Shown here piece by piece: positions 1 to 64,000 of a stretch of 64,000 bases of DNA. The notes below the pieces were generated by a model that saw nothing but the letters and a program-made list of their open reading frames with translations, made no database searches and was not told where the DNA came from. Source of the stretch: Bacteroidaceae bacterium. Its GTDB lineage: Bacteria > Bacteroidota > Bacteroidia > Bacteroidales > Bacteroidaceae. The DNA is taken from contig JAFYYH010000007.1 of NCBI GenBank assembly GCA_017557635.1, forward strand, positions 56,686 to 120,685, written 5' to 3'. The first letter of the stretch is position 1, and each line of letters opens with the position of its first letter. The position numbers and the translations under genes were made by a program.

Positions 1-1
1 G

Positions 2-613
2 GTATCGACCATGCACAATGCCGTCGAGCCTCTGCCGCAGGAGATCCAGGATATAGTTCCGCAAAAGAAGCCGCATGAGAAGGTGGTTACCTTCCTGGGC
101 CGAATCACCATGCAGAAGGGTCCCGAGTATTTTGTCGAGGCCGCCGCATTGGTTCTGAAGCGTACCCGTGACATCCGTTTCTGCATGGCCGGAAGCGGTG
201 ACATGATGAACGCCATGATAACCCTGGCCGCCGAACGCGGCATTGCCGACCGTTTCCACTTCCCCGGATTCATGAAGGGCAAGCAGGTGTACGAATGCCT
301 TAAGGCAAGCGATGTTTACATCATGCCTTCGGTATCGGAACCCTTCGGTATTTCACCGCTTGAGGCAATGCAGTGTGAGGTTCCCACCATAATCTCAAAG
401 CAGTCAGGTTGCGCAGAGATTCTGGACAAGTGCATCAAGGTTGACTACTGGGACATTCACGCCATGGCCGATGCCATCTACTCCATCTGCAACTACCCGG
501 CTCTGTACGAGTACCTCAAGGTGGAAGGCAAGAAGGAGGTCGATGCAATCACCTGGGATAAGGTGGGAGAGCGTATCCTGGCACGCTACAAGAAACTGCT
601 GGGCATTAAATAA
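2..613 (+). CDS. GT4 family glycosyltransferase, C-terminal part (5' end outside window)
   Basis: The reading frame is open from base 2, so the gene starts before the window; about 204 residues are visible. They form the C-terminal GT-B half: a beta-strand with VTFLGRITMQKGPEYF, a glycine-rich AGSGDMM turn, and the nucleotide-sugar motif SVSEPFGISPLEAM (E-x7-E type), which is characteristic of GT4 retaining glycosyltransferases. The neighbouring GH57 enzyme 23 bases downstream and the GT5 synthase nearby suggest a role in glycogen or alpha-glucan metabolism, as in the similar gene groups of other Bacteroidales. The exact acceptor cannot be told from this fragment. Confidence 0.85.
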   Translation, partial: VSTMHNAVEPLPQEIQDIVPQKKPHEKVVTFLGRITMQKGPEYFVEAAALVLKRTRDIRFCMAGSGDMMNAMITLAAERGIADRFHFPGFMKGKQVYECLKASDVYIMPSVSEPFGISPLEAMQCEVPTIISKQSGCAEILDKCIKVDYWDIHAMADAIYSICNYPALYEYLKVEGKKEVDAITWDKVGERILARYKKLLGIK

Positions 614-622
614 CTGAAAATA

Positions 623-628
623 AGGAGA
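623..628 (+). promoter_or_regulatory. Shine-Dalgarno sequence of the GH57 gene
   Basis: AAGGAG lies eight bases before the GH57 ATG. Most genes in this window lack a recognisable Shine-Dalgarno site, as is usual in Bacteroidetes, so this one is worth noting and fixes the start codon. Confidence 0.6.
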
Positions 629-636
629 TACAAGAT

Positions 637-1929
637 ATGAAAACCATTTGTCTGTATTTTGAGATTCATCAGATAATCCATCTCAAGAGGTATCGTTTCT
701 TTGATATCGGCACCGATCACTATTACTATGATGATTATGCCAATGAGACGAGTATAACGAACATAGCCGAGAACTCCTATATCCCGGCTCTGAGGACACT
801 GATTGAAATGGCCCGCAAGAGTGAGGGTGCATTCAAGGTGGCCCTTTCGCTGTCCGGCGTAGGTCTTGAGCAGTTGGAACGTTATGCCCCGCAGGTGATT
901 GACCTGCTGCAGGAACTGAATGAGACGGGTTGCGTGGAATTCATAGCCGAGCCTTACTCACACGGTCTGGCATCACTGGCTCCCAACGGCGAGCAGTCCT
1001 TCCGCGATGAGGTAAAGCGTCAGGTTGAAAAGATCAACCAGCTGTTCGGACAGAAACCCAAGGTATTCCGCAACTCCAGCCTTATCTATGACGATGAGAT
1101 AGGAGGACTTGTGGCCGATATGGGATTCAAGGGAATACTGACCGAGGGTGCCAAGCACATCCTTGGCTGGAAGAGCCCTCACTACCTGTATCACTGCGCT
1201 CAGAATCCCAACCTGAAGGTTCTGACACGTGACTACAAGCTGTCCGATGACATCAGCCTGAGATTCTCAAATCCGTCATGGGAGGCATATCCTCTGATGG
1301 CCGACAAGTATATTGACTGGATCGCCCAGAGCCCCGAAGAGGACGGCGTATTCAATATCTTCATGGAACTTTGCGCACTGGGTATCTATCAGCCCCTGAG
1401 TTCCAACATTCTTGACTTCATCTATAACCTGCCTAAGGCAGCCAAGAAAGCCGGCGTAGGTTTCCAGACTCCTTCAGAGGTTATCAAGACTCATAAGTCA
1501 GTTTCAGAGATTGAGGTTCCTTATCCCATGTCATGGAACGATGAGGAGCGTGACATCAGCTGCTGGCTGGGTAATGTAATGCAGCGTGAGGCATTCAACA
1601 AACTCTATTCAATAGGTGAGCGTGTTATTCTGACCAATGACAAGCATCTGCGTCAGGACTGGGATTATCTGCAGGCCAGCAATAACCTGCGCTTCATGAC
1701 CACCAAGAACAATGCTGTGTCAATGGATCGCGGTATCTACGAATCACCGTACGATGCATTCACCAACTACATGAATATCCTTGGTGATTTCCTGCAGAGA
1801 GTAAACTGGGCTCTGCCTCTTGACATAGACACAGAGGAGCTGAACGCCTTCCAGACCACAATCAGTAATCAGGACAAGAAGATTCAGTCTCTTGAGAAGC
1901 AGATAGCCAGACTCAAATCAAAACTTTGA
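637..1929 (+). CDS. GH57 family glycoside hydrolase (alpha-amylase/branching-type)
   Basis: A 430-residue cytoplasmic protein without a signal peptide. The N-terminal half matches glycoside hydrolase family 57: the opening strand ICLYFEIHQ, the segment FIAEPYSHGLASL, and the later KGILTEGAKHIL region. Family members act on alpha-glucans (alpha-amylase, 4-alpha-glucanotransferase or branching activity), so it probably works on glycogen with the upstream GT4. The last 25 residues are charged and coiled-coil-like. An AAGGAG Shine-Dalgarno sequence sits at 623-628, unusual for this phylum, and supports the start. The 3' end overlaps that of the convergent DUF4270 gene by 12 bases. Confidence 0.85.
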   Translation: MKTICLYFEIHQIIHLKRYRFFDIGTDHYYYDDYANETSITNIAENSYIPALRTLIEMARKSEGAFKVALSLSGVGLEQLERYAPQVIDLLQELNETGCVEFIAEPYSHGLASLAPNGEQSFRDEVKRQVEKINQLFGQKPKVFRNSSLIYDDEIGGLVADMGFKGILTEGAKHILGWKSPHYLYHCAQNPNLKVLTRDYKLSDDISLRFSNPSWEAYPLMADKYIDWIAQSPEEDGVFNIFMELCALGIYQPLSSNILDFIYNLPKAAKKAGVGFQTPSEVIKTHKSVSEIEVPYPMSWNDEERDISCWLGNVMQREAFNKLYSIGERVILTNDKHLRQDWDYLQASNNLRFMTTKNNAVSMDRGIYESPYDAFTNYMNILGDFLQRVNWALPLDIDTEELNAFQTTISNQDKKIQSLEKQIARLKSKL

Positions 1930-3357
1930 GCGGATTGTCTTAATCTTGATGGGGGTATCACCGCCTATCAGTTTTACCTGGTGCATCCTGATGTCCAGGC
2001 TGTAACTTATTGCGGAATTTCTGGAATCCACATTGGCGCTGACAGGAATCAGTACGACTTTGTTCCAATCGGGACATGCCTGCTCGTAAGCGGCATTGTC
2101 ACCGCCGTTCTCGGCAATCCAGTCGGTACGGTCGCTGTAGATTTTCTCAACCATTGCAGCGATGTTCTCGAAAGTGTATGTGCCGTATTTTGTGGAATAA
2201 CTTGCTACGAATGACTCGGTCTTGTCGGCTGCATTGTTCTTGGCGAAGAACTCCTGCATCTTGTCCTTGCGGACCAGAAGCAGTGTAGGCGGAACTGACG
2301 GCTTGTACTTGCTTGAAGGTGTCACCGCGGTTGAGATACGCAACTGGGCGGCGTTGAGTACATACTCGTCGCTTCTCATCTGGTCAACCGGGAGAGTGAT
2401 CTCGGTAAGAACGCCGAACGGACTGCGGATCCATGTGCAGCTGTTGTCCGATAACTGACCTTCAAGACCGCTCCACTTGATGCAGTTAAGCTGCATAACC
2501 TCGCTGTTGCCCTGGAATTCTGCGATTCTGGACTCCATTACAGGCTCGTCATCATCGTCAAAGCCTATGTGCTTGAAGTTCACTCCAAGTATTGAGCGGT
2601 TGATGTAGAACATGGTGCCGTCGCCCTGTGAGCAGCGGATATAGAAACCTTTGCAGAGATTCTCCATGAATGATCTGGAATCGGCAAAATAGTGTCTGGT
2701 GGCAGGATTGAAATATGCCTCCAGTATGTTCTTTGCAATGGAGTCGGGCAGGGGTACGGTTATGCTCGGATAGTATCCTGACAAACTGCGCAGAGAGTCT
2801 GAGTCCTGCATGTTAAGGCTTGATACCGTGACAGTTGCCAGGGGGTCTGCCTGTATGTCGCAGAAAAGTGACGGGTCTACGTCAGGATAATACCTTGTCT
2901 CGGGATCAACCATGGTGTTAAGCGGGAATACCTCAATCTTGACGGGATTGGTGGGGTCACCGAAATAGCCTGTATAGTAGAGTTTGAGTTGTGCGTAGTA
3001 GGGTTTCTGGTCACCTACTGCATCAATGAACCACTGCGGAAATACAAAGTCACTTATGCCGTAAACTGAGTCAGCCAGAGTGAGGTTCTCCATGCAGTTG
3101 AGCTGGGTGATATAGCCGGCTTCGATCTTTGAACCGCTGACCTCCTCGGTAAAACGTCCCAGATTGCACTGTGATGTCATTATTATGAGAGAATCGGCAG
3201 CCTTGATGGTGCGTGATGTTGCGAAACAGGAGTCGTTTTTGACTGTCATTACATCACCATCGGGAGTAAGTGAACCACCCAGGGCTGATGTATCGGCGTC
3301 GCATGAAATAAGAAACAGACCTGCGAGAAAACCGCAAACTGTCGTCTTGAGATTCAT
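1918..3357 (-). CDS. DUF4270 family lipoprotein
   Basis: A 479-residue secreted protein. The N-terminus has a lipoprotein signal peptide with lipobox LISC (Cys19). The rest looks like the DUF4270 family found only in Bacteroidetes: an early statement of ALGGSLTPDGDVM type, repeated beta-strand segments, and a C-terminal motif of the kind YSLDIRMHQVKLIGG. The function of the family is unknown. It follows the glycogen synthase gene by 12 bases and is probably co-transcribed with it, an arrangement that recurs in other Bacteroidales. Its 3' end overlaps the convergent GH57 gene. Confidence 0.8.
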   Translation of the reverse strand: MNLKTTVCGFLAGLFLISCDADTSALGGSLTPDGDVMTVKNDSCFATSRTIKAADSLIIMTSQCNLGRFTEEVSGSKIEAGYITQLNCMENLTLADSVYGISDFVFPQWFIDAVGDQKPYYAQLKLYYTGYFGDPTNPVKIEVFPLNTMVDPETRYYPDVDPSLFCDIQADPLATVTVSSLNMQDSDSLRSLSGYYPSITVPLPDSIAKNILEAYFNPATRHYFADSRSFMENLCKGFYIRCSQGDGTMFYINRSILGVNFKHIGFDDDDEPVMESRIAEFQGNSEVMQLNCIKWSGLEGQLSDNSCTWIRSPFGVLTEITLPVDQMRSDEYVLNAAQLRISTAVTPSSKYKPSVPPTLLLVRKDKMQEFFAKNNAADKTESFVASYSTKYGTYTFENIAAMVEKIYSDRTDWIAENGGDNAAYEQACPDWNKVVLIPVSANVDSRNSAISYSLDIRMHQVKLIGGDTPIKIKTIRSKF

Positions 3358-3369
3358 AATGGTCTAAAA

Positions 3370-4173
3370 TCAGATTTTGTTGTAGAAATCGTTGATGACA
3401 TCGGCAGCCATTGTGCTTGCGTCACCTTCAAGTACGGGAATGCCTTTCTGCTTGGCGTATGCAGGCAGTGAGGCGTCAACAGCAGGCGCGTTGCAGATAA
3501 CTCCGTCGGAGAAATCGATGGCCTTCTTCATTACAGAGTTGAAGTCGATGGGGGTATCGAATGTGCCTACATCGCCGGGCTGCATATCCTTGTTAGGTAT
3601 TATCTCAGGGTATCTCTCGCTGAAATTGCGGTTGAAAGCCTTGTCGTACAGTGAATAAACCACCTTTGAATCGCGGAAAGCAGGCTCCTCGCGATATGCG
3701 GTCTTTATGTACAGGGGAATCAGGGCTGACAGCCAGCCGTGACAGTGAATGATATCAGGGTTCCAGCGGAGTTTCTTTACGGTCTCCAGCACGCCGCGTG
3801 CAAAGAAAATGGTACGCTCATCGTTGTCCTCATATTCCACACCCTCCTTGTCGGTTACCTGAAGGCGGTTCTGGAAATAATCCTCATTATCAATGAAATA
3901 TACCTGTATGCGGGCTGACTGAAGTGAAGCAACCTTGATTATGAGCGGATGGTCTGTGTCGTCAATGATCAGGTTCATGCCCGACAGACGTATGACCTCA
4001 TGCAACTGATTGCGGCGTTCGTTGATGTTACCCCATTTGGGCATGAAGGTTCGGATGTCATTACCCAATTCCTGAATGCTCTGAGGCAGCTGCCTGCAGT
4101 AATCAGCCATTGGAGACTGAGCCACGAAGGGCGAAATCTGATCAGCAATGATGAGAATTTTCTTTTCGCTCAT
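3370..4173 (-). CDS. Glycogen/starch synthase, catalytic domain only (GT5)
   Basis: A 267-residue protein matching the N-terminal catalytic domain of GT5 starch/glycogen synthases: KILIIADQISPFV at the start, the region DIIHCHGWLSALIPLYIK (His-Gly-Trp substrate-binding segment) near residue 140, and GVICNAPAVD late. The whole C-terminal GT-B domain of normal ADP-glucose synthases (about 470 residues) is absent. This half-length form is common in Bacteroidales. It may need a partner for activity; the GT4 protein at the left edge is a candidate, but that is inference. Confidence 0.8.
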   Translation of the reverse strand: MSEKKILIIADQISPFVAQSPMADYCRQLPQSIQELGNDIRTFMPKWGNINERRNQLHEVIRLSGMNLIIDDTDHPLIIKVASLQSARIQVYFIDNEDYFQNRLQVTDKEGVEYEDNDERTIFFARGVLETVKKLRWNPDIIHCHGWLSALIPLYIKTAYREEPAFRDSKVVYSLYDKAFNRNFSERYPEIIPNKDMQPGDVGTFDTPIDFNSVMKKAIDFSDGVICNAPAVDASLPAYAKQKGIPVLEGDASTMAADVINDFYNKI

Positions 4174-4197
4174 ATGTTTTTAAGTAGGTAGGTCTTG

Positions 4198-4205
4198 CAA
4201 AGATA
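4198..4205 (-). promoter_or_regulatory. -7 promoter element for the glycogen synthase-DUF4270 operon
   Basis: TATCTTTG on the minus strand matches the Bacteroidetes -7 consensus TAnnTTTG, 24 bases before the synthase ATG. Confidence 0.6.
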
Positions 4206-4298
4206 TAAAAAAAAATCATGAAAATTTCAAGCACTTTGGCCGAATCTTTTGTAATACCATATTTATTCACTTATTTTGCGGACTTTTTCAACTGTATT

Positions 4299-5147
4299 AT
4301 GGTAAAAGTAATTACAACAGTAAAAGATCTTAAAGAGGCCCTGAAATCCTGCCGCGAACAGGGTAAGAGCATCGGCCTCGTACCTACCATGGGTGCACTG
4401 CACGAGGGTCATGCTTCACTCGTAAGACGCTCTGTAGCAGAGAATGACATAACTGTAGTGAGCGATTTTGTAAACCCCACACAGTTCAACGACAAGAATG
4501 ACCTTAAGAACTATCCCCGTACAATGGAGGCCGATTGCCAGCTGCTTGACAAAGTAGGTGCGCAGTACGTATTTGCCCCTTCAGTAGAGGAGATGTATCC
4601 GGAACCCGATACACGTACATTTGATTTCAGCCCGCTCGACAAGGTGATGGAAGGCCCCAACCGCCCCGGACACTTTAACGGCGTAGCTCAGATTGTAAGC
4701 AAACTTTTCTATGCTGTAGAGCCTGACCGCGCATATTTCGGCGAGAAGGATTTCCAGCAGCTGGCCATTATCCGTGAGATGGTCCGTCAGTTAGGTCTCA
4801 AGATTGAGATCGTAGGCTGCCCCATCGTACGTGAGGAGGACGGCATGGCTCTTAGCTCACGCAACATGCTTCTGAGCAAGACCGAGCGCAAACTGGCTGC
4901 AAACATTTCACGCACTCTCTTTGAGAGCCGCTACTATGCACGTCACCACACACTTGCTTCAACCCGCAAGTATGTTATAGATACCATCAACTCCCATGAG
5001 GGACTTGAGGTTGAGTATTACGAGATTGTCGATGGCCGTACACTGCAGCCCGTTGACAATTGGGATGCTTCTGATTACATTGTAGGCTGCGTTACCGTTC
5101 ACTGCGGTAAGGTCCGCCTTATTGACAACATTAAATACAAGGAGTGA
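4299..5147 (+). CDS. panC: Pantothenate synthetase
   Basis: Joins pantoate and beta-alanine with ATP, the last step of vitamin B5 synthesis, in the cytoplasm. The 282 residues carry the ATP-binding motif [10 protein letters not shown] (29-38), the pantoate-binding region with VNPTQFN, the motif [10 protein letters not shown], and the KMSKS-like [10 protein letters not shown]. The open frame extends 81 bases upstream, but family length and the usual start point to the ATG at 4299. It overlaps panD by one base (TGATG), so the two genes are translationally coupled. Confidence 0.95.
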
Positions 5148-5473
5148 TGTTACTGACTGTACTCAAATCCAAACTTCACCGCGTTAAGGTGACCGATGCC
5201 AATATCAACTACATTGGCAGCATTACTATTGACGGCAACTGGATGGATGCAGCCGGCATCATTGACGGTGAGCAGGTTCATGTAGTCGATGTAACCAACG
5301 GCGCCCGCCTGGTTACTTACGTTATCCGCGGAGAGCGCGGTTCCAAGTGCATCTGCCTGAACGGTGCTGCCGCCCGTCTGGTATCGATAGGTGATACGGT
5401 GATAATCATCGCCTACGCTCAGGTAACTCCTGAGGAAGCCAAAACATTCAAACCAACGGTTGTGATTCCATAA
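5147..5473 (+). CDS. panD: Aspartate 1-decarboxylase
   Basis: Makes beta-alanine from aspartate for PanC, using a pyruvoyl cofactor formed by self-cleavage. The processing site is visible as YIGSITID, with Gly24-Ser25 exactly where the family has it when translation starts at the ATG at 5147. A GTG three bases earlier is in frame but less likely. Length 108 residues is typical. The start overlaps the panC stop, and a strong hairpin terminator follows directly. Confidence 0.95.
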
Positions 5474-5504
5474 AAAAAGGCGGCCCGATCGGGTCGCCTT
5501 TTTT
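5472..5504. terminator. Bidirectional intrinsic terminator between panD and the decarboxylase operon
   Basis: An eight-to-ten-pair stem (arms GGCGGCCCG and CGGGTCGCC, one G-T pair) at 5479-5498 is flanked by an A run on the left and a T run on the right, so it can stop transcription from both sides of these convergent genes. Confidence 0.85.
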
Positions 5505-5519
5505 GTTTATAGGTTTTGC

Positions 5520-6698
5520 TTATCCAAGCATTGTAAGCAGGATACCGGCAGCAACTGCAGAGCCGATAACGCCGGCAACGTTCGGGCCCATGGCATGCAT
5601 GAGCAGGAAGTTGCTGGGGTTCTCCTCCTGACCAACCTGCTGTGAAACGCGGGCAGCCATAGGAACGGCTGATACACCTGCAGAACCGATAAGCGGATTG
5701 ATCTTCTCTTTTGAGAATACGTTCATCAGCTTGGCGAGCAGGATACCGCCTGCAGTACCGCAACCGAATGCTACAACACCCATAACCATGATCTTGATTG
5801 TGCTCCAGTCAAGGAATGAGCTTGCAGTAGCGGTGGCACCTACGGTGAGGCCAAGGAAAATAACCACGATGTTCATCAGCTCGTTCTGCATGGTCTTGCT
5901 AAGACGGTCAACAACACCGCACTCCTTGGCAAGGTTACCCAGCATGAGGCAGCCGATCAGAGGAGCGGCATCGGGCAGGATAAGAGCCACGATGGTTGTG
6001 ATGGCAATCGGGAATATGATCTTCTCAGTCTTGCTTACGGGACGAAGCTGGCTCATCTTGATGGCACGCTCCTTCTTGGTGGTCAGGGCACGCATGATAG
6101 GCGGCTGGATCACGGGAACAAGAGCCATGTAAGAGTAGGCTGCAATGGCGATGGGGCCTAACAGCTCAGGGGCCAGTTTTGATGTAAGGAAGATGGATGT
6201 AGGACCATCGGCACCACCTATGATACCTATTGAACCGGCCTGAGCCTCGGTGAAGCCCATTGAGTTGGCTGCAAGGAATGTAAGGAAGATACCCAGCTGA
6301 GCGGCAGCACCCAGGAGCAGGCTCTTGGGGTTGGCAATCAGAGGTCCGAAATCAGTCATGGCACCTACGCCCATAAATATGAGGCAGGGATATACACCGG
6401 CTTTTACACCTATGTAAAGAATATCCAGCAGACCGCCCTCACGCATGATTGTGCCATAGCTGTGGTAGGCGGGGCTGTTAGCGTCAAGGAATGCTGACCA
6501 GAGTTCTGAGTGGTACATTCCTGCACCGGGCAGGTTTGTAAGCAGCATACCGAATGCGATGGGGAGCAGCAGGAGCGGCTCGTATTGTTTCTTAATGGCC
6601 AGATACAGCAGGAAGAAGCTCAGAAGGAGCATGATTCCCTGCTGAAGGGTCATGTTTAAGAAACCCATCTGCTCAAAGAATTCCAGAATATCACCCAT
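5520..6698 (-). CDS. Na+-translocating decarboxylase beta subunit (OadB/MmdB family)
   Basis: A 392-residue integral membrane protein with many hydrophobic helices and the family motif [10 protein letters not shown]. It is the sodium-pumping subunit of biotin-dependent decarboxylases: it removes CO2 from carboxybiotin and exports Na+. The setting with mce, a carboxyltransferase, OadG-like and biotin carrier genes makes methylmalonyl-CoA decarboxylase the likely complex, coupling the last step of the succinate-propionate pathway to a sodium gradient. It is the last gene of the operon, 22 bases after the biotin carrier. Confidence 0.9.
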
Positions 6699-6720
6699 TT
6701 TCTCTTCAGTTTAAATGAGA

Positions 6721-7449
6721 TTATCCAAGAACCAGGAGCAGATCCTCCTGCATTACGTTCTGACCTGCGGTTACGGCAATCTTGGTTACCTTACCGTCGC
6801 GGTCTGCCATAACGGCGTTCTCCATCTTCATACTTTCAAGAGTGAGCAGAGTGTCACCTTTCTTGACATCCTGACCCTCAGAAACCAGAACCTTGATGAT
6901 AGAACCGGGCAGGGGGCTGGTTACCTTGTAACCGCCTGCGGGAACATCGGCAGCCTTGGGAGTGGGAGCAGCCTTGGGTGCCTCGGGAGCCTTGGGAGCC
7001 TCGGCCTTGGGAGCAGGTGCGGGAGCGGCAGCAGCGGCTGCGGTCTCCAGGTCAAGCAGCTTGTCATCCTGCATGACGTTCTTGCCGGGCTCTACATAAA
7101 CGGCCTTTACGGTACCGTCGGCCTCGGCGGTAACGTTGTTCTCCATCTTCATTGACTCCATGGTGAGCAGTACATCGCCCTTCTTTACAGCCTGACCGGC
7201 CTTGACGAGTACCTTCACGATTGAACCGGGCAGCGGTGACTTTACGGTCATCAGGCCGGCGGGAGCTGCAGCAGCAGAAGCGGCGGCAGCGGCGGGACGG
7301 CGTACTGCAGCAGCTGCAGGAGCCTCCTCCTTCTCTAACTCTACCTTGTAGGTCTTGCCGTTGAGTGTTACCTCGGCAAAGTTGTCCTCAAGTTCATTGA
7401 CAGCAGCGTTGTACTGCTTGCCGTCTATTGTGAATTTGAATTCTTTCAT
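6721..7449 (-). CDS. Biotin carboxyl carrier protein with two tandem biotinyl domains
   Basis: A 242-residue carrier subunit of the decarboxylase. Residues 1-40 form a short N-terminal beta region, then an Ala/Pro linker, a biotinyl domain at about 66-136, a second Ala/Pro/Lys linker, and another biotinyl domain at about 171-242. Each has the biotin-accepting ESMKMEN motif (lysines 101 and 208). The usual Bacteroidales carrier in this position has one domain and roughly 140-170 residues. The duplicated form should carry two carboxybiotin groups. Confidence 0.9.
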   Translation of the reverse strand: MKEFKFTIDGKQYNAAVNELEDNFAEVTLNGKTYKVELEKEEAPAAAAVRRPAAAAASAAAAPAGLMTVKSPLPGSIVKVLVKAGQAVKKGDVLLTMESMKMENNVTAEADGTVKAVYVEPGKNVMQDDKLLDLETAAAAAAPAPAPKAEAPKAPEAPKAAPTPKAADVPAGGYKVTSPLPGSIIKVLVSEGQDVKKGDTLLTLESMKMENAVMADRDGKVTKIAVTAGQNVMQEDLLLVLG

Positions 7450-7461
7450 TGTGTTGCTAAA

Positions 7462-7824
7462 TTAACGATGCAGGTTGTTCATTCCGTAGAGCTTGGAGTT
7501 CCAGCCGGAGCGCTCTACTCTCTTGATATGAATCTCGGTGGGTTCCACGTCATGTACTCCGTTGAAGTACAGGTGCAGAGCCATTGCTATGGCGGCAAGA
7601 TCGTCATCGGCCGATGCCTGGGCGCTTGCCGGCGCGGCCTGGGCGGCGGGAGCGGCTACTGCCTTGGGCTGTGCAGCCTTGGGTGCCTTCACTGCATTGC
7701 TGACAACTGCACCGAGCAGTTTCAGAATGAAGATGAGCACGACCAGAAGCAGGATAACCATGCAGAATCCCAGTCCTGTTACCATCCAGACGTGTGACCA
7801 GTTAATTACTAATGGTGTCATCAT
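7462..7824 (-). CDS. OadG-like decarboxylase gamma subunit
   Basis: A 120-residue protein with one N-terminal membrane helix (about residues 14-38), an Ala/Pro-rich linker, and a C-terminal tail ending near SGWNSKLYGMNNLHR. This matches OadG family subunits that anchor the carboxyltransferase to the membrane pump. Two adjacent ATG codons (7824 and 7821) could both start it. It lies between the carboxyltransferase and biotin carrier genes with gaps of about 12 bases. Confidence 0.8.
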   Translation of the reverse strand: MMTPLVINWSHVWMVTGLGFCMVILLLVVLIFILKLLGAVVSNAVKAPKAAQPKAVAAPAAQAAPASAQASADDDLAAIAMALHLYFNGVHDVEPTEIHIKRVERSGWNSKLYGMNNLHR

Positions 7825-7836
7825 AGACTCTCTGCT

Positions 7837-9393
7837 TTAGAGTGGAATGTTGCTGTGCTTCTTGAGCGGGTTGGTGAGACGCTTGGTCTGCAGCATCTCG
7901 AATGCGCGGATAACACGTGCACGTGTGTAGCGCGGCTCAATAACATCATCAATATAGCCACGGTTGGCTGCCTGGTAAGGTGAAGCGAACTTGTCCTTGT
8001 AGGCTGCCTCCTTCTCGGCAATGAATTTCTTCTTCTCCTCGGGATCCTCGATGGCCTTGAGTGACTTGGCCTCCAGTACGCCAACGGCACCGCTGGCGCC
8101 CATAACTGCGATCTCGGCGTTAGGCCAAGCGTAGCAGAGGTCACCACGCAACTGCTTGCAGCTCATAACGATGTGTGAGCCACCGTATGACTTACGTACT
8201 GTAACGGTTACCTTAGGAACTGTAGCCTCGCCGTATGCGAACATCAGCTTTGCGCCGTGATCGATGATACCGGCATACTCCTGACCTGTACCGCAGAGGA
8301 ATCCGGGTACGTCAACCAGGGTAAGGATCTGGATGTTGAATGCGTCGCAGAAACGTACAAAACGGGCTGCCTTGCGTGAAGCGTCGCAGTCAAGCACACC
8401 TGCCAACCAGTTGGGCTGGTTTGCTATGATACCGGTTGAACGGCCGTTGAAACGGGCGAAACCGCAGATAACGTTCTTTGCGAAATCCTTGTGAACCTCC
8501 ATGAAGTCACCGTCATCAACGATAGAGTAGATGATGTCCTTCATATCGTAAGGTTTGTTGGGATCATCGGGAACCATAGAGTTCAGGGCATCCTCCAGAC
8601 GTGCGGGATCGTCCTTGGTCTCTTTTACGGGAGCCTCCTCCATGTTGTTCTGCGGGATGAAGCTGATAAGACGGCGAACCTCCTTAACGGCCTCCTCCTC
8701 GGTTGCGGCAACAAAGTGTGTAACACCTGACTTGGTGGCGTGAACGCGGGCACCGCCCAGCTGCTCAACTGTAACGTCCTCACCGGTAACGCTCTTTACA
8801 ACCTTAGGACCGGTAATGAACATATATGAGTTCTGCTCAGTCATCATGATGAAGTCAGTCAGGGCAGGGCTGTATACAGCACCACCGGCGCAGGGGCCGA
8901 AAATGACTGAAATCTGGGGAACTACGCCTGATGCCAGAATGTTACGCTCAAAGATCTCAGCGTAACCTGCCAGAGCGCAGGCACCCTCCTGGATACGTGC
9001 ACCGCCTGAATCGTTCAGACCGATGATGGGGGCACCCATCTTCATAGCCATATCCATAACCTTGCATATCTTCTGTGCCATGGTCTCAGAAAGAGAACCG
9101 CCGATAACGGTGGCATCCTGTGCAAATACGAATACGAGTCGGCCATCGATTGTACCTGAACCAACGGCTACGCCGTCACCCAGGAATACCTTCTTCTCCA
9201 TACCGAAGTCGTTGCAACGGTGGGTCAAGAACATATCGACCTCCTCAAATGATCCCTCGTCAAGAAGCATGTTTATACGCTCGCGGGCTGTGTAGCTGCC
9301 TTTTGCGTGATGCTTCTCAATAGCTGCCTCGCCGCCGCCGGCCATTGCCTGCGCGCGTTTGTCAACCAGCTTCTGAAGTTTGCTGTTTTCCAT
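7837..9393 (-). CDS. mmdA: Methylmalonyl-CoA decarboxylase carboxyltransferase subunit
   Basis: A 518-residue carboxyltransferase of the acyl-CoA carboxylase beta family. Motifs for the two crotonase-like halves are clear: NDSGGARIQEG and FGPCAGGAVYSPALTDF in the first half, PGFLCGTGQE and KSYGGSHIVMSCKQL in the second. It moves the carboxyl group of methylmalonyl-CoA to biotin on the carrier protein, releasing propionyl-CoA. Propionyl-CoA carboxylase is the close alternative, but the OadB-type pump in the operon argues for decarboxylation. Confidence 0.92.
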   Translation of the reverse strand: MENSKLQKLVDKRAQAMAGGGEAAIEKHHAKGSYTARERINMLLDEGSFEEVDMFLTHRCNDFGMEKKVFLGDGVAVGSGTIDGRLVFVFAQDATVIGGSLSETMAQKICKVMDMAMKMGAPIIGLNDSGGARIQEGACALAGYAEIFERNILASGVVPQISVIFGPCAGGAVYSPALTDFIMMTEQNSYMFITGPKVVKSVTGEDVTVEQLGGARVHATKSGVTHFVAATEEEAVKEVRRLISFIPQNNMEEAPVKETKDDPARLEDALNSMVPDDPNKPYDMKDIIYSIVDDGDFMEVHKDFAKNVICGFARFNGRSTGIIANQPNWLAGVLDCDASRKAARFVRFCDAFNIQILTLVDVPGFLCGTGQEYAGIIDHGAKLMFAYGEATVPKVTVTVRKSYGGSHIVMSCKQLRGDLCYAWPNAEIAVMGASGAVGVLEAKSLKAIEDPEEKKKFIAEKEAAYKDKFASPYQAANRGYIDDVIEPRYTRARVIRAFEMLQTKRLTNPLKKHSNIPL

Positions 9394-9409
9394 TTTTGTA
9401 TATTATGTG

Positions 9410-9823
9410 TTATTTGGGTTGTTCACAAAGTTCTGTCAGCACACCGCAAGTTGATTTGGGGTGCAGGAAAGCTATCATCAGGTTCTCGGCTCCCTTGCGC
9501 GGCTGCAGGTCAATAAGCTGCAAGCCTGCCTCCTGAGCCTCCTTAAGAGCCTCTGCTACATTATTGACATTGAAAGCAACATGGTGAATGCCGCCGCGGC
9601 CACCGTTCTTCTCAATGAACTTGGCAATGGTTGACTCGGGGCAAGTGGGCTCCAGGAGCTCAATCTTTACCTCTCCAACCTTGAAGAAAGCGGTCTTAAC
9701 CTTCTGGTCTGCAACCTCCTCAATGTTGTAGCACTTGCTACCTGTCAAAAACTCAAAGAACGGCATAGTAGCCTCAAGAGAGGTCACTGCTATACCAAGA
9801 TGCTCAATGTGTGTAGGTTTCAT
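9410..9823 (-). CDS. mce: Methylmalonyl-CoA epimerase
   Basis: A 137-residue vicinal-oxygen-chelate protein. Metal ligands of the family are visible: His in HIEHLGIAV, His in GGIHHVAFNV and the C-terminal Glu in GVLTELCE. It interconverts the 2R and 2S forms of methylmalonyl-CoA, feeding the decarboxylase encoded just downstream (16-base gap). It is the first gene of the five-gene propionate operon. Confidence 0.92.
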   Translation of the reverse strand: MKPTHIEHLGIAVTSLEATMPFFEFLTGSKCYNIEEVADQKVKTAFFKVGEVKIELLEPTCPESTIAKFIEKNGGRGGIHHVAFNVNNVAEALKEAQEAGLQLIDLQPRKGAENLMIAFLHPKSTCGVLTELCEQPK

Positions 9824-9884
9824 AATTCTCTTTGTTGTAATTATTGTTAGTACTTGTTTGATATCCTAAACGCCATAGGTATGC

Positions 9885-9892
9885 AAAGGTAC
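9885..9892 (-). promoter_or_regulatory. -7 promoter element for the mce-mmd operon
   Basis: TACCTTTG on the minus strand, 61 bases before the mce ATG, is a full match to TAnnTTTG. Confidence 0.6.
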
Positions 9893-9941
9893 TATTTTTA
9901 CCTCTTAATAAAAAGGAAAACATTCTTAAAAAATGACACAA

Positions 9942-9978
9942 AAATGACACGGAAGGTACAGTCCCTATTGTGTCATTT
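9942..9978. repeat. REP-like palindrome, family 2, degenerate copy
   Basis: Arms AAATGACAC (9942-9950) and GTGTCATTT (9970-9978) enclose GTACAGTCCCTATT, which nearly matches the centre of the element at 56789-56837. The right arm contains the nuclease stop codon (TCA on this strand, 9973-9975). A further AAATGACAC lies just left, at about 9931. I take it as a decayed copy of a repetitive extragenic palindrome. Confidence 0.6.
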
Positions 9979-10755
9979 CAGCCAGATCAGGCTGTTATAG
10001 GTGGATTCTACGCGGGACTCCACATCATCGGACAGGGCGGGAAAGAAATCCAGTCCTGTTTTTGATTCAACCTCATCAACCGTGACGGCATAGGTTGAGA
10101 GCGGCTTGTGTCCGGCCTTATTATCCATTATGAAACCTATGGACTCAAAACCGTTTGGAGTCTGTATCAGCATAACCTTGTAAAAGGCGTCGGGTACCGT
10201 AACCTTATTCCGGCCGATGCTCCCGTACTGGTTGTCAGTTACTATCGGACCGCATGTCACGTAGATGTTGCCGTACTTGTTCGCATAGTCGCGGACCATA
10301 TCCTCAAGGGCCTTCCAGTCACCGCTGTTGAGGTTGTGGTTCTGGGGGCAGATGTTGGTGAAGTAGAAACTCTCGCGCATCATCTGCTCGGTCAGTTTCA
10401 TATCGGCTGCCGGTGCCATATGGCCGCGGTCCCAGCCTGAGTTGCGGTAGTCGTTGTCATCGGCCTGTTTTCCGTAGAAATTGGGATCGGTCCGGAAATG
10501 ATTTGAACGGGGATTGGTGCCCGATACCTCCTCATCTGTCAACTCGTAGGCCACCCACTCGGGAATGCGGTAATTCTCATTCAGAACCACCTCATAACCC
10601 TCATAAACCAGATGCTTCTTGTAAGACGCCTCAGTGTAAGCCGGGATCTCCAACTTGTCAATGCTTTGCCTGCTTGTATGCGAAGGGGTCTTACACCACC
10701 ACAGAATCAGGCAGGCCCCAATGAAAACCAATAGCTTTAACAGTCCTTTCTTCAT
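9973..10755 (-). CDS. DNA/RNA non-specific endonuclease, membrane-anchored or secreted
   Basis: A 260-residue protein with an N-terminal hydrophobic helix (about 5-20, a signal peptide or anchor) followed by a NUC-type nuclease domain. The catalytic signature DRGHMAPAAD (His112) and the metal-binding stretch TNICPQNHNLNSGDW are intact. Family members cut DNA and RNA without sequence preference, here probably in the periplasm or outside the cell for nutrient scavenging. Its -7 promoter element ends only four bases before the ATG, pointing to a leaderless or nearly leaderless message. The stop codon lies inside a REP-like palindrome. Confidence 0.9.
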   Translation of the reverse strand: MKKGLLKLLVFIGACLILWWCKTPSHTSRQSIDKLEIPAYTEASYKKHLVYEGYEVVLNENYRIPEWVAYELTDEEVSGTNPRSNHFRTDPNFYGKQADDNDYRNSGWDRGHMAPAADMKLTEQMMRESFYFTNICPQNHNLNSGDWKALEDMVRDYANKYGNIYVTCGPIVTDNQYGSIGRNKVTVPDAFYKVMLIQTPNGFESIGFIMDNKAGHKPLSTYAVTVDEVESKTGLDFFPALSDDVESRVESTYNSLIWLK

Positions 10756-10759
10756 ACCG

Positions 10760-10767
10760 CAAAGGTA
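10760..10767 (-). promoter_or_regulatory. -7 promoter element for the nuclease gene
   Basis: TACCTTTG on the minus strand, four bases before the ATG and directly below the xylanase terminator. Transcription would begin at or very near the start codon. Confidence 0.6.
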
Positions 10768-10769
10768 TC

Positions 10770-10807
10770 AAAAAAAGAGGGTGGCCGGATGGTCACCCTC
10801 TTTTTTT
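10770..10807 (-). terminator. Intrinsic terminator of the GH10 xylanase gene
   Basis: An eleven-pair stem (AGAGGGTGGCC with GGTCACCCTCT, one G-T pair, GGAT loop) at 10776-10801 with A and T runs on its two sides, 14 bases beyond the xylanase stop. Confidence 0.85.
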
Positions 10808-10821
10808 GTTGTCGGCCGGAA

Positions 10822-12159
10822 TTACTTCTTGTTCTTCTTGAAGTCGCGAACGGTGTAGTAAACAGGCTTGCGCTGATACTGTCCGTCGAACAGCAGCGGG
10901 AAGTTGTTGGCACCCAGCCATGAATCACGGTCACCGAGGTTCCAGAATGTTACGCAAGAGAAGTTCTTCTTGTACTTGCGGATAACCTTGAAGAGCTCGT
11001 CATACTTGGCCATCTGGAGCTGAGCGATAGAATCGGTAAGAACCTGACCCTCGCCGCGGCTGAAGTTGAGCTGACCGCCGGCCTCGTGGTTGATACGAAC
11101 GTCGAACTCAGTGATCTGGATATCGTCAACCAGCTCGAGGTACATCTGGATAGCCTTCTCGAAGTCCTCGATGGTGGGGTTATCATAGATGTTGTAGTGA
11201 CCCTGCATACCGATACCGGTGATAGGAGCACCCTCACCCTGAAGCTTCTTAACCATGTTGTAGATGTAAGTTCTCTTGGCAGGAGTCCAAGCGCTGTAGT
11301 CGTTGTAGAACAGGGTAGCGTTGGGATCAGCCTCGTGAGCGAACTGGAATGCCTTGAGGATGAACTCGTCACCGCAGAGCTGATAAGCGGTTGACTGACG
11401 GAATGACTGCTCGTAGGGAGCATCCGGATTGTTGGCATCGCTCATAGCCTCGTTAACTACGTCCCAGCAGTAAACTACATCCTTGTAACGGTTAACAACT
11501 ACCTGGATGTGAGCACGGAGTGAATCGTAGAACTCTTCCTTGGTTGCCTTGGCATACTTGGGAACCTTGGTCATCTGAGGAGCCTGAGCCTGAGCACCAC
11601 GCTGGCCCTGACCCTGAGGACGCTGGCCCTGAGGACGCTGACCTGCCTGAGGAGCACCCTGAGGAGCACCCTGCGGACGCTGGCCACCGAAACCGCCGAA
11701 GCCGCCGAAACCACCACCGAAGCCGCCGAAGCCGCCACGTGCGGGCTGCTCAACCCAAATTGTATCGCCGTTCTCGTCGCGCTCTACAACCTGATTGCCG
11801 TTCTCATCATACTTGTTGAACATCCAGTTTGCGAACTGGCTGTGCCATACGAGGCAGTGACCACGCATCTTGATACCGTTGGCACGGCAGAAGTCTGCGA
11901 TAGCATCGGCCTGTGTGAAGTTCCATACACCCGGCTGAGGATGAATTTCACCCGGTTTCATGCAGTTCTCAGCTGTGATGCTGTTGAACTCCTTGAGGAT
12001 AACTGCCTTCTGAAGTGAATCAGTTACGTTACGCGGTGTTACGGCAACACCGATCTTGAAATAACCCTTGTAGGCGTCCTTTAAACCCGGATCTTCGGGG
12101 CCACATGCGCTCATTACTACAACAGATGCAATGAGGGCGATAATTGAAAGCTTTTTCAT
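10822..12159 (-). CDS. GH10 endo-1,4-beta-xylanase lipoprotein with Gly/Phe- and Gln/Pro-rich insertion
   Basis: A 445-residue lipoprotein (lipobox ending at Cys19) of glycoside hydrolase family 10. The acid/base Glu237 lies in WDVVNEAMSD and the nucleophile Glu351 in ITEFDVR, so the enzyme should cleave xylan backbones. After the conserved HCLVWHSQF strand, residues 141-195 are a low-complexity insertion: a run of GGF repeats to about 159, then Gln/Pro/Gly/Arg repeats. GH10 domains normally have a short loop here, near the substrate cleft. No SusC/SusD pair adjoins it. It has its own promoter and terminator. Confidence 0.93.
   Translation of the reverse strand: MKKLSIIALIASVVVMSACGPEDPGLKDAYKGYFKIGVAVTPRNVTDSLQKAVILKEFNSITAENCMKPGEIHPQPGVWNFTQADAIADFCRANGIKMRGHCLVWHSQFANWMFNKYDENGNQVVERDENGDTIWVEQPARGGFGGFGGGFGGFGGFGGQRPQGAPQGAPQAGQRPQGQRPQGQGQRGAQAQAPQMTKVPKYAKATKEEFYDSLRAHIQVVVNRYKDVVYCWDVVNEAMSDANNPDAPYEQSFRQSTAYQLCGDEFILKAFQFAHEADPNATLFYNDYSAWTPAKRTYIYNMVKKLQGEGAPITGIGMQGHYNIYDNPTIEDFEKAIQMYLELVDDIQITEFDVRINHEAGGQLNFSRGEGQVLTDSIAQLQMAKYDELFKVIRKYKKNFSCVTFWNLGDRDSWLGANNFPLLFDGQYQRKPVYYTVRDFKKNKK
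11575..11739 (-). repeat. Low-complexity coding repeat in the xylanase (GGF then QPG-rich)
   Basis: This stretch codes residues 141-195 of the GH10 enzyme. It consists of GGFGGFGG-type units followed by RPQG/APQG units and has no counterpart in the second GH10 gene at 42162-43289. Confidence 0.85.
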
Positions 12160-12212
12160 TTAATTGACCTAATAGTTATGATTAATGATTGTTGACTTTT
12201 CGTTTCGGACCC

Positions 12213-12220
12213 CAAAGTTA
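12213..12220 (-). promoter_or_regulatory. -7 promoter element for the GH10 lipoprotein gene
   Basis: TAACTTTG on the minus strand, 53 bases before the ATG. Confidence 0.5.
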
Positions 12221-12255
12221 ATTATTTGTTTTAGAATATCTTTTGAATTCCTGAT

Positions 12256-14547
12256 TTATTTACGCATGAGCACCGCTGCCTGGACCATGTTACGCAGTGA
12301 AGCCTCGGTTTCGGCCCAGCCGCGTGTCTTGAGGCCGCAGTCCGGGTTGACCCACAGTTGTGCGGGATTAATGACCTTTGAAGCCTTACGCAGTAACTCA
12401 ACCATCTCCTGGACCGATGGAACTCGCGGGGAGTGGATGTCATATACGCCGGGGCCGATTTCGTTAGGATATTCGAACTCGGCGAATGCTCCGAGCAGGT
12501 TCATCTGGCTGCGTGCACATTCGATGGTGATGACATCGGCATCCATTAGGGCGATGTGCCTGATGATGTCGTTGAACTGGCTGTAGCACATATGGGTATG
12601 TATCTGGGTGCTGTCCTTTACGCCCGATGCCGATATGCGGAACGCCTCGACGGCCTTGTCAAGATACTCGTCACGGTCGGCCTTACGCAGTGGCAGACCC
12701 TCGCGGATGGCGGGTTCGTCAATCTGGATTACCTTGATGCCGGCTTTTTCCAGATCCACGACTTCATCGCGGATGGCAAGTGCAATCTGTTTCATGGTGA
12801 GGGCTCGCGGCTGGTCGTTGCGGACAAAACTCCACTGCAGAATGGTGACAGGGCCGGTCAACATGCCCTTGACAGGTTTGTCGGTAAGGCTCTGGGCATA
12901 TACGGCCCAGTCGACAGTCATGGCATGGGGACGTGATACGTCACCGTAGATGATCGGCGGCTTGACGCATCGGCTGCCGTAACTCTGAACCCAGCCGTTG
13001 CGGGTAAAAGCGAAACCGCTCAGCTGCTCGCCGAAATACTCCACCATGTCGTTGCGCTCGGACTCGCCGTGAACCAGGACATCCAGACCGATCTCCTCCT
13101 GGATGCGGATGGTCTTTTCAATTTCGCTCTTGAGCAGTCCGGTATACTGGTCCTTGCTCAGCTCTCCTTTCTTGAACTTGCTGCGCCATGAACGCACCTC
13201 GGTAGTCTGAGGAAATGAGCCGATGGTGGTAGTGGGGAACAGCGGCAGGCGGAGTGATTTGCGCTGCTCCTGAATGCGTTCTGCAAAGGGGCTCTTACGC
13301 TTGGCATAATCGGGTGTCACAGCCTCCAGACGGCTCTTGACATCGGGATTGTTGGTCAGGGCCGAAGTCCGGCGGTCCTGAATGTCGTCCTTGTTCTCAT
13401 GGAGTGCTTTCTGTGCCGCATACGATCCCTTGCCGTCGGCAAGATCGGCCAAAGTGACCACCTCGGACACTTTCTGGCGGGCAAATGAGAGCCAGCGCTT
13501 TACCTCGCGGGGCAGCGTCTTGTCATCGGTCTCCGCATCAAGGTCAATGGGAGAGTGGAGCAGGGAGCAGCTTGTTGCAACCAGGAGACGGCTGGAATCC
13601 AGTTTTTCTTTGGCCTTTTCAATAATGTCCAGTGACTGGCGGAAGTCATTCTTCCAGATGTTACGGCCGTCAACAACGCCCAGACTTAAAGAAATATCAT
13701 TGGGTAAAAGGGCTGCAATGCTTCCTGCCTGCTCGGGAGCGCGGACAAGGTCAATGTGCAGGATATCGGCACCCAGTCCGGCGGCAAGTGCGGCGTTGTC
13801 GGCCAGAGGTCCGAAATAGGTGGTCAGGATGATCTTGAGACGGGTGGCTTTGCGGATGGCGTCAAAGGCCTTGCGATAGGCATTCTTAGCTTCCTGGCTC
13901 AGGTCGGTGCAGAGTGAGGGCTCGTCAATCTGTATGTATTCGGCACCCTGGTTCTCAAGCTCTTTCAGGATTTCAATGTAAACAGGGAGGAGTCTGTCAA
14001 TCAGTTCAATGCGGTTGAATCCGGCCTCTTTCTCCTTACCCAGAAGCAGGTATGTCACGGGGCCTACTAACACAGGCTTGGTCTTGATACCGAGTTGGAG
14101 AGCCTCGGCAAACTCACTGGCAGCCTTGTTGCAGGTGAGCTTGAACTGCTGGTCCTTGGTGAACTCGGGAACGATATAATGATAGTTTGTGTCGAACCAT
14201 TTGGTCATCTCCATTGCGGTGACGTCAATGCCGTTTTTCTGATAACCGTGAGCCATTGCGAAGTAGAGTTCCAGAAGATCATCCTTGAGGGCATTGTAGC
14301 GCTCGGGGATGGCTCCTACACTCAGGCTCAGGTCAAGTGTCTGGTCATAGAATGAGAAATCGTTGCTGGGAATGAGGTCTATTCCTGCCTCTTTCTGCAA
14401 CTGCCAGTTTTCCTTGCGTATCTGTGCGGCGGCATCAAGCAGCTCTTTCTTTGTAATCTTTCCAGCCCAATAAGCCTCTTCGGCTTTCTTCAGTTCACGG
14501 TTGACACCGATGCGGGGATAACCCAGAATGTTTGTTCTTATCGACAT
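12256..14547 (-). CDS. metE: Cobalamin-independent methionine synthase
   Basis: Transfers the methyl group of 5-methyltetrahydropteroyl-triglutamate to homocysteine. The 763 residues from the ATG at 14547 begin with TNILGYPRIGVNRELKKA, the usual MetE N-terminus; the open frame runs 43 codons further upstream but that part does not look like the family. Zinc and substrate motifs are present in the C-terminal barrel: HTHMCYSQF, IECARS and WVNPDCGLKTRGW. It is divergent from an Lrp-type regulator, which is a plausible controller. No SAM or cobalamin riboswitch is visible in the short leader. Confidence 0.95.
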   Translation of the reverse strand: MSIRTNILGYPRIGVNRELKKAEEAYWAGKITKKELLDAAAQIRKENWQLQKEAGIDLIPSNDFSFYDQTLDLSLSVGAIPERYNALKDDLLELYFAMAHGYQKNGIDVTAMEMTKWFDTNYHYIVPEFTKDQQFKLTCNKAASEFAEALQLGIKTKPVLVGPVTYLLLGKEKEAGFNRIELIDRLLPVYIEILKELENQGAEYIQIDEPSLCTDLSQEAKNAYRKAFDAIRKATRLKIILTTYFGPLADNAALAAGLGADILHIDLVRAPEQAGSIAALLPNDISLSLGVVDGRNIWKNDFRQSLDIIEKAKEKLDSSRLLVATSCSLLHSPIDLDAETDDKTLPREVKRWLSFARQKVSEVVTLADLADGKGSYAAQKALHENKDDIQDRRTSALTNNPDVKSRLEAVTPDYAKRKSPFAERIQEQRKSLRLPLFPTTTIGSFPQTTEVRSWRSKFKKGELSKDQYTGLLKSEIEKTIRIQEEIGLDVLVHGESERNDMVEYFGEQLSGFAFTRNGWVQSYGSRCVKPPIIYGDVSRPHAMTVDWAVYAQSLTDKPVKGMLTGPVTILQWSFVRNDQPRALTMKQIALAIRDEVVDLEKAGIKVIQIDEPAIREGLPLRKADRDEYLDKAVEAFRISASGVKDSTQIHTHMCYSQFNDIIRHIALMDADVITIECARSQMNLLGAFAEFEYPNEIGPGVYDIHSPRVPSVQEMVELLRKASKVINPAQLWVNPDCGLKTRGWAETEASLRNMVQAAVLMRK

Positions 14548-14570
14548 GTTTTTAAAGTTTGATTCCGGCG

Positions 14571-14578
14571 CAAAGGTA
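14571..14578 (-). promoter_or_regulatory. -7 promoter element for metE
   Basis: TACCTTTG on the minus strand, 23 bases before the metE ATG at 14547, supporting that start over the upstream alternatives. Confidence 0.6.
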
Positions 14579-14630
14579 TGGTGTCTGAATGTGCTATAAA
14601 AATATTTCGGAGAATTCGGGAAAATATGCT

Positions 14631-14638
14631 TATATTTG
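14631..14638 (+). promoter_or_regulatory. -7 promoter element for the Lrp-type regulator
   Basis: TATATTTG on the plus strand, 55 bases before the regulator ATG. The two divergent -7 elements are about 52 bases apart, so a regulator bound between them could affect both genes. Confidence 0.55.
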
Positions 14639-14693
14639 CGGAAATATTGTAGTTGAGCAATAAAAATTTTCTGCAAAACATAAGTATTTGAAA

Positions 14694-15176
14694 ATGGAAA
14701 ATGGCTATAAACTGGATGAGACCGATGTCCGTATCCTGCGTGAACTGCAAAAAAACGCCCAACTGACGGTCAAGGAACTGGCCGCCAGGATACATCTTTC
14801 GCCGTCACCTACATTCGAGCGTCAGAAACGTCTGGAAAGGGAAGGCTATATAACCCGTTATATGGCTGTGGTCGATGCACAGAAGGCCGGAAACGGGATA
14901 ATGGTCATGTGCAATATCCGTCTCAAGCAGCACTCCGAGGAGATGATTCAGCAGTTTATCGATGCCGTACAGAATATTGACGAGATAACGGAGTGCTTCA
15001 ACACCAGCGGTGATTATGATTTCATGATAAAGGTATATGCGCGTGACATGCACGCCTACCAGCAGTTCATGCAACACCGGTTAGGTGCGATAAGCTGTCT
15101 GGGAAGCCTGCACAGCGTCTTTGTAATGAGTGAGACCAAGAATACCCACGGGGTGCCGGTGATCGGCCCCGAGTGA
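14694..15176 (+). CDS. Lrp/AsnC family transcriptional regulator
   Basis: A 160-residue regulator with an N-terminal winged helix-turn-helix (LDETDVRILRELQKNAQLT then ELAARIHLSPSPTFERQ) and a C-terminal RAM ligand domain containing the GDYDFMIKVYARD strand. Such proteins sense amino acids as oligomers. It is divergent from metE across 146 bases, so metE control is a reasonable guess. I start it at the ATG at 14694; an in-frame TTG lies six bases upstream. Its stop is two bases from that of the convergent HD-domain gene. Confidence 0.9.
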   Translation: MENGYKLDETDVRILRELQKNAQLTVKELAARIHLSPSPTFERQKRLEREGYITRYMAVVDAQKAGNGIMVMCNIRLKQHSEEMIQQFIDAVQNIDEITECFNTSGDYDFMIKVYARDMHAYQQFMQHRLGAISCLGSLHSVFVMSETKNTHGVPVIGPE

Positions 15177-15178
15177 GT

Positions 15179-15745
15179 TTACTTTCCTGAAAAAACCTGA
15201 TTAATCAGTTGCTCGAACTCCTTGAAGGCGAATGTGTCTTTGAGGTCGCGCAGGGCATCGGCCAGACCGCGGTAGTGCCATTCGTGGTCTTTTGGGTCAT
15301 TGGCATGGAACAGGTTCCAGAGGGCGTCTCCCTGAACTGCGTAGTCACGTGCAATGGCTCTCATATTGGAGAGTTTGTCACCCAAAGCGACAATCTTGGC
15401 GTCAAGCGGAGCGGCTGCAATAAGGTCGATGGCCTTTTTCTTGCGCTCGTGCCAGGTACCTTCGTCATCACCCACGCTTTCAATCTGAACGAGTGATGCT
15501 ATGCGGTCACCGAACTCATGGCGGATATCGTCAATGGTGACATCGGTGTCCTCGACGGTGTCGTGCAGAGCGGCGGCAGCCAGCAGTTCCTGGTCAGAGG
15601 TGATGGTGGAGACAATCTCCATTGCCTCCATGGGATGAACAATGTAGGGGAAGCCCTTTCCGCGGCGCTCGGTGCCCGCGTGGGCCTGGACCGCGAATAT
15701 GATGGCGCGGTCCAGAAGTTCAGTATTAAGCGGTTTGTTAGCCAT
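15179..15745 (-). CDS. HD-domain (p)ppGpp hydrolase-like protein
   Basis: A 188-residue single-domain protein resembling the hydrolase half of RelA/SpoT: an early RRGKGFPYIVHPMEAM, the metal-binding HD motif ALHDTVEDTDVT, the conserved EFGDRIASLVQ, and LGDKLSNMRAI. These are the residues that bind Mn2+ and the 3'-pyrophosphate in ppGpp hydrolases. No synthetase, TGS or ACT domain is attached; the synthetase is the separate gene one base upstream. It is the last gene of the seven-gene operon. Hydrolysis of another nucleotide is possible. Confidence 0.8.
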   Translation of the reverse strand: MANKPLNTELLDRAIIFAVQAHAGTERRGKGFPYIVHPMEAMEIVSTITSDQELLAAAALHDTVEDTDVTIDDIRHEFGDRIASLVQIESVGDDEGTWHERKKKAIDLIAAAPLDAKIVALGDKLSNMRAIARDYAVQGDALWNLFHANDPKDHEWHYRGLADALRDLKDTFAFKEFEQLINQVFSGK

Positions 15746-15746
15746 T

Positions 15747-16811
15747 TTACTTGTTCATGAAGGGCAGGTCCTTGGATTGCTCCAGAAGCATCTCTGCAAT
15801 GACGTCATTGCTCTCGGATTCACCGTTCAGCTGGTCAAACATATACTTGATGCCGGCCTTTCCGCCACCTATCTTGAGAATATATGCTATGCACAGGTCC
15901 TGCGGGCCGATGGACGATGAGATAATGTCCAGATCCGTCAGTCCTATCTGATAGCATGCAATCTGATATGCACCCTCGGAATAATCCCTGATAAGGTTGG
16001 ATATGTCTCCCAAAGTCTTGAAGCCAAGAGCTTTGAAAACGGTGAGGTAGGGCATGAGCGGCACATCCTGTATCTCGGCCTGGTTCATGGCGGCAATACG
16101 CTTGTTGAGCTGTGCGAACGGCTCCAGTTCCAGATAACTGCGGAACGTATCACCGTCTATGGGCACCTCATCCAGGTTACCGGAGCGTACCAGAGCCTGG
16201 ACACGGCGGCGGTAATCGGTCAGTTCAATGCGGATCTTGCTGAACTCGTCATCAACAAGTTCGAGCATTCCGGCCAGACGGCTCATGTTGCGCATGTAGC
16301 GTCTGGGAATCTCCACGCCTGATTTGTAACCGGTGTCATGGTCCATATTGGCCCATGCATGCTGCAGCAGGGTACGCATCTGAATCTCAAAGCGGTACGG
16401 GAAATCCGGAACTTTGCAGATGTAATGCAGTGATAGATAGCCGAAACTGTCTATCTCATGGATCTTACGCTTGTCGACAGAATTCTCCCAGTCAATCTCA
16501 AAGAGTCTCTCCACGGCCGATGCCACCTTGTCGACATCATCTATGTAGAAAGTGATGACTCTGAGACCGAGAATGTCAGTAAGGTCTGCCAGGCTTTTGT
16601 ACTTATGGCCTTTAAGTTCAAGCTTTCCGGCCAGTGAATCATACGCCTTGACACGCGATTCGATGGCAGCCACAAGCAGTCCGGCATCGGCCAGAGTCTG
16701 CCTGAGCTTATCCTTAACCTCCTGCTCAACCTCTCTGAAGCGGGGCAGGTTGTCCTGGTACTCCTGAAGGATTGCCTCACAATGAGGATCCAGTTGCCTT
16801 GCCTTCTTCAT
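15747..16811 (-). CDS. RelA/SpoT-domain (p)ppGpp synthetase with C-terminal extension
   Basis: A 354-residue protein whose N-terminal 200 residues form a RelA/SpoT nucleotidyltransferase domain: SRVKAYDSLAGKL (52-64), the acidic DLTDILGLRVI (77-87), DSFGYLSLHYI (121-131) and FEIQMRTLLQHAWANMDHD (141-159). No HD hydrolase domain precedes it, so it should make but not destroy (p)ppGpp. The last ~150 residues are an extension of unknown role, not a TGS or ACT domain. I chose the ATG at 16811 because an earlier one overlaps the STAS gene. Confidence 0.85.
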   Translation of the reverse strand: MKKARQLDPHCEAILQEYQDNLPRFREVEQEVKDKLRQTLADAGLLVAAIESRVKAYDSLAGKLELKGHKYKSLADLTDILGLRVITFYIDDVDKVASAVERLFEIDWENSVDKRKIHEIDSFGYLSLHYICKVPDFPYRFEIQMRTLLQHAWANMDHDTGYKSGVEIPRRYMRNMSRLAGMLELVDDEFSKIRIELTDYRRRVQALVRSGNLDEVPIDGDTFRSYLELEPFAQLNKRIAAMNQAEIQDVPLMPYLTVFKALGFKTLGDISNLIRDYSEGAYQIACYQIGLTDLDIISSSIGPQDLCIAYILKIGGGKAGIKYMFDQLNGESESNDVIAEMLLEQSKDLPFMNK

Positions 16812-16821
16812 GGTTGTCTGT

Positions 16822-17127
16822 TTAGTCCTGTATTTCAAACAGATTCAGGAAACCGGTCATCATAAAGACTGAACGTATGTCCTTGTTTATGGACTTTACT
16901 ATCACTTTGCCGCCCTTTGATGCAGCAGCCTTGCGCAGTGAAAGGAACAGACGAAGTCCGGAACTTGATATGTACTCAAGCTCGGTGCAGTCAAGAATTA
17001 CTGTTCCTGCTGCATACTGGTTCAGATTCTCAAAATCGCCGCTTATCTCCTGTGAGGCGGGTGTGTCCAGACGACCGATAAGCTGAGCGGTCGTGATAGA
17101 GTCCTTGGTGTTGATCTTTACTTCCAT
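16822..17127 (-). CDS. STAS-domain anti-anti-sigma factor-like protein
   Basis: A 101-residue single STAS domain. The conserved phosphorylation region is present as YISSSGLRLFLSL, with a serine in the position that anti-sigma kinases modify in SpoIIAA and RsbV. A partner with both a SpoIIE phosphatase and an anti-sigma-type ATPase domain is encoded two genes upstream, so a partner-switching circuit is likely. The ATG at 17127 is preferred because the upstream one lies inside the antiporter gene. Confidence 0.88.
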   Translation of the reverse strand: MEVKINTKDSITTAQLIGRLDTPASQEISGDFENLNQYAAGTVILDCTELEYISSSGLRLFLSLRKAAASKGGKVIVKSINKDIRSVFMMTGFLNLFEIQD

Positions 17128-17146
17128 ATTGTTAATTGATTGATAA

Positions 17147-18640
17147 TTAGTCATCAGTATCTCCCATAATGATTACCAGACGGTCACCTTCCATGAGTTT
17201 CATGCTGCCGTGCGGTACCAGATACTTGGATTCGCGGCGTACCATCACAACGCGGATGCCGTGGGGCAGATGAAGGTCACGCAGGGTAGAGCCGCCTTCC
17301 AGATCGGCCTCAGTAACTATGTGGTCGCGCAGCATTCCCATCTCCTCGGGTATCTCCATGCCGAATGTCTCCACCTCGGGATCATCGTCAATGCTCAGGT
17401 TGAGCAGTCGGGCCATCGGGGATATGGTCATACCCTGTACAAGCAGTGAGAGGAGGGTTATGGTGAACACTATGTTGAATATCTCGTTTGAGCCGTCCAC
17501 GCCCTCAATGACCGTGTAGAGGGCAAAAAGTATGGGACCGGCACCCTTGAGTCCGACCCATGACGTCAGTAACTTGGCTCTGAATGAGAGTCCTCTGAAC
17601 GGCAGAAGGCTGAGCATGATACCTGCAGGGCGTGCCACCAGCAGAAGGAAGAGGCCGATGAGCAATGCGGGCAGCAGTACGGTGTGCATCTGTGACGGTC
17701 TGGCCAGCAGTCCCAACAGCAGGAACATCATAAGCTGTGACAGCCATGTGATTCCGTCAAAGAAGAGAAGAACCTCTTTCTTGAAGGGCAGGTCTTTTGT
17801 GTTGCCTATGACTATGGCACAGACATACAGGGCAAGCAGTCCGTTACCGCCTACAAATGATGCGGAGCCGTTTGCGAACAGGGCAATGCTCAGCACCAGG
17901 ATGGAGTAGAGCGGACTTGACTGGAGGTTGATTCTGGTAAGCAGCCAGCGTGCTCCCTGTCCCAGTGTCAGTCCTATGGCAAAGCCAATGGCAATCTGCT
18001 TGATCAGCACCCATACGCCGAACAGGACAATGTGTCCGGTTGCGCCGGATGAGCCGTGAGTCATCTCCAGGATGTTCACCAGAAGAATGGTAAGCACATA
18101 TGCCATGGGGTCATTACTTCCGGATTCCAACTCCAGCATGGGGCCCAGGTCCTCACGAAGGGTCAGACGGTTGCTCCTGAGTATGGAGAATACCGATGCC
18201 GAGTCTGTGGATGACATGACGGCGGCCAGCAGGAAACATCCCAGGAGGGATGAGCCGGCACCGCCTACCTTTGTACCCAAAGCGTAGTAGATGAAAAGAC
18301 CTGTGCAGACTATGGTTATGAATACGCCTAACGTGGATATGGAGATACCTTTCCTTATGATGGGCTTTGTCTCAGGGAGCGATGTCTCAAGACCGCCTGT
18401 AAGCAGAATGATTGTCATGGCCAGGTGACCCAGGAACTCGGCTACACGGGGCTCGTCTATGCGGATACCTATACCGTCCTCGCCGGCCAGCATTCCAAGG
18501 ATAAGGAACAGCAGCATGGTGGGCACTCCGAACTTTGTGCCGACCTTGGCCATGAGAATGGCAACGAACATAAGGAATGACACGAGCAGTATCAGGTTGC
18601 CCGATGAAATGTCAATGTTGAAAATGGATAATGGTATCAT
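17147..18640 (-). CDS. Cation/proton antiporter with TrkA-C domain (NhaP2-like)
   Basis: A 497-residue protein with about 12 hydrophobic helices in the first 400 residues and a C-terminal TrkA-C (RCK-C) regulatory domain starting near IVTEADLEGGSTLRDL. This is the layout of NhaP2/CvrA-type K+/H+ antiporters of the CPA1/CPA2 superfamily; the transported ion cannot be settled from sequence. The start overlaps the stop of the phosphatase gene by four bases (ATGA), indicating translational coupling. Confidence 0.88.
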   Translation of the reverse strand: MIPLSIFNIDISSGNLILLVSFLMFVAILMAKVGTKFGVPTMLLFLILGMLAGEDGIGIRIDEPRVAEFLGHLAMTIILLTGGLETSLPETKPIIRKGISISTLGVFITIVCTGLFIYYALGTKVGGAGSSLLGCFLLAAVMSSTDSASVFSILRSNRLTLREDLGPMLELESGSNDPMAYVLTILLVNILEMTHGSSGATGHIVLFGVWVLIKQIAIGFAIGLTLGQGARWLLTRINLQSSPLYSILVLSIALFANGSASFVGGNGLLALYVCAIVIGNTKDLPFKKEVLLFFDGITWLSQLMMFLLLGLLARPSQMHTVLLPALLIGLFLLLVARPAGIMLSLLPFRGLSFRAKLLTSWVGLKGAGPILFALYTVIEGVDGSNEIFNIVFTITLLSLLVQGMTISPMARLLNLSIDDDPEVETFGMEIPEEMGMLRDHIVTEADLEGGSTLRDLHLPHGIRVVMVRRESKYLVPHGSMKLMEGDRLVIIMGDTDD

Positions 18641-21000
18641 TTGCTCAGTTTCTTTATCAGAGTAAGTATGTTGTGTCCGTCCACACGCTCGTAGTTGATG
18701 TGGTCCATTATCTGGCGGATCAGATGTATTCCCAGACCACCGATCGAACGGTCTTCGGCACTCAGTGTTATGTCAACCTCGGCCTTGGCGGTAGGATCAA
18801 ACGGCTTGCCGGTGTCAGATATGATGAATGACATCTCTGACTTGTTGGCTTTTGTCTCAATGGTTATATCACCCTTGGTTCCCTCCGGGTAGGCATAGTT
18901 CATCACATTGACCACGGCCTCCTCGATGGCCAGGTTTATCTGCATGGTTGTGGCCATGTCAAATCCGTTGGCCTCACAGACCTCATCTATGAAAGAGTTG
19001 AGTCGTGGCACACGCTTCAGGTCATTGGTGAGGGTAAGACTGCGCTGATACGTGAGATCCTCCTGATGCTTGGTGTACTGGAGCGCCAGCATGGTCAGGT
19101 CATCGCTCTGATCGGCCTCTCCTACAAACTTACGGACTGATTCCATCATCTGCTTGACAATGACTGTGGGCTTGAACTCCTCCTTCTGCTGCAGACCACG
19201 TGCAACCTCAATCACACGTGTCATCTCAAACTGCTGATGATTTATGTTCTCGGCCTCGTTGAGTCCGTCGGTGTACAGGAATATGGTGGTGTCGGGATCC
19301 ATCAGGGTCTCCTGTCTGCTGAACTTCCAGCCAGGCATTACGCCAATGGGCAGATTTGAATCAACAGGAAGCATGCCGGCTCCGGTATGACCTATCAGAA
19401 CAGGTGCGTCATGCCCGGCGTTGCAGTAGTGCAGGCGTCCGGTCGGCAGGTCAAGCACACCGGCAAAGAATGTCACGAACATATTTGAATCATTGTCCTG
19501 TGATAGCACCTCGTTGAGGGCGTAGATAATCTTTTCGGGCGATGCCTCGTGGCTTGAAACCGTACGGAACAGCGCCTTGGTCACTACCATGTAGAGTGAA
19601 GCCGGAATACCCTTGCCCGATACGTCACCTATGCAGAAGAACAGCTTCTCGTCACGTATGTAGAAATCAAACAGGTCGCCGCCAACCTCCTTGGCCGGGG
19701 TCAGCTGGCCGAACACGTCAATGTCGGTACGCTCCGGGTATGGCGGGAATATCTTGGGCAGCATGGCCATCTGAATGTCACGGGCAATCTTAAGCTCACC
19801 CTCAATGCGACCTTTCTGCTCGTTGATCTGTTTGAGCTCATCCATCTGCTGAACCAGAGACTGCTGCATGTGTCGGAATGAGTTGGTGAGTTTGCCAATC
19901 TCATCGTTTCGGTCCGATTCCGTTATGTCTTCATCGAAACGTCCCGATGCAATGGTTTCGGCCTGCCAGGCAAGTTCCTCAAGCGGTTCCAGCTGCTTGG
20001 TGAATATGCTGCTGAATGACATGAGCATGAGCAGCAGACCTACAACCAGAATTCCTATCATTGTGTTGATGAGGCGGTAGTAGCCGCTAAAGATATCCTG
20101 TGTGGTACATACCAGACCTACGCTCCAGCCGGTATCGCCCAGAGGTTTGTAAAGCACATAACAGTTCTGACCGTTAAGTTCAAGTTCGCGGAAACCCTGC
20201 TCGCCGGCCTGCATGGCATGACCCAGTGCCGTGATGGCGGTGTCTGGTTCAAGCATGGTCTGGGTGAATATGGTCTGATAGAACAGTTTTGTGGTATCGG
20301 GGTGAACAAAGAAAGTACCTCCCTTACCTATCATGATAGTGTAGGAGTTGGGGTAGGGCTTTACGGCCGATATGGTCTGCGACAGCCATTCAAGTGAGAG
20401 GTCAACCGATATGGTGCCGATGAACTCACCATCCCTGTCGTTTATGGGCTTACAATAGGAGATTATCATGTCATTTGACGTGAAGCCTTCAGGATTGTAG
20501 TCCAGGAAAGGCTCCGTCCAGCAGGGGTGGCCAAGCAGTTTGGGCAACTGATACCAGTCCATAGAGAAATACTGATAATGTTCATTACCCTCCTGTGTGG
20601 TCTTGATTTCACCGTCATCATTAAGCGAATAGGCCGAGAAGTACAACCCTCTGTCCTTGAAGAAGAACGGTTCGAATGAAATGGAGCATCCGTTCAGGTT
20701 GGGGTTGTTCTGAAGAATGCGGCGGGAGTATACGAACATTGAATCCGGAGCATCCAGATGTCTTGTTATCAGCCAGTCGGTGTTATCGGTTGCAACCTTT
20801 ACCTGTTCCAAAATGTTGTCAACACGCAGTACCGTGTTGTCAAGCTGATGCATGGCGTTGTCAATGGCAGCCCGCTGCACTGCCACACGTGACTCGTTGA
20901 AGAATACTCCGATCGCAGCCAGGAATATAACTCCGGCAAAAAGTACGGCCCACAGACTGAGTCTGGTGGACAGTGATCTTTGTTTTTTCTCTTTCTTCAT
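18637..21000 (-). CDS. Sensor PP2C (SpoIIE) phosphatase fused to an anti-sigma-type ATPase domain
   Basis: A 787-residue membrane protein. A first membrane helix (about 10-30) is followed by a Cache-like periplasmic domain, a second helix near residue 310, a HAMP linker and coiled coil, a SpoIIE/RsbU PP2C domain (AKEVGGDLFDFY, IGDVSGKGIPA, CNAGHDAPVL, FLYTDGLNEAEN), and a C-terminal HATPase of the RsbW type (NLAIEEAVVNVMNYAYPEG). It thus carries both opposing activities toward a STAS protein. The start at 21000 is supported by GGAGG five bases upstream; a longer start overlaps the preceding gene. Confidence 0.9.
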   Translation of the reverse strand: MKKEKKQRSLSTRLSLWAVLFAGVIFLAAIGVFFNESRVAVQRAAIDNAMHQLDNTVLRVDNILEQVKVATDNTDWLITRHLDAPDSMFVYSRRILQNNPNLNGCSISFEPFFFKDRGLYFSAYSLNDDGEIKTTQEGNEHYQYFSMDWYQLPKLLGHPCWTEPFLDYNPEGFTSNDMIISYCKPINDRDGEFIGTISVDLSLEWLSQTISAVKPYPNSYTIMIGKGGTFFVHPDTTKLFYQTIFTQTMLEPDTAITALGHAMQAGEQGFRELELNGQNCYVLYKPLGDTGWSVGLVCTTQDIFSGYYRLINTMIGILVVGLLLMLMSFSSIFTKQLEPLEELAWQAETIASGRFDEDITESDRNDEIGKLTNSFRHMQQSLVQQMDELKQINEQKGRIEGELKIARDIQMAMLPKIFPPYPERTDIDVFGQLTPAKEVGGDLFDFYIRDEKLFFCIGDVSGKGIPASLYMVVTKALFRTVSSHEASPEKIIYALNEVLSQDNDSNMFVTFFAGVLDLPTGRLHYCNAGHDAPVLIGHTGAGMLPVDSNLPIGVMPGWKFSRQETLMDPDTTIFLYTDGLNEAENINHQQFEMTRVIEVARGLQQKEEFKPTVIVKQMMESVRKFVGEADQSDDLTMLALQYTKHQEDLTYQRSLTLTNDLKRVPRLNSFIDEVCEANGFDMATTMQINLAIEEAVVNVMNYAYPEGTKGDITIETKANKSEMSFIISDTGKPFDPTAKAEVDITLSAEDRSIGGLGIHLIRQIMDHINYERVDGHNILTLIKKLSK

Positions 21001-21004
21001 AGCG

Positions 21005-21009
21005 CCTCC
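21005..21009 (-). promoter_or_regulatory. Shine-Dalgarno sequence of the SpoIIE phosphatase gene
   Basis: GGAGG on the minus strand, four bases before the ATG ending at 21000. It decides the start in favour of MKKEKKQRS. Confidence 0.6.
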
Positions 21010-21013
21010 GGTA

Positions 21014-21955
21014 TTATTCAACTACGATATCCTGGTAAGTCACTTCATGGTCAAGCATGCCGTTCTCAATCATCAGGTCGCTGGCCTGTTTAACCATGTC
21101 GGGGCGCAGACGGAATTCATACTGTCCTGATTCGCGGTCTTTGAGAAGACTCAATGTCTCATCAAGCATGAGTTTCTGCAGTACCCTGTTGGTTGCTATA
21201 TGTTCTCTCTGAACGTAATCCATTACGATGTCAAGGGTTGCCTCGGGATTCTGTATGGCCCATTCCCAACCCTGACGGCTGGCCTCGGCAAACTTCTCGG
21301 CCTGATCCTTGTGCTGCTCGTAATACTCACGGGTCATGTAGACTCCGTCCTCCTGGATATTGTAACCGTGGTCACGGAACCTGTAGACATGTTCGTCTTC
21401 AAGCTGGATGCCGGTCTGCACCAGTTGATAGTATTCGTTGTAACTCATGGCAAGGGTGGCGTCAATGGCTCCCGATATGAACAGGTTGACGTTGTTTGCA
21501 AAGGGTATCCAGCGGTAATCAAGTTTATCCTTCAGACTCATGCAGATGGCCACCTGTCCGAATCCTGCATTCCAGATTCCAACTTTTGCGCCGTACTGCT
21601 TGAGCGGATCCATGCCTCGGCGTGAGACAATGACCATGGCGTTGTTCATGGATGTCTGGAGAATGTTGACAAGAGGAATTCCGTCGTTGATGATCTCCAT
21701 GGCCTGGGTCAGTTGCAGCGTGGTGGCCTGGCTCTCATTGCTGCGGATACGGCTGATCGCCGTCTGGGTGACCGAAGGATGGACAATCTCCACATCCAGA
21801 CCGGCCTTGTAATAAAAGCCCAGCTCCTGGGCTACATAATAGCCGGCAAACTGTGCCTGTGCAGTCCATTGGGGCGTGAATATCAGTTTTTCCTGAGCAC
21901 GCAGAGAGGTGCAGGTCAAACCGATGACTAGTCCCAACAACAAAATCCTCTTCAT
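21014..21955 (-). CDS. NMT1/THI5-like periplasmic binding protein without transporter partners
   Basis: A 313-residue protein with a cleavable signal peptide (to about residue 20, ...SLRAQ). The mature part begins FTPQWTAQAQFAGYYVAQELGFY, characteristic of NMT1/THI5 and SsuA-type solute-binding proteins for pyrimidine precursors, taurine or related ligands. No ABC permease or ATPase is nearby. Since it lies 14 bases from a membrane phosphatase with a periplasmic sensory domain, it may be a ligand sensor rather than a transport protein; that is inference. Confidence 0.85.
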   Translation of the reverse strand: MKRILLLGLVIGLTCTSLRAQEKLIFTPQWTAQAQFAGYYVAQELGFYYKAGLDVEIVHPSVTQTAISRIRSNESQATTLQLTQAMEIINDGIPLVNILQTSMNNAMVIVSRRGMDPLKQYGAKVGIWNAGFGQVAICMSLKDKLDYRWIPFANNVNLFISGAIDATLAMSYNEYYQLVQTGIQLEDEHVYRFRDHGYNIQEDGVYMTREYYEQHKDQAEKFAEASRQGWEWAIQNPEATLDIVMDYVQREHIATNRVLQKLMLDETLSLLKDRESGQYEFRLRPDMVKQASDLMIENGMLDHEVTYQDIVVE

Positions 21956-21963
21956 ATGAACCC

Positions 21964-22800
21964 TTAACTTAAAATCCTTTCAAGTCCCACCCTGAGTTCA
22001 GGCATGGGGCGTTTTGTATCCCTTTCTACGATGATTGTCTTAAGACCGGCAAAGGGAAGTATCATCTCATCTATCTCCTTGAGCGAAATTCCCGCTCCGA
22101 AATACTCACGTGCAAAGAACTGCCAGAACTTTCCGGCCAGGCTCTTGGGCATATGAAAGGTCTCCTCGATGAACTCCTGGCTGCTCAGGTTGCAGCACAG
22201 GTAGACCATACCCACATCAAACAGATGGTTGCCCCAGCAGAAGTCACCCAGGTCAATGAAATAGCGCTCCTGGCCTGCAAAGATGGCGTTGCTGTACTGC
22301 AGGTCTCCGTGTATTGCGGTGTCCTCATCGGGGACATCGGCAATGAACTTCTCCAACTTGGCCTTCTGGGCGTTGTCAAAGAAGGGGTTTTCACTCAGGA
22401 GCCTGAAGTATCGGTCCTTTACGTTCTCAAACTGCGTGGTATCCACGTGGGTGGCATGGAGTTTCAGACACATTCCGGCAAACTCAGTGGCAAATTGCTC
22501 TACCTTTTCAGGCTCGTCGCCGGTGGCTCGTGAGTATGACTTCTTGCCCGTTATGCGCTTGAAACGTATGCCGTATCGGCCATCCTGTGTTACCACATAA
22601 TCGCCGGGCTCAGGGGTGGGGATGCCCATCTCAAACACCTTACGTGCCAGCCTTATCTCATCCAGTGGCTGCTGAACGATGCCGGGACGGTACAATTTGA
22701 GCATAACCGTAGGATCAGACTTGTGGTTAAAGCTGTCTCCGTTGGCTCCGCCGCCAAAAAGTTCATAATCATCGAGTTTTATTTCAATGGCTCTCTCCAT
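21964..22800 (-). CDS. Aminoglycoside phosphotransferase/choline kinase-like protein
   Basis: A 278-residue protein with a kinase-like fold: Gly-rich LFGGGANGDSF near residue 15, LKLY with the probable ATP lysine, the catalytic loop IHGDLQYSNAIF and the metal-binding FIDLGDFCWG. It resembles the paralogous phosphotransferase family first defined in Fibrobacter and common in gut Bacteroidetes (substrate unknown). It is the first gene of the seven-gene operon, nine bases before the binding-protein gene. An antibiotic-resistance role is not supported by the context. Confidence 0.8.
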   Translation of the reverse strand: MERAIEIKLDDYELFGGGANGDSFNHKSDPTVMLKLYRPGIVQQPLDEIRLARKVFEMGIPTPEPGDYVVTQDGRYGIRFKRITGKKSYSRATGDEPEKVEQFATEFAGMCLKLHATHVDTTQFENVKDRYFRLLSENPFFDNAQKAKLEKFIADVPDEDTAIHGDLQYSNAIFAGQERYFIDLGDFCWGNHLFDVGMVYLCCNLSSQEFIEETFHMPKSLAGKFWQFFAREYFGAGISLKEIDEMILPFAGLKTIIVERDTKRPMPELRVGLERILS

Positions 22801-22865
22801 ACTGCGAAATAAAGTGCTAATATACGCATTTTAGTATTATATCAGCTACCATTTGCAGTAAAAAG

Positions 22866-25265
22866 TCACTTGCCGATGTTGGCTATGATACGCAGGTTGA
22901 GCTGGCGTCCGGTCAGGTAATTGGGTACGGCGAACTGGGTGTTGCTGATATCGGTTATCCAATAGTATGAGTTCACGTTGTTTATGCCCAAAAGGTTCAG
23001 GCAGTCAACACCCATCCAGATGTTGTTGAAAAATCCTGACTTGCCGTAAATATGCGGATGCTTGTCGTAATCGAATATCTTATATGAGAGGCCGATGTCG
23101 ACACGCTTGTAGGCGGGAGCGCGGAACACCTGCTTCTCACGGCCGCTGTGGGTGGGGCCGAAAGGAAGTCCGTCGGCCAGCGAGCAGCGTAGCGACATCT
23201 TCCAGCTCTCCTTGCGCGGGAAGTAGTCAGTGAAGTATAATGAAAGATTGTAAAGCTGGTCAGTGGGACGCGGCAGCCATTTGCCGGCAATGTTCTCCCT
23301 GGTGCTCATGAGAGAGAATGTGAGCCAGGACGCGGTGCCCGGAACGAACTCACCGTAAAGTTTCATGTCAATGCCTGCTGCATAACCGTGAGCACAGTTC
23401 TCGCCGTAGTAAACTATCCTTACATTATCGACGTTGTAGGGAATCAGGTTGTACAGCTTCTTATAGTATATCTCGGTGGTGAACTTGAACGGACGTCCGT
23501 ACACCAGGAAATCATAGTCGCCACCCAGTACGAACTGAAGCGAGCGTTGTGACTTTATCTCTCTGTTCAGGTTGACCTGATATATGCCTCCGGTATTGAC
23601 AGTGTCCTTGATCTCCTTGTAGAACGGTGTCTGGTGATAGACTCCGGTCGAGAACCTGAATGTGAAGTTGTCATTGAAAGCGGGTGTGAATCCCAGCATC
23701 AGGCGCGGGCTGAAAATGATCTCGTTGTTCCAACTCCACCAGGACATGCGCATGCCAGTATTCAGGGTAAAGAGTCCGATTCCTGTATTGAAACGGTAGG
23801 TATCCTGAATGAATGCGGCGGCTTTGTCGTTGGATACCCCGTGGTCTGATTTGAGCGAATAGATCATCTCCATGGGACCGGTCTGTGTGTAGGGCAGGGT
23901 GTAACCGGCCGAGTCACGCATCTCCCATTCCCTCATGTGGTCCGATACCGTCTCGTGACGGTACTCCACACCCCAGCCGATGGTGCCTGTAACATTGGTT
24001 TCATGCGTTCCCTTGAGGGATGCCGTATAGACGGTTGATTTCAGGCGGTTGCGTGCGTGCTGCATGAATGAACCTACGGCCAGACTTCCGCCGCTGGTGG
24101 CCTCGTCCAGCCAGTACTGACTCAGAATGTCAAATGATTCGCTTTCATGACTGCCGAAAGCCGACAGGTTGAGGCGGTATATGGAGTTCTCCTCCTTGTG
24201 TTTTATGTCAAGCGCTCCGAACAGGGTGTTGAACAGGTCGCTTTCCCATCCTTCATAGTAAACCTTGAAGGTCTTGGGATCCTTCGCGGTGCCGAATGTG
24301 GTGGTGCGGTCTGTCGGTGTGAAGTTGTAGCGGTTCACGGCTGCATTGCCTATCAGGCCGATCTCCCACTTGGTATTGGGGGTCCAGCACAGGTATGTCT
24401 GGTAATCCAGGAAAGAGGGATCGTACTCGCCATTGGTATCGAGTGTACCCAGAAGGTAACGGGTGGTCTTGTATCGGACACTGCCTGAGAAACTGAACTT
24501 GTCATTTCCGGCTCCCACATATGCGCTGGCTCCCAGAAGGCTGGCCATCAGGACCGATTCAAATTTCTGCGGACGGCGGTAGTTTATATCCAGGACCGAT
24601 GACATCCTGTCGCCGTAAGCCACGCTGAAGCCGCCGGTTGAGAAACTGATGGATTCAACCATGTCGGGGTTGATGAAACTCAGACCCTCCTGCTGTCCGG
24701 CACGTACCAGCAGCGGACGCAGTATCTCGGTGCCGTTCACATAGACGCTGTTCTCATCAAAGTTGCCGCCGCGCACGTTGTACTGGCTGCTCAGTTCGTT
24801 GTGAGTGCTCACACCGGCCTGGGTGGCGATGATTGACTCCACTGAACCTCCGTTTGCATCGGCCATATAACGTAACCCTTCGGAACCTATCTGCTGCATG
24901 CCGTTTGTCTGACGGCGGGTGGCATTGATGTCCACGTTCTCAAGGGTGTAGTTTGAAGTGGGGAGCATCATGTCCAGCTGTACGGTATCGGGCGGGCTAA
25001 TGAGGGTGCGCTTGCGTGTCTCGTGACCGACCATGCGGAATACCAGGTTCAGCGTATCGGTACGGGTGTTGACGTTGAACGAATACTCGCCCTTGAGGTT
25101 GGTCATGGCCGAGTGCAGCGTAAGTTCCTCATTGACGGTGGCAAGTTCCACGGGCTGTCCGGTCTCGTCGGTCACACGGCCGTAGATATACACACGACGT
25201 GCCTGCACGGGCAGTGCCATGCAGACAGCCAGAATGATGAGGAATGTGTGCCGTATGCGTTCCAT
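22866..25265 (-). CDS. TonB-dependent outer-membrane receptor
   Basis: A 799-residue outer-membrane protein. A signal peptide (to about residue 22, VQARRVY) precedes a carboxypeptidase-regulatory-like domain (YGRVTDETGQPVELATV), a plug domain (NVRGGNFDENSVYVNGTEI) and a large beta-barrel. It has no SusD partner, so it is not a classical glycan PUL receptor; the substrate is unknown. It is separated from the downstream operon by 65 bases. Confidence 0.9.
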   Translation of the reverse strand: MERIRHTFLIILAVCMALPVQARRVYIYGRVTDETGQPVELATVNEELTLHSAMTNLKGEYSFNVNTRTDTLNLVFRMVGHETRKRTLISPPDTVQLDMMLPTSNYTLENVDINATRRQTNGMQQIGSEGLRYMADANGGSVESIIATQAGVSTHNELSSQYNVRGGNFDENSVYVNGTEILRPLLVRAGQQEGLSFINPDMVESISFSTGGFSVAYGDRMSSVLDINYRRPQKFESVLMASLLGASAYVGAGNDKFSFSGSVRYKTTRYLLGTLDTNGEYDPSFLDYQTYLCWTPNTKWEIGLIGNAAVNRYNFTPTDRTTTFGTAKDPKTFKVYYEGWESDLFNTLFGALDIKHKEENSIYRLNLSAFGSHESESFDILSQYWLDEATSGGSLAVGSFMQHARNRLKSTVYTASLKGTHETNVTGTIGWGVEYRHETVSDHMREWEMRDSAGYTLPYTQTGPMEMIYSLKSDHGVSNDKAAAFIQDTYRFNTGIGLFTLNTGMRMSWWSWNNEIIFSPRLMLGFTPAFNDNFTFRFSTGVYHQTPFYKEIKDTVNTGGIYQVNLNREIKSQRSLQFVLGGDYDFLVYGRPFKFTTEIYYKKLYNLIPYNVDNVRIVYYGENCAHGYAAGIDMKLYGEFVPGTASWLTFSLMSTRENIAGKWLPRPTDQLYNLSLYFTDYFPRKESWKMSLRCSLADGLPFGPTHSGREKQVFRAPAYKRVDIGLSYKIFDYDKHPHIYGKSGFFNNIWMGVDCLNLLGINNVNSYYWITDISNTQFAVPNYLTGRQLNLRIIANIGK

Positions 25266-25322
25266 TCAGGTTCTTAAACGCAAAATAACGTCTTAAATTA
25301 TGTGCGGGCCGTTATTTCTTGC

Positions 25323-25330
25323 TATATTCG
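25323..25330 (+). promoter_or_regulatory. -7 promoter element for the nitroreductase operon
   Basis: TATATTCG, one base off TAnnTTTG, 21 bases before the ATG at 25352. It probably serves the four genes to 27741. Confidence 0.45.
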
Positions 25331-25351
25331 CATCACTATAATAACTGCAAT

Positions 25352-25879
25352 ATGGATAAATTCAGTAATTTGATAGCTACGCGCAGGAGCATGCGCAAGT
25401 TCACCACAGAGAAACTCACCGAGGAGCAGAAACGCACTATTCTGCGTGCAGCCCTGATTTCACCTACCGCCAAGAATAACCGCGGATGGGAGTTCATTGC
25501 TGTCGATGACCCCGCCACCCTTGAGGCTCTCTCCAAGAGCCGCGAGATGGGTTCGGGATTCCTGGCCGAGGCCGTTTTTGCAGTTGTTGTGCTGGGTGAT
25601 CCCTCCAAGACAGACTGCTGGGTTGAGGACTGCTCAATTGCCGCCATTGACATGCAGTTGCAGGCAGAGGACCTGGGACTGGGCAGCTGCTGGTGCCACC
25701 AGCGCGGCCGCTTTGGTGCCGACGGCAAGTCCACCAAGCAGTATCTGACAGAACTGTTGGGTGTGCCTGAGCAGTACGAGCCTCTGTGCATTGTGGGATT
25801 CGGTTACAAGAACATGGACCGCAAGCCCTACGAGGACGATAAGATTGAGTGGACCAAGGTACACCAGGGTAAGTTCTGA
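25352..25879 (+). CDS. Nitroreductase family protein
   Basis: A 175-residue FMN-dependent oxidoreductase. It starts DKFSNLIATRRSMRKFT, the typical FMN-binding RRSxRxF opening, and has the middle motif SPTAKNNRGWEFIAV and the late AEDLGLGSCWCHQ. Such enzymes reduce nitro compounds, quinones or flavins with NAD(P)H; the physiological substrate is unknown. The ATG at 25352 matches the family N-terminus. It overlaps the next gene by one base (TGATG), so the four genes here form an operon. Confidence 0.88.
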   Translation: MDKFSNLIATRRSMRKFTTEKLTEEQKRTILRAALISPTAKNNRGWEFIAVDDPATLEALSKSREMGSGFLAEAVFAVVVLGDPSKTDCWVEDCSIAAIDMQLQAEDLGLGSCWCHQRGRFGADGKSTKQYLTELLGVPEQYEPLCIVGFGYKNMDRKPYEDDKIEWTKVHQGKF

Positions 25880-26646
25880 TGAGGATAGCACTGATAGGAG
25901 CCGGCCGTGTGGCCTCTTGCATGGGTCCCCGTCTCAGGCAGGCGGGTCATACCGTGACAGGGGTTTACAGCAGGACTCTGGCAAACGCAGAGCAGCTTGC
26001 AAAGGTTGTGGGCGCGCCTGCATTTGACTGTCTGGACTCTGTGCCTGAGGCCGATGTCTATCTGGTGATGCTCAGTGACGATGCATTGTTGCAGCTGGCT
26101 CCCGCCATCGTAAAGGGTAGGGAGAAGGCACTGTTCCTTCATACCGCCGGAAGTGTGCCGATGGATCTCTGGAAGGAGGCCGGCGCCAAGCGCTACGGAG
26201 TGCTCTACGCCATGCAGACCTTCTCAAAGGGGGCCGATATCGACTGGCCTGAGGTTCCGGTATTTGTAGAAGGATGCAATCCTCAGGAGTTGAGGATTGT
26301 GACCTCGCTGGCATCGGACCTGTCAGGGAAGGTGACTGAACTGAGTTCCGAGGGACGCAAGAAACTGCATGTGGCAGCGGTGTTTACATGTAATTTCAGT
26401 AACCATATGTATGCCATTGCAGAGAAGCTGCTGGCCACAGAGGGAGTGCCTTTCAGCGTGATGCTGCCGCTGGTGCGCGAGACCGCCCGCAAGGTGGAGG
26501 GCATGAGCCCTGAGGATGCCCAGACCGGACCCGCCGTCCGCGGCGACCGCAAGGTGATGGACCAGCATCTGGAACTGCTCAAGGAGTATCCCGAATACGC
26601 TGAACTGTACAGACTTATTTCAACTGACATAAACAAAAAGATATGA
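25879..26646 (+). CDS. Rossmann-fold DUF2520 protein
   Basis: A 255-residue protein with an N-terminal NAD(P)-binding motif ([16 protein letters not shown]) and a C-terminal helical DUF2520 domain containing [19 protein letters not shown]. It resembles ketopantoate reductase and pyrroline-5-carboxylate reductase folds, but its reaction is unknown. In Bacteroidales it is regularly followed by kdsC-like and maf genes, as here. The start overlaps the nitroreductase stop and the end overlaps the next gene by four bases. Confidence 0.85.
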
Positions 26647-27161
26647 TAAACTACGACCTTAACTCTATCAAAGCCCTGATCTTTGATGTTGACGGGGTGT
26701 TGAGCAAACCCATAATGTCGCTTTCACCTGAGGGTGATCCGGTACGTACGGTAAACGTAAAGGACGGTTATGCCATGCAGTTGGCCGTCAAGATGGGACT
26801 GCATCTGTGCATCATAACCGGTGCCCGTGTAGAGGAGGTGCGCAAGCGCTATGAAGGTCTTGGGATTCAGGATGTCTATATCTGCTCAAAGATAAAAATC
26901 AACGACTTCAACCACTTTGTTGCCAAATATGACCTCAAGCCCGAGGAGATTCTCTACATGGGTGATGACATCCCCGACTGGCAGGTCATGAGCAAGTGCG
27001 GACTGCCCTGCTGTCCGGCCGATGCATGTCAGGAGATTCAGTCGGTCTGCAAGTATGTATCACCTTTCAAGGGTGGCGAAGGCTGCGCCCGTGACGTGCT
27101 GGAGCAGGTGCTCAAGGTGCAGGGCAAGTGGATGAAGGACGAACATGCCTTTGGCTGGTGA
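26643..27161 (+). CDS. kdsC: HAD phosphatase, KdsC-like (KDO-8-phosphate phosphatase)
   Basis: A 172-residue cap-less HAD phosphatase. The nucleophile motif [10 protein letters not shown] carries Asp15 and Asp17, motif II is IITGAR, and motifs III/IV are in YMGDDIPDW. This matches KdsC, which dephosphorylates KDO-8-phosphate for lipopolysaccharide core synthesis. Other C0-type HAD phosphatases look alike, so the exact substrate is probable, not certain. Confidence 0.8.
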
Positions 27162-27162
27162 T

Positions 27163-27741
27163 ATGGAACTCCCCTACAAGATAATCCTTGCTTCAAACTC
27201 ACCCCGCCGCCGCGAGCTTCTGGGCGGTCTGGGCATACCCTTCACAACCCGCGTGCTGGACGGAATAGACGAGTCATGGCCGCAGGAACTCAAGGGTGAG
27301 GAGATATCGCTTTACATATCCCGCGAGAAGGCATCGGCCTACAGGAAATCCATTGCTCCCGATGAACTTGTAATCACGGCCGATACCATTGTCTACGTAG
27401 ACGGTGAGGTGCTGGGCAAGCCCGCCAATGAGGCCGATGCCAAGCGCATGCTGCGTATGATTTCGGGCCGCTGGCATGAGGTGATTACAGGCGTGACTCT
27501 GATGACCGCTGAGCGTGAGCACAGCTTTGCCGTGACCACACGGGTGCGTTTCTGTGACCTGACGGACGCTGAAATAGAATACTACATAAAAAACTACGCC
27601 CCAATGGACAAGGCCGGCGCGTACGGTATCCAGGAGTGGATAGGATACGTGGGCGTTGATCGCATTGAGGGCAGTTATTTCAATGTCGTGGGCCTTCCGG
27701 TCCAGCGACTCTATCGTGAACTCACCAAGTTCTGCAGGTAG
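27163..27741 (+). CDS. Maf family nucleotide pyrophosphatase
   Basis: A 192-residue protein with the Maf opening ILASNSPRRRELL, the catalytic ITADTIVYVDGEVLGKP and the late YGIQEWIGYVGVDRIEGSYFN region split by normal spacing. Family members hydrolyse dTTP, UTP and modified nucleotides to limit misincorporation. The ATG at 27163 follows the previous stop by one base; an earlier ATG in frame overlaps that gene. It ends 10 bases from the convergent outer-membrane protein gene. Confidence 0.9.
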   Translation: MELPYKIILASNSPRRRELLGGLGIPFTTRVLDGIDESWPQELKGEEISLYISREKASAYRKSIAPDELVITADTIVYVDGEVLGKPANEADAKRMLRMISGRWHEVITGVTLMTAEREHSFAVTTRVRFCDLTDAEIEYYIKNYAPMDKAGAYGIQEWIGYVGVDRIEGSYFNVVGLPVQRLYRELTKFCR

Positions 27742-27751
27742 TAATCCAAAA

Positions 27752-28627
27752 TTATTTTGCTTTAACCGGTATCTCAAAGCCGATAGCAGCTTCTATTGTG
27801 CCGAAGAAACCAGTCCATGAACTTTTATTACCCCAGTAGACGGTCTGTCCATTATTATAATAGTGTTCGTACTTTTCATTACCGGTAAAAACAGAAAGAC
27901 CGAAATATGCGCTTCCGCGGAAGAACAGGCCGTTATCCATATAGTGAGTAAAACCGCCGCCAAGACCGCTGCTGATCATATCTGCATACCATGATTCAGT
28001 GGCACCGTTATTTTTATCTCGAACCCATTTTAAATCGCTGATTTCGCTGGTCAGACCGACATGAATGATGTTTTTGCTGTTGGAAACGGGTAGCAGGACT
28101 TTTAATGTACTTCCGAAACCGCTTCCTTTCAAATCTCTGGTCGGTTCGTAGTCAGAGGCATTCTTATCCTCGTCAAGGGTCCACCACCATAAACTTGGAG
28201 CACTTTTGTAAAAGACATCGCCTTCAAGTCTGCGCCAGCGGGCACCGATACCGATTTTGCCACCTGACATTATGAATCCTCCCAGGTCAACGAAACCTAA
28301 AACGGTTGCAGGACGCTGGTTGGTGTAAAGACTAGGTTTCCAGAAACTTCCTGATTCCTCAGAACTTGAACTCTGTACGGGCTTGGCTTCGGCCTTGATC
28401 TCCTCAGTCATGCCGTTGGCGTAGGTGATGGTGCTGACATCGCTCTTATTGATGGTGAAAGTGGGACCATCCTGGTAGTCAAAGTTCTTGTACTTGATTT
28501 CATCCTGGGTGATCTCTGAAATCTTTGCCTGGATCTCCTTGCCATCTTTCATCTTGATGACATCCTGGGCACTCGCTGTCAGTACGAATAACATACCGGC
28601 AAAAAGAAAAAGGATTTTACGTCTCAT
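27752..28627 (-). CDS. Predicted outer-membrane protein of unknown function
   Basis: A 291-residue secreted protein: signal peptide to about residue 20 (TASAQ), then a small domain with KMKDGKEIQAKISEITQDE and the strand TINKSDVSTITYANG, a region seen in many Bacteroidales envelope proteins, then about 190 residues with alternating aromatic and polar strands typical of a small beta-barrel. The C-terminus is IEAAIGFEIPVKAK. No function is recognised. Confidence 0.75.
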   Translation of the reverse strand: MRRKILFLFAGMLFVLTASAQDVIKMKDGKEIQAKISEITQDEIKYKNFDYQDGPTFTINKSDVSTITYANGMTEEIKAEAKPVQSSSSEESGSFWKPSLYTNQRPATVLGFVDLGGFIMSGGKIGIGARWRRLEGDVFYKSAPSLWWWTLDEDKNASDYEPTRDLKGSGFGSTLKVLLPVSNSKNIIHVGLTSEISDLKWVRDKNNGATESWYADMISSGLGGGFTHYMDNGLFFRGSAYFGLSVFTGNEKYEHYYNNGQTVYWGNKSSWTGFFGTIEAAIGFEIPVKAK

Positions 28628-28701
28628 TGATTAGGACTGTTGTTTAGTAATTAGTGAATGATAGTCTTTGCATGACTGGTTGATAGTCATGATTATAAGT
28701 G

Positions 28702-28709
28702 CAAATTTA
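28702..28709 (-). promoter_or_regulatory. -7 promoter element for the outer-membrane protein gene
   Basis: TAAATTTG on the minus strand, 74 bases before the ATG. The 175-base divergent gap holds this and a weak TAACTTGC at about 28774 for the GH43 gene. Confidence 0.4.
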
Positions 28710-28802
28710 TGTAAAAAAATCAATAGTGGAAAAGTGTGGGCGAATAAATGAAGGCAACATGGCTTTTTTTAAGTAACTTGCAGCCAATTAATAACCCTTA
28801 CA

Positions 28803-31475
28803 ATGAAATCAAGATCAATTCTAACCGTAGCAGCTTTAATTGCTGCAGTTTGCACAAATGCCCAGAATCCGATAATCAGCACTGTTTTCACACCGGACCC
28901 TGCACCTTTCGTGTATGGTGACAAGGTGTATCTTTTTACCGATCATGATGAGGACGGACGTAACCGTGACTTCAATATGAAAGACTGGATGGTGTTCAGC
29001 ACCGAAGATATGGTGAACTGGACCTATCTGGGAACCCAGGTAACAACCGCCACATTCAAGTGGGCCCGTCAGGGACAGCGCGCATGGGCCTGCCAGGCCG
29101 TTGAGCGTAACGGAAAGTGGTATTGGTACGTATGTTGCAACAAGGCCACCGGCGGTGACGCCCTTGCAGTTGCCGTGGCTGATGACCCGCAGGGACCGTG
29201 GACCGATGCCATAGGCGGTCCTCTGGCCGAGGGATTCGGATTCATCGACCCCACCGTTTTTATTGATGATGACGGCAAGGCTTACCTGTTCTGGGGCAAC
29301 AAGGGCCTCTGGTACGGTGAGTTGAATGACGATATGGTATCATTCAAGGACGGCTGGCAGGAGGTGCCCGGCTATCACGATCCCGAGTGCTTTGGTGAAC
29401 TCCAGTCCAAGATGAACTGGGCCAAGGGCCAGAACGAGATGATGACCCAGTATGAGGAGGGTCCGTGGATCATGAAACGTAACGGTACATACATTCTCTC
29501 GTATCCCGCCGGCGGTGTTCCCGAGCATATGGCATACTCAACCGCTCCCACAATAAACGGCCCGTGGACATATCGCGGCCGCATCATGGATGAGGCTGAG
29601 AACAGTTTCACCATACATGGCGGAAACATCACATTCAAGGGACGTGACTTCATGTTCTACCATAACGGCGGACTGCCCGGAGGCGGCGGTTACAACCGCT
29701 CGGCATGCGTCGAGGAGTTCAAGTGGAACGATGACGGCACATTCCCGTTCATTCCGTTTACCAAGGAGGGTGTGGTAACTCCCGTCAAGAACCTGGATCC
29801 CTACAGCCGTGTCGAGGCTGAGACTCAGGCTGAGTCACGCGGACTCAAGGTTGACCGCCGTGCAGGCAAGGACCACTTTGTGACCGATATCAGCGACGGT
29901 GACTGGATCCGCGTCCGCTCAGTTGATTTCAAAGACTGCGGCCAGAAGGCTGTGATTGTTGTGGTAGGTGAGCAGAAGGGTAAGGGAACCATTGAGTTCT
30001 ACACCGATAACATGGAGGGCGAGCCGTTCTGCAAGGTTCCCGTGAACAGGGACAATGCCGGATTCCCCACAGCCGCATTCACATATCTGATAGATACCGA
30101 TGTGCAGGGCGTTCATGACGTATATCTCAAGTTCAATTGCGAGATTGACAATCCTTTCACTCTTGACTGGTGGCAGTTCAACGCACATGCCAACATGCCG
30201 GTCGTTCAGACCCGCTTTACGGCCGATCCCGCTCCGGTGGTTATAGACGACAAGGTGTTTCTCTATACCACTCATGATGAGGACGGCGCACGCGGATTCC
30301 AGATGTTTGACTGGCTGCTCTATACATCCGATGACATGGTCAACTGGCAGGACCACGGTGCAGTGGCTTCACTTGACGATTTCAAGTATTATGACGGCAA
30401 GAACGGTGCGTGGGCCGAGCAGGTTGTCGAGGCAAACGGTTGCTATTACATGTATTGCCCCATTCACGGTCACGGCATAGGCGTACTTATGTCCGAAACC
30501 CCTTACGGTCCCTTCTATGATCCCTTAGGAGAGCCGCTGGTATGGCAGAAAGAGCACTGGGATGACATCGACCCGACCGTTCTGATAGATGATGACGGTC
30601 AGGCATATATGTACTGGGGCAATCCCAACGTATACTCAGTCAAGTTAGGCAAGGACATGATTTCACTTGCAGGTCCTATCGTAAAACATCCCAAGATCGA
30701 AGATTATCAGGAGGGTCCCTGGATTTGGAAGCATGACGGTCATTACTATCTGGCATTTGCATCCACATGCTGCCCCGAAGGCATAGGTTATGCCATGAGT
30801 GACGGTCCCGAGGGTCCATGGGAGTACAAAGGACATATCATGGATCATACGGTACGTACCCGCGGCAACCATCCCGGTATCATCGAGTACAAAGGCAAGA
30901 GTTATGTATTCGGCCTTAACTATGACATAATGCATCTCAAGACATTCGCTCATGCCGAGCAGCGTTCCGTTTCGGTTGCCGAGATGCACTATAATGAGGA
31001 CGGTACCATTCAGGAGGTTCCTTATTTCATAGATAATGTAGTGGAGCAGGTCAAGCCTTTCAATCCGTACCGCAAGGTTGAAGCCGAGACTATGGCATGG
31101 GGATACGGACTCAAGACAACCCGTGATGACATTGTATACGAGGATGGTGTCAAGCCGGTAATCAACATGTATGTTCACGACATTGATGACGGAGAGTACA
31201 TTCTGGTACGCGGCGTTGACTTCGGAGCCAAGGGTGCCAAGAAGATCAAGGCGTCGATAGGATCTGACGGCATAGGTTGTGTGGAGGTTCATCTTGATAA
31301 ACTGGACAGTCCGGCAAAAGCGGTGATTTCAGTGACACCAACCGGCGGCAAGACTAACTTCAGTCTGTTTACCCGCAGGTTCAAACGCCGTATACGCGGT
31401 ACTCATGACCTGTATCTGGTATTCACGGGAGGAGGCAAGGATTTGTTCGCCATTGACTGGTGGATGATGAAGTAA
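28803..31475 (+). CDS. Double-catalytic GH43-CBM6-GH43-CBM6 enzyme
   Basis: An 890-residue secreted enzyme (signal peptide to about residue 21). The order is GH43 at about 22-325, a CBM6-like module at about 332-462 (RVEAETQAESRG to FTLDWWQFN), a second GH43 at about 465-750, and a second CBM6-like module from about 755 (RKVEAETMAWGYG to LFAIDWWMMK). Both catalytic domains keep the family residues: the base Asp in FTPDPAPFV / FTADPAPVV, the Asp in IDPTVFIDDDG / IDPTVLIDDDG, and the acid Glu in EEGPWIMK / QEGPWIWK. Likely activities are arabinofuranosidase and/or beta-xylosidase on arabinoxylan. Confidence 0.9.
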   Translation: MKSRSILTVAALIAAVCTNAQNPIISTVFTPDPAPFVYGDKVYLFTDHDEDGRNRDFNMKDWMVFSTEDMVNWTYLGTQVTTATFKWARQGQRAWACQAVERNGKWYWYVCCNKATGGDALAVAVADDPQGPWTDAIGGPLAEGFGFIDPTVFIDDDGKAYLFWGNKGLWYGELNDDMVSFKDGWQEVPGYHDPECFGELQSKMNWAKGQNEMMTQYEEGPWIMKRNGTYILSYPAGGVPEHMAYSTAPTINGPWTYRGRIMDEAENSFTIHGGNITFKGRDFMFYHNGGLPGGGGYNRSACVEEFKWNDDGTFPFIPFTKEGVVTPVKNLDPYSRVEAETQAESRGLKVDRRAGKDHFVTDISDGDWIRVRSVDFKDCGQKAVIVVVGEQKGKGTIEFYTDNMEGEPFCKVPVNRDNAGFPTAAFTYLIDTDVQGVHDVYLKFNCEIDNPFTLDWWQFNAHANMPVVQTRFTADPAPVVIDDKVFLYTTHDEDGARGFQMFDWLLYTSDDMVNWQDHGAVASLDDFKYYDGKNGAWAEQVVEANGCYYMYCPIHGHGIGVLMSETPYGPFYDPLGEPLVWQKEHWDDIDPTVLIDDDGQAYMYWGNPNVYSVKLGKDMISLAGPIVKHPKIEDYQEGPWIWKHDGHYYLAFASTCCPEGIGYAMSDGPEGPWEYKGHIMDHTVRTRGNHPGIIEYKGKSYVFGLNYDIMHLKTFAHAEQRSVSVAEMHYNEDGTIQEVPYFIDNVVEQVKPFNPYRKVEAETMAWGYGLKTTRDDIVYEDGVKPVINMYVHDIDDGEYILVRGVDFGAKGAKKIKASIGSDGIGCVEVHLDKLDSPAKAVISVTPTGGKTNFSLFTRRFKRRIRGTHDLYLVFTGGGKDLFAIDWWMMK

Positions 31476-31488
31476 AGCGGTTTTTTTG

Positions 31489-31496
31489 TACCTTTG
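31489..31496 (+). promoter_or_regulatory. -7 promoter element for the DUF2279 gene
   Basis: TACCTTTG, 20 bases before the ATG at 31517. Confidence 0.6.
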
Positions 31497-31516
31497 CGGC
31501 CGATGTTACCAAGAAA

Positions 31517-32587
31517 ATGATGAAGAGATTCATAACGTTTGCATTACTTAGTGTTTTCTGTATCGTTCCCGCAAAATCGTACAATTATACCTTTGACATT
31601 GATCCGTTCTTTGCAAGAAATACCGGCAGTCTTTCCGTATTCACTCTTCAGGACGATAATACCGATACGAATAAACCTGGACTGAACAAAAGCGGTGCCA
31701 TTGTACTTGGTACCGAGGCGTTGCTCATAACAGGCATAATGACATCACTCTATGTCTCATGGTACTCAGGTTCCGAGGCGGGAGGATTCCACTTCTACAA
31801 TGACAACAGGGAGTGGCTTCAGATGGACAAGGCAGGTCATGCCAACTCCTGCTACAATTTTGCCAACATCGGCTATGAGGCACTCTCCATGGCCGGCATA
31901 GATGAGAAACGTTCAATCCTTTACGGTGCCCCCCTGGGCATTACCATCATGACTCTGGTCGAGGTGTTTGACGCCATGTCAAGCAACTGGGGCTTCTCGT
32001 GGGGTGATATGGGAGCAAACATCCTTGGAACCGGACTCTTCATGGGTCAGCAGGCATTGTGGCACGAACAACGTATAGCCCTTAAGTATTCATACCACAA
32101 TTCCGGATTGTCCAAATACAATGTGAGCAACCCGCTCACCATGGAAAGGGATTACATAATGGGTGAGGACTGGCTTGACCGACTCTATGAGGACTACAGC
32201 GGTATCACCATCTGGGCTGCATGTGACGTAAAGTCGCTGTTCATGAAGGATACCAGCCGATACCCGTCGTGGCTTGGCTGGGCCATCGGTTACAGTGCAG
32301 AGGGCATGACCGGTGAATACAACAATTATCAGCCGGCCGGTAAGGCGGGTGCTGACGGAAACTGGGGCCGTGGATGGGAACATGACGGCAGGTTGGATTA
32401 TCTGTCTAACGATGCCCGCCAGCGCAGGGTCTTCCTGGCACCTGACATAGACATCTCACGCATTCCCTGCAGGAACAAGACCCTGAAACATGTCCTCAGG
32501 GTTCTGAGCGCAATCAAGATTCCCACACCTACACTTGAGTACCGTCCGGGTGAGAACAAGCTGGCCTGGCACTGGTTATACTTCTGA
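31517..32587 (+). CDS. DUF2279 family envelope protein
   Basis: A 356-residue protein with a signal peptide ([18 protein letters not shown]). The central [19 protein letters not shown] and the following [20 protein letters not shown] fit the DUF2279 family (YfiM-like) of predicted periplasmic or outer-membrane proteins with no known function. A GTG 57 bases upstream is in frame but lies inside the GH43 gene and before the promoter; two ATGs at 31517 and 31520 are the likely starts. Confidence 0.75.
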
Positions 32588-32598
32588 TATTTCTTTTG

Positions 32599-32606
32599 TA
32601 TCTTCG
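32599..32606 (+). promoter_or_regulatory. -7 promoter element for rnhB
   Basis: TATCTTCG, one base off TAnnTTTG, ends four bases before the rnhB ATG, so the message would be leaderless. Confidence 0.45.
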
Positions 32607-32610
32607 CGAT

Positions 32611-33225
32611 ATGGCTCACAATCCACTGTTACCGTTTCTTGTAGAGGGCCGAATAGAGGCCGGGTGCGATGAGGCCGGACGCGGATGTCTGGCGGGCCCT
32701 GTTTATGCTGCCGCGGTAATACTCCCGCCGGATTTCAGCAATGAACTCCTGAATGACTCCAAGCAACTGACCGAGAAACAGCGTTATGCTTTAAGGCCGA
32801 TAATCGAGAAGGAGGCGCTGGCCTGGGCTGTTGGTATTGTTGACAATGTGGAGATTGACAAGATAAACATACTCAAGGCGTCATTTACGGCCATGCATCG
32901 GGCCATTGACCAGTTAAGGGTACGTCCGCAGCATCTGCTCATAGACGGAAACCGTTTTATCCCGTATCCCGACATTCCGCACACCACCATCATCAAGGGT
33001 GACGGCAAGATGATGTCCATTGCGGCCGCATCGGTCCTGGCCAAGACATACCGTGACGATTTCATGAATAAGATAGCGCAGGAGTATCCACAGTATGACT
33101 GGCTGGAGAACAAGGGTTATCCCACCAAGAAACACCGTGACGCCATAAAGCTATACGGAACCACCCCGTATCACCGGATGTCGTTCAACCTTCTGGGTGA
33201 CGGACAGCTATCTTTTGATTTTTAA
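32611..33225 (+). CDS. rnhB: Ribonuclease HII
   Basis: Removes ribonucleotides and RNA primers from DNA. The 204 residues include the catalytic [12 protein letters not shown] (Asp20, Glu21), LLIDGNRF with the third acidic residue, and [14 protein letters not shown]. The end [10 protein letters not shown] is typical. The ATG at 32611 fits the family N-terminus. Confidence 0.95.
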
Positions 33226-33231
33226 ACCGAT

Positions 33232-34062
33232 ATGAATAAAAGGACTATTCTGCTGTTTCTGACAATCCCGCTCGTGTCTTGCTCAGCATGGGATGATTTC
33301 TTCAACAAGGATAAGATGAACACTGATCCTGACTCTTATGTGGATGCTAACGGTCAGTTGTACAATATGGGTTTTGACCTATGGTGCTATGATGACGGCG
33401 ATCCTGTGTTCTATGATTCACTTGCCACCGATGACCAGAAGAGGGTGTGGGGATCGGCCAATGCAAGTACGGCATCTTTCAACAAGCCTACCTGTGTTCC
33501 GGACAGCGTGATGGTGGCTGTTGAGGGTGAAGGCAAGTATGCCGTAAAACTCAAGACGCAACTGATAGACGCCCTGGTTGTAAAGAAACTGGCGGCCGGC
33601 AGCATCTTTACCGGCAGCATGGGCAACACCAATCTTATCAAGCTGACTGCAAGCCTGAAATGGGGCATTCCTTTTACTCTCAAACCCAAAGCGCTTGAAG
33701 GATACGCCTGCTATCTGCCCAAGCCCATAAACGTAACCGATAAGGCTCACGAGGACCTGAAAGGAACTACTGATACAGGACACATCTTTGTGCTGCTGAC
33801 CGATTGGGACAAGCAGTTTACGGTCGATCCCGCCAAGGACCAGTTCGTGGATTTTGAAGACAGCCACGTGATAGGATTCGGAAAGGTTACGTTTGATCAG
33901 ACCATGAACGGATATGAGAAATTCCATATGGATATTGAGTACCGTGACGACCGCACTCCAAAGTATGTGGTTATTGTGGCGTCATCAAGCGCGCTGGGTG
34001 ACTATTTCACTGGAGGCGAGGGCAGTACCCTGTTCCTGGATGAGTTCAGGTTCGTTTACTGA
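33232..34062 (+). CDS. PCMD-domain lipoprotein
   Basis: A 276-residue lipoprotein (lipobox LVSC, Cys17). The region from about residue 110 fits the Bacteroidetes PCMD domain: FTGSMGNTNLIKLTASLKWG, then GYACYLPKP, and the end ASSSALGDYFTGGEGSTLF followed by LDEFRFVY. The domain is a beta-sandwich proposed to act in carbohydrate binding. It begins seven bases after rnhB and is probably read through from it. Confidence 0.75.
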   Translation: MNKRTILLFLTIPLVSCSAWDDFFNKDKMNTDPDSYVDANGQLYNMGFDLWCYDDGDPVFYDSLATDDQKRVWGSANASTASFNKPTCVPDSVMVAVEGEGKYAVKLKTQLIDALVVKKLAAGSIFTGSMGNTNLIKLTASLKWGIPFTLKPKALEGYACYLPKPINVTDKAHEDLKGTTDTGHIFVLLTDWDKQFTVDPAKDQFVDFEDSHVIGFGKVTFDQTMNGYEKFHMDIEYRDDRTPKYVVIVASSSALGDYFTGGEGSTLFLDEFRFVY

Positions 34063-34077
34063 TTTCCGTTTTTTTTG

Positions 34078-34085
34078 TATATTTG
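34078..34085 (+). promoter_or_regulatory. -7 promoter element for the polyferredoxin-reductase operon
   Basis: TATATTTG, 34 bases before the ATG at 34120. Confidence 0.55.
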
Positions 34086-34119
34086 TTGCAATCAAACAAT
34101 TAAGTCAAACCTACTATCC

Positions 34120-35532
34120 ATGCTCAAGAAAACAAGAGTCATATTGGCAGCGCTGTTCTTTATCGGAATAACGCTGCTTTTTATCGGAATAGGTCATAAC
34201 TGGTGGGGCTGGATGGCCAAACTTCAGTTCCTTCCGTCACTGCTCGCACTCAATGTGGGCGTGATCATCGGCCTTATTCTGCTTACATTGCTTTTGGGAC
34301 GTATCTATTGCTCAGTAATCTGCCCGTTGGGAGTATTCCAGGATCTTATAATCTGGATACGCCGCAAGGGTGAGAAACTCTTCAAAAAGAAGAAAACCCA
34401 CAAGTTCAAGTACATAAGCGAGCACAAATGGGTACGCTACGGAGTACTGGTGCTTTCTATCATCTCGATTGTTGTGAGCGGTCAGATGCTCATAGCGCTG
34501 ATTGCCCCGTATAGCGCTTACGGCCGCATGATACAGTCAATCGTCGCAGCCTGCTCAGGCTCAGTTACAGCGGCACTGCTCATAACAGGAGTGCTCACAC
34601 TGGTCATTATCACAGTCTGCGCCTGGATGTGGGGTCGTGAATACTGCAACACCATCTGCCCGGTAGGTACAACCCTGAGCCTTTTAAGCCGATTCTCACT
34701 GATGCGCCCCGTCATTGACGAGAGCAGCTGCATAAACTGCGGCAAGTGCGGACGCGGATGCAAGGCTGGTTGCATAGACACCAAAAACCACAAGATTGAT
34801 TACAGCCGATGCGTAGACTGCTTTGACTGCATTGAGACTTGCCAGGAGGGTGCCATAAAGTTCAAGAGGGTATGCGGCAGTAAAGCCTGTGCCCCCAAGG
34901 CCGATGAGCCCGTTGATGAGGGCCGACGCGCATTCCTGGTAACCAGTGCAGTTGTGGCAGCCAGTGCCGCAGCCCATGCGCAGGACCACATGCACGGAGG
35001 ATTTGCCGAGGTTCTTGACAAGAAATCACCCGAGCGCACCGAAAGGTTGGTGCCTTTTGGCGCTGTCAGCGTGAAACATTTCTATGACCACTGCACCGCC
35101 TGCCAATTGTGCGTCAGCGCCTGCAAGAACGGTGTGCTGCGCCCCTCATCGGACCTGGAGCATTTCATGCAGCCGGTCATGGGTTATGAAAATGGTTACT
35201 GCCGTCCGGAGTGCACCGCCTGCAGCCAGGTTTGTCCCGCAGGTGCCATCAAGCCGGTTACTGTAGATCAGAAACAAACCATCCGCATTGGTGTGGCTAA
35301 AGTCAACCTGGATCTGTGTCTGCCCGCACAGGGTAAGGATAGCTGCGGAAACTGTTCGTATCACTGCCCGTCGGGTGCCATCCGTATGGTGCGTCAGCAG
35401 GGCTCACGCATGCAGATTCCTACTGTCTCCGAGGACCGTTGCATTGGCTGTGGAGCATGTGAGAACCTCTGCCCGTCACGTCCTATCAGTGCAATTACCG
35501 TAAACGGATTATCTATTCACCACAATGCCTGA
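34120..35532 (+). CDS. Membrane polyferredoxin (NapH/NosR-like fused to a ferredoxin domain)
   Basis: A 470-residue protein. The N-terminal 190 residues have about four membrane helices with CxxxCP motifs (64-69 and 176-181), as in NapH-type electron carriers. Cys-rich 4Fe-4S sites follow (204-218 and 231-241). Residues 269-287 are a twin-arginine-like RRAFLVTSAVVAASAAA segment in the middle of the protein, then further 4Fe-4S sites (325-335, 361-372, 400-416, 441-451). It probably moves electrons across or along the membrane to the Tat-type reductase encoded six bases downstream. The ATG at 34120 fits the first helix. Confidence 0.85.
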   Translation: MLKKTRVILAALFFIGITLLFIGIGHNWWGWMAKLQFLPSLLALNVGVIIGLILLTLLLGRIYCSVICPLGVFQDLIIWIRRKGEKLFKKKKTHKFKYISEHKWVRYGVLVLSIISIVVSGQMLIALIAPYSAYGRMIQSIVAACSGSVTAALLITGVLTLVIITVCAWMWGREYCNTICPVGTTLSLLSRFSLMRPVIDESSCINCGKCGRGCKAGCIDTKNHKIDYSRCVDCFDCIETCQEGAIKFKRVCGSKACAPKADEPVDEGRRAFLVTSAVVAASAAAHAQDHMHGGFAEVLDKKSPERTERLVPFGAVSVKHFYDHCTACQLCVSACKNGVLRPSSDLEHFMQPVMGYENGYCRPECTACSQVCPAGAIKPVTVDQKQTIRIGVAKVNLDLCLPAQGKDSCGNCSYHCPSGAIRMVRQQGSRMQIPTVSEDRCIGCGACENLCPSRPISAITVNGLSIHHNA

Positions 35533-35538
35533 CACACT

Positions 35539-36876
35539 ATGAAAAGAAGAGAATTCCTTAAATATATGGGCGCAGGTGCAGCCGCACTGGCTCTTGATTC
35601 CTGCACCCCTAAGGCCGCCAAGAATCCCGGCAAGGCCGCCACATCAAACAAGGACCTGCACGGAAAGATGCTGCAGAACTATCCCGGCATAGGTGTGCTG
35701 GGTTACGGTTGCATGCGCTGGCCGCAAAAGCGTAACGAGCAGGGTAGGAACGTGATTGACCAGGAGGAGGTTAACCGTCTGGTTGACTTTGCACTGGAAC
35801 ACGGCGTGAACTACTTTGACACATCACCCGTATATCTGGGAGGTGACAGCGAGCGTGCCACAGCCGAGGCCCTTAACCGTCATCCGCGTGAGAGCTGGCT
35901 GATTGCCACCAAGATGTCGGTATTCAACGCTACATCGTATGATGACTGCGTTGCCATGTACCATAAATCACTTGATATATTCAAGACCGATCATCTGGAT
36001 TATTACCTGTTACATGGAATAGGCACTCTGAATGATTTCAACACCCGATTCAAGAATACCGGTGTGATGGAGTTCCTGCTCAAGGAGCGCGAGGCCGGTC
36101 ATATACGCAATCTGGGATTCTCGTTCCACGGTAACCAGGAGGGCTTTGACCAGATAATTGCCTTACATGACCAGTACCACTGGGACTTTGTCCAGATCCA
36201 GATGAACTATGTGGATTGGGAGCATCCCAACGGCCGCAACACCCGTGCCGATTACCTCTATGCCGAGCTTGACAAGCGAGAGATTCCAATTGTGATCATG
36301 GAGCCTCTGCGCGGCGGAGCCTTATCGGATGTACCGGCACAGATTGCCGACAAACTCAAGGAGCGTGAGCCCGAGCGCTCAATCGCATCGTGGGCCTTCC
36401 GTTACGTGGGCAGTTTCCCGCGTGTGCTCACCGCACTTAGCGGTATGACCTACATGGAGCATCTGGTTGACAACCTGGAGACCTATCTTGATTTCCAGCC
36501 GCTGGATGATGAGGAGAAGAAAATGCTGCTTGACATTGCCACTATGATGGAGGATTATCCGCTGGTAAAGTGCACAGCCTGCAACTACTGCATGCCTTGC
36601 CCCTACGGCATCAACATTCCCGGCATTTTCAAGTTCTACAACGACAACATCACCGCCGGCACATATGTAAAGAGCAAGGAACAGGAGCATTACGCCCGTG
36701 CCCGCCGCAAGTATCTGCTGGCCTACAACGAGGCAATCCCCACAGTACGTCAGGCCGACCATTGCATCGCCTGCCGCCGCTGCGAGCGTGACTGTCCGCA
36801 GAACATCCGCATCCCCGATGAACTGCGCCGAATAGACCGCTACATAGAGAGCCTCAAACGTGAGACCATAGAGTGA
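35539..36876 (+). CDS. Tat-exported aldo/keto reductase with 4Fe-4S domain
   Basis: A 445-residue protein starting MKRREFLKYMGAGAAALAL, a twin-arginine signal, with a possible lipobox Cys at residue 23. The middle is an aldo/keto reductase barrel (GYGCMRWP, the VNYFDTSPVYLGGDSE Asp/Tyr region, IATKMSV). The C-terminus adds a ferredoxin-like part with CTACNYCMPC and CIACRRCERDCPQN. Ferredoxin-linked AKRs of this type pair with membrane polyferredoxins in Bacteroidales; the substrate is unknown. The next gene overlaps its stop (GTGA). Confidence 0.85.
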   Translation: MKRREFLKYMGAGAAALALDSCTPKAAKNPGKAATSNKDLHGKMLQNYPGIGVLGYGCMRWPQKRNEQGRNVIDQEEVNRLVDFALEHGVNYFDTSPVYLGGDSERATAEALNRHPRESWLIATKMSVFNATSYDDCVAMYHKSLDIFKTDHLDYYLLHGIGTLNDFNTRFKNTGVMEFLLKEREAGHIRNLGFSFHGNQEGFDQIIALHDQYHWDFVQIQMNYVDWEHPNGRNTRADYLYAELDKREIPIVIMEPLRGGALSDVPAQIADKLKEREPERSIASWAFRYVGSFPRVLTALSGMTYMEHLVDNLETYLDFQPLDDEEKKMLLDIATMMEDYPLVKCTACNYCMPCPYGINIPGIFKFYNDNITAGTYVKSKEQEHYARARRKYLLAYNEAIPTVRQADHCIACRRCERDCPQNIRIPDELRRIDRYIESLKRETIE

Positions 36877-37547
36877 TACCGACAATAGAATACGTCCAAC
36901 AGAAGTTCAGGGAGTTTAACGTCAGGATGTTTGACGGTAAGCTCCCTGAACCTCCTATGACCATTACCAATGCCAAGACATACTTTGGCGTGTGTGCGTT
37001 CCGCAAGCACCGAAAATGGCATGGAAAACTTGAGTATTCTGATTTCAAAATACGTATTAGCCGCCGGTTTGACCTGCCTCAAGAGGAGATTGACGATACC
37101 ATAATCCATGAAATGATTCACTACTGGATAGGTCTTTTCAGTCCGGCCGATATGCCCGGCCACAGCCCGTTGTTCCGCAAGATGATGGCCGATATAAACA
37201 CACAATACAATCGGCATATCAGCGTATCACACTGCCTGAGCAAAGAGCAGCAGGAGCAGGCAATCGATCATCGGCCCAAGAAACATATAGTGGCAAGCGT
37301 CGTATTGAAAGACGGCCGCACCGGCATCAAGGTGATTCCCTGCATGGAGCGCCACATCCGCCGTTACCGCCGCGGCATGATGGCCAGCGGCAAAGTCAGC
37401 TCAATAGAGTTCTTCCAGACCACCGACCCCTTCTTTAACCGCTTCCCCAGTTCCTCAGCCTTCACCGTCTACTTCCCAGACCCCACCATCCTGGCAGAGC
37501 ATCTCCCTGATTCCTCCGCCAAAGTGTCCCACGCTACCCACCGCTAG
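36873..37547 (+). CDS. SprT-like zinc metalloprotease domain protein
   Basis: A 224-residue protein with the HExxH site IIHEMIHYWIG (His79, Glu80, His83) and the following GHSPLFRKMM, as in SprT/Spartan-like domains that act on DNA-protein crosslinks in eukaryotes; the bacterial role is unclear. The start is a GTG overlapping the previous stop. The last residues (SSAKVSHATHR) are coded by the left arm of a REP-like palindrome, so the native C-terminus may have been replaced or extended. Confidence 0.8.
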   Translation: MIPTIEYVQQKFREFNVRMFDGKLPEPPMTITNAKTYFGVCAFRKHRKWHGKLEYSDFKIRISRRFDLPQEEIDDTIIHEMIHYWIGLFSPADMPGHSPLFRKMMADINTQYNRHISVSHCLSKEQQEQAIDHRPKKHIVASVVLKDGRTGIKVIPCMERHIRRYRRGMMASGKVSSIEFFQTTDPFFNRFPSSSAFTVYFPDPTILAEHLPDSSAKVSHATHR

Positions 37548-37659
37548 AATACTCTCTGACGCGGGTAGGTGTGTTACATGCGCTCATCTGGAGGGTGTGT
37601 CCCACGCTGATGGGGCTCAGAAGCGCTGTGGGTGGGGTGAGCGTGGGACACTTTGGCGG
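37517..37659. repeat. REP-like inverted repeat, family 3, with internal third copy
   Basis: CCGCCAAAGTGTCCCACGCT at 37517-37536 is repeated exactly, inverted, at 37640-37659. The core GTGTCCCACGCT occurs a third time, direct, at 37597-37608. The right arm can therefore pair with either left copy, giving two exclusive hairpins. The left arm overlaps the 3' end of the SprT-like gene. No terminator T run follows. The rest of the 186-base gap holds only the ATPase promoter. Confidence 0.8.
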
Positions 37660-37697
37660 GACGGTGAATTTGCAACCCGGTTGCATTGGGGCTGGCG

Positions 37698-37705
37698 TAC
37701 TTTTG
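37698..37705 (+). promoter_or_regulatory. -7 promoter element for the metal ATPase
   Basis: TACTTTTG, 28 bases before the ATG. A TTGCAACCCGGTTGCA dyad-like sequence lies just upstream at about 37670-37685 and could be an operator. Confidence 0.5.
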
Positions 37706-37733
37706 CAGCGGAAATCAATAAAAAGTACGCTAT

Positions 37734-39668
37734 ATGATACACGAACATCACCATCATCACGAGAATGAATGCTGCGAGCATGAACATCATGAGCATCATC
37801 ATGAAGAGGAAGAGGAGGGCAGAGGCCGCATAATCAAAATCATTTCAGCTACAGTTTTACTTATTGCTGCGGCAATCATTGAGCGCAAGACTGATTGGGC
37901 CGATTGGCAGTATCTGCTCATTTTCCTTGTGCCATATTTTATCGTTGGCTGGGAAACCCTTAAGGAAGCCGCCGAAGGGCTGTTTGAGGGTGAGGCGCTG
38001 AGCGAAGATTTCCTTATGAGCATAGCCACCATAGGTGCGCTGGTGATTGGATTCCTTCCGGGAGCAGAGACACAGTTTGCCGAGGCAGTATTCGTAATGC
38101 TCTTTTTCCAGATTGGTGAGATGTTTGAGGAGGTGGCCGAGGGCCGCAGCCGCAAATCAATCTCACACCTGATGGATATACGTCCTGATATCGCCAATGT
38201 GGAGCGTGACGGAAAACTTATGACAGTTGCGCCCGAAAAGGTAAAGGTAGGTGAGATAATTGTAATACGTCCGGGTGAGAAGGTGCCGATGGACGGTGAA
38301 ATCATTGAGGGAACATCAAGCCTTGATACCATAGCGCTTACCGGTGAGAGCATGCCCCGCAGCGTAAACAAAGGCGATGAGATACTTTCGGGTTGCGTAA
38401 ATCTAAACGGTTTGCTCAAGGTACGCACAACAAAAGCGTTTGCTGAGTCCACAGTATCCAAGATTCTTGATCTTGTTGAGAATGCAGCCGAGAGCAAGAG
38501 CCGCAGTGAGAGTTTCATAACAAAGTTTGCAAGAATCTACACTCCGATAGTAGTTGGTCTGGCAGTGCTGGTTGCTGTAATACCCAGCCTGATAACAGGC
38601 GAGTGGGCCACATGGATCTATCGCGGACTGTTGTTCCTGGTAGTATCGTGTCCGTGTGCTCTGGTGATATCGGTCCCGCTCACATTCTTTGGCGGACTGG
38701 GCGGCGCATCACGCAAGGGTATCCTTATTAAAGGTTCAAATCTGCTTGACAAGCTGGCTGGTGTAAAGACTGTGGTTTTTGACAAGACCGGAACGCTTAC
38801 CGAGGGTGTGTTTGAGGTAACTGCCGTACATCCTCAGGAGATTGATAACAATGAGCTGCTGCATCTGGCCGCACATGTGGAGCGTCACTCAACCCATCCC
38901 ATTGCAATGGCCCTGCGCAACGCATACCCCAACGAGCAGGATGACTGCACAATTGAAAATGTAGAGGAGACCGCCGGTCACGGAATCATCGCGACGGTAA
39001 ACGGCAAGCGCGTGGCTGTGGGCAACAGCAAGCTGATGGAGAAAGAGGGCGCCGGCTGGCGTACCTGCCATCATACAGGCACTATTATCCATGTGGCAAT
39101 AGAGGGCGTTTATGCCGGTCATATAGTGATATCGGACCGCATCAAGGAGGATTCGGCCCTGGCAATAGCAAGTCTTAAGGATGCCGGAGTAAGCAAAACC
39201 GTGATGCTTACCGGCGATCAGGAGCATGTGGCTGCTTCCGTGGCAGCAAAGGTTGGCGTGAACGAATATCACGCACAGTTGCTCCCGGCCGATAAGGTAT
39301 CGGAAGTAGAAAAGCTTCTTGCCGGCGGAACGCTTGCATTCGTAGGTGACGGAATCAACGACGCTCCGGTCCTTACCCGTGCGGACATAGGCATAGCAAT
39401 GGGAGCCCTGGGCTCAGACGCAGCAATCGAGGCTGCCGATGTAGTGCTGATGGATGATAAACCCTCCAAGATTGCGCTGGCCGTACAGATAGCACGACGC
39501 ACAATAAGAATAGCCAAGGAAAACATCTGGTTTGCCATAGGAATAAAAATTCTGGTACTACTGCTGGCCATACCCGGTCTGGCCACAATGTGGATGGCAG
39601 TATTTGCCGACGTGGGCGTTACCGTTCTGGCAGTGTTGAATGCTATGCGTGCCTTAAAGGCGCGCTAG
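37734..39668 (+). CDS. Heavy-metal P1B-type ATPase with His-rich N-terminus (Zn/Cd/Pb type)
   Basis: A 644-residue membrane pump. Residues 3-25 are rich in His, Cys and Glu in place of the usual ferredoxin-like HMA domain. P-type ATPase motifs are complete: LTGES, the metal site SCPCAL (Cys306 and Cys308), phosphorylation motif DKTGTLTEG (Asp350), the P1B His-Pro in HSTHPIAMAL, and VGDGINDAPVL (Asp539). SPC-type sites of this class export Zn2+, Cd2+ or Pb2+. No metal-responsive regulator gene adjoins it. Confidence 0.92.
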   Translation: MIHEHHHHHENECCEHEHHEHHHEEEEEGRGRIIKIISATVLLIAAAIIERKTDWADWQYLLIFLVPYFIVGWETLKEAAEGLFEGEALSEDFLMSIATIGALVIGFLPGAETQFAEAVFVMLFFQIGEMFEEVAEGRSRKSISHLMDIRPDIANVERDGKLMTVAPEKVKVGEIIVIRPGEKVPMDGEIIEGTSSLDTIALTGESMPRSVNKGDEILSGCVNLNGLLKVRTTKAFAESTVSKILDLVENAAESKSRSESFITKFARIYTPIVVGLAVLVAVIPSLITGEWATWIYRGLLFLVVSCPCALVISVPLTFFGGLGGASRKGILIKGSNLLDKLAGVKTVVFDKTGTLTEGVFEVTAVHPQEIDNNELLHLAAHVERHSTHPIAMALRNAYPNEQDDCTIENVEETAGHGIIATVNGKRVAVGNSKLMEKEGAGWRTCHHTGTIIHVAIEGVYAGHIVISDRIKEDSALAIASLKDAGVSKTVMLTGDQEHVAASVAAKVGVNEYHAQLLPADKVSEVEKLLAGGTLAFVGDGINDAPVLTRADIGIAMGALGSDAAIEAADVVLMDDKPSKIALAVQIARRTIRIAKENIWFAIGIKILVLLLAIPGLATMWMAVFADVGVTVLAVLNAMRALKAR

Positions 39669-39680
39669 CATTTTTTTTGC

Positions 39681-39688
39681 TAACTTTG
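39681..39688 (+). promoter_or_regulatory. -7 promoter element for the EIIC-MATE operon
   Basis: TAACTTTG, only eight bases before the ATG at 39697, so the leader is a few bases at most. Confidence 0.6.
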
Positions 39689-39696
39689 CACCCGTT

Positions 39697-40755
39697 ATGG
39701 GAAAATTTAAGGCATTTCTTGAGAGAAAGGACATCGTAATCTCCGGTAAGAGATACGGAGTAGATGCTCTGGGAGCTATGGCGCAGGGTCTTTTTGCGTC
39801 ACTTCTGATTGGTACAATCATTGCTACGATAGGTGAGCAGGCCGGTATTCAGTGGCTTGTAGATGTGGGTGGTTTTGCCAAGAGCATGGCCGGTCCTGCA
39901 ATGGCTGCATCTATTGCATACGCTCTGCGCACACCTAATCTGGTGCTCTTCTCAATGCTTGCCGTAGGTGCTGCAGCCAACAAACTGGGCGGCGCCGGAG
40001 GCCCTCTTGCAGTTTATGTTGTAACCATATTCGCATCCGAATTCGGAAAGGCAGTCTCCAAAGAGACCAAGATTGATATTCTGGTAACGCCTCTGGTTAC
40101 CATCGCCGTGGGCATCGGACTCTCATACTGGTGGGCTCCGGCAATAGGATCGGCCGCCAGCAGCCTGGGCCACGTCATCATGTGGGCCACCACAAAGCAA
40201 CCGTTCCTGATGGGTATCCTTGTATCGGTGATTGTGGGTATGGCGCTTACACTTCCCATCAGTTCCGCCGCAATCTGTGCCGCACTGAGTCTGACCGGAC
40301 TGGCAGGCGGAGCCGCACTTGCCGGATGCTGTGCCCAGATGGTTGGATTCGCAGTTCTGAGTTTCCGTGAGAACGGCTGGAACGGCATCATCTCACAGGG
40401 CCTTGGCACCAGCATGCTTCAGATGGGCAACATCGTCAAGAATCCCAAAATATGGATCGCTCCTACGTTGGTATCGGCCATAACAGGTCCCATGGCAACG
40501 TGCTTATATCATCTTGAAATGAACGGTCCCGCCATTGCGTCGGGTATGGGAACCTGCGGACTTGTAGGTCCGATAGGCGTTTACACGGGCTGGATGTCAG
40601 AGATATCAGCCGGCACACGTACCATGATTGCCGGAGCCGATTGGGTTGGCCTTATCTCAATCAGCGTAGTTCTGCCCGTTGTCCTGACCATCATCCTTGG
40701 AATGATGATGCGCAAGATTGGCTGGATCAAGCCGGGCGACCTCAAGCTTGAATGA
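39697..40755 (+). CDS. Orphan PTS EIIC-like membrane protein
   Basis: A 352-residue protein with about eight to ten hydrophobic helices and long Gly/Ala-rich stretches (AANKLGGAGGPLAVY, TGLAGGAALAGCC). It fits the PTS_EIIC_2 family. No EI, HPr, EIIA or EIIB gene is nearby, and Bacteroidetes normally lack a complete phosphotransferase system, so a sugar-PTS role is doubtful. It overlaps the MATE gene by four bases (ATGA), suggesting joint function or regulation. Confidence 0.8.
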   Translation: MGKFKAFLERKDIVISGKRYGVDALGAMAQGLFASLLIGTIIATIGEQAGIQWLVDVGGFAKSMAGPAMAASIAYALRTPNLVLFSMLAVGAAANKLGGAGGPLAVYVVTIFASEFGKAVSKETKIDILVTPLVTIAVGIGLSYWWAPAIGSAASSLGHVIMWATTKQPFLMGILVSVIVGMALTLPISSAAICAALSLTGLAGGAALAGCCAQMVGFAVLSFRENGWNGIISQGLGTSMLQMGNIVKNPKIWIAPTLVSAITGPMATCLYHLEMNGPAIASGMGTCGLVGPIGVYTGWMSEISAGTRTMIAGADWVGLISISVVLPVVLTIILGMMMRKIGWIKPGDLKLE

Positions 40756-42086
40756 AAATTGAACTGGCAGGCAGTTATGGTTACAGGAGGATGATAAAAT
40801 CATCCGTCCCGTCCATTCTCATGATGCTTTTTACCTCTGTTTACGGCATCGTGGACGGTCTTTTTGTATCTAATTTTGCCGGCACCACCGCTTTTGCGGC
40901 CATCAATCTGGTCTGGCCCGCCATAATGATGCTGGGCGCTCTGGGACTTATGTTCGGCACCGGCGGCAGCGCGCTTGTGGCCATGATAATAGGGCAGGGT
41001 GACAGGGATCGTGCCAACCGCGCGTTCACCATGATTGTCAGGTCCATGCTTATTATCGGACTGGTAATGACCGTGCTGTTCTTTATTTTTGCCCGTCCGA
41101 TTGTGATTCTGCTGGGCGCCGAGGGTGAACTTGTCCATCTGTGCGTGCTTTACGGCCGAATCCTGGTGCTGGTAATGCCGCTGTTCATGTGTCAGATGGC
41201 GTTCCACTCATTCTTTATGACGGCCGAAATCCCTCAACTGGGCACCAAACTCACGGTAATATGCGGCATCATCAACATTGCGCTCGATGCGCTGCTGATA
41301 GGCGTATTGGGATGGGGCGTGACCGGCGCGGCAATTGCATCGGCCGCAGGTATGGCGGTGGGAGGATTGTTCCCGCTGTTTTATTTCACCTCAAAGAAAC
41401 GTGATAAGAACCAACTCAGGTTCACAACCACCCGAACCGAGTGGATTTATGTGGGCCGCGCCTGCACCAACGGACTCTCCGAGTATGTGGGCAATATCTC
41501 ACTGAGCATTGTGAGCATGTGCTACAACCTGCAGTTGATGCGCCTTATCGGCGAGAGCGGCGTGGCTGTGTACGGCATCCTGCTTTACATCGGATTCATC
41601 TACGCATCGGTCTTTATCGGGTTCAATATCACCATATCGCCCGTGGTCAGTTACAACTACGGAGCGCAGAATACCGATGAGCTCAAAAGGCTTTTGCGCA
41701 AGAGCATTGTGCTGCTGTTTGTAGCCGGAAGCATACTGACAGTGCTGTCTGAGGTTCTCAGCGGACCCATGGCGGGAATGTTCGTTAGTTATGATCCGGA
41801 ACTCAAGGCACTCACGGCCCGTGCCATCCGTATCTACATGATCAGCTTCATGATATGCGGCCTGAACATGTTTGTATCGGCCTTCTTTACCGCTCTCAAC
41901 AACGGTCTTGTATCGGCCGTAGCGGCATTCACCCGCACCCTGATATTTGAGTTGGGCTCAATCTTTGTCCTTCCCGTATTCTTAGGACTTGACGGCGTCT
42001 GGCTTGCCGTAGATGTGGCCGATGTCCTGGCACTCATCATGTCAGTCATCCTCCTGGTCGCCTTCCGCCACCGCTACAACTATTGA
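40752..42086 (+). CDS. MATE family efflux transporter
   Basis: A 444-residue protein with about 12 membrane helices in two similar halves. Typical features are SVPSILMMLFTSVYGIVDGLFVS at the start and the repeated GTGGSALVAMIIGQGD region. MATE proteins export drugs, toxins or metabolites using Na+ or H+. The substrate is unknown. It ends five bases before a REP-like palindrome. Confidence 0.9.
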   Translation: MKIELAGSYGYRRMIKSSVPSILMMLFTSVYGIVDGLFVSNFAGTTAFAAINLVWPAIMMLGALGLMFGTGGSALVAMIIGQGDRDRANRAFTMIVRSMLIIGLVMTVLFFIFARPIVILLGAEGELVHLCVLYGRILVLVMPLFMCQMAFHSFFMTAEIPQLGTKLTVICGIINIALDALLIGVLGWGVTGAAIASAAGMAVGGLFPLFYFTSKKRDKNQLRFTTTRTEWIYVGRACTNGLSEYVGNISLSIVSMCYNLQLMRLIGESGVAVYGILLYIGFIYASVFIGFNITISPVVSYNYGAQNTDELKRLLRKSIVLLFVAGSILTVLSEVLSGPMAGMFVSYDPELKALTARAIRIYMISFMICGLNMFVSAFFTALNNGLVSAVAAFTRTLIFELGSIFVLPVFLGLDGVWLAVDVADVLALIMSVILLVAFRHRYNY

Positions 42087-42091
42087 GACGA

Positions 42092-42161
42092 TACCATTGG
42101 GGACGGTTCCGTTTGGTATCGTTTTTCAAAACAGTACCAAACGGAACCGTCCCCAATGGTA
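42092..42161. repeat. REP-like palindrome, family 1, compact copy
   Basis: Perfect 27-base arms at 42092-42118 and 42135-42161 around the core GGGGACGGTTCCGTTTGG, with a 16-base spacer. It exactly fills the space between the convergent MATE and GH10 genes and abuts the GH10 stop codon (42162). It could also act as a bidirectional terminator. Confidence 0.9.
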
Positions 42162-43289
42162 CTACTTTGGTATATCCAGGACAGCCTGGAGGGCGGGCTT
42201 GGGTGTGCGGTCGCGATTGTAGAGCAGGGGATAGTTTGTGCGGTTGGGGATGGGGTAGCCGTTCTTCCAGGACATTCCGTCGTGGAGTCCCCAGATGGTT
42301 ACGCGGTCTATCTTGTCGCAGCGGTCATAGAATATCTGCATGACCTCACGGTAACGGTCTGCAAGCTGCTTCTGGACATCGTCGGGCAATCCGTTCTTGT
42401 AGGGATCGAAATAGGTCTCGAACTCCTCCAGCTGATACATGGGATCCTGCAGGGATTTACCTATCACCTGACCCTCTTTTGAGAGCGGCAGGACATCAAT
42501 GTCAAGCTCGGTTATCATAACCTTGACTCCCAGCGCTGCGAATGTGTCGATTGCGGCGGTGATATACTCGTTCTTGGGGTAGTTGAGGCCCCAGTGCGCC
42601 TGAATTCCTACGCCGTCAATCTTTATTCCCTCTTTCTGCAGCATACGTACCAGACGTGCTATGCCGTCACGTTTGGCCGGACGCCATACATTGAAATCGT
42701 TGTAGTAGAGTTCTGCATCGGGAGCATACTGGTGAGCGAACTTGAACGCCAGTTTCACAATCTCGTCGCCGTCACCGTTAAAAGCGTTGGTCCAGACGGT
42801 CTTGTGGTAAGAGCCGTCATTGTCAATTATCTCATTTACAACATCCCATGCGTTTATTTTGCCTGAATAATGGCCTGCTACGGTTTCAATGTAACTGCGC
42901 ATGGTCTCGACCATCTCATCGTGACTCTTGGGAGTGCCATCGGCATGGTTAAAGAAGAAATCCGGAGTCTGGTTGTGCCATATGAGCGTATGTCCAAGTG
43001 CCCAGAGACCGTTCTCCTGAGCAAACTGTACGTATCGGTCACCCGGCTGGAAATTCCAGCGGTCCGGGGTGGGGTGTATCACTTCGGGCTTGAGGTCATT
43101 CTCGGGGGAGATTGCGTTGAACTGCTGCAGAATGATTTGGGCCGATCGGCTGTCACGTCCGTTTACAATCTGGGAGTTGACGGCGCAGCCCATCTTGAAA
43201 GCATCGGCATACGCACCCTTAAGAGTTTTCTGTGAAAAAGCCGGGCTAAGCAATAGAGCCGCAGCTGCAAAGGCAATAATTCGTTTCAT
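42162..43289 (-). CDS. GH10 endo-1,4-beta-xylanase, secreted
   Basis: A 375-residue enzyme with a cleavable signal peptide (to about residue 19, SPAFS). The GH10 acid/base Glu153 is in WDVVNEIID and the nucleophile Glu261 in ITELDID. The loop that is greatly expanded in the other GH10 of this window is short here (HNQTPDFFFNHADG). It should cut xylan or xylo-oligosaccharides. It stands alone with its own promoter. Confidence 0.93.
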   Translation of the reverse strand: MKRIIAFAAAALLLSPAFSQKTLKGAYADAFKMGCAVNSQIVNGRDSRSAQIILQQFNAISPENDLKPEVIHPTPDRWNFQPGDRYVQFAQENGLWALGHTLIWHNQTPDFFFNHADGTPKSHDEMVETMRSYIETVAGHYSGKINAWDVVNEIIDNDGSYHKTVWTNAFNGDGDEIVKLAFKFAHQYAPDAELYYNDFNVWRPAKRDGIARLVRMLQKEGIKIDGVGIQAHWGLNYPKNEYITAAIDTFAALGVKVMITELDIDVLPLSKEGQVIGKSLQDPMYQLEEFETYFDPYKNGLPDDVQKQLADRYREVMQIFYDRCDKIDRVTIWGLHDGMSWKNGYPIPNRTNYPLLYNRDRTPKPALQAVLDIPK

Positions 43290-43309
43290 ATCAGGTTAGT
43301 TTTGGCTTT

Positions 43310-43317
43310 CAAATATA
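43310..43317 (-). promoter_or_regulatory. -7 promoter element for the second GH10 gene
   Basis: TATATTTG on the minus strand, 20 bases before the ATG at 43289. Confidence 0.55.
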
Positions 43318-43318
43318 T

Positions 43319-43354
43319 AAAAAAACTCCGACCTTGCGGGCCGGAGTTTTTTTT
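43319..43354 (-). terminator. Intrinsic terminator of rpsP
   Basis: A hairpin with arms AAAAACTCCG and CGGAGTTTTT and an inner C-C/G-G pairing, followed by T runs in both directions, just beyond the rpsP stop. Confidence 0.85.
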
Positions 43355-43371
43355 GCTTGCAAATTAGAGAA

Positions 43372-43959
43372 TTATGCCTCAGCGGGTGCCTCAGCTGCCT
43401 CTTCAGCTGCGGGAGCCTCCTCAGCGGGAGCCTCGGTTGCCTCTGCTGCAGCCTCCTCAGCTGCTGCTTCTGCAGCTGCTGCCTCAGCGGCGAGCTTAGC
43501 CTCAGCCTTCTTAGCGGCTACCTTCTCGGCGATTGCCTCGTTTACTTTCTTCTCTGCTTCCAGTTTAGCCTTGTTCTGATCGCGCTTGGTCTGCTCATCC
43601 TTAACTGAGATGGCCTTCAGTGCGCTCTCCTTTGCCTGCTTCCAAGCATCGAACTTAGCCTGAGCTGCTGCCTCGTCGAAAGCGCCTTTCTTAACGCCAC
43701 CCTGGAGGTGCTTCATAAGATACACACCCTCGCGTGAAAGGATGTTGCGTGCGGTGTCAGTGGGCTGTGCGCCTACGTTAACCCAGTACAGGGCTCTTTC
43801 GAAATTCAAATCTACTGTAGCGGGATTGGTGTTAGGATTGTAAGTACCAATCTTCTCAATAAACTTTCCATCACGTGGAGCTCTGGAGTCTGCAATTACG
43901 ATTGAATAGAAGGCGTAACCTTTGTGGCCTCTTCTCTGCAATCTGATTTTTGCTGCCAT
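43372..43959 (-). CDS. rpsP: Ribosomal protein S16 with long Ala/Glu/Lys-rich tail
   Basis: The first ~80 residues are a standard S16 ([20 protein letters not shown], ..., DRAL-type [18 protein letters not shown]). Total length is 195 because a C-terminal extension of about 100 residues, very rich in Ala, Glu and Lys, follows. Extended S16 proteins are usual in Bacteroidetes, though the tail varies. It is monocistronic with a promoter and terminator. Confidence 0.95.
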
Positions 43960-43999
43960 AAGTTGTTGTTTTTATTGAATTTATAAATGATTTGAATAG

Positions 44000-44016
44000 C
44001 CGTTATCCCGTAACGG
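44000..44016 (-). promoter_or_regulatory. Small hairpin at the predicted 5' end of the rpsP message
   Basis: CCGTTA and TAACGG arms with a five-base loop lie just after the -7 element, so the transcript would start with this stem-loop. It may stabilise the message or serve a regulator. Confidence 0.35.
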
Positions 44017-44021
44017 CGGCG

Positions 44022-44029
44022 CAAAGGTA
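44022..44029 (-). promoter_or_regulatory. -7 promoter element for rpsP
   Basis: TACCTTTG on the minus strand, 62 bases before the ATG. Confidence 0.6.
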
Positions 44030-44068
44030 GTAAAAAAACTGATGCACTCTACTTATCGCGTACTATTT

Positions 44069-46705
44069 TTATTTCTTGACAGTTAAGTCAACGCTCTGAA
44101 GGTCAGCGTCAAGTGATGAGCCGCCGTACATGATTCTGTAGCGTCCGGGGCGGAACTTGAGTCCGTCGGTAGCCTCGTCATAGAAACTGAAAGCCTCCTT
44201 GTTGAGCTCAACCTTAACGGTTTTGGTCTGTCCGGCGCCGATGTTCACGCGTGCGAATCCGGCCAGTGACTTGATGGGAGCACCTGCATCGTCAAGTGAC
44301 TTGACATAAACCTGGATAACCTCATCACCGTCAATCTTACCGGTGTTGGTAACGGGAACGGTCAGTGTCATTGACTGTGCCTTACCGGCAGTCTTGGCCT
44401 TACCGTACTTGAAGGTTGTATAACTCAGACCGTAACCGAAAGCATACAGAGGCTCGCCCTTGAAGTAACGGTAGGTGCGGTTGTTCATAGAGTAGTCCTG
44501 GAAATCAGGAAGCTGGTCGGTAGACTTGTAGAAGGTAACCGGCAGACGGCCTGCAGGGTTGTAGTTACCGAACAGTACATCGCCTACGGCCTCGCCGCAA
44601 GCCTGACCGCCGTACCATGCCTGGATAAGGGCGTCATACTTGCTCTCTACATTACCGAATCCGATGGCACTGCCTGATACGTTTACCAGAACGATGGGCT
44701 TGCCGGTAGCGTCCAACTCAGCCAGCAGCTGCTGCTGGATCTCGGGGAGCTCAATCTCTGAACGGTCATGACCTTCACCCTCTATGTCCGATGAGATACC
44801 GCTTACCATGATGATTACATCGGCCGGAGCGATCTTCTTGATAACGCTGGGGAAGTCAACCGGACCGCGGCTGTAGATATCGAATGAGAATGATGCTGAA
44901 CGTGCCTCGGGCTGTACCAGGTCAATGTAGATGTTGTAGGTTTTGCCCTCCTCAACGTGGAATGTGGTGGATGCACCGCCACGGCCACCGCCGAATCCGC
45001 CGAAACCGCCGCCGAATCCGCCACGGCCACCGCCCTGACCGGCATTCTTGGCAATGGTGTCACCGTTCAGGATGAAGTTGTAACGTGAACTGCCGCGTAC
45101 GTTGTAAACCATATCGCCGGTGTAATCGGCAACGAAACTGCCGGTGTACTTGGCTGAGAATCCGGTCATGTTTACGCCGTCAGCCCAGGGGCAGTCCTCA
45201 TGTGCCAGAGCGGGTGATGTGGTGTTCAGGCTCAGAGGCTCGTCATAGTCAACCTTGGCTGCTACGGCACCGGTCCAGTCAAGAGTATTGAAGTACTCTG
45301 CATGCAGACCCTTGCCACCGTTGATCTCTGATACATAATGCTTTGTGATATAGGGAACGTTCAGGTCGCAACCCTTCTCGTAGATGATCTTTGCACCGGG
45401 AGCGGCCTCACGGATACCGTCCAGGATGGTCTTGGTGTTGGCTGCTGAAGGATAGCCGTTGTAGTTACCCAGGATAACGCGTGCATCGTCGGCGTTGGGG
45501 CCTACGACTGCAATGGTAATGTCCTTCTTGAGGGGCAGGATGTTACCGGCGTTCTTGAGCAGTACGATAGCCTCGTGGGCTGCCTTGCTTGCAAGAGCAG
45601 TGTGGGCGGGGCTGCTCAGGTCATCCAGGCCGAGATTTGCCCAGGGCAGGTCCTCGGCGGGATCAAACATACCCAGCTCAAAACGGGCCTTGAGGATGCG
45701 GCGTACGCTTACGTCGATATCAGCCTCAGTGATAAGACCCTGCTGAATGGCCTGTGTGAGTGAACGGTAACTTGTACCGCACTCAATGTCGGCACCTGAA
45801 AGAACGGCGTCGGCCGATGCGCTTGCGGCATCCTTGTGAGTGCCGTGCTGACGTGCGTTGAAGAAGTCGCCGATGGCACCGCAGTCAGTTACGACCAGGC
45901 CCTGGAAACCCCATTTGTTGCGCAGAATGTCCTGCAGCAGACGGTCGCTGGCGCAGCAGGGATCACCCTCATAACGGTGATATGCGCACATAACCTCCTG
46001 TACGTTACCGTCCTGAACCAGGCTCTTGAAAGCGGGCAGGTAGGTCTCCCACAGGTCACGGCCAGATACGGTTACGTCAAACTGATGACGCAGGGGCTCG
46101 GGACCGCTGTGAACTGCATAGTGCTTGGCGCATGAGTGTAGCTTGAGGTATTTTGAGTCATTACCCTGCATACCCAGAACGGTCTGGGTACCCATTACTG
46201 AGTTCAGGTAGGGATCCTCACCGGGAGTCTCCTGGCCACGACCCCAGCGCGGGTCACGGAAGATGTTTACATTGGGGCACCAGAATGAGAGTCCGTTGTG
46301 CCAGATGCTTCCGTTGGGCTGTGTAACGCCCAGCTGATGATGGTCAGTGGTGTTCCATACGGCGCGGGCCTCATCGGACACTGCGCTGTAGATCTCATAC
46401 TGCTGGGGTGCATCGAATGTGGCACCCAGGGCGATTACCTGCGGGAATACGGTTACGTCATCATAGCAGATTCCGTGGCAGGCCTCGTTCCACCAGTTGT
46501 AGGCGGGTATGTCCAGACGGTCCACAGAGATGGAGCCGTTCATCATGAGTCCTATCTTCTCCTCGGGGGTGAGAATTGAAAGCAGGTTGTCAACTCTTTT
46601 GTCAAAAGACAATTTTGGATCTTGGAAAGGATAATCATAAGTCTGGCCGATGGCGGGCATCATTGAAACAGCCAGAAGGCATGAAAATAACAGGGTTTTC
46701 TTCAT
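44069..46705 (-). CDS. GH3 beta-glycosidase with PA14-like insert and Gly-Phe loop
   Basis: An 878-residue secreted enzyme (signal peptide to about residue 20). The GH3 barrel has KHYAVHSGP (residues 194-202) and the nucleophile Asp274 in VVTDCGAIGD; the second domain has the GxGxDR-like EGEGHDRSEIEL. A PA14-like module (about 465-610, HAEYFNTLDW) is inserted, and inside it residues 557-577 form a GGRGGFGGGF-type loop. A fibronectin-III-like domain ends the protein. Likely beta-xylosidase or beta-glucosidase finishing xylan or glucan breakdown begun by the GH10 and GH43 enzymes. Confidence 0.9.
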   Translation of the reverse strand: MKKTLLFSCLLAVSMMPAIGQTYDYPFQDPKLSFDKRVDNLLSILTPEEKIGLMMNGSISVDRLDIPAYNWWNEACHGICYDDVTVFPQVIALGATFDAPQQYEIYSAVSDEARAVWNTTDHHQLGVTQPNGSIWHNGLSFWCPNVNIFRDPRWGRGQETPGEDPYLNSVMGTQTVLGMQGNDSKYLKLHSCAKHYAVHSGPEPLRHQFDVTVSGRDLWETYLPAFKSLVQDGNVQEVMCAYHRYEGDPCCASDRLLQDILRNKWGFQGLVVTDCGAIGDFFNARQHGTHKDAASASADAVLSGADIECGTSYRSLTQAIQQGLITEADIDVSVRRILKARFELGMFDPAEDLPWANLGLDDLSSPAHTALASKAAHEAIVLLKNAGNILPLKKDITIAVVGPNADDARVILGNYNGYPSAANTKTILDGIREAAPGAKIIYEKGCDLNVPYITKHYVSEINGGKGLHAEYFNTLDWTGAVAAKVDYDEPLSLNTTSPALAHEDCPWADGVNMTGFSAKYTGSFVADYTGDMVYNVRGSSRYNFILNGDTIAKNAGQGGGRGGFGGGFGGFGGGRGGASTTFHVEEGKTYNIYIDLVQPEARSASFSFDIYSRGPVDFPSVIKKIAPADVIIMVSGISSDIEGEGHDRSEIELPEIQQQLLAELDATGKPIVLVNVSGSAIGFGNVESKYDALIQAWYGGQACGEAVGDVLFGNYNPAGRLPVTFYKSTDQLPDFQDYSMNNRTYRYFKGEPLYAFGYGLSYTTFKYGKAKTAGKAQSMTLTVPVTNTGKIDGDEVIQVYVKSLDDAGAPIKSLAGFARVNIGAGQTKTVKVELNKEAFSFYDEATDGLKFRPGRYRIMYGGSSLDADLQSVDLTVKK
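44975..45037 (-). repeat. Gly-Phe-rich coding repeat in the GH3 enzyme
   Basis: Codes about 21 residues of Gly with Phe and Arg inside a loop of the PA14-like module. Similar runs occur in the GH10 lipoprotein (11575-11739) and the flavin reductase (54464-54526). Confidence 0.85.
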
Positions 46706-46746
46706 ATTTTATTGTTTAAGATTTGATCTGGTTAGTTATGGGAAGC

Positions 46747-46754
46747 CAAATATA
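46747..46754 (-). promoter_or_regulatory. -7 promoter element for the GH3 gene
   Basis: TATATTTG on the minus strand, 41 bases before the ATG. Confidence 0.55.
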
Positions 46755-46840
46755 CGGATTGATTTTAATATGAGACTCCAGTCTGTCTGTTTAGTTTAAG
46801 TTAGTATATATTTATCCAATAAAAATGTAGAAATAATGCA

Positions 46841-46869
46841 TTTGGAAATAGGGAAAAGTCTTACATTTG
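46841..46869 (+). promoter_or_regulatory. Promoter of the rseC-rnf operon (-33 and -7 elements)
   Basis: TTTG at 46841-46844 and TACATTTG at 46862-46869, 17 bases apart and 26 bases before the rseC ATG. The 190-base divergent gap holds this and the GH3 promoter. Confidence 0.55.
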
Positions 46870-46895
46870 TAGGATAAAACTGTACAAGGGTATTC

Positions 46896-47309
46896 ATGGC
46901 GCAGGACATTAGGCACGAAGGCGTAATAGACTCTGTTGAGGGTCAGACCGTTATAGTACGCATTACGCAGTCATCGGCCTGTGGAGGGTGCCAGGCAAGG
47001 AACATTTGCCGTGCTGCCGAGTCAAAGGACAAACTGGTTGAGGTACACAGTGCCGATGTCTCCGGTTTCCAGGCAGGACAGACGGTGATGATTGCCGGTG
47101 CGGAGAGCCTGGGAATGAAAGCCGTGGCTTTTGCTTTCGGCCTGCCGCTGGTGCTCCTGGTTGCCGCGCTCGTTACGGCGATGGCCGTATCGGGAAGCGA
47201 GAAAGCGGCTGCCATTGCCGCGCTTGGCATATTGGTTCCTTATTACGTTGTTCTGTTCCTGTTGAGAGACAGGATCAAGAGGGACTTCCAATTCAGAATT
47301 ATTAGGTAA
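46896..47309 (+). CDS. rseC: RseC/SoxR-reducing-system family protein
   Basis: A 137-residue protein with three N-terminal cysteines in SACGGCQARNIC (Cys29, 32, 38), two membrane helices (about 75-95 and 102-122) and a short tail. RseC-type proteins are part of the SoxR-reducing system in enterobacteria and lie at the head of rnf operons in Bacteroidales, where they probably help reduce or protect Fe-S clusters. The rnfB start follows by seven bases. Confidence 0.88.
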   Translation: MAQDIRHEGVIDSVEGQTVIVRITQSSACGGCQARNICRAAESKDKLVEVHSADVSGFQAGQTVMIAGAESLGMKAVAFAFGLPLVLLVAALVTAMAVSGSEKAAAIAALGILVPYYVVLFLLRDRIKRDFQFRIIR

Positions 47310-47316
47310 ACAGGAT

Positions 47317-48216
47317 ATGACGTTTATTTTGACTGCTGTTCTTGTACTCGGTGTTACCGGACTCGTGTTGGGCCTGGTACTTTATGCCGTGTCAAGAAAA
47401 TTCAAGGTTGAAGAGGACCCCAGAGTGGGTCAGATCACCGAACTTCTGCCCGGTGCGAACTGCGGCGGATGCGGATTCCCCGGATGTGCAGCCTTTGCCG
47501 CCGCGTGTGTAAAGGCCGACTCGATGGAGGGTCTCAAGTGTTCGGCATGCAAGAGTGAGGTTATGCAACAGATCGCAGCCATTACAGGTCATGCGGTAGA
47601 GGTTGGAGTTGAGAAGATTGCAGTTGTAAGGTGCAACGGTTCATGCCAGAACCGTCCCAGACCACGCACCTATGACGGAGCCAAGAGCTGCGCCGTTGCC
47701 GCCATGATGAACGGCGGTGAGACCGGCTGTTTCTTTGGCTGCCTGGGTTGCGGCGACTGTGTCAAGGCATGTAAGTTCGATGCTATCCACATGGATCCCG
47801 AGACGGGACTGCCGGTGGTTGATCAGGACAAGTGCACTGCCTGTGGTGCCTGCGCAAAGGCCTGCCCGCGCAATATCATCGAACTCCGCAACAAGAACAA
47901 ACTGGACCGCAGGGTATATGTAAGCTGCGTAAACCAGGACAAGGGTCCCGTTGCCAAGAAGGCCTGCGACGTAGCCTGCATAGGTTGCGGCAAGTGCGTA
48001 AAGGCATGCCCGTTTGAGGCCATCACACTGGAGAACAACCTGGCTTACATTGATTTCGAAAAGTGCCGTCTGTGCCGCAAGTGCGTGGACGAGTGCCCGC
48101 AGCATTCAATCATGGCCGTTAATTTCCCTCCCAAGAAGGTTGTTGAGGAACAGCCTCAGGTTCAGGAGCCTGCACAGCCTCAGGTTCAGGAGACAGAATC
48201 AAATGAAAACAATTAA
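47317..48216 (+). CDS. rnfB: Rnf complex subunit B (Fe-S)
   Basis: A 299-residue subunit with one N-terminal membrane helix, the cluster-binding GANCGGCGFPGC region (Cys49, 52, 57 and Cys74), and three further ferredoxin-like CxxCxxC groups. It takes electrons from reduced ferredoxin. The C-terminus is a Pro/Gln/Glu-rich tail. First subunit gene of the order B-C-D-G-E-A. Confidence 0.95.
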   Translation: MTFILTAVLVLGVTGLVLGLVLYAVSRKFKVEEDPRVGQITELLPGANCGGCGFPGCAAFAAACVKADSMEGLKCSACKSEVMQQIAAITGHAVEVGVEKIAVVRCNGSCQNRPRPRTYDGAKSCAVAAMMNGGETGCFFGCLGCGDCVKACKFDAIHMDPETGLPVVDQDKCTACGACAKACPRNIIELRNKNKLDRRVYVSCVNQDKGPVAKKACDVACIGCGKCVKACPFEAITLENNLAYIDFEKCRLCRKCVDECPQHSIMAVNFPPKKVVEEQPQVQEPAQPQVQETESNENN

Positions 48217-48222
48217 GGTATT

Positions 48223-49560
48223 ATGAATACTTTCAAAATAGGTGGTGTACACCCCGAGCCGAACAAGCTTACGGCCGATAAGAAGATAGAGACTCTGGCA
48301 TTGCCCCAGCAGGCTGTCTTCCCGCTGTCACAGCACATAGGCGCTCCGGCTGTACCCTGTGTACAGAAAGGTGACACTGTGCGCGTAGGAACCAGGATCG
48401 CCGAGCCCGGCGGTTTCATGTCAGCCTCAATCCATTCATCAGTATCCGGCAAGGTTGCCAAGATCGACACTATTGTAGATGCCAGCGGCTTGCGCAAGCC
48501 CGCCATCTTCATTGACGTGGAGGGTGATGAGTGGGAGCCTTCAATTGACCGTTCCGAGAAGCTGGTGCTCCAGTGCACAAAGTCACGTGAAGAGATTATC
48601 GAGTGCATCAAGAATGCAGGTATAGTAGGAATGGGCGGTGCCTGTTTCCCCACACACGTAAAGCTTTGCCCTCCCAAGGAGTGCACAATAGACACACTGA
48701 TTATTAACGCCGTCGAGTGTGAACCTTATCTTACGGCCGATCACCGTCTGATGCTGGAGCATCCTGATGAGATCATCATAGGTATCAAGGTAATACTCAA
48801 GGTTCTTGGCATTGACCGTGCAGTGATAGGCGTCGAGGCCAACAAGCCCGATGCAATAGAACTGCTCAAGTCCAAGACATCGATGGTAAGCGGTATTGAG
48901 GTGATGCCTCTGCAGATGAAATACCCGCAGGGCGGTGAGAAACAGCTCATCGAGGCTGTTACCGGCCGTCAGGTTCCGCCTCCGCCCGCACTGCCCGCAA
49001 ACGTAGGCTGCGTGGTTCAGAACGTAGGTACCGTATTCGCCATCTATGAGGCCGTAATGAAGAACAAGCCTCTCTTTGAGCGCATCGTGACCGTTACGGG
49101 CAAGAGCGTAAAGAAGCCTTGCAACCTCAAGGTAAGAATGGGTACACCGGTAAGCCAGCTGCTGGAATACGCAGGCGGTATGCCTGAAGATACAGGCAAA
49201 CTGATTTCCGGAGGTCCGATGATGGGTCGCCCGCTGCTTGACGAGACCGCACCGGTGGTGAAGGGTACATCTGGAGTTCTCCTGATTCCCGAGAAGGATG
49301 CCGCACGCCGCGAGGAGCGTAACTGCATACGTTGCGCCAAGTGCGTTCAGGCATGTCCCATGGGTCTGGAGCCCTATCTGCTTGCAACGGCTTCAGAGAA
49401 TTCAGACTGGGAGTGCGCCGAGGAGAACTGGATTATGAGCTGCATTGAGTGCGGTTGCTGTCAGAGCACCTGTCCCTCACGCAGACCTCTGCTTGACTGG
49501 GTACGTCTGGCCAAGAACAGGGTAGGCGGAATAATCCGCGCACGTAACGCTAAGAAATAA
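48223..49560 (+). CDS. rnfC: Rnf complex subunit C (NADH-binding)
   Basis: A 445-residue peripheral subunit. It has the NADH/FMN region GMGGACFPTHVKL, the VNAVECEPYLTADHRLML stretch, and two 4Fe-4S motifs near the end (CIRCAKCVQACP and CIECGCCQSTCPS). It passes electrons to NAD+ on the cytoplasmic side. Confidence 0.95.
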   Translation: MNTFKIGGVHPEPNKLTADKKIETLALPQQAVFPLSQHIGAPAVPCVQKGDTVRVGTRIAEPGGFMSASIHSSVSGKVAKIDTIVDASGLRKPAIFIDVEGDEWEPSIDRSEKLVLQCTKSREEIIECIKNAGIVGMGGACFPTHVKLCPPKECTIDTLIINAVECEPYLTADHRLMLEHPDEIIIGIKVILKVLGIDRAVIGVEANKPDAIELLKSKTSMVSGIEVMPLQMKYPQGGEKQLIEAVTGRQVPPPPALPANVGCVVQNVGTVFAIYEAVMKNKPLFERIVTVTGKSVKKPCNLKVRMGTPVSQLLEYAGGMPEDTGKLISGGPMMGRPLLDETAPVVKGTSGVLLIPEKDAARREERNCIRCAKCVQACPMGLEPYLLATASENSDWECAEENWIMSCIECGCCQSTCPSRRPLLDWVRLAKNRVGGIIRARNAKK

Positions 49561-49566
49561 GGAATT

Positions 49567-50550
49567 ATGGCTCAGAAACTGTATATAACAACATCTCCGC
49601 ATGTACACTGCGGTGACACCATAGAGAGGAATATGCGCTGGGTGATTGTGGCTCTGATGCCGGCACTCATCGCCTCATTCATGGTATTCGGCCTGGGTTC
49701 ACTGATCGTAACCGCTACGTCAGTTGCATCCTGCCTCTTCTTTGAGTGGTTCATAACAAGGGTGTTCCTCAAGAAGCCCTCCACTCTGGCCGACGGATCA
49801 GCCATTATAACCGGTATCCTTCTGGCATTCAACCTTCCCTCAAACCTGCCGCTCTATATGATTGTGGTTGGCGCGCTTGTGGCTATCGGAATTGGTAAGA
49901 TGGCATTCGGCGGTCTGGGTAACAACCCGTTCAACCCCGCACTTGTGGGACGTGTGTTCCTGCTCATATCATTCCCCGCCAAGATGACATCATGGCCGGT
50001 ACCCCACCAGTTTACGGCTTATGCCGATGCTGTTACAGGTGCAACTCCCATGAACCTGATAGGTCAGATTGCAGGCGGTAACACCGCAGCGATGGATCAG
50101 CTGCCCGCTTTGAAGGATCTCTTCCTGGGCGGCATAGGAGGTTGCATAGGTGAGGTGAGTGCTCTGGCACTGCTCATCGGCCTCCTGATACTTCTGTGGC
50201 GCAAGGTTATCACATGGCACATTCCTGTAACCATTCTGGCAACCGTTGCAGTGCTTACAGGTATCATGTGGCTTATCAATCCCGTGCTCTATGTCAACCC
50301 GCTCTATCACCTCTGCTCTGGCGGTCTGATGCTGGGTGCCATATTCATGGCTACAGACTATGTGACATCACCCATGACTCCCAAGGGTATGGTGTGGTAC
50401 GGTATAGGAATCGGTTTCCTTACCGTTGTGATCAGATATTTCGGTTCTTATCCGGAGGGTATGTCGTTCGCAATTCTTCTGATGAACGCCGTTACTCCGC
50501 TTATCAACAACTGGTGCAAACCTAAACGTTTCGGGGAGGCTGTAAAATGA
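49567..50550 (+). CDS. rnfD: Rnf complex subunit D (membrane, covalent FMN)
   Basis: A 327-residue membrane subunit with about nine helices. The covalent-FMN site is in VTGATPMN (Thr160). It overlaps rnfG by four bases (ATGA). Confidence 0.95.
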   Translation: MAQKLYITTSPHVHCGDTIERNMRWVIVALMPALIASFMVFGLGSLIVTATSVASCLFFEWFITRVFLKKPSTLADGSAIITGILLAFNLPSNLPLYMIVVGALVAIGIGKMAFGGLGNNPFNPALVGRVFLLISFPAKMTSWPVPHQFTAYADAVTGATPMNLIGQIAGGNTAAMDQLPALKDLFLGGIGGCIGEVSALALLIGLLILLWRKVITWHIPVTILATVAVLTGIMWLINPVLYVNPLYHLCSGGLMLGAIFMATDYVTSPMTPKGMVWYGIGIGFLTVVIRYFGSYPEGMSFAILLMNAVTPLINNWCKPKRFGEAVK

Positions 50551-51218
50551 AGAAACTGGAATCTAACATAACTAACATGGCCGTTGTGCTCACTGCCATT
50601 GCCATCGTGGCCGGCGGTCTGCTTGCCTGGGTGAACAATGTGACTGCAGGTCCCATTGAGCAGATAAACAATCAGGCCATTGAGAACGGTATCAAGAGCG
50701 TAATCCTTGGTGACCGTGACATCAAGTTCCGTGTGGAGGATCCTACCGAGAAGGAGGGTTTTGTATTCCACAATGTGTATGACATGAATGGAGACCTGCT
50801 GGGTACCGCGGTTGAATCGACCGATAAGAACGGATTCGGCGGTGCTTTCAAGGTTATGGTAGGATTTGACTCCGAGGGTAAGATCCTGGGTTATGAGGTG
50901 CTCGAGCACAGCGAGACTCCGGGACTTGGCGCTCAGGCGGGTGACTGGTTCCGCCAGAAGAGCGGTGAGGTGCAGGAGCAATCGGCCGTTACCACTCTGC
51001 TGCTGGGTGCTCCCGGCAAGCCCGGTAACCATAATATCATAGGTATGAATCCCGGTGATGACCTGATGACCGTAAGCAAGGACGGCGGCCAGGTTGATGC
51101 CATTACAGCATCTACAATCACATCAAAGGCTTTCCTGCGTGCCGTCAACGCCGCCTACAAGGCTGTGTTCGGTTACACTGCAGCCGATGGCGTGAGCGGA
51201 GCTTCATCACAGAACTAA
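50547..51218 (+). CDS. rnfG: Rnf complex subunit G (covalent FMN)
   Basis: A 223-residue subunit with an N-terminal membrane helix and a periplasmic FMN-binding domain. The flavinylation motif DAITASTITS is present (Thr190), preceded by the domain's ETPGLGA turn. It receives electrons through the membrane on the periplasmic side. Confidence 0.95.
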   Translation: MKKLESNITNMAVVLTAIAIVAGGLLAWVNNVTAGPIEQINNQAIENGIKSVILGDRDIKFRVEDPTEKEGFVFHNVYDMNGDLLGTAVESTDKNGFGGAFKVMVGFDSEGKILGYEVLEHSETPGLGAQAGDWFRQKSGEVQEQSAVTTLLLGAPGKPGNHNIIGMNPGDDLMTVSKDGGQVDAITASTITSKAFLRAVNAAYKAVFGYTAADGVSGASSQN

Positions 51219-51231
51219 AACCGATGCAACG

Positions 51232-51822
51232 ATGAACTACTTCAAGACAATAATAAACGGAATAGTCAAGGAGAATCCTACATTCGTTCTCCTTTTGGGA
51301 ATGTGTCCCACGCTGGCTACCACAACATCGGCCGTCAACGGACTTGGAATGGGTGTTGCCACTATGTTCGTGCTCATCTGCTCCAATACATTCATTTCAC
51401 TGCTCAAGAACCTGATTCCCGACGGTGTCAGAATACCTTGTTATATAGTTGTGATCGCGTCATTCGTGACACTGCTGCAGATGCTCATGCAGGCATACGT
51501 ACCTGATCTGTACAAGACGCTGGGTATTTTCATACCGCTGATTGTGGTTAACTGCATCATCCTGGGCCGTGCAGAGGCATTCGCAGCCAAGAACAACGTG
51601 CTTGCCTCAATCTGTGACGGTATCGGTATCGGCATTGGTTTCACCATCGCCCTTACACTTCTGGGATTTGTACGTGAGCTGCTTGGCAACGGTGCCGTAT
51701 TCGGCTACCGCATCTTCCCCGAGTCAATGAACATGCTCGTGTTCGTGCTGGCTCCCGGAGCATTCATTACACTTGGTCTTCTGATGGCCATCGTCAATTC
51801 AGTAAAGAACCGTAAAGCCTGA
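51232..51822 (+). CDS. rnfE: Rnf complex subunit E
   Basis: A 196-residue membrane subunit of the RnfA/RnfE (NqrD/NqrE) family with six helices, beginning IVKENPTFVLLLGMCPTLA. The conserved Cys in GMCP is a cluster ligand at the subunit interface. Confidence 0.95.
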   Translation: MNYFKTIINGIVKENPTFVLLLGMCPTLATTTSAVNGLGMGVATMFVLICSNTFISLLKNLIPDGVRIPCYIVVIASFVTLLQMLMQAYVPDLYKTLGIFIPLIVVNCIILGRAEAFAAKNNVLASICDGIGIGIGFTIALTLLGFVRELLGNGAVFGYRIFPESMNMLVFVLAPGAFITLGLLMAIVNSVKNRKA

Positions 51823-51827
51823 ACACT

Positions 51828-52448
51828 ATGGAATATTTTCTGATTTTTATCGCGGCTATATTCGTCAATAATATAGTTCTGTCCCAGTTCCTGGGCATCT
51901 GCCCGTTCCTGGGTGTTTCAAAGAAGATCAGTACCGCCGCAGGTATGGGCTTGGCCGTTACATTCGTACTTACGGTTGCGGTTATCGTTACTTACGCTTT
52001 GCAGAACTGGGTGCTCAATCCCTACGGACTGGGTTACCTTCAGACAATACTGTTCATCCTGGTGATTGCAGGTCTTGTTCAGATGCTTGAGATCATACTC
52101 AAGAAGGTTTCTCCTTCACTGTATCAGGCTCTGGGTATTTTCCTGCCTCTTATCACCACCAACTGCTGCATCCTGGGTGTATCAATCCTGGTTGCCAACG
52201 CTACCTACAACTCTCAGGGTCTTGAGCCCAACCTGCTTACAGGTGTGGCTTATGCAATCGCCACCTCAATAGGTTTCGCTCTTGCACTGATAATCTTTGC
52301 AGGTATCCGTGAGCAGCTGGCCAAGGTACGTATCCCCAAGAGCATGGAGGGTATGGCAATCGCTCTGATCACAGCGGGTCTGCTGGCTCTTGCATTCATG
52401 GGATTCAGCGGCGTGGATCATGGCATCGCCGTTGCTGCAGGACTTTAA
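51828..52448 (+). CDS. rnfA: Rnf complex subunit A
   Basis: A 206-residue partner of RnfE, beginning FLIFIAAIFVNNIVLSQFLG and ICPFLGVSKK. Six membrane helices; conserved Cys in GICP and in TTNCCILGV. It is the last rnf gene; the lipoprotein flavin reductase starts 14 bases later. Confidence 0.95.
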   Translation: MEYFLIFIAAIFVNNIVLSQFLGICPFLGVSKKISTAAGMGLAVTFVLTVAVIVTYALQNWVLNPYGLGYLQTILFILVIAGLVQMLEIILKKVSPSLYQALGIFLPLITTNCCILGVSILVANATYNSQGLEPNLLTGVAYAIATSIGFALALIIFAGIREQLAKVRIPKSMEGMAIALITAGLLALAFMGFSGVDHGIAVAAGL

Positions 52449-52462
52449 TTGAAATTAAAAAT

Positions 52463-55003
52463 ATGAGAATTTCCGGAGTTTCTTTTTCAGTTTTAGGTTT
52501 GCTGGTGGCTGCCTGCGGAGGCGGCGCACCGACAGATGGTACCGGGCTGGCTAACGGCAAGTATACGGCCGATGCCCTTAACGTTGAGAGTACAATCACT
52601 GCTACGGTGACCGTAAAGGGTCACAAGATTGCCGCTGTGTCTGTGAAGGATAACGGCAATACCTACGCACAGTACACATCGCCTTACACTGTTGTCGCCA
52701 AGAGGATAGTTGAGGCCCAGAGTACGGATGTTGATGGCATAACAGGTGCCACATATTCATCGGACGCAGTCAAGAAGGCTGTCGATCTGGCTCTTGCACA
52801 GGCTCGCGGTGAGAAACCGGTTCCTGCCAAGAACGCAGCACTCTCTTTCACTCCCGGCACATATACCGGAAGCGGCAAGGGTTACGGCGGCCAGGTTCAG
52901 GCCCGCGTCACATTCAGTGAAACAGGTATTACAGAGATCCGTGTAGGCCAGCAGCGTGAGACCGCTCACGTGGGTGATGTAGCTCTGCAGACTCTGCCCG
53001 ATAAGATCATTGCAGCTAACGGACTTGGTGTTGACGCCGTTTCAGGTGCCACAATGTCAAGTTTCGGCCTTAAGGAGGCTGTCCTTGCTGCTGCCGATCA
53101 GGCTGCTGTAACCAACCGCAAGGCGTTCATCGACAACACCGTAAAGGCTCAGGCCGGTGCTCCCATTGAGGATACATGGGATGTTGTCATCATAGGTGGC
53201 GGCGGTGCCGGTCTCTGCGCTGCAGCACAGGCTGCCCAGGACGGTAGCACAGTTCTGATCATTGAGAAGAACGCCGAACTTGGCGGTAACACTCTGGTAT
53301 CAGGCGGTGTCTATCAGTCAGTTGACCACAGTCTGGTATGGGATATCAAGAAGCCTACCGCTACCAGTGCCAAGGGCTTTGACGGCAAGAATCACAATAA
53401 GGTACGCGCAACCGTTGGTTGCGTAAATGACCTCAAGGTTATCTACAACTGGAGTGAGGAGCCGTTTGATGCAGCATACTACAAGGATCACGAGTTCGTT
53501 GCAGGTGATATCGTAGAACTCTCCAAGCATGGAGTTCACCCCGAGTATCTGCAGACTCTCCAGGATCTTAAGAAAGAGATTAAGGCATATCTGGATTACG
53601 CAGAGCCCCAGCTCAAGAAGGGTACACCTGAGAACCAGCTTCTGCTCTTCTCAACCACTAATCTGCATATCTTCCAGACCTACTACGGCGGTCTGCGTCA
53701 GAACACCGCCAAGGACGAGTGGATCTACGGTGACTATGACCTGGTTAAGCAGTTCATCGTTGAGGGTGAGCAGCTCAAACCCTGGCTCATGGAGATGGGC
53801 GTAGGCTTCAGCGACAGCCAGTCAACACTGGTAGGTGCCCTTTGGTATCGCGGTAACACCATGAACGGTTGCACTGCCGATGCCGACGGTGACGGCAATC
53901 CCGAGCGTTATTCAGGCAACTGGGGCTCATACGTTATGGCTCCTCTGGCAGTTGTCAATAATGCCGATAAGCACAACCGTGTACTCAGAGAGACCAGCGC
54001 CAACGAACTCATATTCGAGAACGGCCGCGTAACAGGCGTAAAGGCCAAGATGGCCGATGGTACCGAGGTTACCGCTCACGCCAAGAAGGGTGTGATCATT
54101 GCAACCGGCGGATACGCAGCCAATATTCAGAAGGTACTCAAGACCAACAAGTACTGGTCACGCCAGTACCTGTCACCCAATATCGGTACAACCAACCGCT
54201 CATCACTGCGCGGTGACGGTATCGACATGGCTCAGAAGATTGGTGCAGCTACAGTAGGCGAGGGCTATACACAGCTCATGCCTCTGGCTTACATCGCTGA
54301 CGGTGCCATAGCATTCGGCGGTGTTGAGAACGTAGTATTCATCAGCACCAAGGACGGTAAGCGTTACGTTGACGAGTGCTCTGAGCGCGATGTACTTTCA
54401 CTGAACGGATTCAAGCACGGCATTGAGCTGGAAGGCAGACGCGGCGTATACTTCTATGTCATGGGCGGAGGCGGCTTCGGCGGCTTTGGCGGTGGCTTTG
54501 GCGGCTTCGGCGGCGGTGGCGGCGGTCATGCTTTCAACGGCCGTGACTGGAGCGGTAAGGCATCGGCTCTTCCCGAACTCTTTGATGAACTGGGTATCAA
54601 GCTGGATGCCGAGGTCGTAAAGAACAGCATCCGTGAGTATGATATGGCCGTTATGGAAGGCCGTGAGCCCTCTCCGATAGGCAAGCGTCACGCAACCGGT
54701 ATCATCGGCTCAGCTCGTCGCGGTGCCGACGGTCAGTATGACAAGTCAACCTACAACATTGACGATGCCAACCTGACAATCCGCGTTCTTGCTCCTTCAA
54801 CCCACCACACCATGGGCGGTCTTAAGATTGACCTGGACCGCCGTGTTCTGGATGAGAACGGCAAGGCCATTCCAGGTCTGTATGCAGCCGGTGAGGTTAC
54901 CGGCGGATTCTTTGGCGGTAACCGTCTGGGCGGTAACGCTCTTACCGAGTGCATGGCATCGGGCCGTATCGCCGCCAAGGGCGTTGAAAAGGATAACCAA
55001 TAA
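52463..55003 (+). CDS. Lipoprotein flavin reductase: two FMN-binding domains plus fumarate-reductase-like FAD domain
   Basis: An 846-residue lipoprotein (Cys18). Two small FMN-binding domains of the RnfG/NqrC type come first, with attachment motifs DGITGATYSS (Thr97) and DAVSGATMSS (Thr197). An FAD domain starts at DVVIIGGGGAG (240-250), with the active-site-type HHTMGG and the end GNRLGGNA typical of fumarate/urocanate reductases. Residues 668-688 are a GGF-rich loop. Being exported and joined to rnf, it probably uses electrons from the Rnf/FMN chain to reduce an external acceptor. No flavin transferase (ApbE) gene is in the window. Confidence 0.9.
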   Translation: MRISGVSFSVLGLLVAACGGGAPTDGTGLANGKYTADALNVESTITATVTVKGHKIAAVSVKDNGNTYAQYTSPYTVVAKRIVEAQSTDVDGITGATYSSDAVKKAVDLALAQARGEKPVPAKNAALSFTPGTYTGSGKGYGGQVQARVTFSETGITEIRVGQQRETAHVGDVALQTLPDKIIAANGLGVDAVSGATMSSFGLKEAVLAAADQAAVTNRKAFIDNTVKAQAGAPIEDTWDVVIIGGGGAGLCAAAQAAQDGSTVLIIEKNAELGGNTLVSGGVYQSVDHSLVWDIKKPTATSAKGFDGKNHNKVRATVGCVNDLKVIYNWSEEPFDAAYYKDHEFVAGDIVELSKHGVHPEYLQTLQDLKKEIKAYLDYAEPQLKKGTPENQLLLFSTTNLHIFQTYYGGLRQNTAKDEWIYGDYDLVKQFIVEGEQLKPWLMEMGVGFSDSQSTLVGALWYRGNTMNGCTADADGDGNPERYSGNWGSYVMAPLAVVNNADKHNRVLRETSANELIFENGRVTGVKAKMADGTEVTAHAKKGVIIATGGYAANIQKVLKTNKYWSRQYLSPNIGTTNRSSLRGDGIDMAQKIGAATVGEGYTQLMPLAYIADGAIAFGGVENVVFISTKDGKRYVDECSERDVLSLNGFKHGIELEGRRGVYFYVMGGGGFGGFGGGFGGFGGGGGGHAFNGRDWSGKASALPELFDELGIKLDAEVVKNSIREYDMAVMEGREPSPIGKRHATGIIGSARRGADGQYDKSTYNIDDANLTIRVLAPSTHHTMGGLKIDLDRRVLDENGKAIPGLYAAGEVTGGFFGGNRLGGNALTECMASGRIAAKGVEKDNQ
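54464..54526 (+). repeat. Gly-Phe-rich coding repeat in the flavin reductase
   Basis: Codes 21 residues of GGGGFGGFGG type, between a strand (GVYFYVM) and the next helix of the FAD domain. Confidence 0.85.
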
Positions 55004-55015
55004 AACAATACTGGG

Positions 55016-55939
55016 ATGATTGCATTCCCGAACGCCAAGATAAACATAGGACTCAATGTCGTGGCAAAACGCAGTGACGGATACCACGACATTGAGACTG
55101 TGTTCTATCCGGTGCTCCTTCAGGACGCACTGGAGATAAAGCTTATGCGTCCGCTTGATCCGGCGCAGCTCCGCAAACGTATCGAGGCCGGCCTGCTTGT
55201 GCAGCCGGATGATGCATTCATGCCTTTCAGGCTGCTTCCCAGAAAAAAGGAGGACATACCCTGCTGCTCGCTTGAGATGACGGGAAACGAGTTCCCGTTC
55301 GTTGCGGCCGATAACCTCGTTGTCAAGGCCTACCTGCTGCTTCAGCAGGATTTTGACCTTCCGTCAATAGATATCAAACTGCACAAACATATCCCGTCGG
55401 GCGCCGGCCTGGGCGGAGGCTCATCGGACTGTGCATTCATGATCACTCTGCTGAACCGCCGTTTCAACCTGCGTATGCGCGAAAGCATGATGGAGCGCTA
55501 CGCTGCACGCCTGGGTTCTGACTGTGCGTTCTTTGTTTCCAATACCCCGTCATTAGCTACGGGTAGGGGTGAGATACTTAACCCCATAAACCTTTCACTT
55601 AAGGGTTATACAATCCTTCTGGTTAAGCCCGATGTATCAGTAAGCACTGCCGAGGCATACGGTGGCGTTACTCCTCACAAGCCGGAAACAGCTCTTGCCG
55701 ATGCAGTGATGCGTCCCGTGAGCGAATGGAAGGATTGTGTCTTCAATGACTTCGAGCCTTCGGTATTCAAGAAGTATCCGCTCCTGGCCGAGATAAAGCA
55801 GAAGCTCTACGACCTTGGAGCAGAGTACGCCGCAATGACCGGCTCCGGTTCCACCATCTACGGCATCTTCCGTGAGCCTCTGGATGCTCCCGCTGACCTC
55901 TTCCCCGGCATGTTCACCTGCCAACGTGAACTGATGTGA
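55016..55939 (+). CDS. ispE: 4-diphosphocytidyl-2-C-methyl-D-erythritol kinase
   Basis: A 307-residue GHMP kinase of the non-mevalonate isoprenoid pathway. The start PNAKINIGLNVVAKRSDGYHD, the ATP loop GAGLGGGSSDCAF and the C-terminal AMTGSGSTIYGIF are all diagnostic. It begins 12 bases after the flavin reductase and may be co-transcribed. Its stop codon lies in the left arm of a REP-like element. Confidence 0.95.
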   Translation: MIAFPNAKINIGLNVVAKRSDGYHDIETVFYPVLLQDALEIKLMRPLDPAQLRKRIEAGLLVQPDDAFMPFRLLPRKKEDIPCCSLEMTGNEFPFVAADNLVVKAYLLLQQDFDLPSIDIKLHKHIPSGAGLGGGSSDCAFMITLLNRRFNLRMRESMMERYAARLGSDCAFFVSNTPSLATGRGEILNPINLSLKGYTILLVKPDVSVSTAEAYGGVTPHKPETALADAVMRPVSEWKDCVFNDFEPSVFKKYPLLAEIKQKLYDLGAEYAAMTGSGSTIYGIFREPLDAPADLFPGMFTCQRELM

Positions 55940-56055
55940 CAAAGGGGACGGTTCCGTTTGGCACGCTAGAAATTGATCCCATCTGCGCTACAGTATGCTC
56001 AGTTGGGGTTTTTGCTTTTAGCAGACGAGCCAAACGGAACCGTCCCCTTTGTCAC
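55936..56055. repeat. REP-like palindrome, family 1, enclosing a terminator
   Basis: Perfect 27-base arms at 55936-55962 and 56029-56055 around GGGGACGGTTCCGTTTGG, ending GTCAC/GTGAC instead of the GGTA ends of the other copies. The left arm contains the ispE stop (TGA, 55937-55939). The 66-base spacer holds a separate hairpin and T run (55978-56015). The remaining 85 bases to the next gene show nothing else clear. Confidence 0.9.
55978..56015 (+). terminator. Probable ispE terminator inside the REP-like element
   Basis: An interrupted stem (CCCA/TGGG, CTG/CAG, GC/GC, with single mismatches) followed by a T-rich tail, enclosed by the 27-base REP arms. Confidence 0.55.
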
Positions 56056-56140
56056 GCTTGTTAATGTTTCATGTTAATGTTTCAAAATGTACTTTAACTT
56101 GAGATATTTTGAACATTATCAATAATAAAGATAATCTGTT

Positions 56141-56800
56141 ATGAATTTCCGCACAGTCAGAATTTGTTTGTCCCGAGGGTGGTATCGCATTGTTTGTAGT
56201 GTATCTTTGCTGCTTTTGCCTCTGTTTTGCGGTAAAAGTGATGTGTTTGCTGCTACGTATCCTGCATTGCAGGAGGCTGGAGATACGGTTTCCGTAAAGA
56301 AGGGCGATGTCATTACCGGTGTAGTCCGTAAGAAGGACGGCACGCCGTTTCCTGGTGTGAAAATAACCCAGAAATTATATAATACCATTCCTGGGTTATC
56401 ACCAGATGCTGAGTGGCCTGTTGCCGTTACTGATGAGAACGGTGTCTACTCTATCACAGTGAATGACCCTAAGGAGTGTTTCTACTTTTATTATCCAAAT
56501 TATGTCATTGAATACTTTTACCTGAATCGCAAGAATCACGACATCATATTGTTCGAAAAGGCTGCTGATTTTGATAAGGAGTACGGAACTAATGAAACAT
56601 CGGAAAAAAAGAAACTTCAGGATAAGACTGCTCCTGGAATGGTAATCATGACAGCTTATGGAACACCTAGGTGGAAGGGCGCCAGTGGCATACAATACTT
56701 CGATATCCAAAAAGATACGACTCTATCCAGACTGAGTCAGGAGATGATGGATAAAGTCCGTGCTTACGAACTTGAGCAGGAACAGAAAAACGCAAAATGA
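56141..56800 (+). CDS. Secreted protein with carboxypeptidase-regulatory-like domain, unknown function
   Basis: A 219-residue protein with a long signal peptide (hydrophobic core VCSVSLLLLPLF) and a CarboxypepD-reg-like beta-sandwich (ITGVVRKKDGTPFPGVKITQ ... GVYSITV). The second half is charged and of no known family. AT-richer than its neighbours, with no operon partner. Its last codons (N-A-K-stop) belong to the left arm of a REP-like palindrome. Confidence 0.7.
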   Translation: MNFRTVRICLSRGWYRIVCSVSLLLLPLFCGKSDVFAATYPALQEAGDTVSVKKGDVITGVVRKKDGTPFPGVKITQKLYNTIPGLSPDAEWPVAVTDENGVYSITVNDPKECFYFYYPNYVIEYFYLNRKNHDIILFEKAADFDKEYGTNETSEKKKLQDKTAPGMVIMTAYGTPRWKGASGIQYFDIQKDTTLSRLSQEMMDKVRAYELEQEQKNAK

Positions 56801-56837
56801 CACAATAGGGACAGTCCCTACTGTGTCATTTTGCGTT
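56789..56837. repeat. REP-like palindrome, family 2
   Basis: Arms of 24 bases (56789-56812 and 56814-56837, one mismatch) around GGGACAGTCCC, with outer AATGACAC/GTGTCATT. The left arm includes the stop codon of the preceding gene (TGA, 56798-56800). A decayed relative lies at 9942-9978. Confidence 0.85.
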
Positions 56838-56865
56838 GTTGAAAACGCGTGGATAAGTATTGGAT

Positions 56866-56903
56866 GCGGTTTGCTGAAGGGAGTAGGCAAACCGCTATTT
56901 TTG
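56866..56903 (+). promoter_or_regulatory. dnaB promoter overlapping a terminator-like inverted repeat
   Basis: TTTG at 56870-56873 and TATTTTTG at 56896-56903 (22 bases apart) form a -33/-7 pair, 21 bases before the dnaB ATG. A perfect nine-base inverted repeat (GCGGTTTGC 56866-56874, GCAAACCGC 56887-56895) sits between and over them, followed by the T-rich -7 region. It may be the terminator of the upstream gene, an operator, or both. Confidence 0.55.
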
Positions 56904-56924
56904 TAAACGTAACGAAGAAAGAAA

Positions 56925-58430
56925 ATGGCAGATTCCAAAACGAGACAGCGTTCCCGCAGCAACACCGACGGTATTGTGCTCAATCACCTCCAGCCTCAGG
57001 CACTTGAACTTGAGGAGGCCGTGATCGGTGCACTGATGATAGAGCAGGATGCATTCCCAAAGGTTAGTGACATAGTCAAGAAGGAATCATTCTACGATCA
57101 TCGTCATCAGGTGATTTATGAGGCTGTGGCAAACCTGTCGCTGAATCAGCGCCCCATTGACATCCTGACTGTGACTGAGCAGCTAAAGAGCAATGGCACG
57201 CTTGAGGAGGCAGGAGGTGCTCTCTACGTGACCCAGCTGGCTGGCAAGGTTACATCATCGGCCCACATTGAGTATCACGCACGTATTATCGCTCAGAAGG
57301 CTATGGCCCGCGAGCTGATAACATTCACCAGCGAGATCCAGACCGAGGCTTTTGATGATACGACCGATATCTCCGAGCTGCTGGGTGAGGCCGAGAACAA
57401 ACTGTTCCAGATTGCGCACCGCAACGTCAAGAAGGACTTTGCGTCGATTGACGTGGTACTGCAGGAATCGGTCAACCGTATTCGCACGGCGTCACAGCGC
57501 GCAGAGGGCATGAGCGGACTGGCCAGCGGATTCAATGATCTTGATAACATCACTTCCGGCTGGCAGAAATCAGACCTCATTATCCTGGCTGCACGTCCTG
57601 CTATGGGTAAGACGGCATTCGCACTCTCAATGGCCAAGAACATTGCAGTGAACAACGAGCACCCGGTCGCTCTGTTCTCACTTGAAATGAGTAATGTTCA
57701 GCTGGTAAACCGCTTGATATCAAGCGTGTGCGAGATTCCGGGCAACAAGCTTCGTGACGGACGTCTGGCTCCTTATGAGTGGCAGGTTCTGGACAGCAAG
57801 ATCAATGCTCTGCAGAACGCGCCCATCTATCTGGACGATACCCCGTCACTCTCCATCACCGAGTTCCGCACCAAGGCAATCCGTCTTAAGCAGGAGCATC
57901 AGGTGGAGCTGATCATCATTGACTATCTGCAGTTGATGAACGCCAGTGGAATCCGTTTCGGTAACCGTCAGGAGGAGATCAGTACAATCTCGCGTAACCT
58001 CAAGGGTATAGCCAAAGAGCTGGATATACCTATCATCGCCCTGTCACAGCTGAACCGTGGCGTCGAGGGCCGTGAGGGTTACGAGGGTAAGCGCCCTCAA
58101 TTGTCTGATCTGCGTGAGTCCGGTGCCATTGAGCAGGATGCCGATATCGTTTGCTTCATCCACCGTCCGGAGTACTACAAGATCTACGAGGACAACAACC
58201 ACAATGATCTGCACGGCATTGCCGAGATCATCATTGCAAAGCACCGTAACGGTGGAGTGGGTGATGTGCGTCTGTCATTCCAGAGTGATCTGGCTCTCTT
58301 CGACAACATAGGTTCAGGTGATTCCGGCGGCCGCAGAGGCAGCGTAAAGCGTTCCAAGATGAACGACGAACCGCTTCCGCCCGATGATCCGCTGGGTGGT
58401 GCTCCGGATGCCGGAGACATACCTTACTGA
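56925..58430 (+). CDS. dnaB: Replicative DNA helicase DnaB
   Basis: A 501-residue hexameric helicase. The N-terminal primase-interacting domain (PQALELEEAVIGALMIEQDAF) is followed by a RecA-like core with Walker A ARPAMGKTAF, Walker B LIIIDYLQLM and the arginine-finger region RESGAIEQDADIV. The last 40 residues are a charged, Pro-rich tail. No intein. It has its own promoter and terminator. Confidence 0.95.
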   Translation: MADSKTRQRSRSNTDGIVLNHLQPQALELEEAVIGALMIEQDAFPKVSDIVKKESFYDHRHQVIYEAVANLSLNQRPIDILTVTEQLKSNGTLEEAGGALYVTQLAGKVTSSAHIEYHARIIAQKAMARELITFTSEIQTEAFDDTTDISELLGEAENKLFQIAHRNVKKDFASIDVVLQESVNRIRTASQRAEGMSGLASGFNDLDNITSGWQKSDLIILAARPAMGKTAFALSMAKNIAVNNEHPVALFSLEMSNVQLVNRLISSVCEIPGNKLRDGRLAPYEWQVLDSKINALQNAPIYLDDTPSLSITEFRTKAIRLKQEHQVELIIIDYLQLMNASGIRFGNRQEEISTISRNLKGIAKELDIPIIALSQLNRGVEGREGYEGKRPQLSDLRESGAIEQDADIVCFIHRPEYYKIYEDNNHNDLHGIAEIIIAKHRNGGVGDVRLSFQSDLALFDNIGSGDSGGRRGSVKRSKMNDEPLPPDDPLGGAPDAGDIPY

Positions 58431-58442
58431 ACCGTAAAATGA

Positions 58443-58476
58443 GTCAGCAGATTTGCATTGGTCTGCTGACTTTTTT
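58443..58476 (+). terminator. Intrinsic terminator of dnaB
   Basis: Perfect nine-pair stem GTCAGCAGA/TCTGCTGAC with a ten-base loop and six T residues, 13 bases past the stop. Confidence 0.9.
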
Positions 58477-58477
58477 A

Positions 58478-58485
58478 TACCTTTG
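58478..58485 (+). promoter_or_regulatory. -7 promoter element for pheT-yebC
   Basis: TACCTTTG directly after the dnaB terminator and 26 bases before the pheT ATG. Confidence 0.65.
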
Positions 58486-58511
58486 CGGGTTGAAAAAGAA
58501 ATAGGTGTTTT

Positions 58512-61004
58512 ATGAACGTTTCATATAAGTGGCTAAAGGAGTACGTTGACTTTGATCTGACCCCGGATGAGGTTGCTGCAGCGCTTACATCAGTAGGTCT
58601 CGAGGTTGACGGAGTAGAGGAGGTCCAGTCAGTAAAAGGCGGCCTGAAGGATATCGTGATAGGTGAGGTTCTCACCTGCGTTGAGCATCCCAATTCAGAC
58701 CATCTGCATGTAACCACAGTTAATCAGGGCAGCGGAGATCCCGTACAGATTGTATGCGGTGCTCCCAACGTGGCAGCCGGCCAGAAGGTCGTTGTCGCTA
58801 CCATCGGCGCCAAGATTTATGAGGGTGATGAGTGCTTTGCCATCAAGCCTTCAAAACTGCGCGGCGTTGAGTCATTCGGAATGCTTTGCTCTGAGAAGGA
58901 ACTGGGTCTGGGTAATGACCACTCAGGTATCATGGTTCTTCCGGCCGATGCCGTTCCCGGCACTCCTGCAGCTGAATACTTCCATCTTGAGTCAGACTTT
59001 GTGATTGAGGTTGATATCACCCCCAACCACTCAGACGCATGCTCACACTGGGGCGTTGCCCGTGACTTCTATGCATGGCTGCTCCAGAACGGTTACAAGA
59101 CCGCTCTGCACCGTCCCGATGTTGACGGCTTTAAGGTCGATAACCAGGACCTCAAGATTGACATTGACGTTCAGAATACTGAGGCTTGCCCGCGTTATGC
59201 CGGAGTAAGCATCAAGGGTGTCACCGTTAAGGAGAGTCCCGACTGGCTTAAGAACAAACTCACAGCCATCGGCCTGCATCCCATCAACAATATCGTCGAT
59301 ATCACCAACTACATACTGTTTGCTTACGGACAGCCTCTGCACAGCTTTGATGCTGATAAGATCAAGGGCGGCAAGGTGGTTGTAAAGACCATGCCCGAGG
59401 GTACTCCGTTCGTTACTCTTGATGGCATTGAGCGCAAGCTTTCAGAGCGTGACCTTATGATCTGCAACACTCAGGAGCCCATGTGTATGGGTGGCGTGTT
59501 CGGAGGTCTGGAGTCGGGAATATCGGACTCAACCAAGAACGTGTTCCTGGAGAGTGCATATTTCCATCCCACCTGGATCCGCAAGAGCGCACGCCGTCAT
59601 CAGCTCAGCACCGATGCTTCATTCCGCTTTGAGCGCGGTATCGATCCCAACGGCACACTGTATGCACTCAAGCAGGCTGCCATGCTGGTTAAAGAACTGG
59701 CCGGCGGTACCATTTCAATGGATATCAAGGATGTTTATCCTACCAAGATAGAGAACTTCAAGATTGACTTTGAGTTTGACTACGCAGACCGTCTTATCGG
59801 CAAGCAGCTTGACCGCAAGGTTATGAAGAGCATTGTCGAGAACCTGGGCATCACAGTTGAGTCATTCTCCGAGACTGGCATGAAGCTCTCAGTTCCTCCT
59901 TTCCGCGTAGATGTTCAGCATCCGTGCGATGTAGTGGAGGAGATTCTCCGTATCTACGGTTACAACAACATAGACTTTGACAAGTCAGTCAAGTCAAGCC
60001 TGACCGTTCAGGGCGAGGTTGACCGCTCACACAAACTGCAGGATCTGGTATCTGAGCAGTTGGTTGGTTGCGGATTCAATGAAATCCTGAACAACTCGCT
60101 CACCCGCGCCGCCTACTATGACGGTCTGGAGTGCTGCCCGCCCGAGAAACTGGTTCACGTAATCAATCCGCTCAGTGCCGATCTGAACGTACTGCGTGAG
60201 AACCTGGTATTCGGCGGTCTGGAGAGCCTGTCACACAATATCCGCCGTCAGAGCTCAGATCTCAGGTTCTTTGAGTTCGGCAAGTGCTACTATTTTGACG
60301 GTGTAAAGCGTGAGGCACTCAAGGAGCCGGGTAAGGACGGCGAGCCTCAGAATCCGCTGCGTGCATACTCTGAGGATTATCATCTGGGTCTCTGGATTAC
60401 CGGTCAGCGTGTATCGGGCTCATGGGCTCATGCCGATGAGAAGAGCTCCGTATATGAACTTAAGGCATACGTAGAGAATGTGTTCAAGCGTATCGGCCTG
60501 GCACAGAACGCCATTCAGATTGAGGAGTTTGACAACGCCATATACAGCTGCGGTCTGCGTTACAAGCTGCGTTCAGGCAAGACTGTTGCAGAACTTGGCC
60601 TGGTTGCCCGCGGCCTGCTTAAGGCTACTGATGTGGAGCAGCCTGTATATTATGCCGATATCAACTGGGATGAGCTGCTCAAGGCTACCCGCAAGGTTAA
60701 GACCAGCTTCACTGACCTGCCCAAGTATCCGGCCGTTCGCCGTGACCTGGCTCTGCTGGTTGACAAGAGCGTCAAGTTCAGCGACATTGAGAAGCTGGCT
60801 TACCAGACCGAGAACAAGATCCTTAAGGAGGTTACCCTGTTTGACGTATATGAGGGCAAGAACCTTGAAGCCGGCAAGAAGAGCTACGCTGTAAGCTTCC
60901 TGCTGCAGGATGAGAGCCAGACCCTTAACGATGCCCGCATTGACAAGGTCATGAACAACATGATTAATGCAATGCAGAGCAAACTGGATGCAAAATTGAG
61001 ATAA
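58512..61004 (+). CDS. pheT: Phenylalanyl-tRNA synthetase beta subunit
   Basis: An 830-residue subunit with, in order, an N-terminal tRNA-binding (EMAP-like) domain, the B3/B4 editing region (FRFERGIDPNG), the B5 domain, the core (LRENLVFGGLESL) and the C-terminal anticodon-binding FDX-ACB domain (DLPKYPAVRRDLALLVD). pheS is not adjacent, as is common in Bacteroidetes. yebC follows after 21 bases and is probably in the same operon. Confidence 0.95.
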   Translation: MNVSYKWLKEYVDFDLTPDEVAAALTSVGLEVDGVEEVQSVKGGLKDIVIGEVLTCVEHPNSDHLHVTTVNQGSGDPVQIVCGAPNVAAGQKVVVATIGAKIYEGDECFAIKPSKLRGVESFGMLCSEKELGLGNDHSGIMVLPADAVPGTPAAEYFHLESDFVIEVDITPNHSDACSHWGVARDFYAWLLQNGYKTALHRPDVDGFKVDNQDLKIDIDVQNTEACPRYAGVSIKGVTVKESPDWLKNKLTAIGLHPINNIVDITNYILFAYGQPLHSFDADKIKGGKVVVKTMPEGTPFVTLDGIERKLSERDLMICNTQEPMCMGGVFGGLESGISDSTKNVFLESAYFHPTWIRKSARRHQLSTDASFRFERGIDPNGTLYALKQAAMLVKELAGGTISMDIKDVYPTKIENFKIDFEFDYADRLIGKQLDRKVMKSIVENLGITVESFSETGMKLSVPPFRVDVQHPCDVVEEILRIYGYNNIDFDKSVKSSLTVQGEVDRSHKLQDLVSEQLVGCGFNEILNNSLTRAAYYDGLECCPPEKLVHVINPLSADLNVLRENLVFGGLESLSHNIRRQSSDLRFFEFGKCYYFDGVKREALKEPGKDGEPQNPLRAYSEDYHLGLWITGQRVSGSWAHADEKSSVYELKAYVENVFKRIGLAQNAIQIEEFDNAIYSCGLRYKLRSGKTVAELGLVARGLLKATDVEQPVYYADINWDELLKATRKVKTSFTDLPKYPAVRRDLALLVDKSVKFSDIEKLAYQTENKILKEVTLFDVYEGKNLEAGKKSYAVSFLLQDESQTLNDARIDKVMNNMINAMQSKLDAKLR

Positions 61005-61025
61005 TAACTAAAACAATACAATACA

Positions 61026-61760
61026 ATGGGAAGAGCATTTGAATTCAGAAAGGCCCGTAAGCTCAAACGCTGGGGCAACATGGCCAAGACATTTACCCGT
61101 ATCGGCAAGCAGATTGCCATCGCAGTAAAGGCTGGTGGTCCGGATCCAGACAACAACTCAACATTGCGTGCCATCATCGCTACCGCTAAGCATGAGAACA
61201 TGCCTAAGGACAACATCGAGCGCGCTATCAAGAACGCAATGGGTAAGGATCAGAAAGACTACAAGGAGATGAACTATGAGGGTTACGGTCCTCACGGAAT
61301 CGCCATCTACGTAGAGACTCTTACTGATAACACCACACGTACCGTTGCCAACGTACGTTCAGTATTCACCAAGTTCGGCGGTACACTGGGTACCAGCGGC
61401 AGCCTGGACTTCATGTTCAGCCACAAGTGCCAGTTCACAATCGCCCTTAAGGACGGTGTTGATATGGATGATCTGATCCTTGAGCTGATTGACCTTGGCA
61501 TCGAGGAGGAGTACGATATCGACGAGGAGGAAAACGAGGTAACCCTGTACGGTGATCCCAAGTCATACGCCGCAATCCAGAAGTGGTTTGAGGAGAACGG
61601 ATTTGAGGTTAAGGCCGCCGAGTTCACCCGTATCCCGAACGATCTGAAGGACGTTACCCCCGAGCAGCGCGAGACCATCGACAAGATCGTTGAGCGTCTG
61701 GATGAGGATGACGACGTTCAGAACGTTTACACCAACATGAAGCCTCTGGAGGAGGAATAA
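61026..61760 (+). CDS. yebC: YebC/PmpR family protein
   Basis: A 244-residue protein with the family start MGRAFEFRKARKLKRWG, the GGPDPDNNSTLRAIIATAK segment and the YEGYGPHGIAIYVE strand. YebC proteins have been described as transcription regulators and, more recently, as factors that relieve ribosome stalling at proline runs. A REP-like element starts at the base after its stop. Confidence 0.92.
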   Translation: MGRAFEFRKARKLKRWGNMAKTFTRIGKQIAIAVKAGGPDPDNNSTLRAIIATAKHENMPKDNIERAIKNAMGKDQKDYKEMNYEGYGPHGIAIYVETLTDNTTRTVANVRSVFTKFGGTLGTSGSLDFMFSHKCQFTIALKDGVDMDDLILELIDLGIEEEYDIDEEENEVTLYGDPKSYAAIQKWFEENGFEVKAAEFTRIPNDLKDVTPEQRETIDKIVERLDEDDDVQNVYTNMKPLEEE

Positions 61761-61885
61761 TACCATTGGGGACGGTTCCGTTTGGTACCGTTTTGCTAAA
61801 TAAGAAACAGCGGCTTAATTGTAAGTCGCTGTTTTCTTTGTAGTTGGATATAAAACGGTACCAAACGGAACCGTCCCCAATGGTA
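61761..61885. repeat. REP-like palindrome, family 1, enclosing a terminator
   Basis: Perfect 34-base arms at 61761-61794 and 61852-61885 around GGGGACGGTTCCGTTTGG. The left arm begins on the base after the yebC stop. The 57-base spacer contains a complete hairpin (61805-61834) with a T-rich tail. Confidence 0.9.
61805..61839 (+). terminator. yebC terminator inside the REP-like element
   Basis: A 13-pair stem with one mismatch (AAACAGCGGCTTA/TAAGTCGCTGTTT), a four-base ATTG loop and a T-rich tail. Its sequence is unrelated to the enclosing REP arms. Confidence 0.75.
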
Positions 61886-61902
61886 CTGCCGCCTCTTTTT
61901 TC

Positions 61903-61910
61903 TATATTTG
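61903..61910 (+). promoter_or_regulatory. -7 promoter element for the small lipoprotein gene
   Basis: TATATTTG, 20 bases before the ATG at 61931 and 18 bases after the REP-like element. Confidence 0.6.
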
Positions 61911-61930
61911 CGGAAATAACATTTTTGTAT

Positions 61931-62431
61931 ATGAAACAGTTTTTTGTTTGTGTCCTTTTCTCTTTAGGGCTTATATCATGCGCCCAGCCTGAGGATGTTG
62001 AGAAACGCGTAAATGAGATGTACAGTCATGTGATCTCTGAGTATCTCAAGCCTGATTTCCGACCTGGAAAAATTAATTTTGACTCACTCTATTTTTCTGA
62101 AGAATTCTATCGCCTGGACAGCCAGATAGGTGATATTGAAAACCAGCTTGGGGGACCGATCATTCACGATGCTGATGATTGGATCTGTGCCCAGGATTAT
62201 GGCAAGGACCTTTCTGCCAAAGTGAACAGTGTAAAGATGCGTGGTAACAAGAAGGCACTGGTTAACGTAATTATCCATAACTTCGGGACAGATGTCGAGC
62301 AGAATCTGACTGTGGTTTATGAGAGGGATAACTGGTTCATTGACGATTTGTATGACGGTACCAGACGTCAGCAGATTCTTGATGAACTGAAGTACTATAA
62401 GAAGGAAGGTATTGAGCCTCGCATAAAATAA
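61931..62431 (+). CDS. Small lipoprotein, DUF3828-like
   Basis: A 166-residue lipoprotein (lipobox LISC, Cys17). The mature part has helix EKRVNEMYSHVISEYLKP and a beta-rich end (KALVNVIIHNFGTDVEQNLTV, YERDNWFIDDLYDG) similar to DUF3828 proteins; function unknown. The upstream in-frame ATG at 61844 lies inside the REP-like element and before the promoter, so 61931 is preferred. Confidence 0.7.
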   Translation: MKQFFVCVLFSLGLISCAQPEDVEKRVNEMYSHVISEYLKPDFRPGKINFDSLYFSEEFYRLDSQIGDIENQLGGPIIHDADDWICAQDYGKDLSAKVNSVKMRGNKKALVNVIIHNFGTDVEQNLTVVYERDNWFIDDLYDGTRRQQILDELKYYKKEGIEPRIK

Positions 62432-62443
62432 CTGCAAATAGAG

Positions 62444-62451
62444 TATCTTTG
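62444..62451 (+). promoter_or_regulatory. -7 promoter element for nadE
   Basis: TATCTTTG, 22 bases before the ATG at 62474. Confidence 0.6.
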
Positions 62452-62473
62452 TGCCTTAGAAAACTTATTGAAC

Positions 62474-63229
62474 ATGAAAACATTCGATGCCAAACAAGTA
62501 AAAGACCAGGTAGTCAAGTGGATCAGAGACTGGTTTGAGGTTAACGGTAAGGGCTGTAACGCCGTTATCGGTATCTCCGGTGGAAAGGACAGCAGCACCG
62601 TAGCCGCACTTTGCGTTGAGGCTCTGGGCCGCGACCGCGTGATAGGCGTGACAATGCCTAACGGCGTTCAGAAAGACATATCGGACAGCATGATGCTTAT
62701 AAATCATCTTGGAATCCGTCATTACAACATAAATATTGCCGATACTTATCAGGCGCTGATGAACACAATCGGTGAGCAGTTTGCTCCTGAAGGCACTGAG
62801 ATAAGCCGTCAGACCGTCATCAATATGCCGCCGCGTCTGCGCATGACCACTCTTTATGCAATTTCCCAGTCATTGAACGGCCGTGTAGCCAATACCTGCA
62901 ACCTCTCTGAGGACTGGGTGGGCTATTCTACCCGTTACGGTGATGCGGCCGGTGACTTTGCCCCTCTGGGCGGTCTTACTGTGGCCGAGGTCATTGCAAT
63001 AGGAAAGGAATTGGGCCTGCCTACCGAACTCGTAGAGAAGACTCCCTCAGACGGACTGAGCGGCAAGAGTGATGAGGACAACCTGGGCTTTACCTATGCC
63101 GTTCTTGACCGATACATCCGCACCGGCGAATGTGACGATCCCAAGACCAAGGCTTCTATCGACGATAAGCATGTAAAGAATCTTTTCAAACTGCTGCCGA
63201 TACCCCATTTTGATTACAAAACCGAATAA
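62474..63229 (+). CDS. nadE: Ammonia-dependent NAD+ synthetase
   Basis: A 251-residue enzyme that amidates nicotinic acid adenine dinucleotide. The PP-loop GISGGKDSSTVAAL (33-46) and the motif TCNLSEDWVGYSTRYGDAAGDF are clear. No glutaminase domain is present, so it uses ammonia. The ATG at 62474 is preferred over a TTG six bases upstream. Confidence 0.95.
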   Translation: MKTFDAKQVKDQVVKWIRDWFEVNGKGCNAVIGISGGKDSSTVAALCVEALGRDRVIGVTMPNGVQKDISDSMMLINHLGIRHYNINIADTYQALMNTIGEQFAPEGTEISRQTVINMPPRLRMTTLYAISQSLNGRVANTCNLSEDWVGYSTRYGDAAGDFAPLGGLTVAEVIAIGKELGLPTELVEKTPSDGLSGKSDEDNLGFTYAVLDRYIRTGECDDPKTKASIDDKHVKNLFKLLPIPHFDYKTE

Positions 63230-63238
63230 ATATACCTG

Positions 63239-63275
63239 AAAGTGGCCTTTTTGATATAAATAGAGCCACTTTTTG
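63239..63275 (+). terminator. Intrinsic terminator of nadE
   Basis: Eight-pair stem AAAGTGGC/GCCACTTT with an 18-base loop and a T run, 10 bases past the stop. Confidence 0.75.
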
Positions 63276-63298
63276 GAATAATGTGTTGTAAAAATATG

Positions 63299-63306
63299 TA
63301 ATTTCG
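63299..63306 (+). promoter_or_regulatory. -7 promoter element for the winged-helix gene
   Basis: TAATTTCG, one base off TAnnTTTG, 27 bases before the ATG. Confidence 0.45.
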
Positions 63307-63333
63307 CGCCGATATTTAAAAACACATACAATA

Positions 63334-63531
63334 ATGAACGAAATGGTAGGCGAATTCGCCGGTCTGATCTGGCGCGCACTGGAGGGTAAGAATGCACTCT
63401 CACAGAAGGAAATTAAAAAGGCAACTAAGTTGAAGGACAAAGAGTTCTATCTGGGACTTGGATGGTTACTCCGTGAAGACAAGATCAACGTTACCGAAGG
63501 TGAGGAAGAGAACTACTACGCACTGAAGTAG
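63334..63531 (+). CDS. Small winged-helix protein (DUF2582)
   Basis: A 65-residue protein matching the winged helix-turn-helix DUF2582 family: IWRALEGKNALSQKEIKKAT then LGLGWLLREDKINV and a short wing. It is abundant and nearly alone in many Bacteroidales genomes; the target is unknown. Its TAG stop overlaps the first bases of a REP-like element. Confidence 0.88.
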   Translation: MNEMVGEFAGLIWRALEGKNALSQKEIKKATKLKDKEFYLGLGWLLREDKINVTEGEEENYYALK

Positions 63532-63656
63532 TACCACTGGGGACGGTTCCGTTTGGTACCGTTTTCGTGATTTGAAAAGTTATTACCCCTTTCAGGATAT
63601 CCTGAGAGGGGTTCTTTTATAAAACGGTACCAAACGGAACCGTCCCCAATGGTACT
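63530..63656. repeat. REP-like palindrome, family 1, enclosing a terminator
   Basis: Arms of 36 bases at 63530-63565 and 63621-63656 with one mismatch, around GGGGACGGTTCCGTTTGG. The left arm overlaps the stop codon of the winged-helix gene (63529-63531). The 55-base spacer holds another hairpin. Confidence 0.9.
63585..63620 (+). terminator. Terminator inside the REP-like element
   Basis: A 13-pair stem (ACCCCTTTCAGGA/TCCTGAGAGGGGT, one mismatch) followed by TCTTTTAT, enclosed by the REP arms and unrelated to them in sequence. Confidence 0.7.
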
Positions 63657-63694
63657 AAAAACCGATGAGCCGGACTTCGCAGCCCAGCTCATCG
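63657..63694 (-). terminator. Intrinsic terminator of the right-edge minus-strand gene
   Basis: On the minus strand, CGATGAGC and GCTCATCG arms (63663-63694) are followed by GGTTTTT, 42 bases past the stop at 63736. Confidence 0.65.
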
Positions 63695-63735
63695 TACTTA
63701 CTAACCCTAAACTTATGAAAATCGTATTTTGAAAC

Positions 63736-64000
63736 TTACTTTGCGATTCTGTTGTTGAAATATTCCATTGAAACGCTGTTCATAGCAACCTCGTTCTGCT
63801 CGGTAACCAGGATCTGGCTGAACATGTCGGTGTAAACCTCCTTGATGTCCTCAATCTTTGCGGTCTTCTTAGAGTCGTTGATGTCTGCGCGGCATACACC
63901 CTCGATCTCGGTGAGCATCTGCTGGTACATGGGGATGAACTGAAGGGCGTCGGCCTGGCTGAGTTCTGCAACTACGTCGGCTACGGTAGCCTCATTCTCG
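63736..64000 (-). CDS. Hypothetical protein, C-terminal part (5' end outside window)
   Basis: About 88 residues are visible; the frame is open to the right edge, so the N-terminus lies outside. The visible part is helical and acidic (VADVVAELSQADALQFIPMYQQ, then EIEGVCRADINDSKKTAK and EDIKEVYTDMFSQIL). It somewhat resembles small Bacteroidales secreted proteins with Spy/LTXXQ-like helices, but I cannot assign a family from this fragment. Confidence 0.6.
   Translation of the reverse strand, partial: ENEATVADVVAELSQADALQFIPMYQQMLTEIEGVCRADINDSKKTAKIEDIKEVYTDMFSQILVTEQNEVAMNSVSMEYFNNRIAK

What the first reader, a model, noticed from the sequence alone, without database searches (positions are those of the whole stretch)
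15179..22800. Seven-gene operon joining (p)ppGpp metabolism, partner switching, ion antiport and an orphan binding protein
Gaps are 9, 13, -4, 19, 10 and 1 bases, all on the minus strand. The order is phosphotransferase, NMT1-type binding protein, sensor SpoIIE phosphatase-ATPase, cation/proton antiporter, STAS protein, (p)ppGpp synthetase, HD hydrolase. The parts make a plausible circuit: periplasmic ligand sensing, STAS phosphorylation state, then control of the antiporter or of alarmone level. STAS domains and alarmone enzymes are both known to be regulated by binding partners, but I do not know of this combination as a described system. No sigma factor is present, so the output may be non-transcriptional.
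Basis: partly seen in the sequence, partly recalled or inferred. Interest (0 to 1): 0.75.

Follow-up and report, generated by a model that had tools for sequence, protein, structure and literature searches.

The report
Partner-switch operon with alarmone enzymes
Rumen Bacteroidales carry a conserved gene cluster that joins a membrane sensor and phosphorylation switch to a dedicated pair of enzymes predicted to make and destroy the starvation signal (p)ppGpp, a pairing we found in no paper we could search.

Summary
Of 54 distinct synthetase loci with at least 8 kb on both sides, STAS lies within 8 kb in 52, SpoIIE phosphatase in 49, HD hydrolase in 49, phosphotransferase in 46; all of these plus the kinase domain in 43. 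Gene order differs between lineages, so linkage survived rearrangement. Antiporter (32 of 54) and NMT1 protein (12 of 54) are optional. The hydrolase is in 34 of 35 genomes with the synthetase and 0 of 11 without, even where unlinked. NMT1 lies directly upstream of the SpoIIE sensor in 24 of 24 loci surveyed, and no BPD_transp_1 permease was found in the own genome: a sensor, not an importer. The switch also occurs without the synthetase (G247, G273, G281), and the synthetase without a Cache-SpoIIE protein (G253), so the parts are separable. Best reading: a SpoIIE/STAS partner switch whose output includes an alarmone cycle, analogous to HsbR-HsbA-HsbD and SiaABCD. STAS-synthetase contact is inferred, not shown.

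The parts
21964..22800 (-). APH-fold phosphotransferase (P0007); TIGR02172 at 227.6 bits against a cut-off of 228.2; HGD...N...D residues kept
   Evidence: within 8 kb of the synthetase in 46 of 54 loci; fused to the HD hydrolase in L044/L045; a relative is fused to STAS in L191/L202
21014..21955 (-). NMT1/THI5 periplasmic binding protein with a signal-peptide-like N-terminus (P0006); predicted co-sensor of the SpoIIE protein
   Evidence: 24 of 24 such genes in 116 loci surveyed lie directly upstream of a SpoIIE sensor gene; own genome has no BPD_transp_1 match, controls 14 of 14
18637..21000 (-). dCache-HAMP-SpoIIE (PP2C)-HATPase_c_2: sensor with phosphatase and kinase domains in one protein (P0005; frame open from 21021)
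   Evidence: motif residues invariant or nearly so; only SpoIIE match in the own genome
17147..18640 (-). K+/H+ antiporter with TrkA_C (P0004); optional member
   Evidence: NF003716, 493 bits against a cut-off of 355; 32 of 54 loci
16822..17127 (-). STAS protein, anti-anti-sigma type (P0003; best start ATG 17127)
   Evidence: S64 in 83 of 83; the own genome's only other STAS match is in a 567-aa frame
15747..16811 (-). small alarmone synthetase (RelA_SpoT domain) with a C-terminal extension of about 150 aa (P0002; best start ATG 16811)
15179..15745 (-). small alarmone hydrolase, HD_4 (P0001), active-site residues intact
   Evidence: in 34 of 35 genomes with the synthetase and 0 of 11 without

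Best explanation
This is a partner-switching module wired to a dedicated alarmone cycle. The periplasmic NMT1 protein (where present) and the Cache domain sense a ligand. The signal sets the balance between the kinase domain (HATPase) and phosphatase domain (SpoIIE) of one membrane protein, and so the phosphorylation of Ser64 of the small STAS protein. In one phosphorylation state STAS docks on the alarmone synthetase, most likely on its module-specific C-terminal extension, and changes its activity; the HD hydrolase removes the product. The antiporter is an optional second output and the APH kinase an accessory of unknown substrate. Shown here: gene identities, intact catalytic and phospho-acceptor residues, conserved linkage, synthetase-hydrolase co-occurrence, NMT1-sensor pairing. 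Inferred: the product is (p)ppGpp, STAS binds the synthetase, and the sign of the control.
For: Linkage kept through several gene orders. Ser64 in 83 of 83 STAS; kinase and phosphatase motifs intact (the roles of the residues are recalled). One SpoIIE match, one HATPase_c_2 match over cut-off and one stand-alone STAS in the 89%-complete own genome, so no second such switch was found. STAS divergence tracks the synthetase best: 0.64 against 0.34-0.48 for HD, APH, PP2C, HATPase in 65 loci; 0.42 against 0.20-0.31 in 45 loci where STAS lies downstream, usually with HD, APH and SpoIIE between. In 38 loci with all genes, STAS correlates with both the synthetase/APH/HD and the SpoIIE/HATPase/antiporter groups (0.43-0.55). 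The C-terminal extension has 34 positions conserved in at least 53 of 55 rows of this family; 33 of the 34 are shared by at most 3 of 8 lone relatives. The synthetase is nearer the YjbM/YwaC (RelQ/RelP type) structures (99-110 bits) than CapRel (35) or FaRel2 (16). Precedents: HsbA-HsbD (PMC5085249, passages) and SiaC-SiaD (PMC7278518, whole text; PMC8457831, abstract).
Against: No STAS-synthetase fusion in 117 sequences scanned (116 loci and the window). The STAS fusions found are to an APH relative (L191, L202). SpoIIE/STAS cassettes occur without the synthetase in same-genus genomes, and G253 has the synthetase and hydrolase without a Cache-SpoIIE protein. STAS tracks the antiporter (0.54) as well as the synthetase (0.55) where all genes are present. 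Cut to its first 200 residues the synthetase gives 0.58 and 0.33, so part of its lead over shorter partners is length. The correlations are not corrected for phylogeny, and the extension is also conserved in L046, which is not linked to STAS.
Confidence: 0.5

Rival explanations
1. Two independent cassettes that often travel together: a sensory SpoIIE/STAS switch whose target lies elsewhere (the antiporter where present, or a protein outside the operon), and a separate synthetase-hydrolase-kinase alarmone cassette. They share transcription, not a protein contact.
For: SpoIIE/STAS cassettes without the synthetase in G247, G273 and G281, and in other families. Synthetase plus hydrolase without the cassette nearby in L046 and L059. 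The antiporter co-varies with PP2C and HATPase (0.56) and little with the synthetase (0.26). In L071-L075 and L077 a gene on the opposite strand separates the two blocks.
Against: PP2C, HATPase and STAS are all within 8 kb of the synthetase in 49 of 54 loci, in several orders; STAS correlates with members of both blocks.
Confidence: 0.25
2. STAS acts first on the APH kinase. The kinase, reversed in some lineages by the tyrosine-phosphatase-like protein, phosphorylates the alarmone enzymes or the nucleotide itself.
For: STAS-APH fusions in 2 of 20 SpoIIE comparator loci (L191, L202). HD-APH fusions in L044 and L045, one genus. Y_phosphatase3-like genes beside module genes in L043, L049, L050, L054, L055, L191 and L230 (three of them confirmed by Pfam). 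APH relatives in 34 of 35 genomes with the synthetase and 1 of 11 without.
Against: APH is not within 8 kb in 8 of 54 loci, and G101 has none at E<=1e-10. The APH count includes paralogues down to 24-45% identity, up to five matches per genome. STAS-APH correlation (0.48) is lower than STAS-synthetase (0.64).
Confidence: 0.13
3. A toxic synthetase with a hydrolase antitoxin (toxSAS-type stress or defence unit), with the switch as its trigger.
For: Near-perfect genomic pairing of synthetase and hydrolase (34 of 35 against 0 of 11). FaRel has a flanking hydrolase antitoxin (PMC11782079, passages). Phage family phrog_9640 matches residues 21-340 and two prophage genes match residues 17-292. A partial PADLOC candidate match, PDC-S33, 56 bits over residues 36-163.
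Against: Closest solved relatives are of the RelQ/RelP type, not FaRel2 or CapRel. YxxY after residue 210 in only 5 of 63 rows. Present in 30 of 36 other same-genus genomes. The hydrolase gene is on another contig from the synthetase in G270, G274, G276, G278 and G280, unusual for an antitoxin.
Confidence: 0.12

Closest known systems
HsbR-HsbA-HsbD of Pseudomonas aeruginosa (PMC5085249, passages read)
   Same: One protein acts as kinase or phosphatase on an anti-anti-sigma (STAS-type, recalled) protein, whose phospho-state decides binding to a second-messenger synthase.
   Different: The output is a diguanylate cyclase and HsbR is a response regulator. Here the sensor is a Cache membrane protein, often with a periplasmic binding protein, and the enzymes are an alarmone synthetase and hydrolase.
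SiaABCD of P. aeruginosa (PMC7278518 whole text; PMC8457831 abstract and outline)
   Same: Membrane PP2C phosphatase, kinase, phospho-regulated partner and second-messenger synthase in one operon.
   Different: Diguanylate cyclase output and separate kinase SiaB acting on Thr68 of SiaC. The window SpoIIE scores 66 bits against the SiaA cut-off of 700.
RsbU/RsbV/RsbW and SpoIIE/SpoIIAA/SpoIIAB partner switches (recalled)
   Same: PP2C phosphatase, GHKL kinase and STAS with a conserved serine.
   Different: No sigma factor in the operon; kinase and phosphatase are fused here (split in some relatives).
RelQ/RelP small alarmone synthetases (YjbM/YwaC; type names recalled)
   Same: Same synthetase core, best solved-structure matches.
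   Different: Extra C-terminal region of about 150 aa with no Pfam match over cut-off and no PDB sequence match, linked hydrolase, 56 bits against the YjbM cut-off of 320.
FaRel toxSAS with SAH antitoxin (PMC11782079, passages read)
   Same: Synthetase paired with a small alarmone hydrolase.
   Different: Sequence closer to RelQ/RelP than to FaRel2/CapRel (FaRel itself not tested); no type II antitoxin seen among the seven genes; embedded in a partner-switch operon.

Membership tests
SpoIIE/RsbU-type partner-switching module | PP2C (SpoIIE) phosphatase with metal-binding aspartates | tested here: met
   D449 and D466 79/79, D641 78/78, D585 77/77 (roles recalled); SpoIIE 160 bits
SpoIIE/RsbU-type partner-switching module | GHKL (HATPase_c_2) kinase with N and G boxes | tested here: met
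   E701, N705, D736, G738, G762, G764 all 71/71 (roles recalled)
SpoIIE/RsbU-type partner-switching module | STAS protein with phosphorylatable serine | tested here: met
   S64 83/83; equivalence to SpoIIAA Ser58 is recalled
SpoIIE/RsbU-type partner-switching module | An alternative partner bound by STAS or the kinase | not testable with these tools
   Needs binding assays; co-variation only suggestive
SpoIIE/RsbU-type partner-switching module | Sigma factor encoded in the operon (classical sigB/spoIIA form) | tested here: not met
   None among the seven genes
SiaABCD | SiaA equivalog score and GGDEF output | tested here: not met
   66.2 against a cut-off of 700; no GGDEF among the seven genes
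Small alarmone synthetase (RelA_SpoT) | RelA_SpoT domain with catalytic residues | tested here: met
   69.9 bits against 27; R62, K64, D88, Y134, H138, E151, Q153 invariant in 63 rows (roles recalled)
RelQ (YjbM) equivalog | NCBIfam NF053588 cut-off | tested here: not met
   56.1 against 320
toxSAS toxin-antitoxin module | Sequence kinship to toxSAS | tested here: inconclusive
   FaRel2 15.8 bits and CapRel (7ztb, name recalled) 35 bits against YjbM 110 bits; FaRel itself was not among the listed PDB matches
toxSAS toxin-antitoxin module | Hydrolase antitoxin partner | tested here: met
   A hydrolase partner is there in 34 of 35 against 0 of 11 genomes; that it works as an antitoxin is not tested
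toxSAS toxin-antitoxin module | Toxicity of the synthetase alone | not testable with these tools
   -
Small alarmone hydrolase (Mesh1-like) | HD metal site and catalytic residues | tested here: met
   H37, H61, D62, E65, D66, D123, N127 all 82/82 (roles recalled); 7qoc and MESH1 among PDB matches
ABC importer substrate-binding protein | Cognate ABC permease | tested here: not met
   No PF00528 match in the 89%-complete own genome; 14 of 14 controls match; other permease families were not searched

The most novel reading that the evidence does not exclude
The first partner switch whose output is a complete alarmone cycle: STAS docks on a module-specific C-terminal domain of the synthetase, the hydrolase resets the signal, and the APH kinase (fused to the hydrolase or to STAS in relatives) is a third enzyme of the cycle that modifies either the enzymes or the nucleotide. 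It would let a periplasmic ligand set (p)ppGpp without ribosome or amino-acid starvation.
Probability: 0.3. Interest if true: 0.85.

Novelty: new variant of a known kind. Interest (0 to 1): 0.66.

Why it matters
Known partner switches (recalled) act on sigma factors or, in the two cases read here, on diguanylate cyclases. A conserved one placed on a synthetase-hydrolase pair would be a new route by which an outside ligand sets alarmone level, in bacteria well represented among ruminant-gut MAGs. Atkinson et al. 2011 (PMC3153485, passages) give only the long proteins Rel and RshB as the typical combination for Bacteroidia, so this synthetase family is itself little described. The conserved C-terminal extension, Ser64 of STAS and the HD-APH and STAS-APH fusions give direct experimental handles.

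Tried and rejected
Obligate seven-gene unit: rejected, since NMT1 and the antiporter are optional and the two blocks separate. 'Hydrolase dispensable' (an early reading from loci without HD, in notebook entry): withdrawn after one search showed it on another contig in G270, G274, G276, G278 and G280; only G262 (81% complete) lacked it. For the named contigs L118, L133, L134, L142 and L151, which lack HD beside the synthetase, the rest of the genome was not searched. SpoIIE presence as a phylogenetic profile: uninformative, 185 of 247 order genomes have it. More distant synthetases: 8 of 394 other phylum genomes at E<=1e-25; in all 8 none of my other gene models matched in the fetched stretches of 8-20 kb. 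Fold of the C-terminal extension: no Pfam match over cut-off and no PDB sequence match; structure prediction not available. Promoter and terminator scan: no more than in shuffles. Literature: (partner switching + SpoIIE + STAS + ppGpp synthetase) 0 papers; (partner-switching + ppGpp + STAS domain + anti-sigma factor antagonist) 1, a Bordetella review seen only in the listing; (SpoIIE + STAS + Bacteroid + partner-switching + phosphatase) 0; (3 of alarmone, partner-switching, RsbW, small alarmone synthetase) 2, listing only, neither holding 'partner-switching'; (stringent response + Bacteroid + SpoIIE + alarmone) 0; (TIGR02172) 0; (small alarmone synthetase + small alarmone hydrolase + operon + Bacteroid) 3, of which PMC3153485 was read in passages and the other two seen only in the listing; (4 of 5 SiaABCD terms) 1, listing only. 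Only open-licence PMC papers were searched.
Full report
What is there. The window lies in a 2.44-Mb, 89% complete genome of 24 contigs. The nearest named contigs are mostly ruminant-gut MAGs labelled Bacteroidales, Bacteroidaceae, Prevotellaceae or Bacteroidia. Seven minus-strand genes run from 22800 to 15179 with gaps of 8, 13, -4, 19, 10 and 1 bases. Pfam and NCBIfam place them as APH phosphotransferase (TIGR02172, 227.6 bits, just under the 228.2 cut-off), NMT1 binding protein, dCache-HAMP-SpoIIE-HATPase, K+/H+ antiporter with TrkA_C, STAS, RelA_SpoT synthetase and HD_4 hydrolase. The own genome has one SpoIIE match, three RelA_SpoT proteins (two in frames of 825 and 752 aa, plus this one), two STAS matches (this one and one in a 567-aa frame) and one HATPase_c_2 match over cut-off, in the SpoIIE protein, with one further match of 20 bits below it.

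Is it conserved? The synthetase is in 30 of 36 other same-genus genomes (of the 61 genomes searched there, 31 were positive counting the own). In the order it is found at E<=1e-10 in 7 of 246 other genomes, 5 of them full-length relatives at 55-69% identity and 2 weak partial ones at 32%. A genome-contig scan gave at least 570 relatives, of which only the closest 80 were kept, so the sample leans to near relatives. Pooling L042-L157 (116 loci) gave 114 with a strong synthetase (L047 and L048, the two weak ones, dropped) and 96 distinct ones; 54 have 8 kb or more on both sides, and 42 were set aside for short flanks in the main count. In the 54: HD 49, APH 46, PP2C 49, HATPase 52, STAS 52, antiporter 32, NMT1 12, Y_phosphatase3-like 3; HD, APH, PP2C, HATPase and STAS together 43. 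In all 96, short flanks included: HD 81, APH 80, PP2C 78, HATPase 84, STAS 82, antiporter 46, NMT1 15, Y_phosphatase3-like 7. The 11 of 54 without the full core are L046, L049, L051, L052, L055, L056, L059, L118, L134, L145 and L149. The gene models used for this were built from the loci themselves.

The order is not frozen. Runs include SAS-HD-APH-SpoIIE-STAS (21, plus 14 with a trailing antiporter), APH-NMT1-SpoIIE-antiporter-STAS-SAS-HD (2, as in the window), NMT1-SpoIIE-antiporter-STAS-SAS-HD-APH (3), SAS-SpoIIE-antiporter-STAS-HD-APH (3) and others. On a tree of the 96 synthetases the 'STAS upstream' label needs 5 changes, at least 3 forced by well-supported branches (22 rows labelled 'none/cut' include contig ends, so the overall count of 20 changes overstates rearrangement). 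Linkage that survives reordering argues for a functional tie.

Which parts are tied most tightly? In 46 genomes chosen from earlier searches, the hydrolase (E<=1e-30) is in 34 of 35 with the synthetase and 0 of 11 without (Fisher p 9e-10, not corrected for kinship; within the genus alone 29 of 30 against 0 of 6). In G270, G274, G276, G278 and G280 it lies on another contig from the synthetase. APH relatives at E<=1e-10, paralogues included, are in 34 of 35 against 1 of 11, the one being a STAS-APH fusion in G281. HD and APH are one protein in G185 and G081, one genus (L044, L045). SpoIIE is looser: 35 of 39 genomes tested have a match, one of them (G264) at only 25 bits. G247, G273 and G281 have SpoIIE but lack the synthetase. 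The G247 and G273 cassettes are NMT1-SpoIIE-HATPase with STAS nearby on the opposite strand (L189, L188). G253 has the synthetase and hydrolase but only a 387-aa SpoIIE protein in another context; STAS elsewhere in G253 was not searched. G101 has both parts at separate loci (L046, L192).

The sensor. In 24 of 24 cases among 116 loci (15 in the 96 synthetase loci, 9 in 20 comparator loci that I had chosen because they hold SpoIIE), the gene directly downstream of NMT1 is the Cache-SpoIIE gene; NMT1 genes elsewhere in these genomes were not surveyed. The own genome has no BPD_transp_1 match while 14 of 14 control genomes do. The simplest reading is that the NMT1 protein hands its ligand state to the Cache domain. 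The ligand is unknown.

Are the enzymes intact? Yes by residues (roles recalled): STAS S64 83/83; kinase E701, N705, D736, G738 71/71; phosphatase D449, D466 79/79, D641 78/78, D585 77/77; hydrolase H37, H61, D62, E65, D66, D123, N127 82/82; APH H164, D166, N171, D183 80/80; synthetase R62, K64, D88, Y134, H138, E151, Q153 invariant in 63 rows. By profile the synthetase is nearest YjbM/YwaC (RelQ/RelP type) structures (99-110 bits), with CapRel at 35 and FaRel2 at 16, so a (p)ppGpp product is more likely than tRNA modification, but neither is shown. Its last 150 residues match no Pfam family over cut-off and no PDB sequence. They carry 34 positions conserved in at least 53 of 55 rows of this family; 33 of the 34 are shared by at most 3 of 8 lone relatives, whose alignment there is uncertain. 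The 55 rows include L046, which has no switch nearby. Phage family phrog_9640 matches residues 21-340.

Who does STAS talk to? Pairwise divergence of STAS follows the synthetase (0.64) more than APH (0.48), PP2C (0.38), HD (0.35) or HATPase (0.34) in 65 loci, and 0.42 against 0.20-0.31 in 45 loci where STAS lies downstream of the synthetase, usually with HD, APH and SpoIIE between. With the synthetase cut to 200 residues the values are 0.58 and 0.33, so part of the lead is length. In the 38 loci that have all genes, synthetase, HD and APH correlate with each other (0.43-0.58), PP2C, HATPase and antiporter likewise (0.56-0.73), and STAS with all of them (0.43-0.55), the antiporter (0.54) as much as the synthetase (0.55). 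The two groups are not clean: HD and PP2C correlate at 0.45. With partners cut to 100 random columns the values are 0.52 for the synthetase, 0.51 for the antiporter and 0.42-0.47 for the rest. STAS therefore looks like a bridge between sensor and alarmone blocks, but the antiporter is an equally good candidate where present, and these correlations are not phylogeny-corrected. No STAS-synthetase fusion was found; STAS-APH fusions were.

Comparison. HsbR-HsbA-HsbD (PMC5085249, passages) and SiaABCD (PMC7278518 whole text; PMC8457831 abstract and outline) are partner switches in which the phospho-regulated protein binds a diguanylate cyclase. This module has the same layout with an alarmone synthetase and hydrolase in the cyclase's place. 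FaRel shows a synthetase with a hydrolase antitoxin (PMC11782079, passages). The literature searches listed in Tried and rejected found no description of this combination in what I saw; they cover open-licence PMC papers only, and several hits were seen only in the listing.

Verdict. The circuit is a well-grounded hypothesis. The step that makes it new, STAS control of alarmone turnover, is inferred.

Noticed in passing
L191:2972-4180 (G281), L202:11745-12995 (G229): STAS fused to a TIGR02172-like APH kinase, in L191 next to Y_phosphatase3, NMT1, SpoIIE, HATPase and STAS genes; no synthetase of this family found in these genomes.
   Followed up: partly
L044:7537-8946, L045:10701-12128: HD hydrolase and APH kinase fused in one protein of about 470 aa.
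   Followed up: partly
L043:12220-13029, L049:10309-11094, L191:4177-5064, L230:8315-9127: Tyrosine-phosphatase-like genes next to STAS, synthetase or hydrolase genes in some lineages; the first three confirmed as Y_phosphatase3 by Pfam.
   Followed up: partly
same-genus genomes: TIGR02172-type kinases have up to five matches per genome in relatives with the synthetase, and none in five of the six same-genus genomes without it (the sixth, G281, has only the STAS fusion).
   Followed up: no
L049-L056 against L057-L077: Two synthetase lineages (57-61% and 82-95% identical to the window) within one genus, far apart on the tree, which suggests horizontal transfer of the module.
   Followed up: no
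L190, L207: Other SpoIIE-STAS pairs sit beside very long frames (2918 and 3028 aa) in same-genus genomes G273 and G278; a possible different output.
   Followed up: no
L219-L226: Lone synthetases of 328-357 aa in other Bacteroidota without HD or STAS model matches nearby, and phage or prophage genes that match most of the same length; candidates for defence or toxin roles.
   Followed up: no
window 14688-15176: A plus-strand gene converges on the end of the operon with only 2 bases between them.
   Followed up: no
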